From Echinicola soli (GTDB taxonomy: Bacteria; Bacteroidota; Bacteroidia; Cytophagales; Cyclobacteriaceae): 64,000 nt of DNA. Made by a program: the position numbers and the translations under genes. The stretch lies in the NCBI RefSeq assembly GCF_006575665.1, contig NZ_CP041253.1:4191001-4255000 (forward strand), in the 5' to 3' direction. The notes beneath the pieces are model-generated. The model searched no databases. It saw only the letters and a program-made list of their open reading frames with translations, and had not been told where the DNA came from. Positions 1-64,000 of the stretch are shown one piece after another (position 1 is the first letter of the stretch; each line of letters starts with the position of its first letter).

Positions 1-1
1 T

Positions 2-307
2 TATCCGCCTTATTTTCTCATTAATATGCACCCGGCGAATTGTCTTTAAATCTATGATTATTGGTTCACCTCCGCCGACATCTTCCAGATAGACAAGTTG
101 ACATTTTACCTCATCCAGGCCTAAAAAGTACTGGTTTCTCCAAAGTTCCGTAAAATGCAAGGATAAATCGTGCATTCGTGCAAATTCCAAGATGCGCTTG
201 TTTACCTGCGCTTGTTTTCTTTTATTTTTTTTACTGTGTATGACAAATGGTATGGCAAATGCAATGATCATCACCACCACAAATACCATGGATATCGTAT
301 CAATCAT
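2..307 (-). CDS. Small membrane-anchored hypothetical protein, cut by the left edge
   Basis: Reading the minus strand from an ATG at 307 gives at least 102 residues with no stop before the window edge, so the 3' end is missing. The first ~22 residues (MIDTISMVFVVVMIIAFAIP) form one transmembrane segment or uncleaved signal. A basic Lys/Arg stretch follows (residues ~24-34), so the rest probably faces the cytoplasm; it includes a segment GLDEVKCQLVYLEDVGGGEP. No family is recognised. The start is chosen because the hydrophobic helix begins immediately after it. Confidence 0.6.
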   Translation of the reverse strand, partial: MIDTISMVFVVVMIIAFAIPFVIHSKKNKRKQAQVNKRILEFARMHDLSLHFTELWRNQYFLGLDEVKCQLVYLEDVGGGEPIIIDLKTIRRVHINEKIRRI

Positions 308-416
308 GTCGGTTGTTGATTGCGTAGTCGCTTAAAAGCACTACTGGTATAGAAATTTATTTCCCTGTCCCCTATCCTACGGGAAACAGCGTTATTGATA
401 AATAACCATGGAAATG

Positions 417-779
417 TTACCAGAAAAAATGGCTGGGAAATATGATCTCTCTAATACCAAAAGGGATGGCTGTTTTGGAACACAGAAAAATCTGCTCCAA
501 CAATTGCCTTTCCAGGATTCTTAAACCACAGAAAAAACCACCCACAAAATGATTCGTCTCCCGTGTTTGATCTACATTTGACGAACCTATGCTCCAATCA
601 TGCTCTGTAAGATTTATCGCATTTGGAGTAAAATTGCTCCAAGTCGTGACCGATACAGTATCTTTTTTAGAATAGGTATCGTGGACACTGGTGGAAAAAT
701 AACCGCTGAGTAAAACAAAACAGGTCATCAGCAGAGCGCTCATTACCCCTGAAAAACCTATTATTTTTTGTTTACTCAT
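417..779 (-). CDS. Short hypothetical protein with N-terminal hydrophobic helix
   Basis: This is a 120-residue reading frame from an ATG at 779. Residues ~8-28 are hydrophobic (GVMSALLMTCFVLLSGYF), which fits a signal anchor; the middle is polar and Thr/Asn-rich. The last ~40 residues are unusually rich in Phe, Ile, Leu and Cys, and do not look like a natural C-terminus, so the gene may be frameshifted or truncated at its 3' end. It is on the same strand as the preceding partial gene, 109 bp away. No family is recognised and the coding status is moderate. Confidence 0.4.
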   Translation of the reverse strand: MSKQKIIGFSGVMSALLMTCFVLLSGYFSTSVHDTYSKKDTVSVTTWSNFTPNAINLTEHDWSIGSSNVDQTRETNHFVGGFFCGLRILERQLLEQIFLCSKTAIPFGIREIIFPSHFFW

Positions 780-912
780 TGTTGTTTATCGATCAAATAC
801 TATTAATAAAAGCTCTACTGACTAAAAGGCCAAAGAGCTATTATTTAAAACGACAAAGCTCAAAAAAAACGTTTGTTATTTTCTAATAATTTATCTGATA
901 AAATTTAGTAAT

Positions 913-1041
913 GGCTGTCTCATAAGTCAAATTGACTGTCATCCGCTTGAGACGACAGGAAAAATCCCAAATCCACATTTTAGTAAAATTAAAGGGGGTA
1001 GGATTTCTCCTTGGGCCAAAATGACACGTTACGAGACAGCC
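913..1041. repeat. Miniature element with GGCTGTCTC terminal inverted repeats
   Basis: The 129-bp stretch begins with GGCTGTCTC (913-921) and ends with its exact complement GAGACAGCC (1033-1041). Similarity continues inward with small gaps (TAA and TCA shared on both arms). It fills most of the 273-bp gap between the 120-residue gene and metY. A related element with the same CTGTCTCAT edge lies at 20851-20978. It has no coding capacity and looks like a miniature inverted-repeat element; target-site duplication was not evident. Confidence 0.5.
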
Positions 1042-1052
1042 TCTTTTAACAT

Positions 1053-2378
<1,326 letters not shown>

Positions 2379-2403
2379 TTAGAAGATTTATTCATCAAAT
2401 AGT

Positions 2404-2420
2404 ATGGACATTTTGTCCAT
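2404..2420. promoter_or_regulatory. Perfect 17-bp palindrome upstream of metY, likely operator
   Basis: The sequence ATGGACA-ttt-TGTCCAT is a perfect 7-3-7 inverted repeat, 41-57 bp upstream of the metY ATG. It lies just downstream of a TAnnTTTG-type -7 element at 2432-2439, the position expected for a repressor site. The regulator is not known from this window. Confidence 0.5.
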
Positions 2421-2431
2421 CACTGCTATAC

Positions 2432-2439
2432 CAAAAATA
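2432..2439 (-). promoter_or_regulatory. Candidate Bacteroidetes -7 element of metY
   Basis: On the minus strand this reads TATTTTTG, an exact TAnnTTTG match, about 69-76 bp upstream of the metY start codon. I could not find a good -33 TTG at the usual spacing, so it is only a candidate. Confidence 0.35.
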
Positions 2440-2585
2440 ATAATTACCGCGGTATTTTAGTGTTTTTTTTGTTGAATTTATCCAACTGGTCAGTCCCATA
2501 TGCCAAGGAATAAAATTAGGAATAGATAGTCAATACCGTTAACAGACTCGGTTTGAAAACCGCTACTGCCCCAAAGCAATCCCTC

Positions 2586-2716
2586 AATGTTATTAATAAC
2601 CTGAGCTCGATTTTAAATACCGTCACTGCGAGCCTGCCTTTGGCTTCAGACAGGACGTAGGATAGGATTTGCAGAAAGGGCGTGGCAACTCGCCGCAGCG
2701 AGTTGCCACGCCCTTT
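2586..2716. repeat. REP-like repeat with an 18-bp perfect hairpin downstream of the sulfatase
   Basis: The left part (~2591-2640, AATAACCTGAGCTCGATTTT and on to the GCGAGCCTGCC stretch) matches the family seen at 19091-19140. The right part is a perfect hairpin, arms 2675-2692 and 2699-2716, loop CCGCAG, with the stem core GGGCGTGGCAACTCG. It sits in the 408-bp gap between the metY start and the sulfatase stop, and may also end sulfatase transcription, though there is no T tract. The rest of the gap (2440-2585) shows nothing else. Confidence 0.6.
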
Positions 2717-2771
2717 CCTGCCCTATTTCAATGCTAATAGAGTTCGAAATGAACAAATAATCATATCTTAT

Positions 2772-4817
2772 TCATCGATACCAGGCCCCAGCAGGTATTT
2801 CCTGCTTATTTCCATCAGCATCAGTCCAAAAAAGGTTTAAAGGTGTATTTCTTGTTTCCTTGAGATAGTAAATTTTTACTGGATGCAGCCCTTTTTGGAG
2901 GTGAACGGTGCCTTCAGGAGAATGGTCTGTAGCATAGTTTCCATCCAATACTCCAATATCATGAATCCTCATAAAAAAGTGACTCCTTCCCCTATCTGCT
3001 GAAAAGGTATATTTCCCATCTTCTGGAACAGCCAAATACCCCTGCCACATGACCAAATTACCTTTTGTCGACACCTTATTAATGGCTAAACTCTTAACTT
3101 TTTTACTCGAAACAGCCTTCAAGGATACTTTGGGAATCCATGCGCTGTTTACGCTATAGGTTTTGGCTACCAGCCCGTTTTTGGGTTTGTCCACTACCAT
3201 GGACGGGACCAGTGCTTCATCATATGGTCGGGGAGCTTGCTTGTCGATGATTCGATTACGTAGTACTGTTGCTTTGAAGGTGGTCTGCAAGGCCTCATTA
3301 TCGGCCGCAAGATCATTTCCCTGCTGAGGATCTTTGGTCACCTCATAAATCTCAAAGTCATCCCCATGCCCTTTTATATTGTAGCGGACTCCTACCATAT
3401 TTCCCTGTCTAAGCATCTGCATCTGTCCACGCTTTTTTCCTTGATGTGCCTCCAGAAATTCTGCATATTCCGGTACTTTTCCTCCCTGTGCATATTCCAC
3501 ATAAATCTGGCTTGCCTCCTGTTTTCCCTTTCCGGTCAAAGACGGCAACAACGAAACACCATCGGTCCTGATCGGCACAGGAGCTCCTGCGGCATCAGCA
3601 AAAGTCGCCATCCAATCGTATGAAATACTGGGTGAATTCACCACGGTGCCCGCTTTGATGTGCTCCGGCCAGTGGGCGATGGTGGCCGTTCTAAGCCCTC
3701 CCTCATATACATCACGTTTTATACCATCAAAATAAGCGAAGTTGTTAAAAAACTCGGGCGTATACGCTACATATTCCTGTGGTAGATAAGATTCCCTGGA
3801 AGGTCCATTGTCAGAAGTAAACACCACTAGGGTATTTTCAGAAATCTCTAAATCCTCCAACAGGTTCATCAAATCCCCCACCTGATCATCTATCCTTCTA
3901 TTAACGGTCGCATAGCGCTTATAGGTGTCCGGCCAGGGCACCTCCACGGTGGATGGATCTTTGTCATGATCATAGGTAGCTTCTGCAAATTCGGGATAGA
4001 TAAAGGAATCTACTTCTCCTGTAGCGGTATTGATCATGTTCCCTTCAGTCCCTAGCCACTGGACGCCGCCGTTCAGTCCCCCACCATCAGGATAACCCTG
4101 TGTAGGCAGTTCTATCACTGCATGCGGGGTATCATATGCCAAATACATAAAAAATGGTTGCTGGGAATTTTTCTCTTGGTGTTTGATGATATAATCCTTT
4201 GCCCTCGCAGTAAACAGATCTCCTGTATAGCACTTATCCAATCCCTCTACGATTTCATAGTTATGATAAACCTCTTTACTCCCCCTGTACACTCCCTCTA
4301 CTGGATAATGCTCATGGCCATCTCCGTGCCTGATATAACCAAAATACTGGTCAAATCCGACTTTCAGCGGATGAGTGGGCCAATCTGGCCCTTCTCCCTT
4401 ACCTTGAAGTCCCCATTTCCCCACTGCTACGGTTGCATAACCGGCTGCTTTTAGAACATCGGCCATCGTATGGTTTTCGCCTATTTCTTTGTCAAACTGG
4501 TTATCACGCACATGCGCATGACCTTGGTTTACTCCCATCAGGATGGAAGCCCTGGAAGGAGCACATACAGGCGCTGCTGTATAATGATCGGTCATCATGG
4601 CACCTTCTTGAGCCATATTATCCAAATGCGGTGTCATAATCCAAGGCTCACTTCTGTCATTTCGCCCTTTTCGTTCATTTTGGAAGAAAACCCCTATGTC
4701 GCCATACCCCAAATCATCGACCAATATGAAAATGATATTTGGCTGTTGTTCGGGTTGGCCTTTTGCAGGCAAAATCAATTTGGACAATACTATTAAAAAC
4801 AGAAAGAAACTTCTCAT
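2772..4817 (-). CDS. Secreted arylsulfatase (S1 family) with C-terminal PA14-like domain
   Basis: The enzyme hydrolyses sulfate esters, probably on polysaccharides or their oligosaccharides, in the periplasm or at the surface. From the ATG at 4817 it is 681 residues. An upstream in-frame ATG at 4862 exists, but the inner one starts directly with a signal peptide (MRSFFLFLIVLSKLILPAKG), so it is preferred. The metal-binding IIFILVDDLGYGD motif is near residues 29-41, and the formylglycine motif CAPSRAS begins at Cys85, so maturation needs a formylglycine-generating enzyme or anaerobic maturase not seen here. The last ~120 residues (WQGYLAVPEDGKYTFSADRG and on) resemble a PA14 carbohydrate-binding fold. 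Substrate cannot be told. It has no operon partner. Confidence 0.9.
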   Translation of the reverse strand: MRSFFLFLIVLSKLILPAKGQPEQQPNIIFILVDDLGYGDIGVFFQNERKGRNDRSEPWIMTPHLDNMAQEGAMMTDHYTAAPVCAPSRASILMGVNQGHAHVRDNQFDKEIGENHTMADVLKAAGYATVAVGKWGLQGKGEGPDWPTHPLKVGFDQYFGYIRHGDGHEHYPVEGVYRGSKEVYHNYEIVEGLDKCYTGDLFTARAKDYIIKHQEKNSQQPFFMYLAYDTPHAVIELPTQGYPDGGGLNGGVQWLGTEGNMINTATGEVDSFIYPEFAEATYDHDKDPSTVEVPWPDTYKRYATVNRRIDDQVGDLMNLLEDLEISENTLVVFTSDNGPSRESYLPQEYVAYTPEFFNNFAYFDGIKRDVYEGGLRTATIAHWPEHIKAGTVVNSPSISYDWMATFADAAGAPVPIRTDGVSLLPSLTGKGKQEASQIYVEYAQGGKVPEYAEFLEAHQGKKRGQMQMLRQGNMVGVRYNIKGHGDDFEIYEVTKDPQQGNDLAADNEALQTTFKATVLRNRIIDKQAPRPYDEALVPSMVVDKPKNGLVAKTYSVNSAWIPKVSLKAVSSKKVKSLAINKVSTKGNLVMWQGYLAVPEDGKYTFSADRGRSHFFMRIHDIGVLDGNYATDHSPEGTVHLQKGLHPVKIYYLKETRNTPLNLFWTDADGNKQEIPAGAWYR

Positions 4818-5312
4818 TGGAGGTATAAAGTTATTATTGGGCAATATGTTTAGTAATTTCAAGCTATTGGCAAATTTTCATTTCGTCAGAATACGAAGAT
4901 AAATATTTTCGACTTCTTACCATTTAAAGATAATATAAATATAGGTAACCCAGCACAATTCAGCTAATTAATACAATTAGCTGTCCTTTTTGGACCACTT
5001 TTTAAAAGTTCATTTCTTCAAGGAGCTTTTGATGTCAACAGGTCTTCAAAAAGTATAACATCCTTAATCTCAATTAACAAAAGGAAACCAGTCAAGATTA
5101 TAAATGTATCTTCAGTAGAATACTGTTTTAAAAAATGAGTTAAATCACGTGGTAAATCAACTTTTTTATTACATCTTGGATTATGGTAATCAACAGTACC
5201 TCAAACCTTTAAAATAGAATTATTCATTTCACAAAATGAAGGCACTTCACCACCCCATTTATAAACATTCAAAGGGTTCTTGCCGGATTAATATTTAAAC
5301 CGTAAGAATTGA
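4818..5312. other. Intergenic gap between divergent sulfatase and histidine kinase genes
   Basis: This AT-rich stretch of about 495 bp separates two divergently transcribed genes and must hold both promoters. I see no coding frame with protein-like composition, no strong hairpin and no repeat. Confidence 0.5.
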
Positions 5313-6443
5313 ATGAGCAAAAACAACTTTAATAAGCAGGACAATACCGCCAAACTGAAACTCTTATCGCTGGTAAGCCATGAGATAAGAACACCCCTTC
5401 ATGGCATTATCGGGCTTACAGAACAGCTGCAGGACACCCCACTTTCCGATGATCAAAAATCCTTGGTGGATCACCTGATTCATACAGAGAGAATTTTGAT
5501 GAATCTAATAAATGATGTCCTGGATTATTCCAAACTTAAAAGCGCTGCTTTTGACATAAAGCTCAAACCAGCCAGTGTCCATACCATTCTAGATGAATTA
5601 AAGACCCTTTTTGCACCTCTGGCAGCCCAAAAATCATTGGACCTTGAAGTCAATATAGAGGTGGGGGCTGAATATGTTTTAGTGGATAATTTAAGGCTAA
5701 AGCAAGTCCTTTCCAATCTAATCAATAATGCCTTAAAATTTACTGATTCAGGGTACATTAGGCTTGAATGTAAGCAGACTACTTCAACGAACAGCGATGG
5801 ACATCCCATGTTTCGATTTACCGTCGAAGATTCCGGTTCTGGAATTCCAGAAGGTAAGGAAACTAGTATTTTCGAAGCTTACGGACATTCCTCGGAAAGC
5901 CATAATAAAAATGGAACAGGACTTGGGCTGGCCATTTCTAATATGATCCTAAACAATTTGGGAAGTGAGCTGCATTTGTCAAAGCCATCAGCTTCTGACA
6001 CTGGTGCTATTTTTTATTTTGATCTTGCGATGGAGCCTACGGAAACAGCTCCTCATACCAAGAAGGAACAACTAACTCACCAGTTTGAAGGCACGCGAGC
6101 CCTGTTGGTAGATGATGATCCCCTCGTCCAGAAGATTACTACTGCCATGCTTGAAAAAGAAGGCATTTCCGTAAAAACATCCTTATCTTTTAAAAGTGCC
6201 TTAGATTGCCTTTCCCAAGTCCAGCCTGAACTGATATTCATAGATTTGGTCTTAGGAGAAACCGACGGCGCAGAACTGCTTGGTTATCTAAAAGAAAGCG
6301 GGATCCATTCAGCCTCATTTATCTGCATGACCGCCTCCGAAAACAGTAAGGATGAAATACTAAAATTGGGATTTGATGCAGTGCTCAGAAAGCCCTTTAA
6401 TCGTAGGGCACTCACAAGAGTGCTCTCCCAGCTCTCGAAATAG
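5313..6443 (+). CDS. Soluble hybrid histidine kinase: HisKA - HATPase - receiver, no sensor domain
   Basis: The 376-residue protein is a complete kinase core fused to a receiver but starts only 22 residues before the phospho-acceptor. The H box is VSHEIRTPLHG (His23). The ATPase part has the N box NLINNALKFTD (~136-145), G1 DSGSGIPEG (~173-181) and G2 GTGLGLAIS (~201-209). The receiver (~262-374) has the acidic pair in LLVDDDP (267-269), phosphorylation site Asp311 in FIDLVLGETDG, Thr340 in CMTAS and Lys360 in LRKPF. There is no signal peptide, membrane helix, PAS or GAF domain. It may take input through a partner protein. No response regulator or HPt gene is adjacent, so its output is unknown. 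Confidence 0.92.
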   Translation: MSKNNFNKQDNTAKLKLLSLVSHEIRTPLHGIIGLTEQLQDTPLSDDQKSLVDHLIHTERILMNLINDVLDYSKLKSAAFDIKLKPASVHTILDELKTLFAPLAAQKSLDLEVNIEVGAEYVLVDNLRLKQVLSNLINNALKFTDSGYIRLECKQTTSTNSDGHPMFRFTVEDSGSGIPEGKETSIFEAYGHSSESHNKNGTGLGLAISNMILNNLGSELHLSKPSASDTGAIFYFDLAMEPTETAPHTKKEQLTHQFEGTRALLVDDDPLVQKITTAMLEKEGISVKTSLSFKSALDCLSQVQPELIFIDLVLGETDGAELLGYLKESGIHSASFICMTASENSKDEILKLGFDAVLRKPFNRRALTRVLSQLSK

Positions 6444-6508
6444 GGATATAAACAAAAATTGGGGAATAAACTAGCCCTCTGTCCCTAAATCAACACTTTG
6501 GTCATCAG

Positions 6509-6550
6509 AAAAAATCCCCGCCAGCCTACTTTTTTGGTACACTAGCGGGG
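6509..6550 (-). terminator. Intrinsic terminator of the DUF4198 gene
   Basis: Arms CCCCGC (6516-6521) and GCGGGG (6545-6550) form a hairpin which, read on the minus strand, is followed by a run of six T. It lies 36 bp past the stop of the DUF4198 gene and sits between two converging genes. Confidence 0.7.
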
Positions 6551-6585
6551 TTGCTATTAGTCAGTCAGATAAAAAAATTACAAAC

Positions 6586-7299
6586 CTATTTTTTAATACT
6601 TTGTGTGGCACATCGCCAGATAAATTCATAAGAAGCACCAAAATGCTCACCGGATGTTTCTTCCGTATCCACTGCCTCTACGATATATTGGCCTTTCCAT
6701 GGCGTTTCTACTACTATTTCGCCATTGGTGTCTGTTGTATATTCCTTGGACCAACCAGTAGGACCATCCACTGCCACTGTTACGCCTTCTTTGGCTTCAC
6801 CTTTAAACAGGACTTTGAAGTGAAGTGGGTTTTTGAGTCCCCCTTTATCAGGCGAAGTCATCACCAAGGCCAAATCCGTTTTCGGACCTTCTACTGAAGT
6901 TTCTTTAGCTTTACCCACCCACACTTGGGAAGCGGTATTGAACTGATAAATATATTCACCTCCTAAATCCTTGGCTGAATGGCCAATCTGAAGTCGATAT
7001 ACACCGTCCATGCTTGGTGTAAAGCTAGCATTAAAGTGATCCGAAGATGGTGAAGTTTCCAATAGCGTCTTATTTCCTTGGGGATCGATCAGCCATAACT
7101 CAAATTCTTTCACGTCCGAGTACCAATCATCCACCTTTTCGATCACCCCTTCTCCGTATTCACCATAAAAGATTTTCACTTGTTGTTCCTTGCCTTTTTT
7201 GCCATCCACTGCTGTTTCGATCCATAAGGCATGCGCCGTGGCCAATCCAAGGTTGGCAAAAATCGCCAAGGCAAATAGAATACTAAATTTCGTTTTCAT
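6586..7299 (-). CDS. DUF4198 (NikM-like) periplasmic protein
   Basis: The 237-residue protein has a cleavable signal peptide ending near residue 23 and then begins with AHALWIET, the typical mature N-terminus of DUF4198 proteins, a family related to the NikM component of nickel/cobalt uptake. The exposed N-terminal His may be a metal ligand (inference from that family). Two beta-rich halves follow (~24-120 and ~140-225); the second resembles an Ig-like fold with VTVAVDGPTGW. It is the last gene of a group behind a siderophore-type TonB receptor and a small Cys-pair protein, so a role in metal acquisition across the outer membrane and periplasm is likely. A strong terminator follows. Confidence 0.8.
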   Translation of the reverse strand: MKTKFSILFALAIFANLGLATAHALWIETAVDGKKGKEQQVKIFYGEYGEGVIEKVDDWYSDVKEFELWLIDPQGNKTLLETSPSSDHFNASFTPSMDGVYRLQIGHSAKDLGGEYIYQFNTASQVWVGKAKETSVEGPKTDLALVMTSPDKGGLKNPLHFKVLFKGEAKEGVTVAVDGPTGWSKEYTTDTNGEIVVETPWKGQYIVEAVDTEETSGEHFGASYEFIWRCATQSIKK

Positions 7300-7320
7300 C
7301 TTTTTAATTGTCTTTTTAAG

Positions 7321-7647
7321 TTATTTTTTTAATAAATCCTCAATCTGAAACTGCACCTGAGCGTCGCTAAGGCAACTCTTTAATCTATAGAACTCTTCTT
7401 CCATTAGGGTAAACTGGATATCCATGTGATAGGTTTCGATCACGATCCTGTCCACTCCATCATAAAACGGACTATGGTCGCCTTCAAATGATAAATCATC
7501 AATGTAGCGACAAAACCCGGTAAAATCCACCTTACTAAAACTCAACATGCACTGGCCGTACATCAATCCTATCCTTCCACAATGCTCACATCTGGTCAGG
7601 ATAAAATTGTTCTTCATCAATATGACTTCCGGATTACAGTAATTCAT
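7321..7647 (-). CDS. Small protein with a CxxC pair, DUF6686-like
   Basis: From the ATG at 7647 this is 108 residues; a GTG at 7701 would add 18 residues of poor character, so the ATG is preferred. Residues ~15-30 hold TRCEHCGRIGLMYG (Cys20, Cys23), resembling DUF6686 proteins of Bacteroidota that often sit beside TonB receptors. A second part, FTGFCRYIDDL, then a region ending in a helical C-terminus follows. There is no signal peptide, so it is likely cytosolic and could bind a metal through the Cys pair. It lies 21 bp upstream of the DUF4198 gene and downstream of the receptor gene, separated from the latter by a hairpin. The family assignment is from memory of motif shape and is uncertain. 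Confidence 0.6.
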   Translation of the reverse strand: MNYCNPEVILMKNNFILTRCEHCGRIGLMYGQCMLSFSKVDFTGFCRYIDDLSFEGDHSPFYDGVDRIVIETYHMDIQFTLMEEEFYRLKSCLSDAQVQFQIEDLLKK

Positions 7648-7790
7648 GCGATCTTCAGTTTGATAAAAAATCCAATTGGTGCCTGATGTGGTAAGGTTCA
7701 CAAGTTACTTGCATGTACCCGATTGCGCAGAACATAACCACACAGGACTTAATTTTTTGTTCAATATTTATATAAAAACTACGGGAATTT

Positions 7791-7827
7791 CCTGTCCTTT
7801 CAGGCGGCTAACACCCGAAAGGACAGG
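7791..7827 (-). terminator. 11-bp hairpin after the TonB receptor gene
   Basis: CCTGTCCTTTC (7791-7801) and its exact complement GAAAGGACAGG (7817-7827) form a stem with a 15-nt loop, starting 10 nt past the receptor stop codon. There is no long T run after it on the minus strand, so it may act as a partial terminator or an RNA stabiliser that keeps the receptor transcript in excess over the two small genes. Confidence 0.5.
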
Positions 7828-7837
7828 TACCCTAAAT

Positions 7838-10198
7838 TTAGAATTTAAACCCTACACTTAGACGAGCATTTCTTGGGGCTTCTGCTTGGTAATAATAATA
7901 AGCAGCATAAGCAGAACCTGAATAGAGATACTCGTTCAAGATATTAAATACATTGGCGCGAATGGTCAGGTTTTCATTTTCCCAAGACAATCCACCGTCA
8001 AGCTTGAAGTAATTTGGGAGGGCCAATTGGTTATCACCAGGCCAGTTCCAAGTGGTTCTATCAGCCTGATAAGTAAATCCAGCTGAAACACCAAAACCTT
8101 CAAGGACTCCATTTTGGATGGAATAGGTTAACCAGCCATTGGCAATGTGCTTGGCAAATCCTGGTACTGGACTTCCCACCTGAGAAAATTCTCCAGTCCG
8201 CTCATCATCGGTAATTTCAGAATCAGTATAAGCATAGTTTGCAGTTACGATCAATCCCGGAATAATCTCTCCCCTTGCATCAAATTCCACGCCTTGAGTT
8301 GTGGTCTGGGTCAAAAGAGAGTATTGGGCTGTTGGATTTTCCGGATCGGAAACCATTTGGTTATTCTTAAAAATCCTGTAGAGTGACAGTCCAGTACTCC
8401 ATTTTCCGTTGAAGAATTCCCTCTTTGCACCAAATTCTACATTATTTCCAGTGATTGGTTTTACAGGATCTCCACTTTTCAACACCCCTGTCTGAGGAAC
8501 AAATGCCTGATCATATAGGGCGTAAACCGATGTTTGATCATCAATAGAATAGCTCAAACCAACTCTTGGCGTAATTCTGCTATCCTCATCTACGGCGCCA
8601 TAGGAATTTTGGTTAACATAAGTATATCTACCTGCCAACGTCAAGCGTAGGGCATTGTCAAAGAATCCCAGCTCATCCTGAACATAAAAACCACTGTAAG
8701 ACTGGGTAATAGCAGTAGTATTGGCTCTTTGTCTCAAACTCTTACTACGATTAAATTGCGGAAGACCGTTTACAGGTACACCATAAACTGGATTGTTCAT
8801 ATTAAAATACCCACCATTGGCAGAATCCAACTGGTGCGATTGACTCCAATCAGCGATGTATTCTTTTGTTCCGACATCAAATCCTGCCAAAATCCTGTGA
8901 TTTACAGCACCGGTTTTCACCTCACCATTTACATAGACTTGCCCAAAAGCATTTTCATTCAAAGCATCCCATATTGATACGTACCGGACAAGATTGGCCT
9001 CTTCATCCACAGAATTCAGCCACATGGAGCTTCCTTCCTGTTGATAATTAAAATAAGCCAATTGTGCAGTCACTTTCCAATTGTCACTGATATCATGCTG
9101 TAAATTGGCCATGACACTGTGGTCATCGATTTTGGTAGGATCCAAACCAGGCTCTGCAATGGTAAAACTTTGGTCATAAATACCATATCCCTCTGTGGAG
9201 AACACATAGGCAGAACCCACATTTGACATATTTACATGCTGGTAAACATACTCAAGGGTCAATTTCGTTTTTTCGTCCAGCTGATAGCTTAGCACAGGAG
9301 CCACGCTATATCGATCAGTGAAGGTGTAATCTTGAAAGGAATTCTGGGTCTGCCCCATGACGTTCAGGCGATAAAGGAGTTTTCCATCCTTGCTCAATTT
9401 ACCGTCCAAGTCCAGGGTTCCCCTGTACAAGTCATAGCTTCCCATTGTTAAATTTACTTCCCCTCGGCTTACCCCTGTTGGCTTTTTGGTTACGACATTG
9501 TAAATGCCACTAGGCTCACCATTGGACATCATAAATCCTGCAGGACCTTTTACAAACTCAATAGTTTCCACAAAACTCATGTCTTCATTCAAAGGCCCCC
9601 AGTTTGAGGTTACGTTCATGCCATTTCTGAAGGCTCCAGCGCGAGATCCACGCATATTTACACGGGCATAGAGGTTTCCCCAGTGCTCTAAACGCGTAGC
9701 ACCACTTACATTTCGCAATACCCCATCACTCATATCGATTACCTGCTGATCTTTTAAGGCCTGCGCTGTGACCACCTGGATATTCTGTGGTACTTCGATC
9801 AATTCTTCATTTAAGCGAAGACTTCCTGATGGCTCGTCTACTTTATATTCACTTCTTTCACCTGTAACGGTTACTTCTCCCAGTTCAGACTCTGTTTCTT
9901 TCAGGATAATGGTGCCGAGCGCGGTGGACTGTCCATTCTGCACAATAATGCGCTTGTACACTGTGGCATGACCTACGGCAGAGATATCCAAGGTATAGCT
10001 ACCAGCAGGAGCCGAAAATTCAAAACGTCCATCCTCACCGGATGCGGCTCCATAAGAAGTCCCTTCTAAAATTACAGAAGCATAAGGTAAAGGTTTGCCT
10101 GCTTCATTCTTAACATATCCATTGATAGTTCCTCTAGATTGAGCCATCACCAATTGGCCAATCCCTAGTAAAATCAAGACAAGTACAATTCGTTTCAT
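7838..10198 (-). CDS. TonB-dependent siderophore receptor with carboxypeptidase-D-like N-terminal domain
   Basis: The 786-residue outer membrane receptor has a signal peptide (MKRIVLVLILLGIGQLVMAQ), a CarboxypepD-regulatory-like domain (~22-110, GTINGYVKNEAGKPLPYASV), a plug (~120-260) and a beta-barrel ending in aromatic SVGFKF. The plug has the siderophore-receptor pattern: PQNIQVVTAQALKDQQ, then VNMRGSRAGAFRNGM and VKGPAGFMMSNGEPSGIYN, typical of TIGR01783-type receptors for ferric siderophores. Energy comes from TonB/ExbBD encoded elsewhere. It heads a group with the Cys-pair and DUF4198 genes. An imperfect 19-bp palindrome lies just upstream of its predicted promoter, which fits iron-responsive repression. 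Confidence 0.92.
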   Translation of the reverse strand: MKRIVLVLILLGIGQLVMAQSRGTINGYVKNEAGKPLPYASVILEGTSYGAASGEDGRFEFSAPAGSYTLDISAVGHATVYKRIIVQNGQSTALGTIILKETESELGEVTVTGERSEYKVDEPSGSLRLNEELIEVPQNIQVVTAQALKDQQVIDMSDGVLRNVSGATRLEHWGNLYARVNMRGSRAGAFRNGMNVTSNWGPLNEDMSFVETIEFVKGPAGFMMSNGEPSGIYNVVTKKPTGVSRGEVNLTMGSYDLYRGTLDLDGKLSKDGKLLYRLNVMGQTQNSFQDYTFTDRYSVAPVLSYQLDEKTKLTLEYVYQHVNMSNVGSAYVFSTEGYGIYDQSFTIAEPGLDPTKIDDHSVMANLQHDISDNWKVTAQLAYFNYQQEGSSMWLNSVDEEANLVRYVSIWDALNENAFGQVYVNGEVKTGAVNHRILAGFDVGTKEYIADWSQSHQLDSANGGYFNMNNPVYGVPVNGLPQFNRSKSLRQRANTTAITQSYSGFYVQDELGFFDNALRLTLAGRYTYVNQNSYGAVDEDSRITPRVGLSYSIDDQTSVYALYDQAFVPQTGVLKSGDPVKPITGNNVEFGAKREFFNGKWSTGLSLYRIFKNNQMVSDPENPTAQYSLLTQTTTQGVEFDARGEIIPGLIVTANYAYTDSEITDDERTGEFSQVGSPVPGFAKHIANGWLTYSIQNGVLEGFGVSAGFTYQADRTTWNWPGDNQLALPNYFKLDGGLSWENENLTIRANVFNILNEYLYSGSAYAAYYYYQAEAPRNARLSVGFKF

Positions 10199-10229
10199 TT
10201 ATCTTATTTAGATTAATTTTAATTAAGAA

Positions 10230-10237
10230 CAAAAGTA
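10230..10237 (-). promoter_or_regulatory. Candidate -7 element of the TonB receptor
   Basis: On the minus strand this reads TACTTTTG, an exact TAnnTTTG match, 32-39 bp upstream of the receptor ATG. The -33 region is weak, as expected for an activated or repressed promoter. Confidence 0.45.
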
Positions 10238-10263
10238 AGCTGCAAAACCGTAACATCTAAATT

Positions 10264-10282
10264 ATTTAGAATGATTTTAAAT
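10264..10282. promoter_or_regulatory. 19-bp near-palindrome, candidate iron-responsive operator
   Basis: ATTTAGAAT-g-ATTTTAAAT is a 9-1-9 inverted repeat with one mismatched pair, ending 26 bp upstream of the -7 element, so it overlaps the -33 region. Size and base composition resemble Fur or DtxR-family boxes, but the regulator is not identified. Confidence 0.45.
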
Positions 10283-11079
10283 ATATTTTATCAATAGGTT
10301 TATAATTTCAATAGAAAACTCCTAACTCTCTCAAGCTTACCATCCATATCTGTAACAATTTTATATAAACCCTTTCTACCAATAGATAACTCCTTCATAA
10401 TCAAAACCAGCTACTGGTACTACTAATAAATACTTAGCATTCTATGAACAAAAAAAATGATGGAGAGCTTTTATATGATAAGTTGGGCAATTAGTAAAAT
10501 GTGTATTCGCAATGTTGCGCGTAACCAAATTCAATACTGTTTTTGCTATATTAATCTTTCCTACTTTTTATTCAGGTATTGGACTGATTTTCAGAGAGCT
10601 TCATGAATGCTTCGCATTTCCATTGATGAAAAGGACCAAAAATCCAGTCCGATGGTGAGCCCTTTAAATTGGGAAGGACAAGTTTTCCAGTGAGGACAAT
10701 ACGTTACCCAATTTAATTTAAGAAAACTGCTCCGGCCTGAAAATGAACGGCCTGCTCATTTATCTTAAACCAGTCTCACCAAGGGACTTCCTTAACTTTC
10801 CAAATCGAATTTTGTAATTGTACCGCTACGTGTAAAATTACCGATAGTCATTATTAGTAATAAGTCTTGGTCACATAAATAATTATTTATTAATCACACA
10901 ATAGTAAAACTACTTAAAAAGGGTTATTTGCTTTATTACAATTATTTAGTAACTTGTTATAAAATTCGTTTTTATACATTTATAAAACATTTTAATCGAA
11001 TTATAATTCAAAAAATAAAACACTTACCAACTCAAATTATAAGTATAAATCAATACAACCACCTACTAAATAATGTCAT
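10283..11079. other. Long non-coding gap between divergent TonB receptor and acyltransferase genes
   Basis: About 800 bp without a convincing gene. It contains an imperfect inverted repeat, GGACTGATTTT (10581-10591) against AAAATCCAGTCC (10639-10650), around a region that reads like a decayed element. The last ~250 bp before 11080 are very AT-rich and should hold the acyltransferase promoter. Confidence 0.45.
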
Positions 11080-13146
11080 ATGAGCTCCATAAAATACCGT
11101 CCTGAAATTGATGGATTAAGATCTATTGCAGTTGTACCGGTTATTTTGTTTCATCTAGGCCTAAGCTGGATTACAGGAGGCTTTTATGGTGTAGATGTTT
11201 TTTTTGTCATTTCAGGTTACCTAATCACTTCCATTATCGTCAAAAACTTAGATTCAGGTAAATTTACATTTCAAGACTTTTGGCTAAGACGGGTAAGGCG
11301 TATCATGCCCGCTCTCATCGGAGTCATCCTCTTCTGTTTTTTAGTCTTTCCTTTTTTAATTTATGAAGGTGATATCAAGTATATGGTACTGGATGGATTT
11401 GCTGCGTTATTCTCTGTGGCAAACTTTAATGCTTATATCAATTTAGGTGATTATTGGGGAGGTAGAGCAGAAACTTCCTTCTTTCTCCATGCCTGGTCAT
11501 TATCCGTAGAAGAACAGTTCTATTTGGCATATCCTCTGATACTTTTTTTGCTCCATAAATGGGGACAACCATTTCTCAAATGGGTAATTGCCATTGTGAT
11601 ACTGAGCTTTGGACTATATTGTTATGGTGTGTTTTTTGAGATGAAAGCTTTCCCATTCAATGCGCTTTCAAGTAATTCCGTAACCTTTTACATGATCCCA
11701 TCTAGAGCTTGGGAACTTGGCATAGGTTGTATTACGGCACTCTTGGTGAAAGCTGGACATCGAGAAAAATATGACCAAAAAACAAAAGCGATTTGTTCCC
11801 TGATCGGGCTGATGCTAATCGTATCATCTTACCTCATTCCTACGGATGGTGATGTGAGTTTGATTGCGTTATTACCTACTGTTGGAACTGGTCTATTTAT
11901 CTTCTTTGCTAATAATGAGGTTTTTGCAGGAAAAATCCTCAGCAATAAGCCGATTGTATTTATTGGAAAAATTTCATACTCCCTGTATTTGTGGCACTGG
12001 CCATTTTGTGTTCTCTTTCACAAATACCTTTCCATCAAATATGCAATTTCTGAAACAGTCTCATCTGTTCTAATTATACTTCTAACCACCATATTTTCCA
12101 TTCTTTCCTATTATTTGATAGAGGAACGAACCCATCATTACAATAATGCAGCAAAATTGGTCGGTGGACTGGCAATTACGATACTTTGCTTTGGTGGACT
12201 ATACATGCAGGTGATATTCAAAGACCTCCAAGCTCCTTTCAATTATGTAGATCATTATTTCAACTATTACAGCATCAACCCTGAATTGTTTCACAAACGT
12301 TCTGATAGTATAGAGGTAGACGATAAGGACATGAAAGTAAATCACTACCTAACATCGAGAAAATCACCAGAATATAATAAAGGAGGGTTGATAATCGGCA
12401 ATCCTGAAATAGAAAATCCTGAAATAGTGGTCATTGGAGATTCACATGGATGTGGTTGGGGAAAAGTTCTTAATGAAATATCCGACAGCCTAAAGACCAA
12501 GACAACGTTTTATGTGGGCGATGGTATGTTTATGCATTTTCCAATTAAAGATGGGAAGTTACCAGCCCAAATGCCTGCTATCAATAGTTTCACCGATGAG
12601 CAAGCCAGAGCCTATGGAGAAAATGTCCTGAAATCAATCGATGATGCCAAATTAGTCATTATCACCAACAGACTTACAGGCTCCTATCCCCGAACTGACG
12701 AGCAAATGTCATACATCGAAGATTTTATCAGGTATTCAACGGAAACTGGCGCAAAGGTACTCCTAATCAACCAACCTCCTCTTTTGGCTATACCGCCCAA
12801 AAGACAGCTCACACCGCTTTTGATCTATTTTGGATATAGACCAAACGATGAAAACCAGTACATTGATGAATTCATGCCAAGTTCTGTAAACGCTTACAAC
12901 AAGAGACTGTATAAAATGGCTGAAAAATATAAATCAGCTTCCGTCTTTAATTCTTACGATATTTATAAAAATCAACAGAAAGGAATTTGGGTAATTGATA
13001 AAAAGGACATTCTCTACCGAGACATTAATCACCTCAGCTACCAAGGGACTTTAAAAGCAAAGGAGGGGCTATACCGTCATATTAGCGGCTTATTGTCCCC
13101 CTCATCTTTGTATTCTAATAAGACAGTAACCCTAACCCCGCAATAA
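11080..13146 (+). CDS. OafA/YrhL-type membrane acyltransferase with C-terminal SGNH domain
   Basis: The 688-residue protein has an N-terminal acyltransferase-3 membrane domain (~1-380), starting with the classic YRPEIDGLRSIAVVPVILFH and GVDVFFVISGYLIT, with about ten membrane helices. A periplasmic SGNH hydrolase-like domain follows (~430-670), with block I VVIGDSHGCGWG containing the nucleophile Ser, and the Asp-His pair in YRDINHLSYQGT near the end. Such fusions move acetyl groups across the inner membrane and place them on O-antigen, capsule or exopolysaccharide sugars. It stands alone, ended by a strong bidirectional terminator. The sugar acceptor cannot be told; no glycosyltransferase genes are nearby. 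Confidence 0.93.
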   Translation: MSSIKYRPEIDGLRSIAVVPVILFHLGLSWITGGFYGVDVFFVISGYLITSIIVKNLDSGKFTFQDFWLRRVRRIMPALIGVILFCFLVFPFLIYEGDIKYMVLDGFAALFSVANFNAYINLGDYWGGRAETSFFLHAWSLSVEEQFYLAYPLILFLLHKWGQPFLKWVIAIVILSFGLYCYGVFFEMKAFPFNALSSNSVTFYMIPSRAWELGIGCITALLVKAGHREKYDQKTKAICSLIGLMLIVSSYLIPTDGDVSLIALLPTVGTGLFIFFANNEVFAGKILSNKPIVFIGKISYSLYLWHWPFCVLFHKYLSIKYAISETVSSVLIILLTTIFSILSYYLIEERTHHYNNAAKLVGGLAITILCFGGLYMQVIFKDLQAPFNYVDHYFNYYSINPELFHKRSDSIEVDDKDMKVNHYLTSRKSPEYNKGGLIIGNPEIENPEIVVIGDSHGCGWGKVLNEISDSLKTKTTFYVGDGMFMHFPIKDGKLPAQMPAINSFTDEQARAYGENVLKSIDDAKLVIITNRLTGSYPRTDEQMSYIEDFIRYSTETGAKVLLINQPPLLAIPPKRQLTPLLIYFGYRPNDENQYIDEFMPSSVNAYNKRLYKMAEKYKSASVFNSYDIYKNQQKGIWVIDKKDILYRDINHLSYQGTLKAKEGLYRHISGLLSPSSLYSNKTVTLTPQ

Positions 13147-13180
13147 TCTTACTTGACTTTGTTTGCTTAATAGGCAAAAA

Positions 13181-13236
13181 TAACCATCAAAAAACCGAAG
13201 AGTATCAAACGTGACTCTTCGGTTTTTTGATGGTTA
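13181..13236. terminator. Bidirectional intrinsic terminator between converging genes
   Basis: A perfect 23-bp stem (arms 13181-13203 and 13214-13236, loop of 10) carries A6 and T6 tracts inside the arms around a GC core CCGAAGAGT. It serves the acyltransferase on the plus strand and the giant pectate lyase on the minus strand. Confidence 0.9.
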
Positions 13237-13274
13237 CTGATGAAAATTTCTCAAACTTCAGTTAGGTACCTCTC

Positions 13275-16200
13275 CTACTCCTTAATGACCTTATACACTG
13301 TCCTTAGGCCAGATTGGTTGATATATACAAAATAGATCCCAGATGCATAACTGCTGATGTCCCAGTTGGAGGTCGACTCCTCAAGGGTTCTATTGACCAT
13401 CAACACACCATTGGCATCATAGATACTGACTTCAACAGGTTCTTCTGCCGAGGCGCCTACTTCTAGCTGGAGCTTTCCTTGGGTAGGATTGGGATATACT
13501 TTAATGGTCGCAAGTTCTGCTGTTTGATCCACTCTTGCAGAGCTTTCTTCATTGGTAAGATTGGTCCTTAGCGCAGCAGTAGCAGCAGCATTTTCACTAT
13601 CGGGTTCCATACCAAACATCAATTTGCCATAATAAAAAACGGCGATTTGCTCTTGAAGTACCCAGCCACTTTCAGAATGATTTGAATAATCGTTTTCCTG
13701 TTCAAAATCCGTCCAATCCGTCTTCGTTATCCGCACTTTTATTTCCTCGGTTTCACTCAATGGGGCTAGTTGGCCTAATGAGGCATCAAAGGTTATTTCC
13801 ACATAATGGTCTGCAGTAGCGGTAGGTGCTCCAAGTGCCATAAAAGCACCGTGAAGATTTTCCTTTCCCAGCGCTGCATAATCCTTCCAAAACTTCAGGG
13901 CTCCCCCACCGTCTTTGGTAAACCAATAACGAATGCTAATACCTTCATAATCCAATGGCACGTTTCCAGTGTTTTTGAGATTAAAAGCCTTCTTGATAGT
14001 ATTATCATTGGACGAATCATTCTTGGCCATTACCGCGGCATCTTGTTCCACAGAAACGGGCTGCGGCTCTTTCCCCCATATCAGATTGTCATCCGCATAA
14101 AGGGTAATCTTATCATGCACAATATAGGTAGAAGCAGGCGACATGGAGTAATCATTGGTTTCATCCATAACTGACCAGTCATCATCGTGGATGGCGGACT
14201 TGATCTCTCCTGAATTTCCATCGAGGGCTATTACATTTCCTTCGGCAAAACCATATTCCACATATCCAAAAGCACCTTCCCTCGGCTCATCTAGCATTAT
14301 ATAATCCATGGACACCTGTTCATTGCCCAAACTAGCATAATCAATTCTTGTTTGGATATCATTCATTTGTTCGGCAGTCAGCCAATACCTCGCTGTAATA
14401 TTACCCAAATCAACTGCCATAGTATCCATATTGACCAGTTTTAGATAGGGTTTAATTTGGTTATTGGCAGGAGATGAAGCATCTCCATTTTTATAATGTA
14501 CTTCGAGTTTTGGAAATGCATGGTATAATGCCGCTATTTCAGCTTCATCCAAGACATAATTATATAGTCTCACATCATCCATCAAGTCGCGATAAGGTTT
14601 GTTTTCATCTGAATTCCCCAACCGTACCGGGCTGGCCTTGCCTATCTTACCAGTAGAATAACCTGTTTCTGCAGTTTTCTCACCATTGATATAAAACCTA
14701 ATTTCGCTGTCATCCTTATCCCTTATGGCCACCAAATGCACCCATTCATCAGTAAAGATCGGATGAGAACTACCATTGCCCACAGAGGTACTGACAGTCG
14801 TCTTGGTACGGTCATCATCAATTCCAAATGTCAACCTTCCATCGCGTAGCTGAATACCGTACCAGTTATCTGCAAAACTGCCTTTATGAATCAAATAACA
14901 ATCTTTTCCGTCGCCGTACCGATAGGTGTCTTCAGCTATTTTTATCCACATGGAAATGGTAAAGGAAACTTCATCAAACAAGAGATGATCTTCATGTGCA
15001 ATATCAACAGAAGCCGTGGCAGATGGCTCATCAAATAAATATGCCTGCCCAAATTTACCCAGCACACGTTCTGTGGATTGGAAGCCTTGTGACTGACCAT
15101 CTTTACCATATTTACTGTAATCCTCTACTAGCGTCCCGCTGGCTTCGTCCATTTTCCAATAGCCCACCAATCCAGCCGGTGCTGCGGCTTGGAAAGACCA
15201 TATGTCTCCTTTCGTGGTTCCTTTAGCACCTATGGCATCCACCCGCCAAAAATAGGTGGTTTGTCCCTGTAAACCCTCAATTTCATACTGTGGTGTTTCT
15301 ACTGGAACGGTTCCTTGTAAAATGAGACTGTCTGGATGAGTGCCTAGGTAAACCTCGTATCCAGTTGTATTTATCCCTCCGTTCCAAGAAACCTGTACTG
15401 TATCCCCAAAACCTTCTAAGACACCTCCTTCACCAAGTGAGGGAGAAAATGCCTTCATAGGGGTTGGCAGCGTATGGTAAAGCTCCAAGACCTCTTGTGC
15501 AGACAAGCTTTTGTTATACAAGCGTACTTCGTCAATATTCCCTCTAAAAGGTGTGCCAAAGCCATTGGAATTGCCCAAGATGATAGGTTCTTCCTGCCCA
15601 ATACTCAAATCAGTCCCATCACCGACCTCTTTGATTTCCTCACCATTGATGTACAATCTTAATACATCCTCTTCCGTATCCCTCATCGCTACCAAATGCA
15701 CCCATTCACCCGTAAAAATCGGCGAAGCACTCGTCGAAAGCTGCGTCTTGTCATGGTTATCATCAATTGCAAATCGAAGGTCTCCATCTTTGATTTCGAT
15801 ACCATACCACTGTCCCGTTCCTCCTGTAGATTCATTGGCAGAGAATGTTCCTTTATGGATCAGGTATGATTGGGAGGAACCATCTGTGGACTTAAGCCAC
15901 ATGGAGATGGCAAAGGAATGAGTATCAAAATATAACTGGTCGGCATGTGGAATGAACACATGTGAGGGATTTTCAGCATTGGTCATGTCCAGGGCATTAT
16001 TGACCTTTCCCGTTATCCATGAATAATCATTGAGTTCATTCACCTCACCATCATTGGCAAAATCGGTACTGTCTCCCACCAGTGTTCCCTCTGATGCATC
16101 CATTAACCAAGCTCCCACCAAGCCGCGTGGGATATACGGCCTGGTCGTAAAACTCCACACCTGTCCTTCAGTAAGTCCCAATTCATTGCCAGCATCCACT

Positions 16201-18011
16201 CTCCAATAATAATCCGTATCCGATTGAAGTCCTGACCACTCGTATGCTGTGGTTTCCAATGAATCAAGCAAAAGGAGATTATCTTCATCTTCACCTGCAT
16301 ATAGCACATAATAGTCCGTATTTTCACTTCCCGACCATGTCAATTGCACGAAGGTAGTATCCGTAAAACTCCCCTCATCCACTGGATAGCCATTAACGGG
16401 TTCGGAAGGAGCTGAAGGTACGGGAATGGTCTTGAAAGCCGATGACACAGCTGAAATGGCCTCCAAATCCGCTTGGTAAGGTCTAAGCTCAAATTGATAA
16501 CTGGTATTCGGCTCAAGATCAGTCACTTCATATTGGGTTACATTCCCTCCAAGACTATCCAAAAAAGTAACATCACCTTCTTGGGCAGTTACGGACAAAA
16601 TGATCCCTTCGTAGCTGCTATCATTATTGGTCCAGCTCAGGGCCATGGATGAACTGGTTATATCACTAGCGGAAATATCCGTTATCGGTTTTAAATACTC
16701 AGCAGGCGCCTGATCCGGTAAGCCATTGATATAATGCTCAATATTGGCATATCCGTCAGAAGCGATCTGCATTGCATCGGATGGATCGTTTGGATCCAGG
16801 CCGTTCGCTGCTTCCCAGTCATCAGGAATCCCGTCTCGGTCGCCATCTGATGGAGCAGGTGCTCCAAACAATTGCCCTGGACCTCCCATCGGCAACTCCC
16901 TTTCATTGGAGATCAACTTGCCTTCCAGTCCCAAACTGGTCAATTCTGTCGTCAAAAATTCATCCACTTGGTCCCTTACCGGATAGTTGGCTCCCACATG
17001 CTCCAGCACAAAATCATAGCTCTCCTGAGCAGTCATCACATCATCTGGAAATGGGTAATCATAAGGTACATCCGCAAAAGTGGTAATCCCCTCGTAAGCA
17101 GAAAGCGGCACCAACTCACCGTCCAAGGTGCCGTTCAAGTTGCCATCATGGTAATTGCCTTCTACATAAGGGATGAAGGTTTCCGTCCCCCTGGAAAATG
17201 GTCTGATGGTGGTACTGGGGCCGTCAATATAATAGTTGTTAACGATATTTACCCGGGAATCAGCCGTGGATCCGCCCATGATGTATCCTCCTCCTCTTCC
17301 CCAATTATACACGACGTTATTGACGAACTGATTGCGGTTTTTCACCTTTGGGTTTCGGGTGTTATTATCGATATAAAGATTCCTGAAAAGACTGATCAAA
17401 CCGGAAGGCTCCAGCAAACCACCACAAGAGTGCGTCTCCAGCCCCTGGGAAATGATGCTGTTCTGAATGGTAATACTGTCTGCATGCCCCGTAATCGAAA
17501 AGGTCTCATCCCTTCCCCAACTAGCAGAAACATGATCGAAAATAAGGTTTTTGGCATCATCGGTCATGGTCATGGCATCCGCTCCACTGGTACCGTAACG
17601 CCCCATTCTTACCCGAAGATAACGAACGATGGTATTGCTCGCCTGGGTAAAGGTAATACCGTCACCATAGATCACTACACCATCTCCAGGAGCGGTTTGC
17701 CCTGCGATGGTGATATTGTTTGATACAATAATCCGGGACGATAGGTGGATAATGCCACCTACTTCAAAAACTACAATCCTATTGGGTTCGCTTACAGCAT
17801 CCCGAAAGGAGCCAGGACCGGAATCATTAAGGTTGTTGACTATGTAGACTTCACCATATCGGCCTCCTTCTGCCATTCGCCCGGCACCCTCTGCCCCGGG
17901 AAAAGCTATTGTCTGTGCTTTACTTGATAAAATCAGTCCTCCCGAACATAGAAGAACCATGAGACAGATGCATCCTGCCTTGAGAATTGGCTTAGTAAAA
18001 CTTTGCTGCAT
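13275..18011 (-). CDS. Giant modular PL1 pectate lyase with FN3, LamG, CBM3-like modules and type IX sorting domain
   Basis: This 1578-residue secreted enzyme should cleave polygalacturonate by beta-elimination at the cell surface or outside the cell. A signal peptide (~1-32) is followed by the PL1 parallel beta-helix (~35-385; AFPGAEGAGR, NDSGPGSFRDAV, VRYLRVRMG, IFDHVSASWGRDE). Then come a calcium-binding-type DGDRDGIPDDWE linker (~389-412), FN3 (~445-530), FN3 (~535-625), LamG (~630-848), FN3 (~868-942), LamG (~946-1165) and two modules resembling CBM3 (~1167-1312, RYWLT; ~1325-1465, RYWFT). The C-terminal type IX secretion domain (~1503-1578) starts VYPNPTQGKLQLEV. It closes the pectin locus but has its own 449-bp upstream gap. 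An 8-bp inverted repeat overlaps the start codon. Confidence 0.93.
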   Translation of the reverse strand: MQQSFTKPILKAGCICLMVLLCSGGLILSSKAQTIAFPGAEGAGRMAEGGRYGEVYIVNNLNDSGPGSFRDAVSEPNRIVVFEVGGIIHLSSRIIVSNNITIAGQTAPGDGVVIYGDGITFTQASNTIVRYLRVRMGRYGTSGADAMTMTDDAKNLIFDHVSASWGRDETFSITGHADSITIQNSIISQGLETHSCGGLLEPSGLISLFRNLYIDNNTRNPKVKNRNQFVNNVVYNWGRGGGYIMGGSTADSRVNIVNNYYIDGPSTTIRPFSRGTETFIPYVEGNYHDGNLNGTLDGELVPLSAYEGITTFADVPYDYPFPDDVMTAQESYDFVLEHVGANYPVRDQVDEFLTTELTSLGLEGKLISNERELPMGGPGQLFGAPAPSDGDRDGIPDDWEAANGLDPNDPSDAMQIASDGYANIEHYINGLPDQAPAEYLKPITDISASDITSSSMALSWTNNDSSYEGIILSVTAQEGDVTFLDSLGGNVTQYEVTDLEPNTSYQFELRPYQADLEAISAVSSAFKTIPVPSAPSEPVNGYPVDEGSFTDTTFVQLTWSGSENTDYYVLYAGEDEDNLLLLDSLETTAYEWSGLQSDTDYYWRVDAGNELGLTEGQVWSFTTRPYIPRGLVGAWLMDASEGTLVGDSTDFANDGEVNELNDYSWITGKVNNALDMTNAENPSHVFIPHADQLYFDTHSFAISMWLKSTDGSSQSYLIHKGTFSANESTGGTGQWYGIEIKDGDLRFAIDDNHDKTQLSTSASPIFTGEWVHLVAMRDTEEDVLRLYINGEEIKEVGDGTDLSIGQEEPIILGNSNGFGTPFRGNIDEVRLYNKSLSAQEVLELYHTLPTPMKAFSPSLGEGGVLEGFGDTVQVSWNGGINTTGYEVYLGTHPDSLILQGTVPVETPQYEIEGLQGQTTYFWRVDAIGAKGTTKGDIWSFQAAAPAGLVGYWKMDEASGTLVEDYSKYGKDGQSQGFQSTERVLGKFGQAYLFDEPSATASVDIAHEDHLLFDEVSFTISMWIKIAEDTYRYGDGKDCYLIHKGSFADNWYGIQLRDGRLTFGIDDDRTKTTVSTSVGNGSSHPIFTDEWVHLVAIRDKDDSEIRFYINGEKTAETGYSTGKIGKASPVRLGNSDENKPYRDLMDDVRLYNYVLDEAEIAALYHAFPKLEVHYKNGDASSPANNQIKPYLKLVNMDTMAVDLGNITARYWLTAEQMNDIQTRIDYASLGNEQVSMDYIMLDEPREGAFGYVEYGFAEGNVIALDGNSGEIKSAIHDDDWSVMDETNDYSMSPASTYIVHDKITLYADDNLIWGKEPQPVSVEQDAAVMAKNDSSNDNTIKKAFNLKNTGNVPLDYEGISIRYWFTKDGGGALKFWKDYAALGKENLHGAFMALGAPTATADHYVEITFDASLGQLAPLSETEEIKVRITKTDWTDFEQENDYSNHSESGWVLQEQIAVFYYGKLMFGMEPDSENAAATAALRTNLTNEESSARVDQTAELATIKVYPNPTQGKLQLEVGASAEEPVEVSIYDANGVLMVNRTLEESTSNWDISSYASGIYFVYINQSGLRTVYKVIKE

Positions 18012-18460
18012 GTTAGTATGGTTATTTTGGTTGTAAATATTCTACTAACACCAGGGGTCTGCTAAAAAATTAACTTTATAAACCTCAGTATAAATCGTCT
18101 AAAAACTGTTATGGTCTATCCTGATAATAGCGCACAAAAGGAATAAATAAGCTAATCAGCTATTAACCAACATTAATTTATTAAATAAAATCAAAAAATA
18201 CCCCAAAATTGGTATTTCTTGTTAGGCTTCAGTTTGGTAGATTTGTTATACTAAATTACTGGTGTCCGAGAAAACAATCGTCAAATTGAAAAAAATCTAC
18301 TGTTTTCACCCCTAAATCCCATAAAGGGGATGGGGGATAATTTTAGGGACTGGAATAAAAATCCTTAAATTTCTATTTAAAGACAGTTTTTGATCATGTT
18401 TGAAATTTGGTCGATCGCCAGTAAAATTAAATTAACCCCCTAACATTAGATCGACACAAA
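18012..18460. other. Divergent intergenic region upstream of the giant lyase
   Basis: This 449-bp AT-rich gap must hold the promoters of the giant lyase and of the small membrane protein. TGTTAGTA (18011-18018) and TACTAACA (18043-18050) are exact inverted repeats; the arm next to the gene ends on the A of the start codon, so an mRNA hairpin could cover it. Around 18308-18355 is a C/G-run stretch (CCCCTAAATCCCATAAAGGG) of the same style as the repeats near 50.1 kb. Confidence 0.45.
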
Positions 18461-18829
18461 ATGCATTTTTACAACTATGATGAACAATTAAAAAAAATCG
18501 ACCGCGCAGGAAGAGGAGCCATTATTTCACGTAGTATAGCTACGGCCACTATAGTACTTTTTCTTTTTGCCACAGCCTTCACCATGGAGCTCCGTTTCGT
18601 GATTGGATCCATTATGTGCTTAATGGTTTGCTGGTGCCTTGAATCCTATTTTAAAATTATCGAAGACAAGCATCAACAGCTATTTGACTTAAATGGAAGT
18701 TCCACTAACCAACCTAATGCAAAAGAAACAGTTAAAACCTGGATGGGAGAACTTTTCTTTTCCCTAAATAGTCTATTTTATTTTCTTGCCATTCTATTGC
18801 ACGGTGCACTTTTTATCCTTGTACAGTAG
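18461..18829 (+). CDS. Small integral membrane protein, unknown
   Basis: The 122-residue protein starts with a polar, charged helix (~1-22, HFYNYDEQLKKIDRAGRGA), then two adjacent membrane helices (~25-42 and ~46-63), a cytosolic or periplasmic polar loop (~66-93), and a third helix at the C-terminus (~98-121). No family is recognised. It is the only plus-strand gene in the pectin region and is ended by its own terminator, so it is probably not part of the pectin operon. Confidence 0.7.
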   Translation: MHFYNYDEQLKKIDRAGRGAIISRSIATATIVLFLFATAFTMELRFVIGSIMCLMVCWCLESYFKIIEDKHQQLFDLNGSSTNQPNAKETVKTWMGELFFSLNSLFYFLAILLHGALFILVQ

Positions 18830-18872
18830 CCGGCTATACCATAAATCAACCACCACAATCTCCCATAAGACC

Positions 18873-18911
18873 AAAAGCTCCATTTCTCGGTATATGGAGA
18901 ATGGAGCTTTT
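18873..18911 (+). terminator. Terminator of the small membrane protein gene
   Basis: AAAAGCTCCATTTCTC pairs with GAGAATGGAGCTTTT with a single bulged base and a short loop, about 45 bp past the stop codon. The 3' arm ends in TTTT. Confidence 0.65.
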
Positions 18912-19060
18912 GAATTTTGGTCATAGTATATTGGATGTTTGTACTTACCTGCCAATCATCTTCCAAAGAATAGTTCAAGTATGTTGTCCTGAATTAAAAA
19001 CTCAAGGTTCGTGATTCCGCAACACAGCGGGCGGAACAACAAGAGTCTCACTACAACATC

Positions 19061-19373
19061 CTTGGTGTCTTGGCGCCTTTGTGGCTTTCATTATTAACCT
19101 CAGTTCGATTATAAAACCGTCATGCGAGCCTGCCTTTGGCTTGTCTGGAGCCAAACAGGCTTGTCTGAAGCCAAACAGAGCTTAGAGGAAGATTTGAGAG
19201 GAGGAAGCCGCGGCAGCTCGCAACGTAAGAAAAACCGTCATCGCGAACGGAGTGAAGCGATCCTGTATCTGAAAACGAGATTGCCGTGTCGCAAGCTCCT
19301 CGCTATGACGGTTTTGATACTACTTATGAGTCAAACTCAGGTTATTAGTGCCACAAGGGCGCCAAGACACGAA
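19061..19373. repeat. Nested inverted repeats: two REP families, one inside the other
   Basis: Outer arms: CTTGGTGTCTTGGCGCCTTT at 19061-19080 (continuing to 19085) against the complement of 19349-19373 (CCACAAGGGCGCCAAGACAC within it), with two or three differences. Inner arms: 19091-19121 (TTAACCTCAGTTCGATTATA and AAACCGTCAT) against the complement of ~19305-19346. The centre holds GCGAGCCTGCCTTTGGCTTG and similar pieces matching 2591-2660. The outer family recurs at 42160-42390. The 560-bp gap 18830-19389 holds only this composite and the terminator of the small membrane protein gene. Confidence 0.65.
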
Positions 19374-19389
19374 GACTACCATTAGCTCA

Positions 19390-20814
19390 TTACTTCTCAT
19401 AATGAACTTCCTCACCATTGATCAGGACGTTTTCAAATTTGACATCCTTCATGTGGTTCACGTTAAATACCTCATCTACTCCGTCAATACGACAATTGAT
19501 CATCTGAAAATTGGTCACGGGTGAACTTTCATAAGCATTCGCCATAACCGCGTATTTCCCTCCATCTTTGACTTGAAGGTTTTCGACGATGACATTTCTG
19601 ATGGTAGGGATATGGTCACCTTCTTCTTCATAGAACATATTAAAGCGTACAGCAGCTTCCCGGTAAGTACCCACGACCACATTGCGCATGTAGATATTTT
19701 CCACGGTACCTCCTCTTTTGGAAGAGGTTTTGATGCGCAGCACCCGATCCAGGTTAGGGCTGTCCATCACCAGATTTTGGGCGAAGACATTCCTTACCCC
19801 ACCGGAAATTTCGCTTCCCATCACCACACCTCCGTGGCCTTCTTTCATTTCGCACCCTTCGATGATGATATTTTCGGATGGAATACCTGGGATCCTTCCG
19901 TCCTCATTCCGGCCAGATTTGATAGCGATACAGTCATCCCCAGTATCAAAATAGCAATCCTTTATCAATACGTTCTTGCACGCTTCTGGATCACAGCCAT
20001 CGTTATTTGGCCCGAGGGTTTCTATTTTTACCCTTTCTACGGTTACATTTTCGCACAATACGGGATGAAGGTTCCACATTGGGGCATTGATCAACTTCAC
20101 ATCCTGGATCAGCACATTTTTACATTCAAAAGGCTGGACAAACTGTGGACGCATATAATGCCCTTCCCCAAAAATCCGCTCTTCCAAAGGCACCTGATCA
20201 TGCACCATTTCGTGCAATAGCTTTCTGGAAGGATTCTGTCTTCCCATTCCTTCTTTCCATCCAAAATGCTTAGCCCCACACCAAGGCCACCAGTTTTCCA
20301 TATCTGCATGGCCATCCAAAACACCCTTTCCGGTGATCGCAATGTTTTCTTGCTGATAGGCATAGATGAAAGGGGAATAGTTCATCAGCTCCATGCCCTC
20401 CCACCGGCTTCGCACCAGTGGCAGGTAATCTTTAGGATCACGACTAAACCGTAAAGTGGCACCTTCTTCCAGATGCAGGTTCACATTGCTCAGTAAATGT
20501 ACCGCACCAGTCAAATAAACCCCTTTGGGAATGACCACTCGTCCTCCACCGGCCCCATTACATGCTTTGATGGCTGCCGCAATGGCTTCGGTATTTAATG
20601 CCTCGCCACCTTCCTCTGCACCATATTCGGTAATATTAAAGTCTTTATTGGGAAATTCCGGGACGATGATCAATCCTCGAATAGAATCCAGTTGTGCCCA
20701 TGGACCAGTTTCCGCTACGGATTGATCGTCCTTCTTTTCGGACTTTTGGCTACAGGAAGAAACCAACATGGCTACTGCTAAACCTAAAATGTAAAACTTA
20801 CTGTTAATGCTCAT
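19390..20814 (-). CDS. GH28 polygalacturonase, lipoprotein
   Basis: The 474-residue enzyme hydrolyses galacturonan, or the trimmed oligosaccharides of it. It is a lipoprotein: the lipobox LVSSC places the acylated Cys at residue 21, so it sits on a membrane, probably periplasm-facing or at the surface. The right-handed beta-helix shows all GH28 signatures: NNDG with Asp272, TGDD with Asp293-Asp294, GHGG with His327, and RIK at 360-362. Six or more IxxCxx-type coil repeats follow. It is in the same strand and order as GH105 upstream, with a 277-bp gap that contains a mobile repeat. Exo- or endo-action cannot be told from sequence alone. Confidence 0.92.
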   Translation of the reverse strand: MSINSKFYILGLAVAMLVSSCSQKSEKKDDQSVAETGPWAQLDSIRGLIIVPEFPNKDFNITEYGAEEGGEALNTEAIAAAIKACNGAGGGRVVIPKGVYLTGAVHLLSNVNLHLEEGATLRFSRDPKDYLPLVRSRWEGMELMNYSPFIYAYQQENIAITGKGVLDGHADMENWWPWCGAKHFGWKEGMGRQNPSRKLLHEMVHDQVPLEERIFGEGHYMRPQFVQPFECKNVLIQDVKLINAPMWNLHPVLCENVTVERVKIETLGPNNDGCDPEACKNVLIKDCYFDTGDDCIAIKSGRNEDGRIPGIPSENIIIEGCEMKEGHGGVVMGSEISGGVRNVFAQNLVMDSPNLDRVLRIKTSSKRGGTVENIYMRNVVVGTYREAAVRFNMFYEEEGDHIPTIRNVIVENLQVKDGGKYAVMANAYESSPVTNFQMINCRIDGVDEVFNVNHMKDVKFENVLINGEEVHYEK

Positions 20815-20850
20815 TTTATTTATTAATTATTATTCTCTAAAAGAAATCAA

Positions 20851-20978
20851 GCTGTCTCATTAGTCTGAATGGTGTGTCCCCGATAGTAAGACAGGGACAA
20901 AACACGCTGTCGCCCGCCGCAGCGGGCAAGGGATTTATTTGAATCAAACATTTAATTTGACAAGATAGGACCAATGAG
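20851..20978. repeat. Second miniature element, CTCATTAGTC ends
   Basis: CTCATTAGTC (20856-20865, preceded by GCTGT) pairs with GACCAATGAG (20969-20978) with one mismatch. The left edge resembles that of the 913-1041 element (GCTGTCTCAT followed by AGTC). A small inner hairpin, GCCCGCCGCAGCGGGC, lies at about 20910-20925. The element sits between the GH105 and GH28 genes. Confidence 0.45.
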
Positions 20979-21091
20979 ATTATTCCGTAATCTACCTGCC
21001 GTGGCTGATCGAAATAACCGCATGTGAGACCGCATCGTATCGATAGGCCACTATTTCAAACCCCGATCAGCAACCTTAAAACATTCAAACC

Positions 21092-22276
21092 TCACTTCCC
21101 CAACTCCAAGGCCGCCATGATAAATGGCCCCACCCCTTTGGGATCGTTGACGCGGATTTTTTCGTTGACGTAATAGTCATAAGTGCCATCGCGGTATGGT
21201 TTTCCGCCAAGCCCTGCTACAGCACAAACCTGTATCAGACTGACTTCTCCATTTCCGTCGACCTCAATCAATTGATCCACTAGGCCTTCAAACCCCTTCT
21301 CAGCTGTCTGCCTGAAAGATTGGTCCAAATAGCCATGGTTTACGCCTTTGGCAAGTGCATAGACAAACATGCTGGACGCCGAGGCTTCTAAATAATTGCC
21401 TTCCTGGTCTCCTTTGTCAATGACCTGGTACCACAGGCCACTTTCAGCATCCTGATAGTTCCGAATTGCACCGGCCAGCCGTTGTAAAATGCTTTTCAAT
21501 ACCACCCGTCCGTAATGTTCGTCAGGAAGGAAATCCAATGCATCTACCACAGCCATGGCATACCAGCCCATTGCCCTGCCCCAAATATTGGGTGAACGTC
21601 CGGTCCCGGGATCAGCCCAGGACTGGAACCTACTTTCATCCCAACCATGATAAAGTAAGCCGGTTTTGGGATCACGAAGGTGCTTTTCCATCAGTACCAA
21701 TTGTAAAACTCCTTCATCAAAAGCAGCTGGATCATCAAACTCCTGTGCATACTGCAATAAAAAGGGCGTTCCCATATAGGCACCGTCCAGCCACATTTGG
21801 TTGGTGTACCGTGCCTTGTGCCAAAAACCACCTTCACTGGTCTTGGGCTGATACCTCAACTGCTTCCGCAGGACTTCTATCGCTGTTTTATACTTTTCAT
21901 CATCGGTTTTATTGTAAAGGTTAAACAGCAATTTTCCGGAATTGATCATGTCTATATTGTACGTCTCGTACTTATAGGTTTTAATCTCACCTAATGGATC
22001 GATCAGTTTATCCGCATAAGCTTTGATATAATCATAGTACTTATCTTCTCCAGTCTCTTTCCACAATTCTTCAAAAGCATGCAACATTAGTCCCTGTGGA
22101 TAGCTCCATACCGGACGGTCCATAAAGTCGACCTGCCAAGCCTCTGGGTTACGCTTCATCACCGATAAGGCCATCCGCTCCGACCAGTCCAAGGATTTGG
22201 GAATTGGCCCGTTTTGACCAAAGGTCAGGCCCATTATAAAAACGGAAATGAGTAGCAATAAGCTGATTTTTTTCAT
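21092..22276 (-). CDS. GH105 unsaturated glycuronyl hydrolase (YteR/YesR type)
   Basis: The 394-residue enzyme removes the 4,5-unsaturated uronic acid left at the non-reducing end by pectate lyases. A signal peptide (MKKISLLLLISVFIMGLTFG) sends it to the periplasm. The (alpha/alpha)6 barrel shows YNIDMINSGK (Asp109) and NQMWLDGAYMG (Asp164), corresponding to the two key Asp residues known in the Bacillus YteR enzyme, plus WGRAMGWYAMAVVDAL (~230-245). Its product feeds the 5-keto-4-deoxyuronate route, whose genes are not in this window. It lies between the predicted glycosidase and GH28. Confidence 0.93.
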   Translation of the reverse strand: MKKISLLLLISVFIMGLTFGQNGPIPKSLDWSERMALSVMKRNPEAWQVDFMDRPVWSYPQGLMLHAFEELWKETGEDKYYDYIKAYADKLIDPLGEIKTYKYETYNIDMINSGKLLFNLYNKTDDEKYKTAIEVLRKQLRYQPKTSEGGFWHKARYTNQMWLDGAYMGTPFLLQYAQEFDDPAAFDEGVLQLVLMEKHLRDPKTGLLYHGWDESRFQSWADPGTGRSPNIWGRAMGWYAMAVVDALDFLPDEHYGRVVLKSILQRLAGAIRNYQDAESGLWYQVIDKGDQEGNYLEASASSMFVYALAKGVNHGYLDQSFRQTAEKGFEGLVDQLIEVDGNGEVSLIQVCAVAGLGGKPYRDGTYDYYVNEKIRVNDPKGVGPFIMAALELGK

Positions 22277-22388
22277 GGTGTAAGCTTAAATATTTTGAAA
22301 GTGGTAAGGTTTTAATGTTGGGAGGATTACAAATCCCGACCACTCTTGGTTCTTTTTTCTATCTTGATAGGTTATACTCAAATTTCAC

Positions 22389-24575
22389 CTACGGCATCTT
22401 CCGCAATCCTTCCCATTTCACGTTCCACTTTCCATTGTCCGGAAATCCGGGATTTTCCCGGTCTGGGGCTCCTTCCCATCCGGCTGCCATCATGGCCACA
22501 GTGGTCAATAGACCACCATTACCCGGAAGATAAATCCTTAGTCTTTTATCCTGATAATTATGCCCATTTGGCAAATAGGTATTTTTTTCTTCTCCCATAA
22601 ACAGGGCCTCCAATGCCGTTTCAGACATTCCCAATCTCGCTGCATTCATGGCCATCATGGGATAATCCCAGCCCCAGGTGGATTCCCAATTCCAGATTTT
22701 AAGGATCTTCTCCAAGGTATTCTTCATGATGGTCGTATCGATCATCTCTGTTTTTGGCAAAATGCCATAAGCTCCCAGCACAACTGGATGGTCATGCAGG
22801 TAAAAATCATCCTCGTATGCTCTTGGGTGCGTACTGCTCGGCAAGTAAAGGCTGTCCTTGATAGCCAATGGGGCCAGATTCTCCAGCACTTCACGCCATT
22901 TGGGATTTTCTTCCATACCCAATCGTTCTTGCCAGTCCAATGCCACATTCAGTCCATAATGCCAGTAAGCCAGCTCAAATGGCGGATCATCGGTGGCATT
23001 GGCAGGAAACAGCTCTTGTGCAGGAATCAATGGTGCGATCAAATGGTATTTGCCATCACCTTTGCTGTCCTTGGCAAAGGAAGCCATGAATTCCGCTGTC
23101 TCAAAAACCAGTTCTTTGTACTTCTCCAATGTGGCTGCTTCAGGGCGTGCCTGATAGATTTGCTCCACAAAATACAGGATATGTGGCTGTTGCCAGATCA
23201 GGTAAGGTGCTACACTGGAAGGGCTTTCATCACCATAAGGATCAGTCATTTTTTGCCACCTGGCTCCGTCATACCCTTGCCTTTCTGCTGTAGCCTTGGC
23301 CTTTTGCAGTGAACTAAAATACCACGGAAGGCTCTTCTCCATCAATCCAATGCGATTCCATAATCCAAAATGGGCACCATGCCACCAATGCATCTCCATG
23401 TGGAATTTTCCATACCAGCTGTTCATGGTCAACCCGGTCTCTTGCGGTGGCAATGAACCTGCGCAGTTTACCTTTGTCAAATACTGGGAAAGCACTACTC
23501 TCCTTTCCAGTTCATCGGCACGTTCGTCGGTACATTCGGAAAAGTCAATGGCTCCACCCGATTGCCAAAATGTCTCCCAACCATCTTCACTACTCTTGGC
23601 TGTTGACCCAAAGTCAGGCATATCATTTTCTCCCTCTTCCGAAAACAATGCTGTGAATTCCAAGGTTTCTTGCCCTTCTTGGGCATTGAGCAAAAAGGTA
23701 TGCTTCGCCGCTGTTTCAAAGGCACCATTTCCTTCCCAACTCACATCTGTCACGTATTTGGCACTGTCCAAGCTCCTGGAAATACGGACTCGGCCTGGCT
23801 TTGTTACTTCCACATATGTATCATGTTTGTCTGGCTGCGTCCAATCGTACCCCGGACAAACATGACATCCAGAACCGTATGGGAATCTGAATTTAACTTT
23901 CAATTTTCCGTTTGCCACCAGCGGTGAGCTGATTTTGGCCGAAATGCCATCTTTTTCTTGATGACCGTATAATTCCACCTTCACCGGCTGTCCTTCAATG
24001 CTGTACTCACTGGTGATTTTTCCTTTCCAGAGATCAAGCTCCTGATGGACATCCTGTAAATCGTCCACCATTACTTTTGTGCCATCTTCCTTGGTGATCT
24101 CCAGCCCTATAATCCCTAGATGCAACCGATGGGGGCTGGTACGGAAATAATCGGTGACTTTCTTCTTTCGACCTTCTTTCCACTGAACAGGAAATGAAAT
24201 CACCTGACCAATGGCTGAAGTATCATACCGTAAGATCTCTTCCCAGCGATAGTTGTCTGGATTGGGAAAGGCATGCCAGCCCCATTGGCTCTGGGTTCCC
24301 AGTGAAACACCCTTTTCATAATACTCAGGAAAAGTCTGTAGTCCACTGACATCCACAGTATAGGCAAACTCACCATTGCCCACACTAAGTGAGGCCAAAG
24401 TATCTGGCTTTTCCAGCACGACATTATGCCGATTTACCAAAGCATACCGGTCAATACCAGTACTGGAGTTATCTTCGTTATTTTCATCGTTCTCAGTACA
24501 GGCAAAAGTGACTAAGCCTGATAGCAGCAAAACACACCAAGTGTGAAAGTAAGGGGAAAAAGAAAATTTGATCAT
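22389..24575 (-). CDS. Predicted (alpha/alpha)6 six-hairpin glycosidase, lipoprotein, family unclear
   Basis: The 728-residue protein has a lipobox-like VTFAC (Cys26) followed by an acidic Asn/Asp/Glu linker, typical of lipoproteins. Residues ~45-340 form a beta-sandwich N-domain. The rest (~350-728) resembles the six-hairpin barrels of clans such as GH65/GH95: MNSWYGKFHMEMHWWHGAHFG is followed by YDGARWQKMTDPYGDESPS and NWESTWGWDYPMMAMNAARL. The Glu-Met-His-Trp-Trp block is a likely active-site element. I cannot name a GH family. The gene lies inside the pectin enzyme cluster, 112 bp upstream of GH105, which implies a side-chain sugar of pectin as substrate (inference). Confidence 0.75.
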   Translation of the reverse strand: MIKFSFSPYFHTWCVLLLSGLVTFACTENDENNEDNSSTGIDRYALVNRHNVVLEKPDTLASLSVGNGEFAYTVDVSGLQTFPEYYEKGVSLGTQSQWGWHAFPNPDNYRWEEILRYDTSAIGQVISFPVQWKEGRKKKVTDYFRTSPHRLHLGIIGLEITKEDGTKVMVDDLQDVHQELDLWKGKITSEYSIEGQPVKVELYGHQEKDGISAKISSPLVANGKLKVKFRFPYGSGCHVCPGYDWTQPDKHDTYVEVTKPGRVRISRSLDSAKYVTDVSWEGNGAFETAAKHTFLLNAQEGQETLEFTALFSEEGENDMPDFGSTAKSSEDGWETFWQSGGAIDFSECTDERADELERRVVLSQYLTKVNCAGSLPPQETGLTMNSWYGKFHMEMHWWHGAHFGLWNRIGLMEKSLPWYFSSLQKAKATAERQGYDGARWQKMTDPYGDESPSSVAPYLIWQQPHILYFVEQIYQARPEAATLEKYKELVFETAEFMASFAKDSKGDGKYHLIAPLIPAQELFPANATDDPPFELAYWHYGLNVALDWQERLGMEENPKWREVLENLAPLAIKDSLYLPSSTHPRAYEDDFYLHDHPVVLGAYGILPKTEMIDTTIMKNTLEKILKIWNWESTWGWDYPMMAMNAARLGMSETALEALFMGEEKNTYLPNGHNYQDKRLRIYLPGNGGLLTTVAMMAAGWEGAPDRENPGFPDNGKWNVKWEGLRKMP

Positions 24576-24702
24576 GAGGGTACTATTGTCTTATTTTTAT
24601 CTATTTTAACATTAGTTGAGGGCAATCCGATCTATTAAACTGAATCCTGAACAAAACTTCATAATAACCTAATTATCAATATCATAAAGCATTTATTCTA
24701 TA

Positions 24703-25980
24703 TTATTTATTTAAGGCTATTGATCGGTCATTTACCAAAGTATTAAGATAATTTTCCAAAGCGGTATAACCATACTTGTCTGTCCGGTTTCTGTCACTGG
24801 CATCTGTTGGATTGAGCCCTTGCTGTTTTTCGTAATGGTCAGGCATCCCATCACCATCACTGTCTTTTAGGGCCTTGCCATTCTTTACTTTACCAGGACC
24901 CTTCATAGGCAAATTCATCTCATCACTGATAGTTCTTCCTGTTTTCCCCAGGGACAATAAGTCCTTGATAAGAAATTCGTCCACTTCATCACGATGCAGT
25001 GAAGCCCCTACTTCTTCCACCACTTCTTGATAAGCCGCCAATGCTGATTTTATAGTGACTTTAGGATAATCAAAAGGTGTTTCCATCCAGGTTACTGGTT
25101 CGTAGACAGATCTTTCCACTACTTGGCCATCCAGTTTACCGTTAAAATTCCCATCGTACCAGTTATCTCGGGCAAAAATATGGAAGTTTTTATTCGAGCG
25201 GTTAAAAGGAGGCGTATCGCCTGTTTCGGGACCGGCAATAAAATAGTTCCCAATGACATTGGCATGGGACAGTCGTGCTGATCCTCCCCCTTGGATATAG
25301 CCCGCCACGGCCCAGTTGTACACTACATTATTGACGTACTGATTGGTACCTTTTACCTTGGGGTTACGGGTATGGTTATTGATCCACAGGCAGTTTAAGA
25401 TGGATACTCCGCCGGATGGCTGGATGAGTCCGCCGGTAGAATGCGTCTGAAGTCCCTGGCCAATAATGCTGTGCTGTAAGGTCACATCCTCCACATCTCC
25501 GTTCAGATCGAACGTACCGTCCCTTCCCCAGGTGATGGAAACATGATCAAATATCATATCATGGCCGGTCGCCATGGCTACGGCATCTTTACCTTTATCA
25601 CCTACTTTGCCCATCCTGACACGGATATAGCGTGTGATGGTATTGTTGGCTTCTGTGTAGGACAGTCCATTGCCATAAATAGTAATCCCCTCGCCAGGTG
25701 CAGTTTGGCCAGCAATGGTGATGTTTTCCTGGACAATTATCCTCGACTGGATCCTGATAACTCCGCCCACTTCAAATACCACCGTGCGGTTAGGTTGGCT
25801 TACGGCATCACGGAATGACCCTGGCCCTGAATCATTGAGATGGGTTACTTTGTACACGGCTCCACCTCTCCCACCTGTGGCAAACCTCCCAAAACCTTCA
25901 GCTCCCGGAAAGGCCAGCTGCTGGGCATAGGATATAGAAGTGACCAAAAAGGCAATTACAAATACTAGTATTTTGTTCAT
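24703..25980 (-). CDS. PL1 pectate lyase, short form
   Basis: The 425-residue secreted lyase has a signal peptide ending near AQ (residue ~20) and a single PL1 beta-helix domain. It is clearly paralogous to the N-terminal domain of the giant lyase at 13275-18011: AFPGAEGFGRFATGGRGG, NDSGPGSFRDAVSQP, ITIAGQTAPGEGITIYG, and IFDHVSITWGRDGTF. It ends shortly after a calcium-binding-type DSDGDGMPDHYEKQQGLNP segment and lacks FN3, LamG, binding modules and a type IX sorting domain, so it is probably periplasmic or a different-route secreted form. It is the first gene of the enzyme group, 718 bp downstream of SusD2. Confidence 0.93.
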   Translation of the reverse strand: MNKILVFVIAFLVTSISYAQQLAFPGAEGFGRFATGGRGGAVYKVTHLNDSGPGSFRDAVSQPNRTVVFEVGGVIRIQSRIIVQENITIAGQTAPGEGITIYGNGLSYTEANNTITRYIRVRMGKVGDKGKDAVAMATGHDMIFDHVSITWGRDGTFDLNGDVEDVTLQHSIIGQGLQTHSTGGLIQPSGGVSILNCLWINNHTRNPKVKGTNQYVNNVVYNWAVAGYIQGGGSARLSHANVIGNYFIAGPETGDTPPFNRSNKNFHIFARDNWYDGNFNGKLDGQVVERSVYEPVTWMETPFDYPKVTIKSALAAYQEVVEEVGASLHRDEVDEFLIKDLLSLGKTGRTISDEMNLPMKGPGKVKNGKALKDSDGDGMPDHYEKQQGLNPTDASDRNRTDKYGYTALENYLNTLVNDRSIALNK

Positions 25981-26698
25981 TATACTTTGAATTTTAAGTT
26001 ATTGGTTATTGGAGTTCCTGATTGCAAATCCGGAACAGCTGTTGAACCCCATTGCTATAAAGCTATCACCCTATCTAGTACTGACGGGCCTCTTTGGAAC
26101 CAGAGAAGTACTCTGGGATTTGTCTTTGCTCGAATCTACCCCGCCTAACCTCTCTTTGCAAGGGGGAGGAACTTATACTTCCCTGATTATAGTTGATCGG
26201 ATTAATTATTGGATTTCAATTTTACATATAACTGTAACTTATCAAAAGGCTCTTGGTGACCTTTCATGGAAATAGCTATGGCTACTCACCCACTGCGGGC
26301 TTGCAAATCCCCTCTCTCACGAGTTCCTGATTTCACCCTGGGACACGCTCAGGACAGGAATCAGGAACAGCTTAATGGAGTCAGAGACTCAATGCTTGCC
26401 AATGCTGGGGCAGAGCTCCAGCATAACCCAGTTGCGGTACTTTTACCTTGATACTTGATTATCAACTTGACTCAATATACTCATGTCTCAAGACTCAATA
26501 CTCTCGTCTTAAATCTCATATTTCACTACTGAAAAAGACAAGACCGGGCAAAACTTCACCCGATCCTGTACTGGATTAACAAACCCCTAGTGTTGAGTCA
26601 TTTTTCAATGACCTTTCAACTCCGCCCAAATTAAACCAGCGGTCAATCTGGGCGGAACTGAGCTACAAAAGCTACTTGGATGAGCTTTTTGTATAATG
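25981..26698. other. 718-bp gap separating the SusCD/fasciclin operon from the enzyme genes
   Basis: No gene is seen. It holds a terminator after SusD2 (26667-26689), a second hairpin TCCGCCCA (26621-26628) / TGGGCGGA (26649-26656), a truncated copy of the 50-kb tandem repeat unit at 26378-26428 (GAGTCAGAGACTCAATGCTT, then CTGGGGCAGAGCTCCAGCA), and a C/G-run stretch near 26136-26175. The enzyme genes therefore probably have their own promoter close to 26000. Confidence 0.55.
26667..26689 (-). terminator. Terminator-like hairpin after SusD2
   Basis: AAAAGCT (26667-26673) and AGCTTTT (26683-26689) form a short hairpin 10 nt past the SusD2 stop; read on the minus strand it ends in TTTT. A second GC-rich hairpin follows at 26621-26656, so together they likely end the operon. 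Confidence 0.55.
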
Positions 26699-28345
26699 TT
26701 ATTGATTTAAATCGTAGTCAATAAACCAGTTTTCGGGCTGCATGAGCAAATTTCTGATGCTCTCACGCTTGCCTGCGGGGTATTTGGCACTTACCCGGTC
26801 TGCCAGCATGCTTGGATCATTCCACCGCTTAGCCATCCGGATCATGGCAAAATAAGACCTTGCTTCCCCAGCGCTTTCCATGCATGTTTCTTCCAAGAGC
26901 AGGCTATCCAAGCCTTTCTTATATTCCTCTATCTTTTCTGGTGTATCCAGTTCATCCTTGCTCAAGCCCTCCGGAAAGACTGGTCCCAGGTCAATTCTTC
27001 TTCTTACTCCCCAGTTGATGTTAATGGCTGCGTTATAGGTCTCATTGTCCAATGGATACGCTAAATTTCCCTCATTTTTGGAAAGGTAATTTTGAACGCC
27101 GTCATTAAGGAATGCTTCAGCCTCTTTGAATTTCTCCATTTGGTTAAGAGCTTCTGCTATAAACAAATGAACATCACCTGCACGGTATAGCACAATATGT
27201 ACATCATTCTTGTAGATGTTGTCAGCGGACTCATGTGCTCGTGAAAACTTACGGACTACCCAATCGCCATTTTGTCTCCGATAGGTGTAATTATCTCCAC
27301 GATAATTATCACCAATGGTAACCCCATCCTGTCTCACCTGTCGCTGGAAACGCTCCATGGCCGCATCTGTTGGGCGTAAGTAGTACTTATTGGGCTCTGT
27401 ATTGGAGAAATACTCGATTAGTCTATTGGTCTGCTGACGTTGGTAGTCAAAAGGAACAATATTGATCAATTCCCGGGTTTTGGTGATCGGATCACGGTAA
27501 AAGAACTGTATCCACTCTCCATTGTAATCATTATTGCTCAGCTTATATCGGCCACTGCCTTCATCATAGATAAAGGACATGCCCAAGTTCACCACCTGCT
27601 CATAATTGCCATTCCAAAGGTACAGCTCAATGAGAAGCGGCTCCGGAGAAGGGCAGATCATGTTCCAGGTAAGGTCCTGCGCTGAAGTATTCACGCCGGG
27701 AAACAGGAGATCAGACCAGATCAACACCTGCTTTCCGTTTATGCCATTGACACCGCCTTCCATCAGGCTGATGAGTTGGCCGATAAGCTCTTCGAAGCCC
27801 AAAGTGGGATATTTTGACAAGTCTGCTTCTTCTGTGAGGGGTTCATCCAAGTAAACCGCCTCTCCATAAAGCTTACCAAGCATCAGGTAAGCCCAAACCT
27901 TAAAGCGGATAGCTCCACTCACCAATGGCTCAAAAACAGCATCCTCCACAGCATTGGGATTGGCCTGCTTGTATTCAAAGGCCTTTTTGATGTAGTTATT
28001 GGCATTGGATATCACGTCATAGTATCCGCTGGGATCAGCTAGACTGTTTCCCGGACTGATACTATGGTTATAGATCTCCCACAGTTCCTGAGGGGCATTG
28101 TCGGTAGGTTCGAGGAAATCACCTCTCAGTTCAGAAAGGAAGATGGCTTTATCGGCCACCGTCTGCACCTTGGCCGCTATGCCCATGTATCCAGAATACA
28201 GTTCATTGGTATTTCCAATATAATTTTCCTCCAAGAGCATGTCATCTGTATCGGCCTCAAAGTAGCTTTCGCAACTACTAAAAGCCAATAAGCTCAAGAG
28301 TAAGGTATATTTATAAAAAGCATTATACTTCATAACTGATGTCAT
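26699..28345 (-). CDS. SusD/RagB-type surface glycan-binding lipoprotein (SusD2)
   Basis: The 548-residue protein is the lipoprotein lid of the SusC2 transporter and binds incoming glycan at the cell surface. The lipobox ends at FSSC (Cys26 if translation begins at 28345, Cys22 from the in-frame ATG at 28333). TPR-like helices and the family pattern are visible: AIRFKVWAYLMLGKLYGEAVYL (~140-165) and an internal DVHLFIAEALNQM helix (~395-408). Its start overlaps the SusC2 stop by one base (TAATG), so the two are translationally coupled. It is followed by a terminator. The substrate is inferred to be a pectic oligosaccharide from the neighbouring lyases and hydrolases. Confidence 0.92.
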   Translation of the reverse strand: MTSVMKYNAFYKYTLLLSLLAFSSCESYFEADTDDMLLEENYIGNTNELYSGYMGIAAKVQTVADKAIFLSELRGDFLEPTDNAPQELWEIYNHSISPGNSLADPSGYYDVISNANNYIKKAFEYKQANPNAVEDAVFEPLVSGAIRFKVWAYLMLGKLYGEAVYLDEPLTEEADLSKYPTLGFEELIGQLISLMEGGVNGINGKQVLIWSDLLFPGVNTSAQDLTWNMICPSPEPLLIELYLWNGNYEQVVNLGMSFIYDEGSGRYKLSNNDYNGEWIQFFYRDPITKTRELINIVPFDYQRQQTNRLIEYFSNTEPNKYYLRPTDAAMERFQRQVRQDGVTIGDNYRGDNYTYRRQNGDWVVRKFSRAHESADNIYKNDVHIVLYRAGDVHLFIAEALNQMEKFKEAEAFLNDGVQNYLSKNEGNLAYPLDNETYNAAININWGVRRRIDLGPVFPEGLSKDELDTPEKIEEYKKGLDSLLLEETCMESAGEARSYFAMIRMAKRWNDPSMLADRVSAKYPAGKRESIRNLLMQPENWFIDYDLNQ

Positions 28346-31300
28346 TAAAATTGTAGGTTAAAACCAAATTTCACGGTAGATGGAAGAGGCATAGCACCGT
28401 AATCTACTCCTTGCCAAGCCGGCTGGTAAGCATAGGAAACCACTGGATCCAGTCCTAAATAGTCGGTAAATGTCAGGAGATTTTCACCCGCCAGGTACAC
28501 TTCTCCGCCCTCGAAAAAGCTCCACTTGCCAAGCTGATAGCTCAAGGTGACATTGTTAAGGCGCATGAATGATCCATCTTCTATCCAGCGGTCAGAAAAA
28601 CGGCTGTTGCCCATTGGGTCACCGTAACTCGCCTTGGGAATATCGGTCTGCTGGCCATCGGTCTGCCATCTCTTATCCACCGCCAATGACTGGTTTCTAA
28701 AATTGCTCAACGATTCCATTTCCCTTCTCACACCATTATAGATCTGATTTCCCGAGCTGAAAGTAAACTGGGCCGATAGCGACAGTTTTTTATACCTGAC
28801 TTGCGTAAAGAAGCTGCCAAAGAAATCAGGAGAAGCATCACCAATAATGGTTCTGTCCTGATCGTCAATGACCCCATCCTGGTTCAAATCCTCAAATTGG
28901 ATATCTCCGGCATTGAACTGGTCTCCTTTAAAATCCACCAAGCCCAAAGCATCGGCTTCTTCCTGTGTACTGATCACACCGTTGGAGACAAATCCATAGA
29001 AATTGTATGGGTTTTCACCTACTGCGGAAGACACGGCCCATTTGCCGCCATCCATCTCGCGGATGACAGGGCCATCAGCGCCTTCCATCACGGTGATCTT
29101 ATTTTGGTTTTTATTGATGGTACCACCTACACTCCAGCTCACATCCCTGTTATCCACCAGTCGCAACTGTAGTGCTGCTTCGATCCCCTTGTTCTCCAGC
29201 TTGGCTCCGTTTACATACATTTCGTCAATGCCGTACACTGAGGAAATACTTTGGGGAAAAATCACGTCTGTAGAAATCGTCTGGTAAACGTTTAGGCTGG
29301 CTACCAATCGTCGATCAAAGAATCCTGCGTCTATGCCTGCATCGAAATTTTGGTTGCGCTCTCTACCAAGACTGGTGTTGGCCACATTACCGTTCACGAT
29401 TCCCGCCAGCTGGCGGTAGGCCTGACTGGCATAGAACTGACGACTAAGGCCCGTGGGATATTGGCTGTTTCCTGTGAGCCCATAGCCCACATGCACATCC
29501 AATTGATTAACAGCCTGGCTATTCTTCAACCACGGACTGTTCTTTGCCTGCCAAGTCATTTCCAGACCTGGAAACACACCAAACCTGGATGCGTCGGCTC
29601 CTGTAGAGGAAGCACCATCTGCAGACACATTCAAGGAAGCAATCCACTGATCTCCCATGGTGTATTTGGCATAGCCATAGAGGCTCATCCAGTTCCAGGA
29701 ATCATAATACCCTGAAAAGTAACGTCCCTCAGCATCCACATAAGAAAGTGTTTTGTAGAAATCCGAACTAGTATTTCGTCCAAAGCCACCATCAAACTCA
29801 TGTCTGATCATGATCCCTTGGTAACCCATCCCTGCTTCCAACCGATTACCTGCCAATTCCTCTACCATATCTGCACTGACTTTATAGAATAAATTGGAGA
29901 CTTTACCGGTTCCTGCTCTGGCGGTGTTAAGTGCCACGCCCTCTTCTTGCGGGGTGATGGTCTGGCTGGATCTGCCAGGGATAAAGGCTGACTGCCGCTT
30001 ATATCCTGAATAATACCCAAATACCGCTTGCATTTTCGTATGGTCGTTCACCTCGAAATTCAATCCGGTGTTCAAGAAGGCATCAAAATTATCAGACTCC
30101 ATCTTGGTATCATTCACCACGGCCAGGGGATTGGACACCCCAAACTGCCTAACAGCATCATAAGCTGGTAGCTGATTGTTGTATTCATCCTTCTTAAACG
30201 GGCTCAAGATCGGTGCCTTGTACAAGGCCGCCATTAATGGATTGGTAGCATCGGAGAGGATCTGCTCATGCAGCTTGCTATTCCCATAGGTCAAGCCCAT
30301 GGAAGTCACCAGTTGGAAACGTTGGCTCAACTCGACCTGGGCGTTTAGCCGGGTGGTATAGCGGGTGAAATTTGCATTATCATAGGTACCTCCTTGATTA
30401 CTGGCTCCTACAGATAGATCGTATTTTGCAATGGCATCCCCACCTTTCACACGCAAGTGATTAGAGGTAACAAAAGATGATTTATCAATCAAATCCTGCC
30501 AATCGGTCTCATTATTATATAGGAAATTATAGTAATAGTCCGGATCATCCCGCAAGAAAGGAAACAGGTCCAGCATGTCTCCCATGTCCTCATAACGGGT
30601 AAGTCCCACATCTCCGATATAGCTCTTGAAATCATCTACTCCTAAGACTGGTAGCCTTTTATTGTTGTAGGCCATACCATATTGCCCTGAAAACTCAATG
30701 ACCGTTTCCATGTCTTCCGGAGAACTGGTCTCGATCAGCAAGACGCCATTGGAGCCCATGGAGCCGTAGCGTGAAGCTGCACTCCCTTTGACCAACTTGA
30801 TATTGTCAATATCATCCACACTGATCACATTAAACATACTTGGAGAATAGCCCTTGATAATCGCTGAATTGTTCATATCAGGCAGGTAAGGCATGCCATT
30901 GATAACGATCAACGGCGCATTTTTGCCGGTCAGGGAACGGATTCCCCGCAAGTTGACATAAGCTCCCTCGCCGGGCATGCCGCTTTTATTGATGACATTC
31001 AGTCCTGGGAAAGCCCCTTGGAGCACATCCTCGACATACATGGAACTAGGTTTGAAGCGCTCGGCAGGAAGCACCTCTCCTTTCATGCTGCCCTGCTCCT
31101 CATTTTTTGCAGGCACTTCATAATAGTCTGTTCGCTGAGGAATCAGTACCACTTCAATATAATCCCTGCCCAGGAGTGGAATGGTCTGCTCCCGAAACCC
31201 TGGGGACCACACGATCAGGTTTCCCTCCAATTCGTCCAGCTCGATACTGAATGTACCCTGTCCATCTGTCTGGGCTGTATTTTCCTTATTTTCTATGGAA

Positions 31301-31452
31301 ATATAAGCCTCACTGATAGGTTCATTCCCATATGGGCTGCTCACCTTTCCTTTCAGCACTTGCTGTGCATTGGCCCCAAAGGCAATAACCATCATCAAGG
31401 CCAACAGCACGGCTATTTTATGTTGTTTTATCATTGTTCCTTCCATTTTCAT
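28345..31452 (-). CDS. SusC/RagA-type TonB-dependent glycan transporter (SusC2)
   Basis: The 1035-residue outer membrane transporter starts at an ATG at 31452; this start shares its A with the TGA of the preceding fasciclin gene. The signal peptide (IAVLLALMMVIAFGANAQ) is followed by a carboxypeptidase-D-like domain (~30-110), a plug with VNLRGIRSLTGKNAPLIVIN (~165-185) and a large barrel with GDIQFEDLNQDGVIDDQDR and a terminal aromatic FNLQF. It pairs with SusD2. Its plug domain is divergent in wording from that of SusC1 (INGMPY versus VDGIPY), so the two pairs are probably not recent copies and may take different oligosaccharides (inference). Confidence 0.93.
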   Translation of the reverse strand: MKMEGTMIKQHKIAVLLALMMVIAFGANAQQVLKGKVSSPYGNEPISEAYISIENKENTAQTDGQGTFSIELDELEGNLIVWSPGFREQTIPLLGRDYIEVVLIPQRTDYYEVPAKNEEQGSMKGEVLPAERFKPSSMYVEDVLQGAFPGLNVINKSGMPGEGAYVNLRGIRSLTGKNAPLIVINGMPYLPDMNNSAIIKGYSPSMFNVISVDDIDNIKLVKGSAASRYGSMGSNGVLLIETSSPEDMETVIEFSGQYGMAYNNKRLPVLGVDDFKSYIGDVGLTRYEDMGDMLDLFPFLRDDPDYYYNFLYNNETDWQDLIDKSSFVTSNHLRVKGGDAIAKYDLSVGASNQGGTYDNANFTRYTTRLNAQVELSQRFQLVTSMGLTYGNSKLHEQILSDATNPLMAALYKAPILSPFKKDEYNNQLPAYDAVRQFGVSNPLAVVNDTKMESDNFDAFLNTGLNFEVNDHTKMQAVFGYYSGYKRQSAFIPGRSSQTITPQEEGVALNTARAGTGKVSNLFYKVSADMVEELAGNRLEAGMGYQGIMIRHEFDGGFGRNTSSDFYKTLSYVDAEGRYFSGYYDSWNWMSLYGYAKYTMGDQWIASLNVSADGASSTGADASRFGVFPGLEMTWQAKNSPWLKNSQAVNQLDVHVGYGLTGNSQYPTGLSRQFYASQAYRQLAGIVNGNVANTSLGRERNQNFDAGIDAGFFDRRLVASLNVYQTISTDVIFPQSISSVYGIDEMYVNGAKLENKGIEAALQLRLVDNRDVSWSVGGTINKNQNKITVMEGADGPVIREMDGGKWAVSSAVGENPYNFYGFVSNGVISTQEEADALGLVDFKGDQFNAGDIQFEDLNQDGVIDDQDRTIIGDASPDFFGSFFTQVRYKKLSLSAQFTFSSGNQIYNGVRREMESLSNFRNQSLAVDKRWQTDGQQTDIPKASYGDPMGNSRFSDRWIEDGSFMRLNNVTLSYQLGKWSFFEGGEVYLAGENLLTFTDYLGLDPVVSYAYQPAWQGVDYGAMPLPSTVKFGFNLQF

Positions 31453-33050
31453 CAATAGTTATTTTGGGTGGGTACAAGTGCCCAGTGGTAGAGCTTCATT
31501 TCTTCTCTGGATGATTTTCCCAGCAAAGCCACCTCTACCCTGATCTTGAATGTGCGTACTTCATCACCTTCGATGTTCACCACGCCGACCAAACCGCCGA
31601 GGCCATCCCATTTGGTACCGGAAACCGTATTGGTGCTCCGGTCATAGTTCCATGGTGAAGAAGGCTCTACATTCAACTCTGAAGCGACCAGTTGATCATC
31701 GATGTAAACGTTCAAGAATGGATGGTTTTTGGACTGAACGCCCATGTAGAGGTTATATTCACCCGGCGGAACCTCCACCACAGAAGCCGACGTGGTACCG
31801 TCCTCGTTTTTATCCAGCTTCACCGGCGTATAATCCACTGCCAAAGGTTGGCCTGGAATATTGTCGCCAAACAACCTTAGAATGGTATAGGTACCGGAAA
31901 CGTTGAGACTAGGAAATGAATAATTGTCCGTTCCTTGTGCCCTGATCTCTGTGGCATTATGGAAGGTAAAGAGTTCATCTCGCTGCTGGTCTGGCACAAA
32001 TTCGTAATAGTAAAACAACTGCTTGATCGCCGATATATGGACGTTATTGGGGATTTTCAGGAAGTTTACTTCATAGATCCGGCCATTGCTCATCCGCTTG
32101 TACTGGGTGTTCACGCCTTGTACAGAGGTCTTCCATCGGGCACCAAATGCCGATATCAAATCCTCTTCTGTACCATAATCCTCTACAATGTCATCATAGA
32201 AAACTGCATCCATGATCCAATTCCAAGCCGTCAACGAGTCCTCTCTGGTGAAAGGCTTGCCAAACTGGTCATAAAGTCCCTGGAGGTTTTCGAAGCAATT
32301 CGCAACCACCTGGTTACTGGGCACAAACATGGTCACCTGGGAAAACTCTGACCTAAAGTCAACCTCCTCAAAAATCTGGTTTTCAATGACAAACGCTGAA
32401 TCATAAATGGTGTTTCCCGACTTATCTACACCAATAGGAACACTGTTTTGCGCATCAAATACAGTATCATTGGCTGCAAATACGGAATCCCTGATCATGG
32501 AAAAATCGTCTGAAAGTTTATAGATATAATCATAAATACTTTCATCCGGCACCATCAGTTCATTGATTTCATGCACTACTCCATTTTGACAAAACTGGTT
32601 TCCATTGGTGATGGTAGCATCTGCCACCTGGATGGTGCTTTCTACCTTTTTGGTCACTGGAATGTATTTACCGTTAAGTGACCGAAGTCGTAAGCCGTCC
32701 CGCAGTTTGCTCATATCATAGGTCAAATTGTTGATATGATAGCGAAGGACGAATTCAGCATCCAAGTCCATCTGCTGAAGGGCTTCCATTCCTTCATTAT
32801 TCACTGCCCAGACAGACAAGTATTGGTCTCTGGTCAATTCCTCAGCGATACCGTGCTCTTCCAGTGCCTCCACAAATTTGGCATAATCAGGATTTGATTT
32901 CAGGTAATCCAATAAGTTAAGATCTGAAACCACCTGGGTACTTTCGTCTGTCCCTTCCAAGCCATAATGCTCGTCCCATGTCTCCTCACATGCCACACAA
33001 AATAAGACAAGCAATCCAAGTATGTATTTAAAATTTTTCATGAGCTTCAT
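31452..33050 (-). CDS. Fasciclin-domain lipoprotein with C-terminal beta-sandwich
   Basis: The 532-residue lipoprotein (lipobox FCVAC, Cys21) carries two fasciclin-like repeats: ~40-170, with EFVLRYHINNLTYD and QNGVVHEINELMVP, and ~175-345, with FVPSNQVVANCFENL. The C-terminal ~170 residues (~365-532) form a different beta-rich unit (SGTYTILRLFGDNIPG, PGEYNLYMGVQSKNHPFLNV) that resembles a carbohydrate-binding sandwich. The stop codon overlaps the SusC2 start and its own start is 2 bp after the upstream fasciclin gene, so it is tightly coupled. The position between two SusCD pairs suggests an accessory surface glycan-binding protein (inference). Confidence 0.85.
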   Translation of the reverse strand: MKLMKNFKYILGLLVLFCVACEETWDEHYGLEGTDESTQVVSDLNLLDYLKSNPDYAKFVEALEEHGIAEELTRDQYLSVWAVNNEGMEALQQMDLDAEFVLRYHINNLTYDMSKLRDGLRLRSLNGKYIPVTKKVESTIQVADATITNGNQFCQNGVVHEINELMVPDESIYDYIYKLSDDFSMIRDSVFAANDTVFDAQNSVPIGVDKSGNTIYDSAFVIENQIFEEVDFRSEFSQVTMFVPSNQVVANCFENLQGLYDQFGKPFTREDSLTAWNWIMDAVFYDDIVEDYGTEEDLISAFGARWKTSVQGVNTQYKRMSNGRIYEVNFLKIPNNVHISAIKQLFYYYEFVPDQQRDELFTFHNATEIRAQGTDNYSFPSLNVSGTYTILRLFGDNIPGQPLAVDYTPVKLDKNEDGTTSASVVEVPPGEYNLYMGVQSKNHPFLNVYIDDQLVASELNVEPSSPWNYDRSTNTVSGTKWDGLGGLVGVVNIEGDEVRTFKIRVEVALLGKSSREEMKLYHWALVPTQNNY

Positions 33051-33052
33051 TG

Positions 33053-34654
33053 TTAGTCAACAGGTTTAAATCTGATGTGATCAAGTGTTAGCAATTCACC
33101 GTCAATCGCCACAATCCTCAAGGTGTGGCTACCGGTTTCATTAAAGGTGAACGAACTGGTCATTCTCCTCTCCAAAGCCCTGTCATAACGCCTATTGGAC
33201 ACGGGCCACTGGCTGCCCAGTCGCTTGCCGTCCATGGAGCACTGCAGGTAACCTGTATTTTCAGACTCTGTATAGCTAAGGTAGGTCATGGTGATTTCAT
33301 AGCTTCCTTTGATCAGCACGGGTGTTTCCATCTCTATCCAACCTGAAGGACCAAGGTCCAATCTAAGATGGTCGTGGTTTACCGCATCGGCATACCAAAT
33401 ACCGTCTGCCCCTCTATTATTGCGGTAAGCGACGACATTTTGCCGGTACTCTGGTGTGGATTTCCAGGTATAGCAGCTTAGTTCTTCTTGGGTAAATGTC
33501 CGTGTATAAGTCGAACTCAGACTGCTGTTTTGGTATTGGTCGCAGAGCGCTTGGAGATCAGCATAGTCTGTTAAGTCCCAAATCACCGTCACCCTCTCTG
33601 GTGTAAAAAGCGGCATCCAATGGTCTACTTCGTGCATGACACCGTTCTTACAATTGATGTTTTCCTCGATAAAGGCCACGCCTCTGTTGGCGGCAGTATC
33701 ATAGTTCATGACCAAGCTTCCTGAGCGATCGGCGATATTGATCAGTTCGTTGGTAGCCAAGGTATTGATGTTCATGGATGTTTCTCCTTCCGGAAAATCA
33801 CCCAAATCCGCAAAAGACCTTACCTGCGACAGCAAGTGATAATCCACATATTTTCTCAGGCCATTTTCCGGGTCAGTATAATTGTCACCTTCGACCGCTA
33901 ATTTTTCAATCAGGTCGGCGAAGTTCATAATTCCATCTTGGGCAAACACCTCATCAGTCACGGCAAAAGCCGTCATTCGAATCCTGTATTCCAATGGATT
34001 CCCAGTCATATCTGTTTCCTCTATCACGATGGTATTGAGCGTCTCAGTCCTACCGGTCGCTTCCACCGCCTCACGGAAAATAGAAAACCGTTCATCTCCC
34101 AGTCGGTCCATGATGGTGGCCCTTACCGGTACTAATACATCTTCCAATCCATGAATAATGCCGTTGGTTGCCTCAATATCCAAATCTACGATCCGGGATT
34201 CTCCGTTCAGGTAGATCGCATTCAGGCCGCCTTCCCGAAATTCGATGGAAAGGTTATCATCGGTGGCATTACGGTCATTGATTACGCCATTTTCAAATTG
34301 GCTTTGGCTGATCTCTACCTGATTGATAGTGTGGTATTTTACCAAATAGGCAGCATCCTCCTTGGGAATGTCTGTAACAGATGACCAATTATTGGCCTCC
34401 AAATAATGCTGTACCCCTTCATTAGTCGGCGCAAACACCGTGTAGGTGCTTTTGAGGTTCAGCGTATTGTACATATCTGCATGCAGCATAAGTTCTACCC
34501 ACATGGAGAATTTCTCCGGCTGGGACTCCAGCAGCAATGAGATGGGCAGCTCTTCGTAAGCGGTAAACGTGGTCTCCTCATAGGGATCCGAGCATGAGGC
34601 CAGTGTCATGACCAACCCCATGAGGTATATGATATAGTTCTTTCTAATGTTCAT
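33053..34654 (-). CDS. Fasciclin-domain lipoprotein with CBM6/35-like tail
   Basis: The 533-residue lipoprotein (lipobox TLASC, Cys21) has two fasciclin-like repeats: ~35-170, with STYTVFAPTNEGVQHYL and ATNGIIHGLEDVLVP, and ~180-350, ending KNGVMHEVDHWMPLF. Its last ~125 residues (~405-533) look like a galactose-binding-type sandwich: DLGPSGWIEMETPVLIKGSY, then SHTLRIVAIDGELLTLDHIR, as in CBM6/CBM35 modules. It sits 7 bp after SusD1 and 2 bp before the next fasciclin gene. A role in binding pectin fragments at the surface is inferred from this layout. Confidence 0.85.
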   Translation of the reverse strand: MNIRKNYIIYLMGLVMTLASCSDPYEETTFTAYEELPISLLLESQPEKFSMWVELMLHADMYNTLNLKSTYTVFAPTNEGVQHYLEANNWSSVTDIPKEDAAYLVKYHTINQVEISQSQFENGVINDRNATDDNLSIEFREGGLNAIYLNGESRIVDLDIEATNGIIHGLEDVLVPVRATIMDRLGDERFSIFREAVEATGRTETLNTIVIEETDMTGNPLEYRIRMTAFAVTDEVFAQDGIMNFADLIEKLAVEGDNYTDPENGLRKYVDYHLLSQVRSFADLGDFPEGETSMNINTLATNELINIADRSGSLVMNYDTAANRGVAFIEENINCKNGVMHEVDHWMPLFTPERVTVIWDLTDYADLQALCDQYQNSSLSSTYTRTFTQEELSCYTWKSTPEYRQNVVAYRNNRGADGIWYADAVNHDHLRLDLGPSGWIEMETPVLIKGSYEITMTYLSYTESENTGYLQCSMDGKRLGSQWPVSNRRYDRALERRMTSSFTFNETGSHTLRIVAIDGELLTLDHIRFKPVD

Positions 34655-34661
34655 GGCGAGG

Positions 34662-36131
34662 TTAATTTAGGTTATCGTAATATGGGTTTTGTTCCAACAG
34701 CCTGTTAGCTGACAACTCACCAATGTGTATGGGCAGGTAATGGCTGTCCACATCCAGTAATTTGGAGCGGATAATGGGTGCGGAACTGGCAGGAGCCGTC
34801 AGCAATACCTGGGTGATCAGGTAATCCTTGTACTGATAGTCATTTCTGCTCGCCACACGAAGGATATCGTACCAGTTTTTACCTTCACCGACAAATTCCC
34901 TTCCCCGCTCCTCCATAACAAGTCCCAGCATCTCCAACTCCGTGGAAGCAGCAGAAACCGGTGCTGAAATCTGGGCTCGTTCACGCACCTGATTGATCAG
35001 TTCAACGGCTTGATCATAGCTGCCGGAACCTTTCATGACCATGGCCTCTGCCTTCATCAGGTAAATGTCAGCAATGCGGTAAATGATCCAGTTTTGATCA
35101 CTGTAGGTCCTTGGAATGCCCGTCTCAGCCTCCGAACCCAAATACTTCCAAACACTGAAATCTCCATCCAAATAGCTGGATCCTTCTCCTCGGATATCTT
35201 CATCATAATCTGCAAATAAGCTAACGGTATGTTCAGTGACGCTATACCGTTGATTGGAACCAAACCAGGACACCAGGTTATTGGTCTGACTCTTGTCAAA
35301 GTCAAACTGCAACTCAAAAATCCCCTCGTTGGTATTGCCTTCGCTGAAGATCCTGTACCAATTGTTATTGTTATTGACCATGCCTTCCAATAGGCCCAGT
35401 TGACCGCTGTTGATCACTGCATCACTGGCTGCGATAGCCTTGTCATACTCTTCTGTCCACAAGTAAACATCCACCAAAGTGGCATATATCGACCATTTGG
35501 TCGCACGACCTTTGGCTTCCCAAACGGTTGGCGCTACTTCCTTGGCATATTCCACTGCTCCTTCCAGGTCCATTTTTATCTGCTGGAAAATCTCATTGGA
35601 AGGTGACTTGGCTACCTCGAAAGCCGTCTGGTCATCCATATAAGGTTCCGTGATCAAGGGAACGTCCCGGAAGTTTCTGACCAAATAGAAATAAGCCAAT
35701 CCTCTGAGGAAATAAGCCTCCGAAAGATACGATTGCATCACATTTTCATTGAAGGACGGATCCCTCTCCACTACCTCAGGAGCATACTTGATGACCATGT
35801 TCGCATAGTTGATCACTTGGTAAAACTTGTCCCATTTGACAAAGTCATTACCGGGAAGGATGTCCCATTGGTTGATTCTGAAGATATCGGCTAAAATAGC
35901 CCCACTGCCTGTTGTAAGGCCATTTCCACGCATCTCGCCCCATACCAGCTGCTGTTCCATCGTCTCACGGAGCCTCACATAACCGGCTCCTAGGACAGCC
36001 TCTACTTCTTCTTTATTGGTCCAGTATTCATCACTGACCTGGTTGTTTTCAGGCTGCAATTCCAGCCAATCGTTACATGAACTGATGACGAATGTCAATG
36101 CAGCCAGTAAGCATATATATGTCTTTCTCAT
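34662..36131 (-). CDS. SusD/RagB-type surface glycan-binding lipoprotein (SusD1)
   Basis: The 489-residue lipoprotein (lipobox VISSC, Cys19) follows SusC1 by 12 bp. SusD hallmarks are the N-terminal NDWLELQPENNQVSDEYW, the helical FLRGLAYFYLVRNFRDVPL (~140-160), the KGRATKWSIYATLVDVYLWT TPR-like segment (~205-225), and DIYLMKAEAMVMKG with ELINQVRERAQ (~370-405). The conserved FVGEGKNWYDILRVA near the C-terminus (~430-445) matches the canonical RagB ending much better than SusD2 does. It is the lid of the SusC1 channel. Confidence 0.94.
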   Translation of the reverse strand: MRKTYICLLAALTFVISSCNDWLELQPENNQVSDEYWTNKEEVEAVLGAGYVRLRETMEQQLVWGEMRGNGLTTGSGAILADIFRINQWDILPGNDFVKWDKFYQVINYANMVIKYAPEVVERDPSFNENVMQSYLSEAYFLRGLAYFYLVRNFRDVPLITEPYMDDQTAFEVAKSPSNEIFQQIKMDLEGAVEYAKEVAPTVWEAKGRATKWSIYATLVDVYLWTEEYDKAIAASDAVINSGQLGLLEGMVNNNNNWYRIFSEGNTNEGIFELQFDFDKSQTNNLVSWFGSNQRYSVTEHTVSLFADYDEDIRGEGSSYLDGDFSVWKYLGSEAETGIPRTYSDQNWIIYRIADIYLMKAEAMVMKGSGSYDQAVELINQVRERAQISAPVSAASTELEMLGLVMEERGREFVGEGKNWYDILRVASRNDYQYKDYLITQVLLTAPASSAPIIRSKLLDVDSHYLPIHIGELSANRLLEQNPYYDNLN

Positions 36132-36143
36132 GATTCCTTCGGA

Positions 36144-39100
36144 TTAAAAGTTCATATTTATACCCAATGCAAACCGCTTAGGACGCGGCGTGGATGCTCC
36201 ATCCACACTGAGCATATAAATATTGCTGGAAAGGTTGACTTCTGGATCCTGACCGGAATAGTTGGTCCAAGTGTGCAGATCCTGTGCGGTAAAAAAGACA
36301 TCCAGCCGCTCGATCTTGTTCTTGGACAGCCAAGCTTTCGGTAAGGAATATCGCAGCGAAACGGTCTTTAGCCGTACAAATGAACCATCTTCCACAAAAC
36401 GATCCGATCCCAGGTAATTGTAGCCTTCATTATAAAGTGCTCTTGGGATATTCGTATCGTCTCCTTGGTGCCTCCACCGCTGAAGTACCGCCGTACTTTG
36501 ATTGGAAGTACCGTACATATTTTCGGTGTTGATACGCGTCTGGTTGACAATCTTCTGACCAAACCTTCCGTGCAGGAAAGTTGTGAGCATAAAATTCTTC
36601 CAGCGGATATTGAAGCCACCACCAGCGGTAAACAGCGGCATGGCATTCCCCAGGTACACAATGTCAAACTGGTCGATGACCCCGTCTCCATTGACATCCT
36701 CATATTTGGCATCTCCGGGATACACACGTCGATTTCCGTTTTGCATATACACCAACTCCCCGTCAATGTCATACATCAAGTTTCCGTCATTGTCTCTTGC
36801 ATAGGTCTCCTCACCATCTTGATAGACGCCTTCATAGCGATATCCATAAAATGAACCGATAGGATTTCCTTCCACGATCTTATGGGCGTACTTTCCATTG
36901 TCAAAATCATAATTTTCGAAAAGCATATTGTCCGGAAGCTGCTCCACCTTATTGCGGTTACGCGCAATATTGAAGTTAAAGGAGATCCCTAAATCCTCTC
37001 GCTTGATCGCATCATAGTTAAAGATCATTTCCCAGCCCCTGTTGTACACTTCTCCGGAATTGTAGTACCTCACTTCTGAGAATCCAGTGGAAGAAGGCAA
37101 ACTGTAGTCCTTCTGCAACAGATCGGTCGTCCGTCTGTCATACAATTCTGCCGTGACAAATAGCCTTCCCTCCAAGAGGGAAAAGTCGATACCGATATTG
37201 GATTGTGTGATGGTTTCCCAGCGCAGATTCTCCAATTGCATGCTGGAAGGTGAAATGGCCACCATGTCCATATAGCCAGGAGTAATCGGGCTAAACGTGC
37301 CGATATAAGGAAAAGCTCCTCCCGGAGGGTTACCGCTTTTACCCCAACTGGCCCTTAATTTTCCGAGCTCTATACCAGCTATATCCTTCATAAAAGGCTC
37401 GTCTCCGAAATGCCAGGCCAAACCTATCGAAGGAAATCCTGCCCAACGGTTATTCGCCCCCAAGCTGGAATTGGCTTCCCAGCGGTAACCACCCGAAATG
37501 ATATACTTGCCATTAAAGGTATAGTGCGCATTGGCAATGGTCGCCACTCTCCTGGTCATCGAATTATCAGATTCCATTTTGGAAACTGCACCACCATCTG
37601 TTGGGTCATTTAAGGATTCAGATGCGTTTCCGCTGGTCTGGCTGACATAGCCAAAACTCCTGGCCTCGTTGGTTTGTACCAAACCACTGAGAATAATGTG
37701 GTTTTTATCGTTAATGGCTTTGTTATAGATCAGCTTGTTCTCTGTATTGATATACAACTGATCCGAAAGCATATCAGCACTTCTGTTGAAATAAGGATCT
37801 GTCCAAAGCACACCCGTTACAGACTGCGGCAAAAAGCTGGTGTTCTTGTTGGTTCTGGTGTCAAAACCTACCGTCCCCTGATATTGTAAATCTGGATTGA
37901 ACTGGTAGCGCAACCGAAAGATCACCCGGGCATTGTCCGCTATGGTTTGATTACTCGATTCATGTACCAAAGCCACTGGATTGTAAAATTTGTTATTGGC
38001 AAAACTTCCTTGGAAATTCTCCAATGGAGAGAAATACTCGGAAGTCCGGTTACCGTTATCATCCAATACATAAGGACTCATATTCGGCATCTTACGCATG
38101 GCCATGGCACGAGCCGAAGAAATATCATTTCCAGTCCAATTGGCGTCCTTTATACTCTGTGAATAGGACATATCAGCACTGACACTGAGTTTCGTGGAGA
38201 AGTTATAGGTCACACTGGCCATGGAATTGAACCGGTCCAGTGAAGTACCGATCGTCGTTCCCATGTCCCGAAGGTAGCCGACGGACACACGGTAGATGGC
38301 CTTGTCCCCTCCACCACTTAGGGAGAAATTATTGTCGAGAAAATAGCCCAGCTGTGTCACCTCATTGACCCAGTTGGTGTTTTGGTTGTATTCATCAAAA
38401 TACACCCATTCCGGATCGAAGTTGATCTCCGGAGTCTGGAACAACAGGTTCGTATAGGCAGAACCAGACTGATAGCCGATATCATTGATGGAATTCCAAA
38501 TCCCATCTTGCATCATGCTGACATACTGTGATCCATCCAGCAGTGGAATGGTATTGGGTTCTTTCTTGATTTCCGATTTGGTGGAAAAAGAAAATCTCGT
38601 CTTTCCTTTCTTTCCTTTTTTAGTCTTGAACACCAAAACCCCATTGGCTCCCTGAGATCCCCAAATAGCCGTCGCAGCAGCATCCTTGAGCACCTCGATG
38701 GATTCTATGTCATTGGGTGAAATATTGACCAAGGCACCAAAATCCTGGTCATTGGCCGTGGCAAAGTTAAAGTCATCCCCGAAATTGGTCGGATAGGGAA
38801 TCCCATCCACCACGATCAATGGTTCCGAATTGGCATTCAAGGAAGAAGTTCCCCGGATACGGATGGTACTTCTTGACCCTGGGTCAGCACCTGAAATAAT
38901 GTCCACATTGGCCATCCGGCCCTGCAAACCTGACTCGATGGAGGTCATGGGGACTTCTTCCAGTTGCTCCACATCAAAACGCTGGCTCGAAGATACTTGC
39001 TCACGCTGACTGATCCCTAGTGAGTTGGTCTGGACACGCTCAGCCACGACTTCGGCAGAGCCATATTCGAAGGCATCTTCTTCCAGTTTGGTGTTGATGG

Positions 39101-39395
39101 TGGTTTGGTTACCGATGGAGACCCTTTTTGTACTAAAACCTATATAAGAGAAAACCACTTTTAGGTTATCGCCCACAGGTACTGCCAAGCGATAGTTACC
39201 ATTTTCGTCAGAAATGGTGCCGTTTAAATTACGTTGCTGTTCATTTTCGATGAAGATACTTGCTCCTATGAGCGGCTCCCCACCGGTGTCGGTTATTTTT
39301 CCTGTCAAAACGGTCTGTTGCTGCTGCTCCTGCGCCACAGAAGGCAATACGGTGAGCAGTAATAGCAGACAGCTAATGATATATCTTGTTTTCAT
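36144..39395 (-). CDS. SusC/RagA-type TonB-dependent glycan transporter (SusC1)
   Basis: The 1083-residue transporter begins at the ATG at 39395, since this gives a proper signal peptide (MKTRYIISCLLLLLTVLPSV); the frame is open further upstream only through a TTG. The carboxypeptidase-D-like domain (~25-110) has the usual GKITDTGGEPLIGASIFI. The plug has the RagA patterns IRIRGTSSLNANSEPLIVVD and VLKDAAATAIWGSQGANGVL. The barrel includes KYEDVNGDGVIDQFDIVYLG and ends in GINMNF. It works with SusD1 and lies 109 bp downstream of the first fasciclin gene. Confidence 0.94.
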   Translation of the reverse strand: MKTRYIISCLLLLLTVLPSVAQEQQQQTVLTGKITDTGGEPLIGASIFIENEQQRNLNGTISDENGNYRLAVPVGDNLKVVFSYIGFSTKRVSIGNQTTINTKLEEDAFEYGSAEVVAERVQTNSLGISQREQVSSSQRFDVEQLEEVPMTSIESGLQGRMANVDIISGADPGSRSTIRIRGTSSLNANSEPLIVVDGIPYPTNFGDDFNFATANDQDFGALVNISPNDIESIEVLKDAAATAIWGSQGANGVLVFKTKKGKKGKTRFSFSTKSEIKKEPNTIPLLDGSQYVSMMQDGIWNSINDIGYQSGSAYTNLLFQTPEINFDPEWVYFDEYNQNTNWVNEVTQLGYFLDNNFSLSGGGDKAIYRVSVGYLRDMGTTIGTSLDRFNSMASVTYNFSTKLSVSADMSYSQSIKDANWTGNDISSARAMAMRKMPNMSPYVLDDNGNRTSEYFSPLENFQGSFANNKFYNPVALVHESSNQTIADNARVIFRLRYQFNPDLQYQGTVGFDTRTNKNTSFLPQSVTGVLWTDPYFNRSADMLSDQLYINTENKLIYNKAINDKNHIILSGLVQTNEARSFGYVSQTSGNASESLNDPTDGGAVSKMESDNSMTRRVATIANAHYTFNGKYIISGGYRWEANSSLGANNRWAGFPSIGLAWHFGDEPFMKDIAGIELGKLRASWGKSGNPPGGAFPYIGTFSPITPGYMDMVAISPSSMQLENLRWETITQSNIGIDFSLLEGRLFVTAELYDRRTTDLLQKDYSLPSSTGFSEVRYYNSGEVYNRGWEMIFNYDAIKREDLGISFNFNIARNRNKVEQLPDNMLFENYDFDNGKYAHKIVEGNPIGSFYGYRYEGVYQDGEETYARDNDGNLMYDIDGELVYMQNGNRRVYPGDAKYEDVNGDGVIDQFDIVYLGNAMPLFTAGGGFNIRWKNFMLTTFLHGRFGQKIVNQTRINTENMYGTSNQSTAVLQRWRHQGDDTNIPRALYNEGYNYLGSDRFVEDGSFVRLKTVSLRYSLPKAWLSKNKIERLDVFFTAQDLHTWTNYSGQDPEVNLSSNIYMLSVDGASTPRPKRFALGINMNF

Positions 39396-39504
39396 CTGGT
39401 ATCTGTTTATTTTTTTAACAGTCAGATGGAACCTCGCCAATTAAAATCGTACACCTGTATATGGTGTATGTCATGCTCGGTTTCATAAAACTGGTATTGA
39501 GGGT

Positions 39505-41700
39505 TTATTGTCCTGAATTGAGCACTTTATCTATCTGATAGATGGCGCCATCCACATAGGTTCTTGGAAATGTACTGACCACGCTGGCCATCTCTCCAGA
39601 AGCAGCCCTTAACTGTAGGCCTGTACCATTGTCCAAAAGTGTCAGTTGGCTAAAGTCATCCCCACTTTCCTGGGCTGTTGTCAGCGCACCTTCCACTCCC
39701 ATTCCCGGGAAGGCATAGTCACTGAAGCTATTGGTACTGGCCGGTACAAAATAATACCGCAGAAAATCCTCCAGCTCATCTTCATCTTCCGGGATCAATC
39801 CTTGCTCCTTGGCTTCCAAAATGGCTTCATTGGTCGGTGCGAAGAGCATATAATTGTCGCCAAATAAAAATTCAAATTCATTATTAGGTTCCACCAAACC
39901 CGCTTGGGATAGCAGTTTGGAGAATTCCGAAAACTCCTGAATGGTACTGGTTCCAGAACTTGCTGATGCGATAATATACTTGAAGCTGCCCTCCTCACGG
40001 ATAAGGGAGCGCTCTACCTCATAGGCCTTGCCGTTGGTCCACTCCCCAGCAACAGCCGCCGCTGGGGCAAATTCCCCAAGGTTATAATTGTTGGAAGAAG
40101 CTACGCCCTGGTCAGTGATATACAGGTAACTGAAAGGATTTCGTGTACGGTAAACCTTGGTTCCTGAAATTTCCGTGATCTCTTCAGTCACGATGTGGTT
40201 CTGTACAAAAGCCCTCATGGCACCGCTACTCATCGGTACCCTGATTCCTTCGGTGTTTTCCACCTCTACTGCTTCATCACCAAACTGTAATGGATTCCCA
40301 TCGTTCCAGAAAATTTCACTTCCACCATATATGGTGCTTAGAATGGTTTCATTGGTAGGAATAAAAACCGTAAACCGAAGTGCATCCCCCAAAAATGCCT
40401 GTAGACTTCCCGAGTCATAAAGCATCTGCAAAAACATGCTGTATTCTGGTTGCTGAAGCAGTGGGCCGATCACTCCGCGGAAAAGCTCAGGTACGATCAC
40501 TTCGTTCAATCCATAATACACACCGTTCACAGCGATTCCTTTGGTCTCTACGTCCTGTGCCGGGTCAAACTGGATGGTATTGCCAAAGACACTTTGGATA
40601 TCACCGCGCTCGATTTCGGATGGAAAGACAATACTTCCGGTATACACATGGTTGAACAGCAATAACCTGATCGGCACAAAAGGAACTTCGTCAAGTGACG
40701 CATAATTATCTGACCAATATTCGGTGAAGAAAGCCTGCAAAGCCGAATTGTTGGGCGCAAATACATTGAAAGCATTAGCAGAAAGAACAGCTAGATGGGC
40801 ATAATCCACCAATCCCGCGCCGCCATTGTACGACCATTCGGAAGCAATTTCCGGCAAGCCAGTGTGTGTTTTCACATAAAGTGAGTCTCCTGCATCTGCA
40901 TAGGACTTGGAAGTCTCATCATCATACCAAAAACTGGTAAAACGATCGTAAATTTTAATAAAATCGCTGTAATTGTTTTCCTGTTCCAGTTCTTTATAAA
41001 CTGTCTCCAAAGGCGCTACCACCCTGTCGACTATATACACATAGCCATTATCGGTAGGCAGGGCATATTCGGTGACCGTGGCATTGGAAACATTAAATCC
41101 ACCTGATCCTGTCCAAGTACTTTCAGGATAAAAATACTCGTAATTGGATGCTGCATCGATGTTTTTCGAAGTGAATAGGTTGTAAGAAAAGACAGGGACA
41201 AAACGTTCTTTGTGAAAAATAGTACGCTCCTTTCCCGCCACTTTATCCATTTCTACCGTAATGGTGTCCCGGCTTTTGGTGCGGTGCTTATAATACATGC
41301 CGGCCATAGCGGGCTTTTCCACGGCCTGGCCTTCCGGACGGTAGTTGGCGAATCGCTCCCTGGAAAAAGAGTAATAAACCAAATGATAGCCCACCAACTT
41401 CTTTGCTTCAGCTTCTGAGACTTCATCGATAGAACCAATACCCTCTTCAGCAAAATACTTTTCAAAAGCATCATCTGGTGGGGCCATTACCGTTATAATC
41501 CCTTTTCCTTCTACTAGACTTTTAAAGCCGGCTTTTTCTACGGCCTCTAGAAAGATGGTAAAATCCCCCCTGCTTTCCAGCAATTCCCAGGCATTGCCTT
41601 TCAGCCACTCAGGGCGTTCATAGTGTTCTTCCCAGCCTACTTCTCTACATCCAAATAGCAGAAAGCAAGCTGAAAAAAAGTAAGTAATCCTTTTGATCAT
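39505..41700 (-). CDS. Four-repeat fasciclin-domain lipoprotein, first gene of the uptake operon
   Basis: The 731-residue lipoprotein (lipobox LLFGC, Cys18) is made of about four fasciclin-like repeats: ~45-160 (IITVMAPPDDAFEKYFAEEG), ~235-420 (FNVFAPNNSALQAFFTEYW), ~425-560 (FTVFIPTNETILSTIYGG) and ~600-730 (YMLFAPTNEAILEAKEQG). Each holds the H1-type F-x-P-x-[ND] motif; some repeats lack the usual YH motif. Unlike the two fasciclin proteins downstream it has no separate beta-sandwich tail. It opens the operon, ahead of SusC1, and its upstream region holds a 19-bp perfect palindrome. A surface scaffold or glycan-binding role is inferred. Confidence 0.85.
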   Translation of the reverse strand: MIKRITYFFSACFLLFGCREVGWEEHYERPEWLKGNAWELLESRGDFTIFLEAVEKAGFKSLVEGKGIITVMAPPDDAFEKYFAEEGIGSIDEVSEAEAKKLVGYHLVYYSFSRERFANYRPEGQAVEKPAMAGMYYKHRTKSRDTITVEMDKVAGKERTIFHKERFVPVFSYNLFTSKNIDAASNYEYFYPESTWTGSGGFNVSNATVTEYALPTDNGYVYIVDRVVAPLETVYKELEQENNYSDFIKIYDRFTSFWYDDETSKSYADAGDSLYVKTHTGLPEIASEWSYNGGAGLVDYAHLAVLSANAFNVFAPNNSALQAFFTEYWSDNYASLDEVPFVPIRLLLFNHVYTGSIVFPSEIERGDIQSVFGNTIQFDPAQDVETKGIAVNGVYYGLNEVIVPELFRGVIGPLLQQPEYSMFLQMLYDSGSLQAFLGDALRFTVFIPTNETILSTIYGGSEIFWNDGNPLQFGDEAVEVENTEGIRVPMSSGAMRAFVQNHIVTEEITEISGTKVYRTRNPFSYLYITDQGVASSNNYNLGEFAPAAAVAGEWTNGKAYEVERSLIREEGSFKYIIASASSGTSTIQEFSEFSKLLSQAGLVEPNNEFEFLFGDNYMLFAPTNEAILEAKEQGLIPEDEDELEDFLRYYFVPASTNSFSDYAFPGMGVEGALTTAQESGDDFSQLTLLDNGTGLQLRAASGEMASVVSTFPRTYVDGAIYQIDKVLNSGQ

Positions 41701-41758
41701 CTTGACTTGGTTTAGGTTATGAAATTGGGTTGTTAATTTTTATCGGCCGCACACAGTT

Positions 41759-41777
41759 AAGTGTTTAAAAAACACTT
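41759..41777. promoter_or_regulatory. 19-bp perfect palindrome upstream of the pectin uptake operon
   Basis: AAGTGTTT-aaa-AAACACTT is a perfect 8-3-8 inverted repeat, 59-77 bp upstream of the first fasciclin gene. It has no flanking T run, so it is more likely an operator than a terminator. A near -7 match (TATTTTG) lies a few bases further upstream on the minus strand. Confidence 0.4.
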
Positions 41778-42846
41778 TATTATGCAAAATAACCGATTAA
41801 TAAAATTTACTTTCTACTATTAGTTCAGGGTCAAAATTATGTTTGTAAGATAGATAGGAACATTACCACAACTGATCTGTACTGTACTGTTATGGCCACA
41901 CAGCACAGGTATGTTTGCATTTTTCAAATATATTATTAAATTATACTATGTATTATATTTACCTATACACATACTATTTTTGCAATAAATCACCTAAAAT
42001 TGATATTTAAATCGGTTGCATATAATAACTTTTACCAAAGCTCTCTCATATTTATTAAAGAGAGTATATGAAAATATTAAGATTTCAATCATTCGATGTT
42101 AGTCCGGGATCAATCTATATTTCTATTGTTTTCCGCTGTATCCAAAATTCAACCAAACCTCTTGGTGCCTTTGTAACACTAACAGCGGAGGCACAAAGGC
42201 GCAAAGACACGAATATACCTGTTGTTCCGACAGCTGTACTGTGGAATGTGGAGCATGGGGTTTTTAACCCAATGCCACATCGACTGTATATCATCCCAAG
42301 TGTTTCTGCTGGATTTAAGCTTTTTGTGACTTAGAGCCTCCTATGTGGTACCAAGAATGGAAGCCACAAAGCCCTAAGACACCAAGACATTTGTAGAAAA
42401 ACGCCAATTTTGCTTTATGCCTTTAGTCCTTTGAAAAATAGGGGCACGTGATATTTCTGTAGGAGATTCGTGATTTACCGATATTGAACCTCTCACAATC
42501 TATCCATGTTCCTGAAAGTGAAAATCAACTGCAAAGTCAACTCGTAGTACTCAAAAAATCCCACCTTAAACATTCTGCTCTGTGCTTGATTATGCACTTT
42601 GTTATGCAAAGGTTTTCGTTTTCACTTTCCGTTGTTAAATGCATACAGAGGCCTATTTTTCGCATCCCCAAACAAACCATCCAAACGTGGGGAATTGTAA
42701 GTGATTGCTTTCGTATGTAAATTGGTTTCAGAAAAATAAATATGGAGCAGAAGGTTAGCTGCCTTTATCTCTCATTACAGCGTAAAAAGCCTCAAGTCCT
42801 ACCGTAAGTGTAACAGGACAATGCTATTCAAAACCTAAATAGACCT
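41778..42846. other. Long non-coding gap between the pectin operon and the inositol oxygenase gene
   Basis: About 1.07 kb between divergent genes. 41800-42060 is very AT-rich. 42160-42390 holds copies of the repeat family also seen at 19.1 kb: CTTGGTGCCTTTGT, then GGCACAAAGGCGCAAAGACA, and CCACAAAGCCCTAAGACACC near 42364. 42480-42720 has no protein-like frame. The last 100 bp before 42847 should hold the promoter of the oxygenase gene. Confidence 0.5.
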
Positions 42847-43725
42847 ATGAAGAATTCAAAGGACACACCAGAAAAGAATCCGCTAAACAGCATTGAAGAT
42901 TGGGAAAAAGATCTGCTGAAGCGTTATCCGGATCCATCTGATCAGGATAAATCACAGGAGGAATACCGCAATTATAATGATGGAAGTCGACAAGACACCG
43001 TTAAGGAGTTTTATAAACTCAACCACCAATACCAAACCTATGATTTCGTCATCAAAAAAGAAGAGGAATTCCTAAGGTTCAATAAAAAGAAAATGGGCTT
43101 TTGGGAAGCGGTGGATTTTCTCAATACGCTGGTCGATGATTCCGACCCGGACACTGACCTGGATCAGCTGCAGCATCTCCTGCAAACGTCCGAAGCCATA
43201 CGGGCAGACGGTCATCCGGACTGGTTTGTGCTGACCGGCTTTATCCATGATTTTGGCAAAGTACTCTGTCTTTTTGATGAGCCACAATGGGCTGTGGTCG
43301 GTGATACTTTTCCAGTGGGCTGCCAATTTTCGGACAAAATCGTTTTCCCGGAGTTTTTTGACCTCAACCCAGACAAGAAAAACCCTGAATTCAACACCAA
43401 GTATGGTATTTACAGTCCCAATTGTGGCTTGGAAAATGTTAAAATGTCCTGGGGTCATGACGAGTACCTTTATCAGATGGTAAAAAATTACCTGCCCGAA
43501 CCAGCACTCTATATGATCCGGTATCACTCCTTTTATGCACAGCATAAAGAAAATGCCTATGATCACTTACTGAGCGAACATGACAAGAAGATGTTTGAAT
43601 GGGTCAATAAATTCAATCCCTATGACCTCTACTCCAAGGTGCCTATCCCTCCGGATGCCAAGGCTCTTCGCCCTTATTACGAGGATTTGGTAGCCAAATA
43701 CCTGCCTTCCGAATGGTCTTTCTAG
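42847..43725 (+). CDS. myo-Inositol oxygenase (MIOX-like), di-iron HD-fold enzyme
   Basis: The 292-residue protein matches the eukaryotic-type MIOX family over its full length; the family converts myo-inositol plus O2 to D-glucuronate. All six di-iron ligands are visible with family spacing: His110 ([11 protein letters not shown]), His134-Asp135 (FIHDFGK), His204 (WGHDEYLY), His227 (RYHSFY) and Asp260 (NPYDLYSK). The substrate loop [12 protein letters not shown] (~148-159) is also conserved. It is cytosolic and has no operon partner: its promoter lies in the long repeat-bearing gap, and the next gene has its own promoter. It could feed glucuronate into the same uronate route as pectin breakdown (inference). 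Confidence 0.93.
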
Positions 43726-43847
43726 TCCCCTTGGCCTCCTAATCGACCCTTATATAAAATGATTATAATCGGTAATTTTTATCACATAAACGGATTTCCA
43801 TGTAAATAAACGGTCATTTACACATTTAAAATTAATCCAATTAAGAA

Positions 43848-43877
43848 TTGTGAAAGTGCGAGAGATAGTTAGTTTTG
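43848..43877 (+). promoter_or_regulatory. Promoter of the DUF4856-imelysin-HTTM-receptor operon
   Basis: TTG at 43848-43850 and TAGTTTTG at 43870-43877 match the -33 and TAnnTTTG -7 elements with a 19-bp spacer. Downstream, ATTGA-aa-TCAAT (43885-43896) is a perfect 5-2-5 palindrome near the predicted transcription start, a possible operator. A 10-bp inverted repeat AGAGATAGTT (43861-43870) / AACTATCTCT (43912-43921) brackets the region and ends 2 bp before the start codon. Confidence 0.6.
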
Positions 43878-43923
43878 CACACTAATTGAAATCAATCTAA
43901 TTAAATTTAAAAACTATCTCTTT

Positions 43924-45072
43924 ATGAACCACAGACTCTTACCAGTCGCTGCAATAGCACTACTACTGCTTGGATGTAATCCTGATAAGGAAAAGGAAAA
44001 TACACCGGAGCTTACCATACCAACTACTTATCATTTTGAAAGAGGAGGAAGCTCTTCGGTAAGTTACCAGGGCCAAAAGGACCGGCTGAACATGCTCTCT
44101 GAAATAAAATCCTACCTCAAAACAGGGGATAAAGGCAAGGAACTGTCTTCCCAGCATCTTCTGGATATGTTTGCCAATGCCAACAGTCCGTTTGAAAGTG
44201 CCGACCTCAATGTCTCCAGCAAAAAGTTGGAAAACAAAACCAATCCTGCCGAGGTGGAATTCAACAAATCCCTCTTTACCGAAGCGGCCGCTGTGAGTAA
44301 AGAGGTCGCCGAGAACGGAACCATGGCTGATGAAGGTGTGGCGGGTTCTATCCAGCGGGGTACTTCTGAAAAATTCATCAATGTAAATGAAAAGGGTTGG
44401 GAATTCACTCAGTTTATAGAAAAAGGACTGATGGGGTCTGTATTTTACCATCAGATTTTTAACGTCTATCTTTCTGATGCCAGAACCGGTGATGATGTGG
44501 ACAATGAAACCATAGAGGAAGGAAAAAATCACACCCCTATGGAGCACCACTGGGACGAAGCTTTTGGTTATTGGGGCGTTCCGGTGGACTTCCCGAATGG
44601 GGATCCAGTACTGACTGATGACCAAGAACGTTTCTGGGCCAAATATACCCTCGGAAGGAATGAGCTGCTCAATGTCAGTGAACCGCTGATGAAAGCCTAT
44701 ATCACCGGAAGAGCGGCTATCGTGGCAAAGGATTATCCCACCAAAAACGCCCAAAAAGAAGTAATCATCGATTTCCATGAACTGGTGACTGCTGCCACTG
44801 CTGTCCACTACATCAATAAATCCATGAACAACTTCAGCTCAGGAGACACGGGAAGTATGTTCCATACACTTTCAGAAGGCTATAATTTTGTAAAAGCCAT
44901 CCAATACAGCCCAAGAAAAAAAATTACCCAAGCGGACATCAATGAGATCCTCAATGAGGACTTTGGTACGGATGGGGATTTCTGGACAGTGACCATGGAA
45001 GGACTCCGGGAGGCCAAAAATAAACTGACCACGGCCTATCCTGAATTAAAAGAAGTGGAAGATGAACTATAG
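43924..45072 (+). CDS. DUF4856 lipoprotein of an imelysin-type uptake operon
   Basis: The 382-residue protein is a lipoprotein (LLLLGC, Cys18). The mature N-terminus has the DUF4856 signature: YHFERGGSSSVSYQGQKDRLNMLSE is spread over ~37-61, and a mostly helical body contains HHWDEAFGYWGVP (~199-211) and RNELLNVSEPLMKAYITGRA (~239-258). DUF4856 proteins are helical and often neighbour imelysin-family genes. It is the first gene behind a good promoter and its 3' end overlaps the imelysin gene by 11 bp. It probably sits on the outer or inner membrane facing the periplasm; ligand unknown. Confidence 0.85.
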   Translation: MNHRLLPVAAIALLLLGCNPDKEKENTPELTIPTTYHFERGGSSSVSYQGQKDRLNMLSEIKSYLKTGDKGKELSSQHLLDMFANANSPFESADLNVSSKKLENKTNPAEVEFNKSLFTEAAAVSKEVAENGTMADEGVAGSIQRGTSEKFINVNEKGWEFTQFIEKGLMGSVFYHQIFNVYLSDARTGDDVDNETIEEGKNHTPMEHHWDEAFGYWGVPVDFPNGDPVLTDDQERFWAKYTLGRNELLNVSEPLMKAYITGRAAIVAKDYPTKNAQKEVIIDFHELVTAATAVHYINKSMNNFSSGDTGSMFHTLSEGYNFVKAIQYSPRKKITQADINEILNEDFGTDGDFWTVTMEGLREAKNKLTTAYPELKEVEDEL

Positions 45073-46183
45073 ATCCATTTCGACCTACTTATTATGGGCA
45101 ACGGTAGCAGGCATCATATGCCTGCTGCCTTCTTGCATGAATGACGAGAAGGAGCAAAACCAGATGAAAGTCGACAGAAGCCCTATGCTGGAAAGCCTTG
45201 CAGACAAGGTCATTATCCCAGCCTATACGGTATTTCATACTGCTGCATTTGGACTGAATGAACATATTCAAGCCTTTGCTGAAACACCCAGTCAGGAAAC
45301 CCTTTCCGATGCCCGGGAACAGTTTCACACTGCATACCATTCCTGGCAACATGTCGCGTTATTTGATTTTGGGCCTGCTTTTACCCACACCCTTCGGGCC
45401 AATGTCAACACGTTTCCAACGGATAACTTCTCTATAGACAATGCCATTGCCTCCGGGACCCTGGAACTGGACAAGATCAGTGCCCAAAACAAAAAAGGGC
45501 TGCCGGCATTGGATTATTTGCTTTTTGGCCTTGCGGAAACCGATCAGGAAATGCTGCAACTATACACCGATGGGGAGAATGCTGCACATCGCCGTGCTTA
45601 CCTGACAGCCGTAGCGGAAGACATCCTGCTCAAGACCGACCAAGTCTATAATGGGTGGCTGGAAGCGGAAGGGAACTATCGGGACACTTTTATCGATAAA
45701 GACGGGACAGACGTAGGCTCTTCCATCGGTCAGATGGTCAATGCCTTTTCCCAATACTTCGAACGCTTTAACAGGGACGCACGCATAGGTGTTCCTTTAG
45801 GTAAACGCTCGCAAGGCACTCCCATTCCCAGGAATGTAGAAGCCTATTATAGTGGAAAAAGCATCTCCCTGGCAACTGAAAACCTAAAAGGTGTCATCAA
45901 CTTCTTTAAGGGAGGCAATGGAGAAGGGCTCCATGATTACCTCAAATCACTGGATACCAAGCACAATGACCGACTCCTTGCTGATGTTGTCCTGGATCAA
46001 TTTGAAACTGCCGAAAAGAAAGTGACCGCCATTCCTTCCCCACTGACGGAAGCTGTCACCTCCAACACGGAACCGGTGGATGCTGCCCATAAGGAGCTTC
46101 AGAAAGCTGTTATCCTTATCAAAGTGGACATGGCTTCCGCCCTGGGGGTATTGATTACCTATCAGGATAATGACGGAGATTAA
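45062..46183 (+). CDS. Imelysin-family lipoprotein with altered GxHxxE motif
   Basis: The 373-residue lipoprotein (LLPSC, Cys25) has the imelysin helical fold: EQFHTAYHSWQHVALFDFGP (~87-106), NVNTFPTDNFSID (~113-125), GLPALDYLLFGLAETD (~145-160) and a second helical bundle with a terminal KVDMASALGVLITYQDNDGD. Imelysin proteins (IrpA, EfeM-like) are linked to iron uptake. At the usual GxHxxE metal site this protein has GLPALD, so the His is Pro and the Glu is Asp. It overlaps the DUF4856 gene, and the next gene begins right after its stop codon in the same frame. Confidence 0.88.
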   Translation: MNYRSISTYLLWATVAGIICLLPSCMNDEKEQNQMKVDRSPMLESLADKVIIPAYTVFHTAAFGLNEHIQAFAETPSQETLSDAREQFHTAYHSWQHVALFDFGPAFTHTLRANVNTFPTDNFSIDNAIASGTLELDKISAQNKKGLPALDYLLFGLAETDQEMLQLYTDGENAAHRRAYLTAVAEDILLKTDQVYNGWLEAEGNYRDTFIDKDGTDVGSSIGQMVNAFSQYFERFNRDARIGVPLGKRSQGTPIPRNVEAYYSGKSISLATENLKGVINFFKGGNGEGLHDYLKSLDTKHNDRLLADVVLDQFETAEKKVTAIPSPLTEAVTSNTEPVDAAHKELQKAVILIKVDMASALGVLITYQDNDGD

Positions 46184-47533
46184 TTGCTTTCCTCCATCAA
46201 ACATAGTATCAACCAACCGGTATCCATCGCATCACTGGTTAATTTCAGGATGTTTTTTGGTACTATCATGCTCATCAGTGTACTGCGTTTTGTCTCCAAT
46301 GGCTGGATAGAAACGCAGTACCTGGAGCCTGTGTTCCATTTTCCCTATTATGGTTTTGAGTGGATCAAGCCATTGGGAAGCATGGGTATCTATGGCCTTT
46401 TTGCCTTGATGGTACTGGCCGCGACAGGAATTATCATTGGATTTCAATACCGGCTTTCAGCCTTATTTTTCTTCCTTGCATTCACCTATGTGGAATTGAT
46501 CGACAAGACCAATTACCTCAATCATTATTATTTTGTCAGCATTATTGCTTTCGTGTTGATCGCTGTCCCTGCACACCGGAATTTCTCCGTTGATGCCCTT
46601 CTTTCGCCCGGAAAAACGGTGCAAAGGGTTTCGTATGGCTATGTTTTGATCATCCGGCTCCTGCTAAGCCTGGTTTACTTTTATGCAGGACTGGCCAAGC
46701 TAAATTCCGATTGGATGTTAGAGGCTTTACCACTAAAAATCTGGCTACCTCCCCATACCGGCCTGCCGTTGATCGGTCCGCTTATGGATGAGACCTGGGT
46801 AGCTTACGCTTTCAGTTGGTTTGGAGCGATCTATGACCTTAGCATTCCGTTCTTGCTTTTCTACCGAAAAACACGACCTTACGCTTTTGGTGCGGTAGTT
46901 CTTTTTCACCTCTCCACCTGGTTGCTCTTTCCCATTGGCATGTTTCCCTTTATCATGATACTGGCCACTACTATTTTCTTTTCCCAAGAAACCCACGAGC
47001 GAGTACTTTCTACACTAAAAGGAGTGTTAAAGATCAGGAAAAAAACCACCCAATTGGCCACAACTTACCAGGCCAAAAACCAATGGCTGATCTGGATCCT
47101 TTTTGCCGCTTTGTTCATTTTCCAGGCAGTATTTCCATGGAGGTTTCTGGCTTACCCCGGCAAGCTCTTTTGGACAGAGCAAGGGTACCGTTTTTCCTGG
47201 CGTGTCATGCTGATGGAAAAGGCCGGCTATGCCATTTTCCACGTCCGTGACCCTGCATCGGGAAAAGAATGGGAAGCTTATGCCAACGATTATCTTACGC
47301 CCATGCAGGAAAAGCAAATGGCTACCCAGCCCGATATGATCTTACAGTTTGTCCATTTCCTCGAAAAACAGCTGCAAGACCAGGGAATCACCGATCCGGA
47401 AATAAGGGCTGAAGTTTATGTTTCGCTGAATGGCCGGGGAAGCCGGCTGTTCATTGACCCGGAAGTGGACCTGACCGACAAAAAAGACAGTTTCAAACAC
47501 AAAGATTGGATATTACCTTATACCGATAGATGA
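46184..47533 (+). CDS. HTTM-domain membrane protein (vitamin K-dependent carboxylase-like)
   Basis: The 449-residue protein resembles the HTTM / gamma-carboxylase-like family: NFRMFFGTIMLISVLRF (~20-36), DKTNYLNHYYFVS (~107-119), YFYAGLAKLNSDWM (~165-178) and the C-terminal YVSLNGRGSRLFIDPEVDLT (~409-428). Seven or eight hydrophobic segments lie in ~20-330, followed by a soluble C-terminal part. No ATG is usable before the conserved NFR segment: the frame opens with TTG directly after the imelysin TAA (TAATTG), so a TTG start, or ATC a few codons on, is needed. Its stop overlaps the receptor ATG (ATGA). The reaction carried out in this setting is not known. Confidence 0.85.
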   Translation: MLSSIKHSINQPVSIASLVNFRMFFGTIMLISVLRFVSNGWIETQYLEPVFHFPYYGFEWIKPLGSMGIYGLFALMVLAATGIIIGFQYRLSALFFFLAFTYVELIDKTNYLNHYYFVSIIAFVLIAVPAHRNFSVDALLSPGKTVQRVSYGYVLIIRLLLSLVYFYAGLAKLNSDWMLEALPLKIWLPPHTGLPLIGPLMDETWVAYAFSWFGAIYDLSIPFLLFYRKTRPYAFGAVVLFHLSTWLLFPIGMFPFIMILATTIFFSQETHERVLSTLKGVLKIRKKTTQLATTYQAKNQWLIWILFAALFIFQAVFPWRFLAYPGKLFWTEQGYRFSWRVMLMEKAGYAIFHVRDPASGKEWEAYANDYLTPMQEKQMATQPDMILQFVHFLEKQLQDQGITDPEIRAEVYVSLNGRGSRLFIDPEVDLTDKKDSFKHKDWILPYTDR

Positions 47534-49956
47534 AAAGACTTCTACTCTCAATTATTTGCTTGTCAATGGCTTCTGCTTCCTACGGGCAGAGCACCATTAC
47601 CGGAAAAATCACCAGCAACCAAACGGAATTGCCCGGTGCTACTATATACCTCCGCGATACTCCCCATCATACAGTAACTGATCTTGATGGCCATTACCGG
47701 CTTACTTCCCTGCCAAAAGGCAACTATACACTAGTGGTATTTTATACGGGAAAAGCAACCATCACCCATCCCGTCACCATAGGAGCAGGAGAGGAAAATC
47801 TACAGCTGGATTTCGTTATGGAAGATATCAGCAAAAACCTTGACGATGTGACGGTCATGACTGAAGAAACGGTTACTTACGGCATCAAAAGGCTGAATAC
47901 AGTAGATGGTTCCAATATTTACGAGGCAAAAAAAAATGAAGTCATAGAGCTGGCAGACATGACGGCAAATCTGGCTACCAATAACAGTCGCCAAGTGTAT
48001 GGCAAGGTGCCGGGGCTGAACATTTATGAAAGCGATGGCGCCGGTCTCCAACTCGGCATAGGTGCGCGGGGACTTGATCCCAGTCGGACCGCCCACTTTA
48101 ATGTACGCCAAAACGGCTATGATATCAGTGCCGATGCCCTGGGTTATCCGGAAAGTTACTATACCCCTGCGCTGGAGGCTGTTAGCCGGATAGAAGTCGT
48201 CCGCGGTGCTGCCTCATTGCAATATGGTACCCAGTTCGGGGGGCTGTTGAATTTCAAGCTCAAAAAAGGCCCAAAGGATGAGAAATTGGCCGTTACCCTA
48301 AGAAATTCTGTGGGATCCTACGGTTTTTTAAATACCTTCACCAGTCTTGGCGGCACTATCGGCAAGTGGAACTATTACACTTTTTTCCAATATAAGCGCG
48401 GGGACGGCTGGCGTGATAACAGTGGATTTGATTCAAAAATGGCTTATACCTCTTGGGTTTACCAACCTCATGACCGCTTCAAAGTGACCTTTCAATACAC
48501 CTTCATGGATTACCTGGCCCAACAACCCGGAGGACTGACGGATGCCATGTTTGAAAAAAATCCCAGGCAATCCATCCGGTCCCGGAATTGGTTCCAGGTC
48601 AAATGGAACCTTTTAGCCAATATCGTTGATTACAAATTCACGGACAGAACCAAGCTAAACGTCCGTAATTTTGCCCTGATCGGTGGCAGGGATGCTCTTG
48701 GCAACCTGGGAAGAATCGACCGGGTAGATGATCTGGAAGAGCGAAACCTATTTGTCGATGATTTCACCAATTTCGGTTCAGAAGTCAGGCTTGTCCATAC
48801 ATATGATCTTAAAGAACAGAAACATGTGGCCCTGATCGGCGCACGCTATTACCAGGGGCTTACCGACCGAAAGCAGGGGCTTGGCAGTGATGGCAGTGAC
48901 GCGGACTTTCGTTTTCTTCATCCAGAAGCACTAGAGGACTCGGATTATGATTTTCCAGGAAAAAACCTGGCTGTTTTTGCAGAAAATGTATTCAACTTGT
49001 CCACAAAACTCAGCCTTACTCCGGGAATCCGCTTTGAACACATTCAGACAAAAGCAAAGGGATATTACACCCGCTCCACCAAAGTGCTGGATCGGGATAC
49101 CGGATTTGCAGTGGATTCGACTTTCCAGGTACCTGAATCCAGGACCAGCACCCGGTCATTTGTATTTACCGGGCTGGGCTTAAGCTATAAACCCGGCGAC
49201 CACCATGAACTCTATGCCAATTTCTCCCAAAACTATCGGTCCATAAATTTTAACGATATCCGGGTAAACAACCCCAACCTGGTAGTGGATGAAGATATTC
49301 AGGACGAAAGCGGTTATAATATTGACCTGGGTGTGAGGGGAAACAAAGCAGGTTTATTTAATTATGACATCAGCGTTTTTTACCTACGGTACAATGACCG
49401 CATCGGAGCCATCCTGAAAACAGATCCTGAAAATTTCCGCATATACCGCTACCGTACCAACATTGCTGATGCTTACAGTGCAGGAGTAGAGGCATTTGCT
49501 GAAATAGATCTTCTTGAAGCCACACACCTGGGTGACCGATATCATGTGAATTTATTTTCCAACTTTTCATTGATCAGGGCACGCTATCTCCATTCCGGGG
49601 AGACAGCAGTGGAGGGTAACCTGGTAGAACTTGTGCCGCCATTCAGCATCCGCCCGGGGCTTACGTTTGGAAATAAGGATTTTCAATTGACTTACCAATA
49701 CGCCTTTGTACAGGAACATTTCACTGATGCCAGCAATGCCAGACAAACGGCCTCTGCGGTAGAAGGAATTATCCCTTCTTATCATGTGATGGACCTGTCT
49801 TTAAGCTATCGCTACAAGTGGGCAAAGCTGGAGGCCTCTGTAAACAATCTTAGCAACAATGTCTATTTTACCAGACGGGCCTCCGGCTATCCCGGGCCGG
49901 GAATTATCCCGTCCGAGGGAAGGACTTTCTTCCTAACAGCTGAATTCAGGTTTTGA
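47530..49956 (+). CDS. FecA-like TonB-dependent receptor
   Basis: The 808-residue outer membrane receptor has a signal peptide (MKRLLLSIICLSMASASYGQ), a carboxypeptidase-D-like domain (~22-100, TGKITSNQTELPGATIYL), a plug (~115-260; RQVYGKVPGLNIYESDGAG, VRGAASLQYGTQFGGLLNF) and a barrel ending in FFLTAEFRF. The plug wording matches receptors for ferric dicitrate and similar chelates in Bacteroidota. It is the last gene of the four-gene operon, coupled to the HTTM gene by a 4-bp overlap, and presumably imports the ligand that the imelysin and DUF4856 proteins handle. No FecI/FecR-type regulator is present. Confidence 0.92.
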   Translation: MKRLLLSIICLSMASASYGQSTITGKITSNQTELPGATIYLRDTPHHTVTDLDGHYRLTSLPKGNYTLVVFYTGKATITHPVTIGAGEENLQLDFVMEDISKNLDDVTVMTEETVTYGIKRLNTVDGSNIYEAKKNEVIELADMTANLATNNSRQVYGKVPGLNIYESDGAGLQLGIGARGLDPSRTAHFNVRQNGYDISADALGYPESYYTPALEAVSRIEVVRGAASLQYGTQFGGLLNFKLKKGPKDEKLAVTLRNSVGSYGFLNTFTSLGGTIGKWNYYTFFQYKRGDGWRDNSGFDSKMAYTSWVYQPHDRFKVTFQYTFMDYLAQQPGGLTDAMFEKNPRQSIRSRNWFQVKWNLLANIVDYKFTDRTKLNVRNFALIGGRDALGNLGRIDRVDDLEERNLFVDDFTNFGSEVRLVHTYDLKEQKHVALIGARYYQGLTDRKQGLGSDGSDADFRFLHPEALEDSDYDFPGKNLAVFAENVFNLSTKLSLTPGIRFEHIQTKAKGYYTRSTKVLDRDTGFAVDSTFQVPESRTSTRSFVFTGLGLSYKPGDHHELYANFSQNYRSINFNDIRVNNPNLVVDEDIQDESGYNIDLGVRGNKAGLFNYDISVFYLRYNDRIGAILKTDPENFRIYRYRTNIADAYSAGVEAFAEIDLLEATHLGDRYHVNLFSNFSLIRARYLHSGETAVEGNLVELVPPFSIRPGLTFGNKDFQLTYQYAFVQEHFTDASNARQTASAVEGIIPSYHVMDLSLSYRYKWAKLEASVNNLSNNVYFTRRASGYPGPGIIPSEGRTFFLTAEFRF

Positions 49957-50020
49957 AGTACTTTATTGTCACGTCCCTTTAGACTGGGAAATAGCTTACT
50001 GCAATAATTCTCTTTTTATT

Positions 50021-50430
50021 GAGTCAGAGACCCAATGCTTGGGAGTGCTGGGGCGGAGACCCAGCACCACTTTCAGTAATATAGCCACAGGCTTTTTCCA
50101 CCAATTATATTTTGTTCCTCTAAATCCTAAATTTTTACCTACTGGCCTGTCCTACGCTCCCCCGACCCCTAAAGGGGCGAAGCTGACACATTGCCAACTG
50201 AGTCAGAGACTCAATGCTTAGGAGTGCTGGGGCGGAGACCCAGCACAACTTTCAGTAATATAACCACAGGCTTTTTCCACCAATTATATTCTGTTCCTCT
50301 AAATCATATTTTTTTGCCTACTGGCCTGTCCTACGCTCCCCCGACCCCTAAAGGGGCGAAGCTGACACATTGCCAACTGAGTCAGAGACTCAATGCTTAG
50401 GAGTGCTGGGGCGGAGACCCAGCACAACTT
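50021..50430. repeat. Tandem repeat, 2.3 copies of a 179-bp unit
   Basis: Copies start at 50021, 50200 and 50379, with exact 179-bp spacing; the third stops after ~52 bp. Each starts GAGTCAGAGAC and has a hairpin TGCTGGGGCGGAGACCCAGCA and a second stem CCCCTAAAGGGG. Copies 1 and 2 differ at only a few bases. Single degraded pieces lie at 26378-26428 (5' part) and 51518-51564 (3' part). The stretch 49957-50516 holds no gene. Short frames that run through the unit appear twice and are not credible proteins. Confidence 0.85.
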
Positions 50431-50516
50431 ACATTTAGATTTTAAAAGCATGAGGTAATCCTTTACCTTAGCTGCCAGAGTAACTACTTCATGCCGGCAG
50501 CTTTACATCGCTTCAC

Positions 50517-51296
50517 TCATTCCGTATCCAAGTCCCACTCTTCGTTCATCTGCGTAATGGCATGATAGGCCGTCATATCAAACTGGCAAGGAACTACGGA
50601 AGCGTAATTATTGGCTATGGCCCACTCGTCGTTATCTTCTCCTTTGTCAAAATTCACAAAGTTTCCAGCCATCCAGAAATACTTTCTGCCATTGGGATCG
50701 AAGCGCTCATCAAATTCCTCTTGCCACTTGGCCCTGGCCTGGCGGCAAAGTTTAATGCCCTTGATTGCCTCATTCCGTTTGGGAGGGAAGTTGACATTAA
50801 GGGCTACTCCTTTTGGCATGCCATGTTCAAGCACCTGCTTGGCGATCTTGTAAACATATTCCTCCACATGCGAAAAGTCCGCCTTGGCGCTGTAATCACA
50901 CAAACTAAATCCAATGGAAGGATACCCCTCAATCGCGCCTTCAATCGCCGCAGACATCGTCCCAGAATAAAGTACACTGATGGAGGTATTGCTCCCGTGA
51001 TTGATTCCACTGACAATCAAATCTGGCTTTCGCTCATGAAACACATAGTGCTTGGCCAACTTCACACAATCCGCTGGCGTCCCGCTTGATTTGTATGCTT
51101 CCACATCATCAAAAATCTCTTCTTCATCCAATCTCAGTGTATTGCCAATGGTAATGGCGTGGCCCATTCCTGACTGTGGACTGTCCGGTGCCACGACGAC
51201 TACCTCGCCGAGTTTTTTCATTACATTTACCAAGACCCTGATACCCCGGGAAGTAATACCATCGTCGTTAGATACTAAAATAAGTGGTTTAGTCAT
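50517..51296 (-). CDS. surE: 5'/3'-nucleotidase SurE
   Basis: The 259-residue cytosolic enzyme removes phosphate from nucleoside monophosphates. The N-terminal metal site ILVSNDDGITSRGI has Asp11-Asp12; SGTPADCVKLA (~70-80), SGINHGSNTSISVLYSGTMS (~95-114) and VNFPP complete the family pattern. Length is normal for the family. The gene is alone: the tandem repeat lies downstream and a 346-bp gap upstream. Confidence 0.96.
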   Translation of the reverse strand: MTKPLILVSNDDGITSRGIRVLVNVMKKLGEVVVVAPDSPQSGMGHAITIGNTLRLDEEEIFDDVEAYKSSGTPADCVKLAKHYVFHERKPDLIVSGINHGSNTSISVLYSGTMSAAIEGAIEGYPSIGFSLCDYSAKADFSHVEEYVYKIAKQVLEHGMPKGVALNVNFPPKRNEAIKGIKLCRQARAKWQEEFDERFDPNGRKYFWMAGNFVNFDKGEDNDEWAIANNYASVVPCQFDMTAYHAITQMNEEWDLDTE

Positions 51297-51642
51297 TAAA
51301 ATATTGTTTTAGGATTATTACCTTGAAAAGGTCTTTTATATAAAAATGATATTTCGCTTTGATCGGTGAAATTAGGAGACATCATTCTCCTTTATCCCAT
51401 TGTTCAGATTACTGATCAAATTTACGATAAAGCCTTCAAAAACAAAGAATGATGAAGCGGAGATTATTGGTTATTTGCTATTGAGATACTGGGTTATTGG
51501 GTTACTAAAATCCACTGCCTAATGGCCTGTCCTACACTCCCCCGACTCCTAAAGGGGTGAAGCTACCGCACACTATACCAACCGAATACAGGCTATTGGT
51601 AATGATGAAGGTCATCGTACCTCGTACTTGGTACTCAGCATG
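51297..51642. other. 346-bp gap upstream of surE
   Basis: No gene is seen. 51518-51564 is a fragment of the 179-bp repeat unit (GGCCTGTCCTACACTCCCCC and on through AAAGGGG). The surE promoter should lie in the AT-rich part next to 51297. Confidence 0.5.
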
Positions 51643-52278
51643 CTACTGCTGCTTCAACTCATTGTAATAAGCGGTAATTCGTAGCAAATCCCCTCTCCTG
51701 TCACAATCAAGCCTGTTTTTACGCATATAAAGCTTCACTTCATCTTCCCTGTCCTCCATATAGCCCAACAGGTCTTTCCGCTTTTGGCTGTATTCTACAA
51801 TCTTTCCATCGGTCAAAAAATAATAATCAAATGCCAATTTATTGGTCGTGCTCATGGGAGGGCCATACATTGGAGACATATACATGCTGTACATTCCCAT
51901 GTTTCGTGTATCGGTGGTAATGTATTCCCGGCACAACAAGGTAATATCATCCCCTTCCGTAAGTAGTTCAAAGAAAATCGGCACCTCATAGTTGTTATTG
52001 TTTACATCATAGGGAAGGCTGTAAAAGGAACGCATTCCGCCATAAAACTCATCAAAAATTTCAAAGCGCGAAATAGAAGAGCTATTATAGGTATGGATAC
52101 CCTCATTCTGGACCTGGACTATATTTTTCTCCAGATCATATTTTACTTTCCCCTTGTAAACATCTCCACTACTCAGGTAAAGGGTACCATCATGCCAAAC
52201 TTGCGAAGGAAAGTTCTGGGCACCAACATACTGCACAGTTATAAACAGGAAAACAACTATTGAAAGGAGTCTTTTCAT
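51643..52278 (-). CDS. Secreted hypothetical protein
   Basis: The 211-residue protein has a signal peptide (MKRLLSIVVFLFITVQYVGAQ). Its first half has short beta-strands around LYLSSGDVYKGKVKYDLEKN (~34-53), a pattern seen in small lipocalin-like or outer-membrane-associated proteins of Bacteroidota. A Met/Pro/Tyr-rich loop (YSMYMSPMYGPPMS) sits at ~130-143, and the C-terminal ~50 residues are charged and helical. No family is recognised. It stands alone between surE and ribBA. Confidence 0.75.
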   Translation of the reverse strand: MKRLLSIVVFLFITVQYVGAQNFPSQVWHDGTLYLSSGDVYKGKVKYDLEKNIVQVQNEGIHTYNSSSISRFEIFDEFYGGMRSFYSLPYDVNNNNYEVPIFFELLTEGDDITLLCREYITTDTRNMGMYSMYMSPMYGPPMSTTNKLAFDYYFLTDGKIVEYSQKRKDLLGYMEDREDEVKLYMRKNRLDCDRRGDLLRITAYYNELKQQ

Positions 52279-52431
52279 GACAAACGCATTTGATTCTACT
52301 TTAAACTAACGAAAATAAAGACGAATTAGTTAATCAATCTGTCTCAAATTATATTAGAAAAGTTTAAATCGAACGCAGAGGACGCTGATCTTTTCATGAT
52401 ATTCGAAGATTGATTTTTTTGCTCAATACAC

Positions 52432-52470
52432 AAAAAAACTACTGACCCGAAATTGGTTTCTGATCAGTAG
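52432..52470 (-). terminator. Intrinsic terminator of ribBA
   Basis: CTACTGA (52439-52445) and TCAGTAG (52464-52470) form a hairpin followed on the minus strand by TTTTTTTG, about 60 bp past the ribBA stop codon. Confidence 0.75.
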
Positions 52471-52531
52471 CTATCTTTCGCAGGTATTTATCTGCACCTT
52501 TCGAACTTCTATTAGCAGTATTTCGGCCAGA

Positions 52532-53767
52532 TTATTTCATCTTGTTGATTTCTTTTTTAAGGATTTGGTGCCCCATTTTATCACGCTTGGTGGTCAGGTA
52601 GCGTTCATTGTGGGCATTTGGGGAAATCTCCAAGGCCACTGTATCCACAATTTCCAGTCCATAACCAAGAAGGCCAGCCCGTTTGGTAGGATTATTGGTC
52701 AGCAATTTGATCTTGGACACACCAAGGTCACGAAGGATTTGGGCTCCTACACCGTAATCCCTTTTATCCATCGGAAAGCCAAGAGCTTGGTTTGCCTGGA
52801 CGGTATCCATTCCTTCCTCTTGCAGTTTGTAAGCTTTTAATTTATTGATAAGCCCGATGCCTCGGCCTTCCTGGTTCATGTAAAGTACCACACCCTTACC
52901 GGCTTGATTGACCATTTCCATGGCACTGTGCAGCTGAGGCCCGCAGTCACATCTACATGAGCCAAATATATCACCAGTCACACAGGAAGAATGCACCCTT
53001 ACGAGTATAGGCTCTCCTTCTTTCCACTCCCCTTTTACCAAGGCCATGTGGATTTCATCAGTGTTGGTCTGGCGGAAGGCAATCAGGTCAAAATCCCCGA
53101 ATTCCGTAGGCAATTCGACACCAATTTCCCGTTTGATAAGCGATTCGTTTTTAAGGCGATAGGCGATAAGGTCTTTTATACTCACCAATTTCAGATCAAA
53201 ACGCTTGGCCACCTCGACCAGATCAGGAACCCTGGCCATCGTACCATCATCATTCATGATCTCTACCAGCACACCGGCAGGATAAAGTCCGGCTAATCTG
53301 GCCAAGTCAATGGCCGCTTCTGTATGTCCCGTTCTTCTCAGTACACCTCCTCTTTTGGCCTTTAGCGGGAAAATATGTCCTGGCTTGCCCAGCTCATCAG
53401 GATGAATATCATCATCGATCAGGGCTTTGATCGTTTTGGCACGGTCACTGGCGGAAATTCCCGTAGTACAACCATGACCGATCAAATCTACTGAAACGGT
53501 AAATGGTGTTTCGTAGGTAGCCGTATTACGTCCCACCATCAGCTCTAGTCCCAGCTCCTCACATCTATCTTCTATAATGGGTGCGCAGATAAGCCCACGT
53601 CCATAGGTTGCCATAAAATTGATAATCTCAGGAGTCACTTTCTCTGCTGCACAGACAAAATCCCCCTCGTTTTCGCGGTCTTCATCATCTACTACAATGA
53701 CCACTTCCCCGTTTTTGATCGCTTCTATTGCCTCCTCAATGGAATCAAGTTTAATTTCTTCAGCCAT
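52532..53767 (-). CDS. ribBA: Bifunctional DHBP synthase / GTP cyclohydrolase II
   Basis: From the ATG at 53767 the protein has 411 residues; a TTG 21 bp upstream is in frame but less likely. It makes two riboflavin precursors: 3,4-dihydroxy-2-butanone 4-phosphate from ribulose 5-phosphate (N-half, [19 protein letters not shown] at ~23-41, and [17 protein letters not shown]) and the pyrimidine from GTP (C-half, zinc motif [17 protein letters not shown], and [11 protein letters not shown]). Both halves are complete. No FMN riboswitch is seen: only 83 bp separate it from the dnaG stop codon, so co-transcription with dnaG is possible. Confidence 0.96.
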
Positions 53768-53850
53768 AATTTTTTCTTCAATGGTCAATCAAAGGTGCAA
53801 AAATACACCCTTTATTCTCTAAAACCGAGAAACCCCTTATTTAGTTTGGT

Positions 53851-55803
53851 TTATCGTGACTTAACTGTCCCCAGCTGTTTATTGATATCACGCAATGAAC
53901 CCGTTAACGATATCAAAACCATCTGAAAATCTGTCACTTCATCTTCTTTCCCCTGCTCTTCAGCAGTTCTGATTTTTTCCATGGTTTCGTCCACCATTTT
54001 TTCAAGAACCCTTCGCTTCAATCGTAAGATTTCATTGAAGGTGGTTTTGGATAGGTCATCTGATTCCCGATTGGTGTAGATCATGTGCTTTTGCTCCCAA
54101 TTGTCAGACATTTCATGCCTTTGGGAAATCATATTGATCACCTCTCCTTTCAGCTGGCTATCATCTAATTTTATGAAGTATTCTGTATCTGGCAAAATAC
54201 CTTTTTTAAGGGCCCGCTTGTATTCGATAAACAACTTTTGATAAATCGGTGTTTGGAAGGAAATATCGCCCGTCTCTTGGATCAGGTACTCACAAACATG
54301 CAAATCATCCGACACTTTCTCAAAGCCATAGGTAACCAACAGCCTCATCATTTCCCTTTCCTGTTTGGCCAAAACATCTGTTGAGGACCATTTGTTCTTT
54401 TCCTCGGGAAGGAATTCCTCAAATGGAGTATCGGGTGATGACGGAGGGGGGGCTTGCTGCTTGTCCTTGTAGTAAGCATCTTTTTGCCCCTTTAGCAGGA
54501 TCTTGTTCAGCTCGGCCAGCACAATGTCCTCATCCATCTTTAGGAGCCTGGCAGACTCCTTCACATATACCGAGCGGGTAATGGGATCAGGAATCTTGGC
54601 CACACTCTGCACCACCTGGCGCACCGTATCCGCCCGTTTGATAGGATCATGTGCTGCTTCCTCGGCATACAGCTCAATCTTAAAGGCTATAAAATCCCGG
54701 GCATGGTCATTAAGGTACTGTTGGAAAGCTTCTGAACCTACTTTTCGGGAATAGCTGTCCGGGTCATCTCCCTCCGGGAACACCACTGCCTTTACATTCA
54801 ACCCACCTTCCAAGAGCATGTCAATACCCCGAAGAGAGGCCTTGATGCCGGCAGCGTCCCCATCATAGAGCACCGTGACATTGTCCGTAAACCGTTTGAT
54901 CAGTTTGATCTGGTTTTCAGTAAGTGAAGTACCCGAAGAAGCGACGACATTTTCGATGCCCGAAAGGTGCATGGAAATCACATCGGTATAGCCTTCCACC
55001 AGATAGCAATTGTCCTGGCTCCTTATGGCCTGCTTGGCTTGGTAGATTCCGTACAGCACATCACTTTTATGGTAAATGGCTGTCTCCGGAGAGTTAATGT
55101 ATTTTGGCTGCTTCTTATCGTTGGTCAGGATTCTGGCACCAAAGGCTATAGGCTTACCTGCCAGGTTATGGATCGTAAACACCACCCTCCCGCGAAAACG
55201 GTCGTATTTCCGAGAAGGATCCCCTTCTTTTTGGAGGATCAGCCCCCCTTTAAGGAGAATGTCATCCGAGTGTCCGGCCTTGTTCGCCGCATTGTGCAGA
55301 TGATCCCAGCTGTCCATGGCATAGCCCAGGTCAAACTTCTCTATGGTAGACAAGTTAAATCCCCGTTCCTTGAAATAACTGAGGCCAACGGATTTGCCCT
55401 CATCGGATTCCAGCAAGTTTTTGGAAAAGAAGTCCCTTGCAAAACTTTGGACGATATAAAGGCTCTCCCTTTCATTGTAAGCCTGGACTTCTTCTGGTGT
55501 TGCCGCTTTTTCCTCCTCGATCTCAATGCCATATTTCTGGGCCAGATGCTTAATGGCTTCGTTAAAACCGATGCCCTCAATATCCATCACAAATTTCAGG
55601 GCATCCCCGGCCGCTCCACAGCCAAAGCACTTGTATATCTGTTTGGCAGGGGATACGGAAAAGGATGGTGATTTTTCATTATGAAAGGGACAGCATGCCC
55701 AGAGGTTTTGGCCTTTTTTCTTTAACGACACGTAGTCATTGACCACTTCCTCAATATCTACTCGCTCCTTTACTTTTTCTGTCGTTATATTGCTTAATCC
55801 CAT
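53851..55803 (-). CDS. dnaG: DNA primase
   Basis: The 650-residue primase lays RNA primers at the replication fork. The CHC2 zinc finger is intact: Cys38-PF-His41 and Cys59-FG-Cys62. The catalytic core follows, with Toprim motifs VEGYTDVISMH (~266-276) and VTVLYDGDAAGIKASLRG (~304-321). The C-terminal ~170 residues correspond to the DnaB helicase-binding region and are, as usual, poorly conserved. A TAnnTTTG element lies 20-27 bp upstream. It is divergent from mrp. Confidence 0.97.
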   Translation of the reverse strand: MGLSNITTEKVKERVDIEEVVNDYVSLKKKGQNLWACCPFHNEKSPSFSVSPAKQIYKCFGCGAAGDALKFVMDIEGIGFNEAIKHLAQKYGIEIEEEKAATPEEVQAYNERESLYIVQSFARDFFSKNLLESDEGKSVGLSYFKERGFNLSTIEKFDLGYAMDSWDHLHNAANKAGHSDDILLKGGLILQKEGDPSRKYDRFRGRVVFTIHNLAGKPIAFGARILTNDKKQPKYINSPETAIYHKSDVLYGIYQAKQAIRSQDNCYLVEGYTDVISMHLSGIENVVASSGTSLTENQIKLIKRFTDNVTVLYDGDAAGIKASLRGIDMLLEGGLNVKAVVFPEGDDPDSYSRKVGSEAFQQYLNDHARDFIAFKIELYAEEAAHDPIKRADTVRQVVQSVAKIPDPITRSVYVKESARLLKMDEDIVLAELNKILLKGQKDAYYKDKQQAPPPSSPDTPFEEFLPEEKNKWSSTDVLAKQEREMMRLLVTYGFEKVSDDLHVCEYLIQETGDISFQTPIYQKLFIEYKRALKKGILPDTEYFIKLDDSQLKGEVINMISQRHEMSDNWEQKHMIYTNRESDDLSKTTFNEILRLKRRVLEKMVDETMEKIRTAEEQGKEDEVTDFQMVLISLTGSLRDINKQLGTVKSR

Positions 55804-55822
55804 GATGCATTCTTAATAAATT

Positions 55823-55830
55823 CAAAGATA
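55823..55830 (-). promoter_or_regulatory. Candidate -7 element of dnaG
   Basis: On the minus strand this reads TATCTTTG, an exact TAnnTTTG match, 20-27 bp upstream of the dnaG ATG. No clear -33 TTG is seen. Confidence 0.4.
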
Positions 55831-56082
55831 GAAAAGTCCGTGGAAACTTCCTTTCTCTCCTACACTTCTAAAAAGAAACTATTCCTTCTCGTTCGAAGTT
55901 GTATGGTATCGGACATTAATTACGAAGTACAAGGGATTAGGTACAAAGTATAAGATAGTAAGGTATATCCTAATACCTGATCAAGCAGCTACTATCTAAA
56001 TCCCCATTTTCACCGATAATTGGACACAATAATTTTAATTCGTATCAATAAGCACTAACTTGCGCAAAATTTACCTATCGTA

Positions 56083-57177
56083 ATGATCATTAGTAAAGAA
56101 AAGGTACTTAAGGCCCTCTCCACCGTGGAAGACCCCGATCTTAAAAAAGACCTGGTCACACTTGGCATGATCCAGGATGTGGTGGCAGAAGGGAATAAAT
56201 TGAGTTTTAAGGTGGTACTTACCACTCCTGCTTGTCCTCTCAAAGAGCTGATCAAAAACAATTGTAAAGAAGCCTTGGTCAAGGAGTTTGGTGAGGAGTT
56301 GGAATTGGATATTACCATGACTTCCAATGTCACCACCGTGAGGGACAATGCACCATTGCTCCCCAAAGTAAAAAACATCATCGCCATCGCCTCTGGCAAA
56401 GGTGGCGTCGGCAAGTCCACCTGCTCGGCCAATCTTGCCGTGGCACTGGCCAAAACCGGTGCTAAAGTCGGCTTAGTGGATGCAGACATTTCTGGCCCTT
56501 CCATTCCCGTGATGTTTAACGTGGAAGGTGAACAGCCGGCCGTAAAGCAGGAAAACGGGAAAAACATCATCATTCCAATCGAGCAATACGGCGTAAAGCT
56601 GATGTCCATCGGTTTTCTGACACCAGCAGACAGTGCGGTGGTCTGGAGAGGCCCCATGGCCAGCTCTGCCCTGAAGCAATTCATTGGGGATGTAGAATGG
56701 GGTGAGTTGGATTATTTATTGATCGATTTGCCTCCCGGCACTTCAGACATTCACCTTACCATGGTGCAAACAGTACCCGTCACAGGTGCTGTCATCGTGA
56801 CCACCCCACAAAAAGTTGCGTTGGCAGATGCTACAAAAGGTTTGTCCATGTTTAAGCAACCCCAAATAAACGTTCCCGTTTTAGGTGTTGTGGAAAATAT
56901 GGCTTATTTTACACCTGAAGAGTTACCGAACAATAAGTATTACCTTTTCGGTAAAGAAGGGGGGCAGCGATTGGCCAGAAAGCATGACGTCCCCTTCTTA
57001 GGAGAAATCCCTATCGTACAGAGCATTAGGGAAAGTGGAGACACCGGTTACCCTGCAGTTCTGAAAGAGGGAATTACTCAAAAGGCATTTTCCGATCTTG
57101 CCGAAACAATGGCAAGACAGATCGCGATCAGAAATGCAGAAAAAAATAAAACCAAGGTAGTACAAGTAAATACCTAG
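56083..57177 (+). CDS. mrp: Mrp/ApbC-type P-loop iron-sulfur cluster carrier
   Basis: The 364-residue cytosolic protein has an N-terminal MIP18/DUF59 domain (~1-85, with TTPACPLKE) and a ParA/MinD-like ATPase domain with deviant Walker A ASGKGGVGKST (~103-113), VDADISGPSIP (~125-135) and DLPPGTSD (~210-217). The family transfers Fe-S clusters to apo-proteins. The usual CxxC near the C-terminus is absent; that place reads ENMAYFTPEELPNNKYYLFG, a variant I recall as common in Bacteroidota. The nfu gene follows by 8 bp, so the two form a cluster delivery pair. Confidence 0.94.
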   Translation: MIISKEKVLKALSTVEDPDLKKDLVTLGMIQDVVAEGNKLSFKVVLTTPACPLKELIKNNCKEALVKEFGEELELDITMTSNVTTVRDNAPLLPKVKNIIAIASGKGGVGKSTCSANLAVALAKTGAKVGLVDADISGPSIPVMFNVEGEQPAVKQENGKNIIIPIEQYGVKLMSIGFLTPADSAVVWRGPMASSALKQFIGDVEWGELDYLLIDLPPGTSDIHLTMVQTVPVTGAVIVTTPQKVALADATKGLSMFKQPQINVPVLGVVENMAYFTPEELPNNKYYLFGKEGGQRLARKHDVPFLGEIPIVQSIRESGDTGYPAVLKEGITQKAFSDLAETMARQIAIRNAEKNKTKVVQVNT

Positions 57178-57185
57178 CAGATAAA

Positions 57186-57437
57186 ATGGAATCAGAACTA
57201 ATCGAAAAAATAGAAAATGCACTGGATACCATCCGCCCTTACTTGGAAGCGGATGGTGGCAATGTGAAAATTGTTGACCTTACAGACGAGATGGTTTTGC
57301 AGCTCGAGTTGACGGGGACCTGCAGTTCTTGTCCCATGTCTACCATGACACTAAAGGCCGGTGTGGAAGAGGCCGTCAAAAAGGCCATACCTGAAATAAA
57401 CAGAGTGGAAGCTATCAATATTTCCGTTTCGGAATAA
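57186..57437 (+). CDS. nfu: NifU-type C-terminal (NFU) scaffold protein
   Basis: The 83-residue protein consists of just the NFU domain: YLEADGGNVKIVDL (~19-32) and the cluster-binding Cys46-SS-Cys49 in GTCSSCPMS. It carries a 4Fe-4S cluster between dimer subunits and likely supplies or receives clusters from Mrp encoded 8 bp upstream. Confidence 0.95.
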   Translation: MESELIEKIENALDTIRPYLEADGGNVKIVDLTDEMVLQLELTGTCSSCPMSTMTLKAGVEEAVKKAIPEINRVEAINISVSE

Positions 57438-57459
57438 ACAGCAAAGGATTTAGTTATTA

Positions 57460-60400
57460 ATGAAAAGGGTAATACTGATTTTAAGGATAGGGTTAGTACT
57501 ATCCTTTTTGTTATTTATAAATTGTTCAATACTTTTTGCACAGCAAACGCTGACACCCACCATAAACACCTCCACCCAGGATCCTATTGAAAAATGTACT
57601 GCTCCCCTAGTGGAACAAAAGCAAATGGAAGCCTTGGGGATTTTTGGTTCGAAGGAATATTTTGAAGCCTGGATGGAAGATAAGATCCAGGACAGAAAAG
57701 GTGCCAATCTAAGAACTGCTGAAGACGAAGTGAGGGTCATTCCCGTGGTCGTGCACGTGATCCACAATGGAGAACAGCTCGGACAAGGTGCCAACATCCC
57801 CCAATCACAAATAGAGGCGCAAATCCGCATCCTCAATGAAGACTACAGCCGCACCAATACCGATGCGGCCAATACACTGGCAGCATTCCAGCCTATAGCT
57901 GCCAATGCCAATATCCAGTTCGTACTGGCCAAGCAGGATCCCAGAGGACTTCCCACAGATGGCATCAACCGTGTACAGGGTCCCCAAACAAGTTATAGGC
58001 TGAGTGATGCTATCATTTTAAGCCAATCCTCTTATTGGGACGCTGAAGAATACTTAAATATATGGGTTGCCCCTTTGGAAACCATTAACCTGGGATGGTC
58101 TTCCTTTCCCATTTCGGATTTGCAAGGGCTTGATTATCCTCCTACTGCAAAAGAAACGGATGGTGTAACGATAGACTACGAATATTTCGGGGAAGGTGGC
58201 AATGCCATCGCTTCTTCCAGGGGTCGGACTGCTACCCATGAAGTCGGTCACTTTTTAGGACTCAGACATATTTGGGGAGATGGTGGATGTGATGTGGATG
58301 ACTTCGTAACCGACACCCCTGACCAAAACGGCTCCAATATCGGCTGTCAAACCGACAGAACTACCTGCGGTACCTTGGACATGATCCAAAATTATATGGA
58401 TTATACACCTGATGCTTGCATGAACCTCTTTACCCAAGGGCAATTGGAGCGAATGGATGTGGTCCTGGCCAATAGTCCGCGGCGGATTTCCCTGGTCAAT
58501 GGACGTGCCACACAAGCACCTCAGGTCGTGGCACAGGATCTGGCACTGGAAACGATCCTTGCCCCGAAAGATTTTGTTTGCTCCAACACCATTACTCCCC
58601 AAGTCAGTGTTTATAACGCAGGCACCGACCTACTGACAGGTGCGGAATTGGCCATCAGCCTCGACGGCCAAGTTCTGGAACTAAAGTCGTTTAGCTTTGA
58701 GCTTAACCAAGGAGATACCGAGATCCTTGCATTTGACCCCATTCAGGTAGCTAATTCAGGCAACGATTTTGAAGTAACTATCATTACTGTCAATGGTGGG
58801 GCGGATGAGAACAGTGCCAATAATACCCTTTTCACTTCACCTGTTATCCAGCCCAACCTCTCCTTGCCCTACAACTATGCCTCCGGGGATTTCGATGAGG
58901 CATGGACCGTAAAAAATGAGGACGAGGCACTTACATGGGAATCAATGGAGCTCACCTTGGATGGTCAGTCGGTGGATGCTGTAGGGTTAAATTTCTACAA
59001 TTATGAAACCAGCGGCGCGACCGATTACCTGATCTCACCACAGATCAACCTTGCCCAATTCCCAAATGCCCAACTGGTCTTCGATATGGCTTATGCACGG
59101 TATCCTGAGGAAGGCTTGGACGATCAATTGATCATTGGCGTATCCACCGACTGTGGCAATACCTTTGACCTGTTAAGCCCTCCTTATCAAAAGTCCCAAG
59201 TAAGCCTGGAAACAGCTGCCGCTTCTACGGCTGAATTTATACCAAACGCCGCGAGTGACTTTCGAACAGAAGTGATTGACCTGAGCCAATTTGCCGAAAA
59301 CGGTAATGTCCGCATTGCATTTATCACCATCAACGGGTTTGGCAACAACCTGTTTATCAAGAATATTCGAATCAATGCCGCACAGGAAACCAATTACAGC
59401 TTTAGCATCGATCAATTGGTTAGTCCTTCGCCACTCCCGGATGGCAGTCAGGAAAATGACGTGGTCCGCTTAACCAATACAGGAGAACTAGCTATCAACA
59501 CCCTGCTGGTGGATCGCGTGCTCAATGGCTTTGCCCAAAGTACCTTGACACTGGAAGACATGAACATTGCTCCTGATGAGCAAGTGAACATCGAGCTGCC
59601 CTCCTTGCTTACAGATGAGCTGAATGGAATGGAATATCGACTCCACTCCCCCAACTATGATCAAAATGCAGGCAATGAACAGCAAATTAATCGCTTCTTC
59701 TACCAAAACGCCGAATCTGTTGAAGTTCCTTGGAGGCAGTATTTCGATAATTTGCTCCAACTGGCCCCTTGGATTACGGTCAACCCGGAAAACGGCCAGC
59801 CCGCTTGGGAAGTGGTAGCCAAAGAAGGTGCCCTAAATGACAACCTTGCTGTCCTTCAAAACCAATCAAGCGGAAACACCTATTGGCTGGGATCACCGCT
59901 GATGGACCTGAGCAATACCAGCAGGGCCAGTATTTTCTTTGACCGTGCAGCAAGTGGGATTACCAACAATACACGATTAAAAGTTATGCTGAGCCTGGAC
60001 GGTGGCCAAACCTTTGAGCATCAAGTGCTCATTTATGAAGGAGAAACCTTAAACACCATTATCGGCGACAGCCCTGTAAATCCAACTACTGAAAGCGAGT
60101 TTGTCAAAGAGTTCGTCAATCTTTCTGATTTTACAGGCAATGGTAGCGAAAAAATCAGGATTGCCTTTGTGGTAGAAAACGGCACTGATGCCACCAACCC
60201 TATCTACTTGGACAATGTCGAATTATTCCTTTCGGATGATCCAGATCCAGTCTACCCGACCAATGGTGATGCTATCCTCTATCCCAATCCAGCCACGGAT
60301 ATTTTCAGCTTGGCGTTTAACCTCCAACAGCGTGAAGACGTGCGGATTCAGGTCATCAGCACCAGCGGCCAAGTAGCCCATGATGTGGTTTACCCTGGCA

Positions 60401-60510
60401 CACTGAACCAAACCTATCATTTAAGCACTGCACTATTTTCCCCAGGAGTGTTCATCATCAAAATCCAGAGCGAAACACTATCGCTCACCAAAAGGCTAAT
60501 TATTCAGTAG
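57460..60510 (+). CDS. Secreted M43 (pappalysin-type) zinc metalloprotease with type IX sorting domain
   Basis: The 1016-residue protein has a signal peptide (~1-28), a short propeptide, and an M43B metalloprotease domain (~80-350). The zinc site is HEVGHFLGLRH with His260, Glu261, His264 and His270; a Met-turn candidate is MNLF in DACMNLFTQGQ (~325-335). A choice-of-anchor/jelly-roll type beta region follows (~350-920), and a type IX secretion C-terminal domain (~938-1016) starts LYPNPATDIFSLAF. It should be exported through the outer membrane and anchored or released. It begins 22 bp after nfu, on the same strand, but a functional link is not apparent. Confidence 0.92.
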   Translation: MKRVILILRIGLVLSFLLFINCSILFAQQTLTPTINTSTQDPIEKCTAPLVEQKQMEALGIFGSKEYFEAWMEDKIQDRKGANLRTAEDEVRVIPVVVHVIHNGEQLGQGANIPQSQIEAQIRILNEDYSRTNTDAANTLAAFQPIAANANIQFVLAKQDPRGLPTDGINRVQGPQTSYRLSDAIILSQSSYWDAEEYLNIWVAPLETINLGWSSFPISDLQGLDYPPTAKETDGVTIDYEYFGEGGNAIASSRGRTATHEVGHFLGLRHIWGDGGCDVDDFVTDTPDQNGSNIGCQTDRTTCGTLDMIQNYMDYTPDACMNLFTQGQLERMDVVLANSPRRISLVNGRATQAPQVVAQDLALETILAPKDFVCSNTITPQVSVYNAGTDLLTGAELAISLDGQVLELKSFSFELNQGDTEILAFDPIQVANSGNDFEVTIITVNGGADENSANNTLFTSPVIQPNLSLPYNYASGDFDEAWTVKNEDEALTWESMELTLDGQSVDAVGLNFYNYETSGATDYLISPQINLAQFPNAQLVFDMAYARYPEEGLDDQLIIGVSTDCGNTFDLLSPPYQKSQVSLETAAASTAEFIPNAASDFRTEVIDLSQFAENGNVRIAFITINGFGNNLFIKNIRINAAQETNYSFSIDQLVSPSPLPDGSQENDVVRLTNTGELAINTLLVDRVLNGFAQSTLTLEDMNIAPDEQVNIELPSLLTDELNGMEYRLHSPNYDQNAGNEQQINRFFYQNAESVEVPWRQYFDNLLQLAPWITVNPENGQPAWEVVAKEGALNDNLAVLQNQSSGNTYWLGSPLMDLSNTSRASIFFDRAASGITNNTRLKVMLSLDGGQTFEHQVLIYEGETLNTIIGDSPVNPTTESEFVKEFVNLSDFTGNGSEKIRIAFVVENGTDATNPIYLDNVELFLSDDPDPVYPTNGDAILYPNPATDIFSLAFNLQQREDVRIQVISTSGQVAHDVVYPGTLNQTYHLSTALFSPGVFIIKIQSETLSLTKRLIIQ

Positions 60511-60588
60511 GTGGTTAGTATTGAGATATGAGACTTGAGAGTAATGTGCAGTATGCCCTTTTACCCAAAAACCCTCCTCGACAGCCTT

Positions 60589-60624
60589 CCCGAAATCCTT
60601 CGGGACAGGCTGAAGGATTTCGGG
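60589..60624. repeat. REP-type hairpin downstream of the M43 gene
   Basis: CCCGAAATCCTTC (60589-60601) and GAAGGATTTCGGG (60612-60624) form a perfect 13-bp stem with a 10-nt loop. It lies about 80 bp past the stop codon of the metalloprotease gene and may also end its transcript. Confidence 0.6.
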
Positions 60625-60646
60625 GGGACAGGCTATACTGCCTGGC

Positions 60647-61163
60647 ATGAAAATCATACCAGCCGGTCTTGTTATCCTTCCTGCCCTACAAGCTGGCTCC
60701 TCGCTAGATCAGTCCGGTGGACAGATTCTTAACGCTCTGTCCTCAGTCATCTGGATTAGTGGGCTTTCTTCCACTTTCACGGTAAAATCATCAAAAGGCT
60801 GTCCGCCGAGGCAGGAACGCTTCTTTCCCTTCGGAACTCTCATTGCTAGGATAAATATAATAATATCTTACCAATCCTCCCTTAAAAAGTAGAACCTCCT
60901 CACCTGATTCAAAACTCACCGTAAAAGGCCATACCCAAGAAGTCAAGGTCGACCTCAATGGAGCCGTCGTGCCGGATTATGTGTTTGAAGAAAACTACAC
61001 GCTCACCTCACTGGAGGAAACAGCCACTTATACCAAGGAACACAAGCACCTGCTCGAAATCTCCTCGGCTGCCAAAATGGAGGCTGATACTAAAAACAAG
61101 CTTTTCGATATTATTGATACCTACATCAGGGATTCTAAAGCCAGAGTGGCTTACGGCTCTTAA
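60647..61163 (+). pseudogene. Remnant of a tail-fibre-like / cell-surface repeat protein
   Basis: The 3' part, 60894-61163, reads TSSPDSKLTVKG, then EVKVDLNGAVVPDYVFEEN and LTSLEETATYTKEHKHL, the usual C-terminal module of tail-fibre-like proteins of Bacteroidota, but it then runs into an unrelated end (DTYIRDSKARVAYGS). The start, near 60647 in another frame, resembles a signal peptide of the same family (MKIIPAGLVILPALQAGSS). The middle repeats are missing and the frames do not join, so the gene is decayed. The whole gap 60511-61201 contains only this remnant and two hairpins. Confidence 0.6.
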
Positions 61164-61167
61164 TGAC

Positions 61168-61194
61168 AAAAGCCCCGGATTTCTCCGAGGCTTT
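61168..61194 (-). terminator. Terminator of the RHS locus
   Basis: AAAGCCCCGGA (61168-61178) and TCCGAGGCTTT (61184-61194) pair with one mismatch; on the minus strand the stem ends in CTTTTG. It lies 8 bp beyond the stop codon of the last immunity gene. Confidence 0.65.
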
Positions 61195-61201
61195 CAAAAG
61201 T

Positions 61202-61738
61202 TTAGTTACTTAATCTCTGTTGTGCAATCTTGTATTTCTGCTTAAAGGATGCTGGCAAATTGGCTTTATTTACCTTTTCCAAGCTCCTGATTACCTCCTG
61301 GTAATTTCCATCCTTCCAAGCTTTGTTGGCTGCTTCTAAGCTTTGTTGCTCTACCAGAGTGGCGGTATATTCCGAACTCCTTTGTTCGTTAAACTTCTCA
61401 AGGCTAACTAAAGCACGCTCATTTCCTTCCAACAACTTTTCCCCATCTCCCATAAAAAACAGGAACACATTATTTACAAAAGTTTCCTTTGGAAGATTGC
61501 TAAGTTTTAGGTCAGAGTTAAAATGCTCTCGCATAACCTGATTATCAATCTCAACTTCATTGAAGTGCTTTCTGCCTACCCAAAGAGTATTTGAGTTCTC
61601 TCTGGGATTATGGCTTAATGCAATAATCAATTCGTCCGATTCATACTTTACAATGTTCTTTGATTGCTCGGTCATTTCCAGTCCGTGTTCTGTGAACAAG
61701 GAATGAAGCTTTTTTGATATGAGTTGATTGAATTCCAT
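61202..61738 (-). CDS. Putative immunity protein for the orphan RHS tip
   Basis: The 178-residue cytosolic protein has no signal peptide. The first ~105 residues are an alpha/beta domain (LIIALSHNPRENSNTLWVGR at ~37-56), and the C-terminal ~60 residues look like a single helical-repeat hairpin (AANKAWKDGNYQEVIRSLEK). No family is recognised. The function rests on position: it starts 15 bp after the stop of the orphan toxin tip, the standard place for its immunity gene, and is followed by a terminator. Confidence 0.6.
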   Translation of the reverse strand: MEFNQLISKKLHSLFTEHGLEMTEQSKNIVKYESDELIIALSHNPRENSNTLWVGRKHFNEVEIDNQVMREHFNSDLKLSNLPKETFVNNVFLFFMGDGEKLLEGNERALVSLEKFNEQRSSEYTATLVEQQSLEAANKAWKDGNYQEVIRSLEKVNKANLPASFKQKYKIAQQRLSN

Positions 61739-61753
61739 AAGCGTCCTTCTTAA

Positions 61754-62296
61754 TTAAAATCCAGGTGGCATCCATGCGCCACTACCCGGGTTATAAATCC
61801 AACCTCTACCCTGAAGGATTGACCTTTCTGCATTTAAGAACCCACCCGTTGGTATCAAATTACCGTTAGGCAGTCTGTAGGAGTCAAAAATAGGTTTACC
61901 TAGGCCCATCTCACTACGTAGTGCCCCATAGTTGGCTTTCCAATTTAATGCAGGTGTTCCTTTGTTAGGAAGATGAAGCATATAATCCCCAGCTTTCCAA
62001 CCTGTCGCTTTCGTGGTTTGAGGAGCTCCCCATTTGAAAAGGTTCAATCCTCCTTGCGTACTCGACCTAGCAGCCCACCGGCTCCCTATTTTGGATACAG
62101 CCTTCACTCCTCTCACTGCCGCACTCAAAGCCATCTCCCCACCAACCATCTCTGGGATACTCAATATCGCCCCACCGAAAGGATTACTGGCAAAAGCCTC
62201 ATTTGTTCGGTAAATACCGGCGATCACTGCATTGGTCGCACCATTGGTCCGTCCCCACCAGCTCGGATAGTTAGCTTCATCCGCTACTTTCAACAA
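61754..62296 (-). CDS. Orphan RHS C-terminal toxin tip without its core
   Basis: The 180-residue frame lacks an RHS repeat core. Residues ~37-68 (NPFGGAILSIPEMVGGEMAL and on) are nearly identical to the pre-tip region of the RHS protein at 63020-64000, after which a different tip follows (~85-180): NYGALRSEMGLGKPIFDSY, then GFLNAERSILQGRGWIYNPG. No ATG exists: the frame opens at 62341 and only a TTG (62296) is available, so it is probably not translated by itself but is a stored tip that could be joined to the main gene by recombination. Toxin activity is unknown. It sits 33 bp after the first immunity gene. Confidence 0.65.
   Translation of the reverse strand: MLKVADEANYPSWWGRTNGATNAVIAGIYRTNEAFASNPFGGAILSIPEMVGGEMALSAAVRGVKAVSKIGSRWAARSSTQGGLNLFKWGAPQTTKATGWKAGDYMLHLPNKGTPALNWKANYGALRSEMGLGKPIFDSYRLPNGNLIPTGGFLNAERSILQGRGWIYNPGSGAWMPPGF
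62097..62199 (-). repeat. Homology block of the orphan tip (copy A)
   Basis: This 103-bp segment matches 63336-63438 with roughly ten differences and no gaps, in the same orientation. It codes the shared stretch GGAILSIPEMVGGEMALSAA in both proteins. It would allow exchange of the toxin tip by homologous recombination. Confidence 0.8.
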
Positions 62297-62328
62297 TACC
62301 AGCCTCTGGATTTCACAGAAGCTATCAT

Positions 62329-63018
62329 TTATGACATTTTCTTATCGTAATATTCCGAGATACTAAACTCACCAGATTTCAGGGCTTCAAAAAAGGATTC
62401 TTTAGTTTCAAAGAGTTTTTCTACTTCGTATGGGTCATGTATCATTCCATAAACTGCACCTTTTTCATTCATTGAAAGATAGTTTCCATCTTCCAAGTCT
62501 TGGATAACATAAAACTCACCTTCAGGGACTTCAATTTTGAATGTGTCATCTATGTCTAATTGAGCCAATATATCATTACTTACTGTACCAATGATTTTCT
62601 CCAACTCTTCCTTTTCCTTATTTTCATAGGGCTTTTTACGAAGACTCTTTATATCGATATTTTCATAATCAAACTGTCGGCTACTGTCATCAACCTTGTA
62701 ACCAATTAAAACACCTTCGTATAAATCAAGCTCAACATTTTTATAATCTTTGGCTTCTAAATCAAAAACCTTGATGCCTACAAGCTTATAGTTAATACTA
62801 TTATTCTTGATTGAGTTATATACATTCTGGTCACAGATTATTCGCTTCCAACCATGTTCTAAAAACTCATTTGGAACACTATCCAAAATAAAGTTTGGAT
62901 TTACTTGGCTTATCAAAAAGGAATATTTTGATGGCAATTTCTCAGCCACTGACTTCAACAAATCATACTCCCATTGTTGAATATTTTTAGCCCGTTTTTT
63001 CTTGAATAAGTTAAACAT
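62329..63018 (-). CDS. Putative immunity protein for the HNH-like RHS tip
   Basis: From the ATG at 63018 the protein has 229 residues (a start at 63042 would overlap the toxin and is less likely), leaving one base between the toxin stop and this start (TAACATG). It starts with a basic FNLFKKKRAKN segment, has no signal peptide and is rich in Asp/Glu. The C-terminal part (YVIQDLEDGNYLSMNEKGAV, then TKESFFEALKSGEF) distantly recalls the SUKH (SMI1/KNR4) immunity fold, which is uncertain. Its DNA is visibly more AT-rich than the RHS gene, a usual sign of a transferred tip-immunity pair. Confidence 0.6.
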   Translation of the reverse strand: MFNLFKKKRAKNIQQWEYDLLKSVAEKLPSKYSFLISQVNPNFILDSVPNEFLEHGWKRIICDQNVYNSIKNNSINYKLVGIKVFDLEAKDYKNVELDLYEGVLIGYKVDDSSRQFDYENIDIKSLRKKPYENKEKEELEKIIGTVSNDILAQLDIDDTFKIEVPEGEFYVIQDLEDGNYLSMNEKGAVYGMIHDPYEVEKLFETKESFFEALKSGEFSISEYYDKKMS

Positions 63019-63019
63019 G

Positions 63020-64000
63020 TTAGTATCCAAAAGTATTGCCACTATTTATTGCGTTCTTAATTTCTTTAGGGAAAAACCTATACCTGTACGGGTCTCTGAT
63101 TCCGTGCTGTATTGTATTTAAAGGCTGCAAATTCAACCTGTTGTTCTTTAGCCAATTTGGAGCCCATTTTGCCCTTTGAGGGATAAATCTATGATGGAGC
63201 TCCATATGAACTTTAAACACTTTCCCGCTGGACATCCTTATCGGCTGAAAAGTTGGTTTAGTTCTGGTAGCCCAATATGAAGTTTTAAATTGCGAGAATG
63301 TTTTGCCTCCTTTAAGGAAACTACCTCCCTTTGCTACTGCCTTCACCCCTCTCACTGCCGCACTCAAAGCCATCTCCCCACCAACCATCTCAGGGATACT
63401 CAATATCGCACCACCGAAAGGGGTGTCGGCAAAGGCCTGTCGTCCACCATATACTCCGGCCACTACCGGATTATATCCGCTGGCAAAAAGCTTATGCCAT
63501 CCTGCCAGGTCATACCCTTCCAGCGCCTCAATGGTGTGGACAGGTAAGGACACATAATCGTCACGAAATACAGGAATGGCGAAATTTCCCCGCTGACCCG
63601 TAATAGGCATTTGGGCTTCTATCGCATTTCGGGCGGAAGCACCGGCCAGCAGTGCCTTACCGGCAGCCATCCCCCAGTCTATAGAACCTCCTGCCACCAA
63701 TGTACCGGGCCATGAACCCAATGCCCCTCCTATAAAACCAGATGTCTGGGGGCTGATACCAAGCGAGTTCAGCCCCGCTGCTGAGCCGGTACTTACCGCA
63801 GTGGATGCAGCGTTTGCCAGACCGCCCATCAAAGCCCCTCTACCTACCTGACTTGCAAACTGCCCCCAGTCCCAGCTGTTGCCTGCCGTCAGACTGGCCG
63901 CATAGAACAGGGCACTCTGTGCCGCACCGGCGGCCATCGCCCCGAGGATCGGCCCCACAAACTCCCCATCCGGATCCACCGCAAACCACCGTCCCAGTGC
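63020..64000 (-). CDS. RHS-repeat protein, C-terminal part with HNH-like nuclease tip; runs off the right edge
   Basis: The visible 326 residues are the end of a much larger protein. The first codons at the edge read ALGRWFAVDPDGEF, the hallmark that closes an RHS core shell (GRWFAVDP), so the start lies outside the window; a GTG at 63979 is not the true start. A Gly/Ala-rich linker follows (AAGAAQSALFYAAS, MGGLANAASTAVST), then the conserved GGAILSIPEMVGGEMALSAA block, and the toxin tip with HMELHHRFIPQRAKW, NNRLNLQPLNTIQHG and DPYRYRF. The His-His, Asn and late His suggest an HNH/endonuclease VII-like DNase. It is followed by its immunity gene. Confidence 0.85.
   Translation of the reverse strand, partial: ALGRWFAVDPDGEFVGPILGAMAAGAAQSALFYAASLTAGNSWDWGQFASQVGRGALMGGLANAASTAVSTGSAAGLNSLGISPQTSGFIGGALGSWPGTLVAGGSIDWGMAAGKALLAGASARNAIEAQMPITGQRGNFAIPVFRDDYVSLPVHTIEALEGYDLAGWHKLFASGYNPVVAGVYGGRQAFADTPFGGAILSIPEMVGGEMALSAAVRGVKAVAKGGSFLKGGKTFSQFKTSYWATRTKPTFQPIRMSSGKVFKVHMELHHRFIPQRAKWAPNWLKNNRLNLQPLNTIQHGIRDPYRYRFFPKEIKNAINSGNTFGY
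63336..63438 (-). repeat. Homology block of the main RHS gene (copy B)
   Basis: This is the partner of 62097-62199; the conserved block lies just before the tip of the main RHS gene. Everything downstream of it (toxin tip plus immunity gene) differs between the two modules. Confidence 0.8.

Follow-up and report, generated by a model that had tools for sequence, protein, structure and literature searches.

A putative toxin-immunity pair outside the catalogued families at the distal end of an apparently decayed RHS array in Echinicola soli

Orphan toxin modules have been described for rhs and cdiA genes alike. According to sections of two reports, these rhs-CT and cdiA-CT tips lie downstream of the main gene, usually without start signals, with a varying length of core ahead of them and with an immunity gene of their own (rhsI or cdiI); they are sometimes interrupted by mobile elements, and they can be exchanged between strains and rescued by recombination (PMC3150448, PMC3967940). 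Strings of displaced cassettes have been described as well, in portions of PMC3482391 and PMC5361080. In the polymorphic toxin cassettes of Zhang et al. 2012, the immunity gene follows the toxin, the gene body stays constant while cassettes are exchanged at its 3′ end, and strings of cassettes are left over (PMC3482391, in the section drawn on here). In the type VI secretion system (T6SS) effector arrays of Vibrio cholerae, as set out in part of PMC5361080, new effector-immunity units displace the old effectors and the immunity genes remain.

A locus that resembles all of these lies at one end of a 64,000-nucleotide window (G000:C1:4191001-4255000) of the 5.55-Mb, one-contig genome of Echinicola soli; numbering above 64000 carries the window coordinates on into the adjoining loci L001 and L002. 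At positions 60635-64000 of the window, what is probably a decayed RHS array reaches its distal end with two displaced rhs-CT/immunity pairs. The window truncates this locus, and an array of about 20 kb continues outside it, in which a single long RHS frame is accompanied by eight displaced tip modules and by a core remnant that carries no tip. Its further modules upstream, all on the same strand, each join a piece of RHS core to a different C-terminal tip and usually to a small gene. As in orphan rhs-CT/rhsI modules, both RHS-like tips in the window lie downstream of a (broken) rhs gene on the same strand, have TTG as their first start and are followed directly by a putative immunity gene, and this architecture is already known. 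Unlike those enterobacterial systems, the locus belongs to the DUF6443-type RHS of Bacteroidota, its main gene is decapitated, and its last modules are closer in core to each other than to the main gene. The old tip frame here is whole, in contrast to the V. cholerae arrays, which are T6SS effector genes in which the old effector was replaced (PMC5361080, in part). What is new, as far as the searched libraries reach, comprises the tip and immunity families here called tip2 and imm2, the ends of their cassette, and an array with a headless main gene.

The sequence-only reading of the window had described an RHS core with an HNH-like tip and immunity gene, followed by a stored orphan tip and a second small gene, and much of that anatomy holds. 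All features are on the minus strand. The GRWFAVDP core end is present at the window edge, and the HNH-like toxin domain occupies 63020..63334. The putative immunity gene of this tip, imm1 (62329..63018; 229 aa), opens with an ATG at 63018, one base past the TAA of the tip. Next comes the orphan tip frame tip2 (61754..62296; 180 aa from its first TTG), and 15 bp after it stands imm2 (61202..61738), an open reading frame of 178 aa. Sequence and RNA folding place a terminator-like hairpin (61168..61194) 7 bases past the imm2 stop, although a consensus terminator scanner did not list it. The last trace of the array is an RHS core remnant without a tip at 60635..60866, which is 82.6% identical to 64007-64247. 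Both variable toxin parts are preceded by a common block, whose two copies match at 90.4% over 104 bp (blastn within the locus, E 2e-35) and lie at 63335..63438 ahead of the HNH tip and at 62096..62199 ahead of tip2. In an ungapped alignment, 19-20 of every 20 bases agree within the block, against 2-3 of 20 once its end on the toxin side is passed. The orphan tip indeed has no ATG, but it had also been read as lacking any core, and RHS pre-toxin sequence is in fact present: the 56 residues ahead of the tip2 toxin domain are 68% identical, at the protein level, to the pre-toxin part of the HNH module.

For the tip2 toxin domain (61757..62071; 105 aa), the protein collection yielded 68 relatives, not counting the domain itself. 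Among the positions conserved in at least 85% of sequences, 18 are polar or aromatic (N10, K13, W25, D29, N43, W44, K45, N47, R52, E54, D63, S64, Y65, T75, N80, E82, R83 and W91), and no His or Cys is conserved, H33 occurring in 45 of 68. The domain was modelled with a pLDDT of 85.8, and no convincing structural match to it was found in the PDB. The 68 members matched no toxin family in Pfam or NCBIfam; one to eight matched RHS-core models, and the other matches were scattered and weak. Its partner imm2, modelled as an alpha/beta head with a TPR-like C-terminal hairpin, matched no Pfam model, and profile searches bore out that the tip ending in NPGSGAWMPPG and its partner belong to no nameable family. 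In this they differ from the cassettes of Zhang et al. 2012, many families of which are in Pfam. As an enzyme, tip2 would work without any conserved His or Cys; the likeliest activity, tentatively, is that of a nuclease directed at RNA.

The tip2-imm2 family is widespread and is unlisted in the protein family catalogues searched. Named isolates that carry tip2 belong to Bacteroidota, Photobacterium, Cellvibrio and the Micrococcales strain KH10, and further phyla are represented by metagenome bins. Photobacterium and Cellvibrio belong to Pseudomonadota, and KH10 is an actinomycete. Within the host's own family, tip2 occurs in 4 of 295 genomes, including 2 of 11 from the same genus. In Belliella kenyensis, a tip2 domain 95% identical to the one here forms the C-terminus of a 1406-aa frame that contains DUF6443 and RHS repeats, and an imm2 gene (84%) follows 15 bp on; in Echinicola pacifica, the tip2 frame is broken and imm2 is whole.

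Comparative evidence indicates that tip2 and imm2 form a genuine toxin-immunity pair. An imm2-family gene stands directly downstream of tip2 in 36 of 39 named loci, 29 of them detected when each locus was searched singly with tblastn (E<=1e-3) and 7 more by position, length and alignment. The three loci without such a neighbour are L048, L071 and L072, and in the latter two the tip frames are cut. An imm2 relative is likewise found directly downstream in all four tip2-bearing genomes among the 295 searched. Moreover, tip2 and imm2 distances correlate (r 0.75 over 34 pairs, with none of 5000 permutations as high), as they do among the 21 closest pairs (r 0.63, 0/5000); six loci with broken or missing parts (L044, L048, L065, L069, L071 and L072) were left out of the correlation. 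Part of it could come from shared ancestry alone. With the tip at the end of RHS proteins in relatives, the neighbour in 36 of 39 loci and the co-varying distances, the proposal of a toxin-immunity pair that lacks a catalogue family, and of a small gene that co-occurs with its tip, is upheld for tip2 and imm2. Such a conserved toxin domain, absent from the catalogues searched and co-varying with its partner, offers a promising route to a new antibacterial activity and target.

The pair appears, from comparisons between loci, to move as a cassette of about 0.9 kb with sharp ends, composed of the toxin domain, the immunity gene and a terminator-like hairpin. Its ends were read from pairs of loci that have no adjoining blastn match. 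Identity within the cassette reaches 96.3% over 917 columns between Zobellia uliginosa and E. pacifica, 92.8% over 905 columns between Agaribacillus and E. pacifica, 92.7% over 981 columns between Agaribacillus and Zobellia, and 85.7% over 915 columns between Belliella and this genome, which sets the cassette here at 61162..62074. A fifth pair, Pseudozobellia and E. pacifica, is 83.0% identical over 880 columns, and its similarity starts 10 bases inside the toxin domain; in the other four, the cassette starts 3-14 bases ahead of that domain. Its other end falls about 107 bases beyond the imm2 stop in Agaribacillus versus Zobellia; for the remaining four pairs the distance is 16-42 bases. The hairpin lies inside the cassette end here and, in closely similar form, in Belliella, and a different terminator-like hairpin lies inside it in Agaribacillus, Zobellia and E. 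pacifica; none was found after imm2 in the other relatives compared. About 20 bp separate the cassette from the 104-bp block, which is on the recipient's side. Given such sharp ends and near-identical copies in a flavobacterium and in Echinicola, the unit of tip exchange in Bacteroidota becomes directly testable.

The HNH tip had been taken to sit on the RHS core, and this was not confirmed. The frame from the TTG at 64048 (63020..64000 within the window; 342 aa) carries only a short core stub, and core similarity up to 64272 lies in other, broken frames. The HNH module is an orphan too, headless like the tip2 module. In its toxin domain, E45, H47, H48, N64 and N68 are present in all 27 sequences and H77 in 26, which gives the His-His, Asn, His pattern of HNH/His-Me-finger nucleases. 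None of the 27 members matched a Pfam toxin family at E<=1, neither the Tox-LHH model (presumably PF14411) nor any HNH-type model. The tip nonetheless resembles Tox-LHH, an HNH/EndoVII toxin with an Imm-SUKH partner according to the section of PMC3482391 concerned, in having E-L-H-H in nearly all members together with conserved N and H, and in a partner whose relatives are weakly SUKH-1-like. Apart from the missing Pfam match, it differs in its PQR and WAPNWL surroundings, which are absent from the Tox-LHH motif line given in that section. The HNH tip probably acts as a DNase, most likely nicking or cutting DNA, and its partner looks weakly SUKH-like.

The partner gene imm1 is less novel than had been claimed. 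Seven of its 32 relatives weakly match SMI1/KNR4 (SUKH-1; best E 2.3e-4) and 16 match an FGF model (best E 0.0073), while the window's own imm1 has no SUKH-1 match. Its tie to the HNH tip is partly borne out: imm1 is adjacent in three of the four HNH-tip matches among 295 genomes, with adjacent pairs in genomes G169 and G279, but the HNH tip occurs in only 3 of the 14 genomes with an imm1 match. The fourth tip match (E 9.6e-4) contains six stops, and long frames on that strand did not look RHS-like by eye.

Outside the window, the long RHS frame with its tip (76884-80315; 1143 aa) lies 13 kb upstream of the HNH module, and its small gene is at 76504-76887. Seven modules follow downstream. The first (about 75357-76428) has a core 34% identical to that of the long frame over a short stretch; the second (about 73327-74622), third (about 71130-72575) and fourth (about 69000-70773) fall within 75-81%, the fifth (about 67186-68553) stands at 56%, the sixth (about 64934-66612) has one 74% patch and is otherwise at 37%, and the seventh is the HNH module (63020-64272) at 33%. 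The tip2 module and the bare remnant had no protein match to the long frame's core at E<=1e-3. From 34% to 75-81%, and then to a 74% patch in a core otherwise at 37%, divergence is uneven along the array, which counts against the reading preferred below, of a decayed array with displaced modules. The long frame is itself broken, with an in-frame stop ahead of it and its head lost beside an IS3-like remnant. A TAA at 80316-80318 stands in frame upstream of the 1143-aa frame, and the 259-aa frame before that stop starts inside the DUF6443 head domain (profile positions 19-129). Adjoining the 259-aa frame, on the opposite strand, is the C-terminal part of a transposase that carries its own stop and that we take, from motifs judged by eye, to be of IS3 type. 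DUF6443 was found once in the genome, in this cut frame. A second RHS array, at C1:4028249-4048135, has a longest frame of 799 aa, also without a DUF6443 head, and gave no blastn match to the first. All 11 Rhs_assc_core matches lie in these two headless arrays (8 in this one and 3 in the second), and no intact RHS head domain or full-length recipient RHS gene was found in the whole genome.

In the earlier reading, the HNH module was the active gene and the orphan stood ready to replace it; tip2 would then be held in reserve and would recombine onto an active RHS gene through the common block. Such a store has a precedent in Salmonella, where exchange ran through 522 bp of 95% identity (PMC3967940, in the part drawn on), and a block of 104 bp and 90% identity is present here beside a tip2 frame that is intact and closely conserved with Belliella's. 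The block, however, joins two headless modules and does not reach the main gene; the long frame has no N-terminus and an in-frame stop ahead of it; the only DUF6443 is in a cut piece; and the second array is headless too and shares no blastn match. Since both modules are headless, the sole long frame is broken and no intact head was found, a store of replacement tips is unsupported and unlikely, and the observations support displaced remnants. Far more improbable is a stand-alone intracellular toxin-antitoxin or other unrelated pair whose RHS similarity arose by chance. Frames around the tip are short in some relatives (91 aa in L054 and 111 aa in L067, for example), but 18 of 39 loci place tip2 in an open frame of at least 583 aa, with RHS or DUF6443 in eight of the nine such frames scanned, and in this genome tip2 lacks an ATG and opens on RHS pre-toxin sequence. 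The long frames largely refute a stand-alone pair, and tip2 proved homologous to RHS tips.

Somewhat short of an even chance is the possibility that the array is kept for its immunity genes, against kin or neighbours that still fire the tips, with the toxin parts as passengers. E. pacifica retains an intact imm2 beside its broken tip2 frame, and genome G015 has an imm2 relative (27%) without any tip2 match. Expression of orphan immunity genes is documented for the CDI system of E. coli EC93 (PMC3150448, in part), and retention for protection has been proposed for the Vibrio arrays (in the pertinent part of PMC5361080). The tip2 frame is intact here, however, and in a single pair comparison with Belliella its dN/dS is 0.04 (dN 0.029, dS 0.69), below the 0.14 of imm2 (dN 0.080, dS 0.59), so there is no sign of immunity alone being kept. 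Many changes in tip2 would be expected had it long been unconstrained, and the few seen suggest that its displacement is recent or that tip2 is still useful. We give about an even chance to a joint proposal: that tip2-imm2 is an undescribed toxin-immunity family, with a toxin of about 105 aa lacking conserved His or Cys and any solved-fold match, a two-part imm2 and a cassette running from the toxin domain to shortly past imm2 across at least three phyla, and that both headless arrays persist for their immunity genes. That a spare-tip array can outlive the gene able to use its tips bears on whether weapon or immunity is the reason for keeping arrays.

A decayed array with displaced modules, the preferred reading, probably arose as follows. 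The tip2-imm2 cassette would once have formed the end of an RHS protein whose pre-toxin block was the one also present in the HNH module. A module of core, HNH tip and imm1 would later have been inserted ahead of tip2, and recombination within the block is the probable route; the repeat would be the scar of this event, which deprived tip2 of its core and start codon. Carried by a complete RHS protein, as it is in Belliella, tip2 would reach the inside of a neighbouring cell, and kin would be shielded by imm2. With the delivery head gone, tip2 is probably silent here; imm2 could still be made, since an ATG of its own is present together with what looks by eye like a ribosome site. The E. pacifica cassette is nearest to that of Zobellia (96.3%), and this genome's compared best with Belliella's (85.7%). 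Simple inheritance therefore does not explain why both Echinicola genomes have the cassette similarly placed, behind a module that bears the pre-toxin sequence, and the order of events here is inferred.

Tip swaps at related loci, anticipated from the locus itself, were seen when genomes were compared. The pre-toxin sequence of the HNH and tip2 modules was found in 3 of 295 genomes, and this one type precedes a different tip in E. pacifica and yet another in G260 (a 1490-aa frame). Of 11 genomes from the same genus, only 4 yielded the RHS core, one of them in intact form, so the locus is not widely kept. In that genus, G234 has an intact 1613-aa frame, 76% identical to the core here over 605 aa and with another tip. 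Its downstream orphan modules match those of this array (82% over 1366 and 939 columns), and one of them carries the immunity gene that follows the long frame in E. soli.

Zobellia uliginosa and Echinicola pacifica (loci L037 and L092 (L065)) both carry the tip2-imm2 cassette, a mobile unit of about 0.9 kb made up of an RHS toxin domain, its immunity gene and a terminator-like hairpin. Their two copies share 96.3% identity, which rises to 98.3% in the imm2 coding part. Because blastn found no match between the two loci in the sequence flanking the cassette, we infer from these comparisons a recent transfer across distant Bacteroidota. Tip2 also occurs on a contig binned as Deltaproteobacteria (L040), where it is 83% identical to the window's Bacteroidota copy and imm2 is 40% identical; despite its label, this contig may be of Bacteroidota origin. 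In Bacteroidales 6E, tip2 lies in a frame with the RHS head domain DUF6443 (L038:953-4315), preceded by a DnaG-type zinc ribbon, matched too weakly to pass the cut-off (E = 3e-4), that is perhaps just the open frame extending into a neighboring gene. Read by eye, this locus also has, 3′ of the cassette, a convergent ending resembling FDIIDTYIRDSKARVAYGS, the end of a convergent gene fragment in the window (60915-61164, plus strand). The window fragment, which occurs once in its own genome, looks like fused gene remnants.

In genome G015, an imm2 relative of 27% identity lies amid other small genes (L016). A search for tip2 in this genome gave no match, and the imm2 relative is possibly an orphan immunity gene. 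Among imm1 relatives, P0159 of Aquimarina sediminis is publicly recorded as a "fibroblast growth factor", a name that probably stems from the short, weak match to the FGF model seen in half of the relatives (16 of 32).

Five more tips of the first array, all on the minus strand (L001:5934-6812, 8186-9526, 12130-13575, 14327-15622 and 16357-17025), matched no Pfam family at E ≤ 0.01, and each could possibly be an undescribed toxin. The same genome carries a second RHS array (G000:C1:4028249-4048135; loci L085 and L086), which gave no blastn match to the first and likewise lacks a DUF6443 head. Relaxase/TraG-like and IS66-like genes, named by eye, are scattered through it. At the cut RHS head in L002, which extends the window, lies an adjoining plus-strand C-terminal remnant of an IS3-type transposase (about 2608-2945; family named by eye from its motifs), with its own stop codon inside the remnant.
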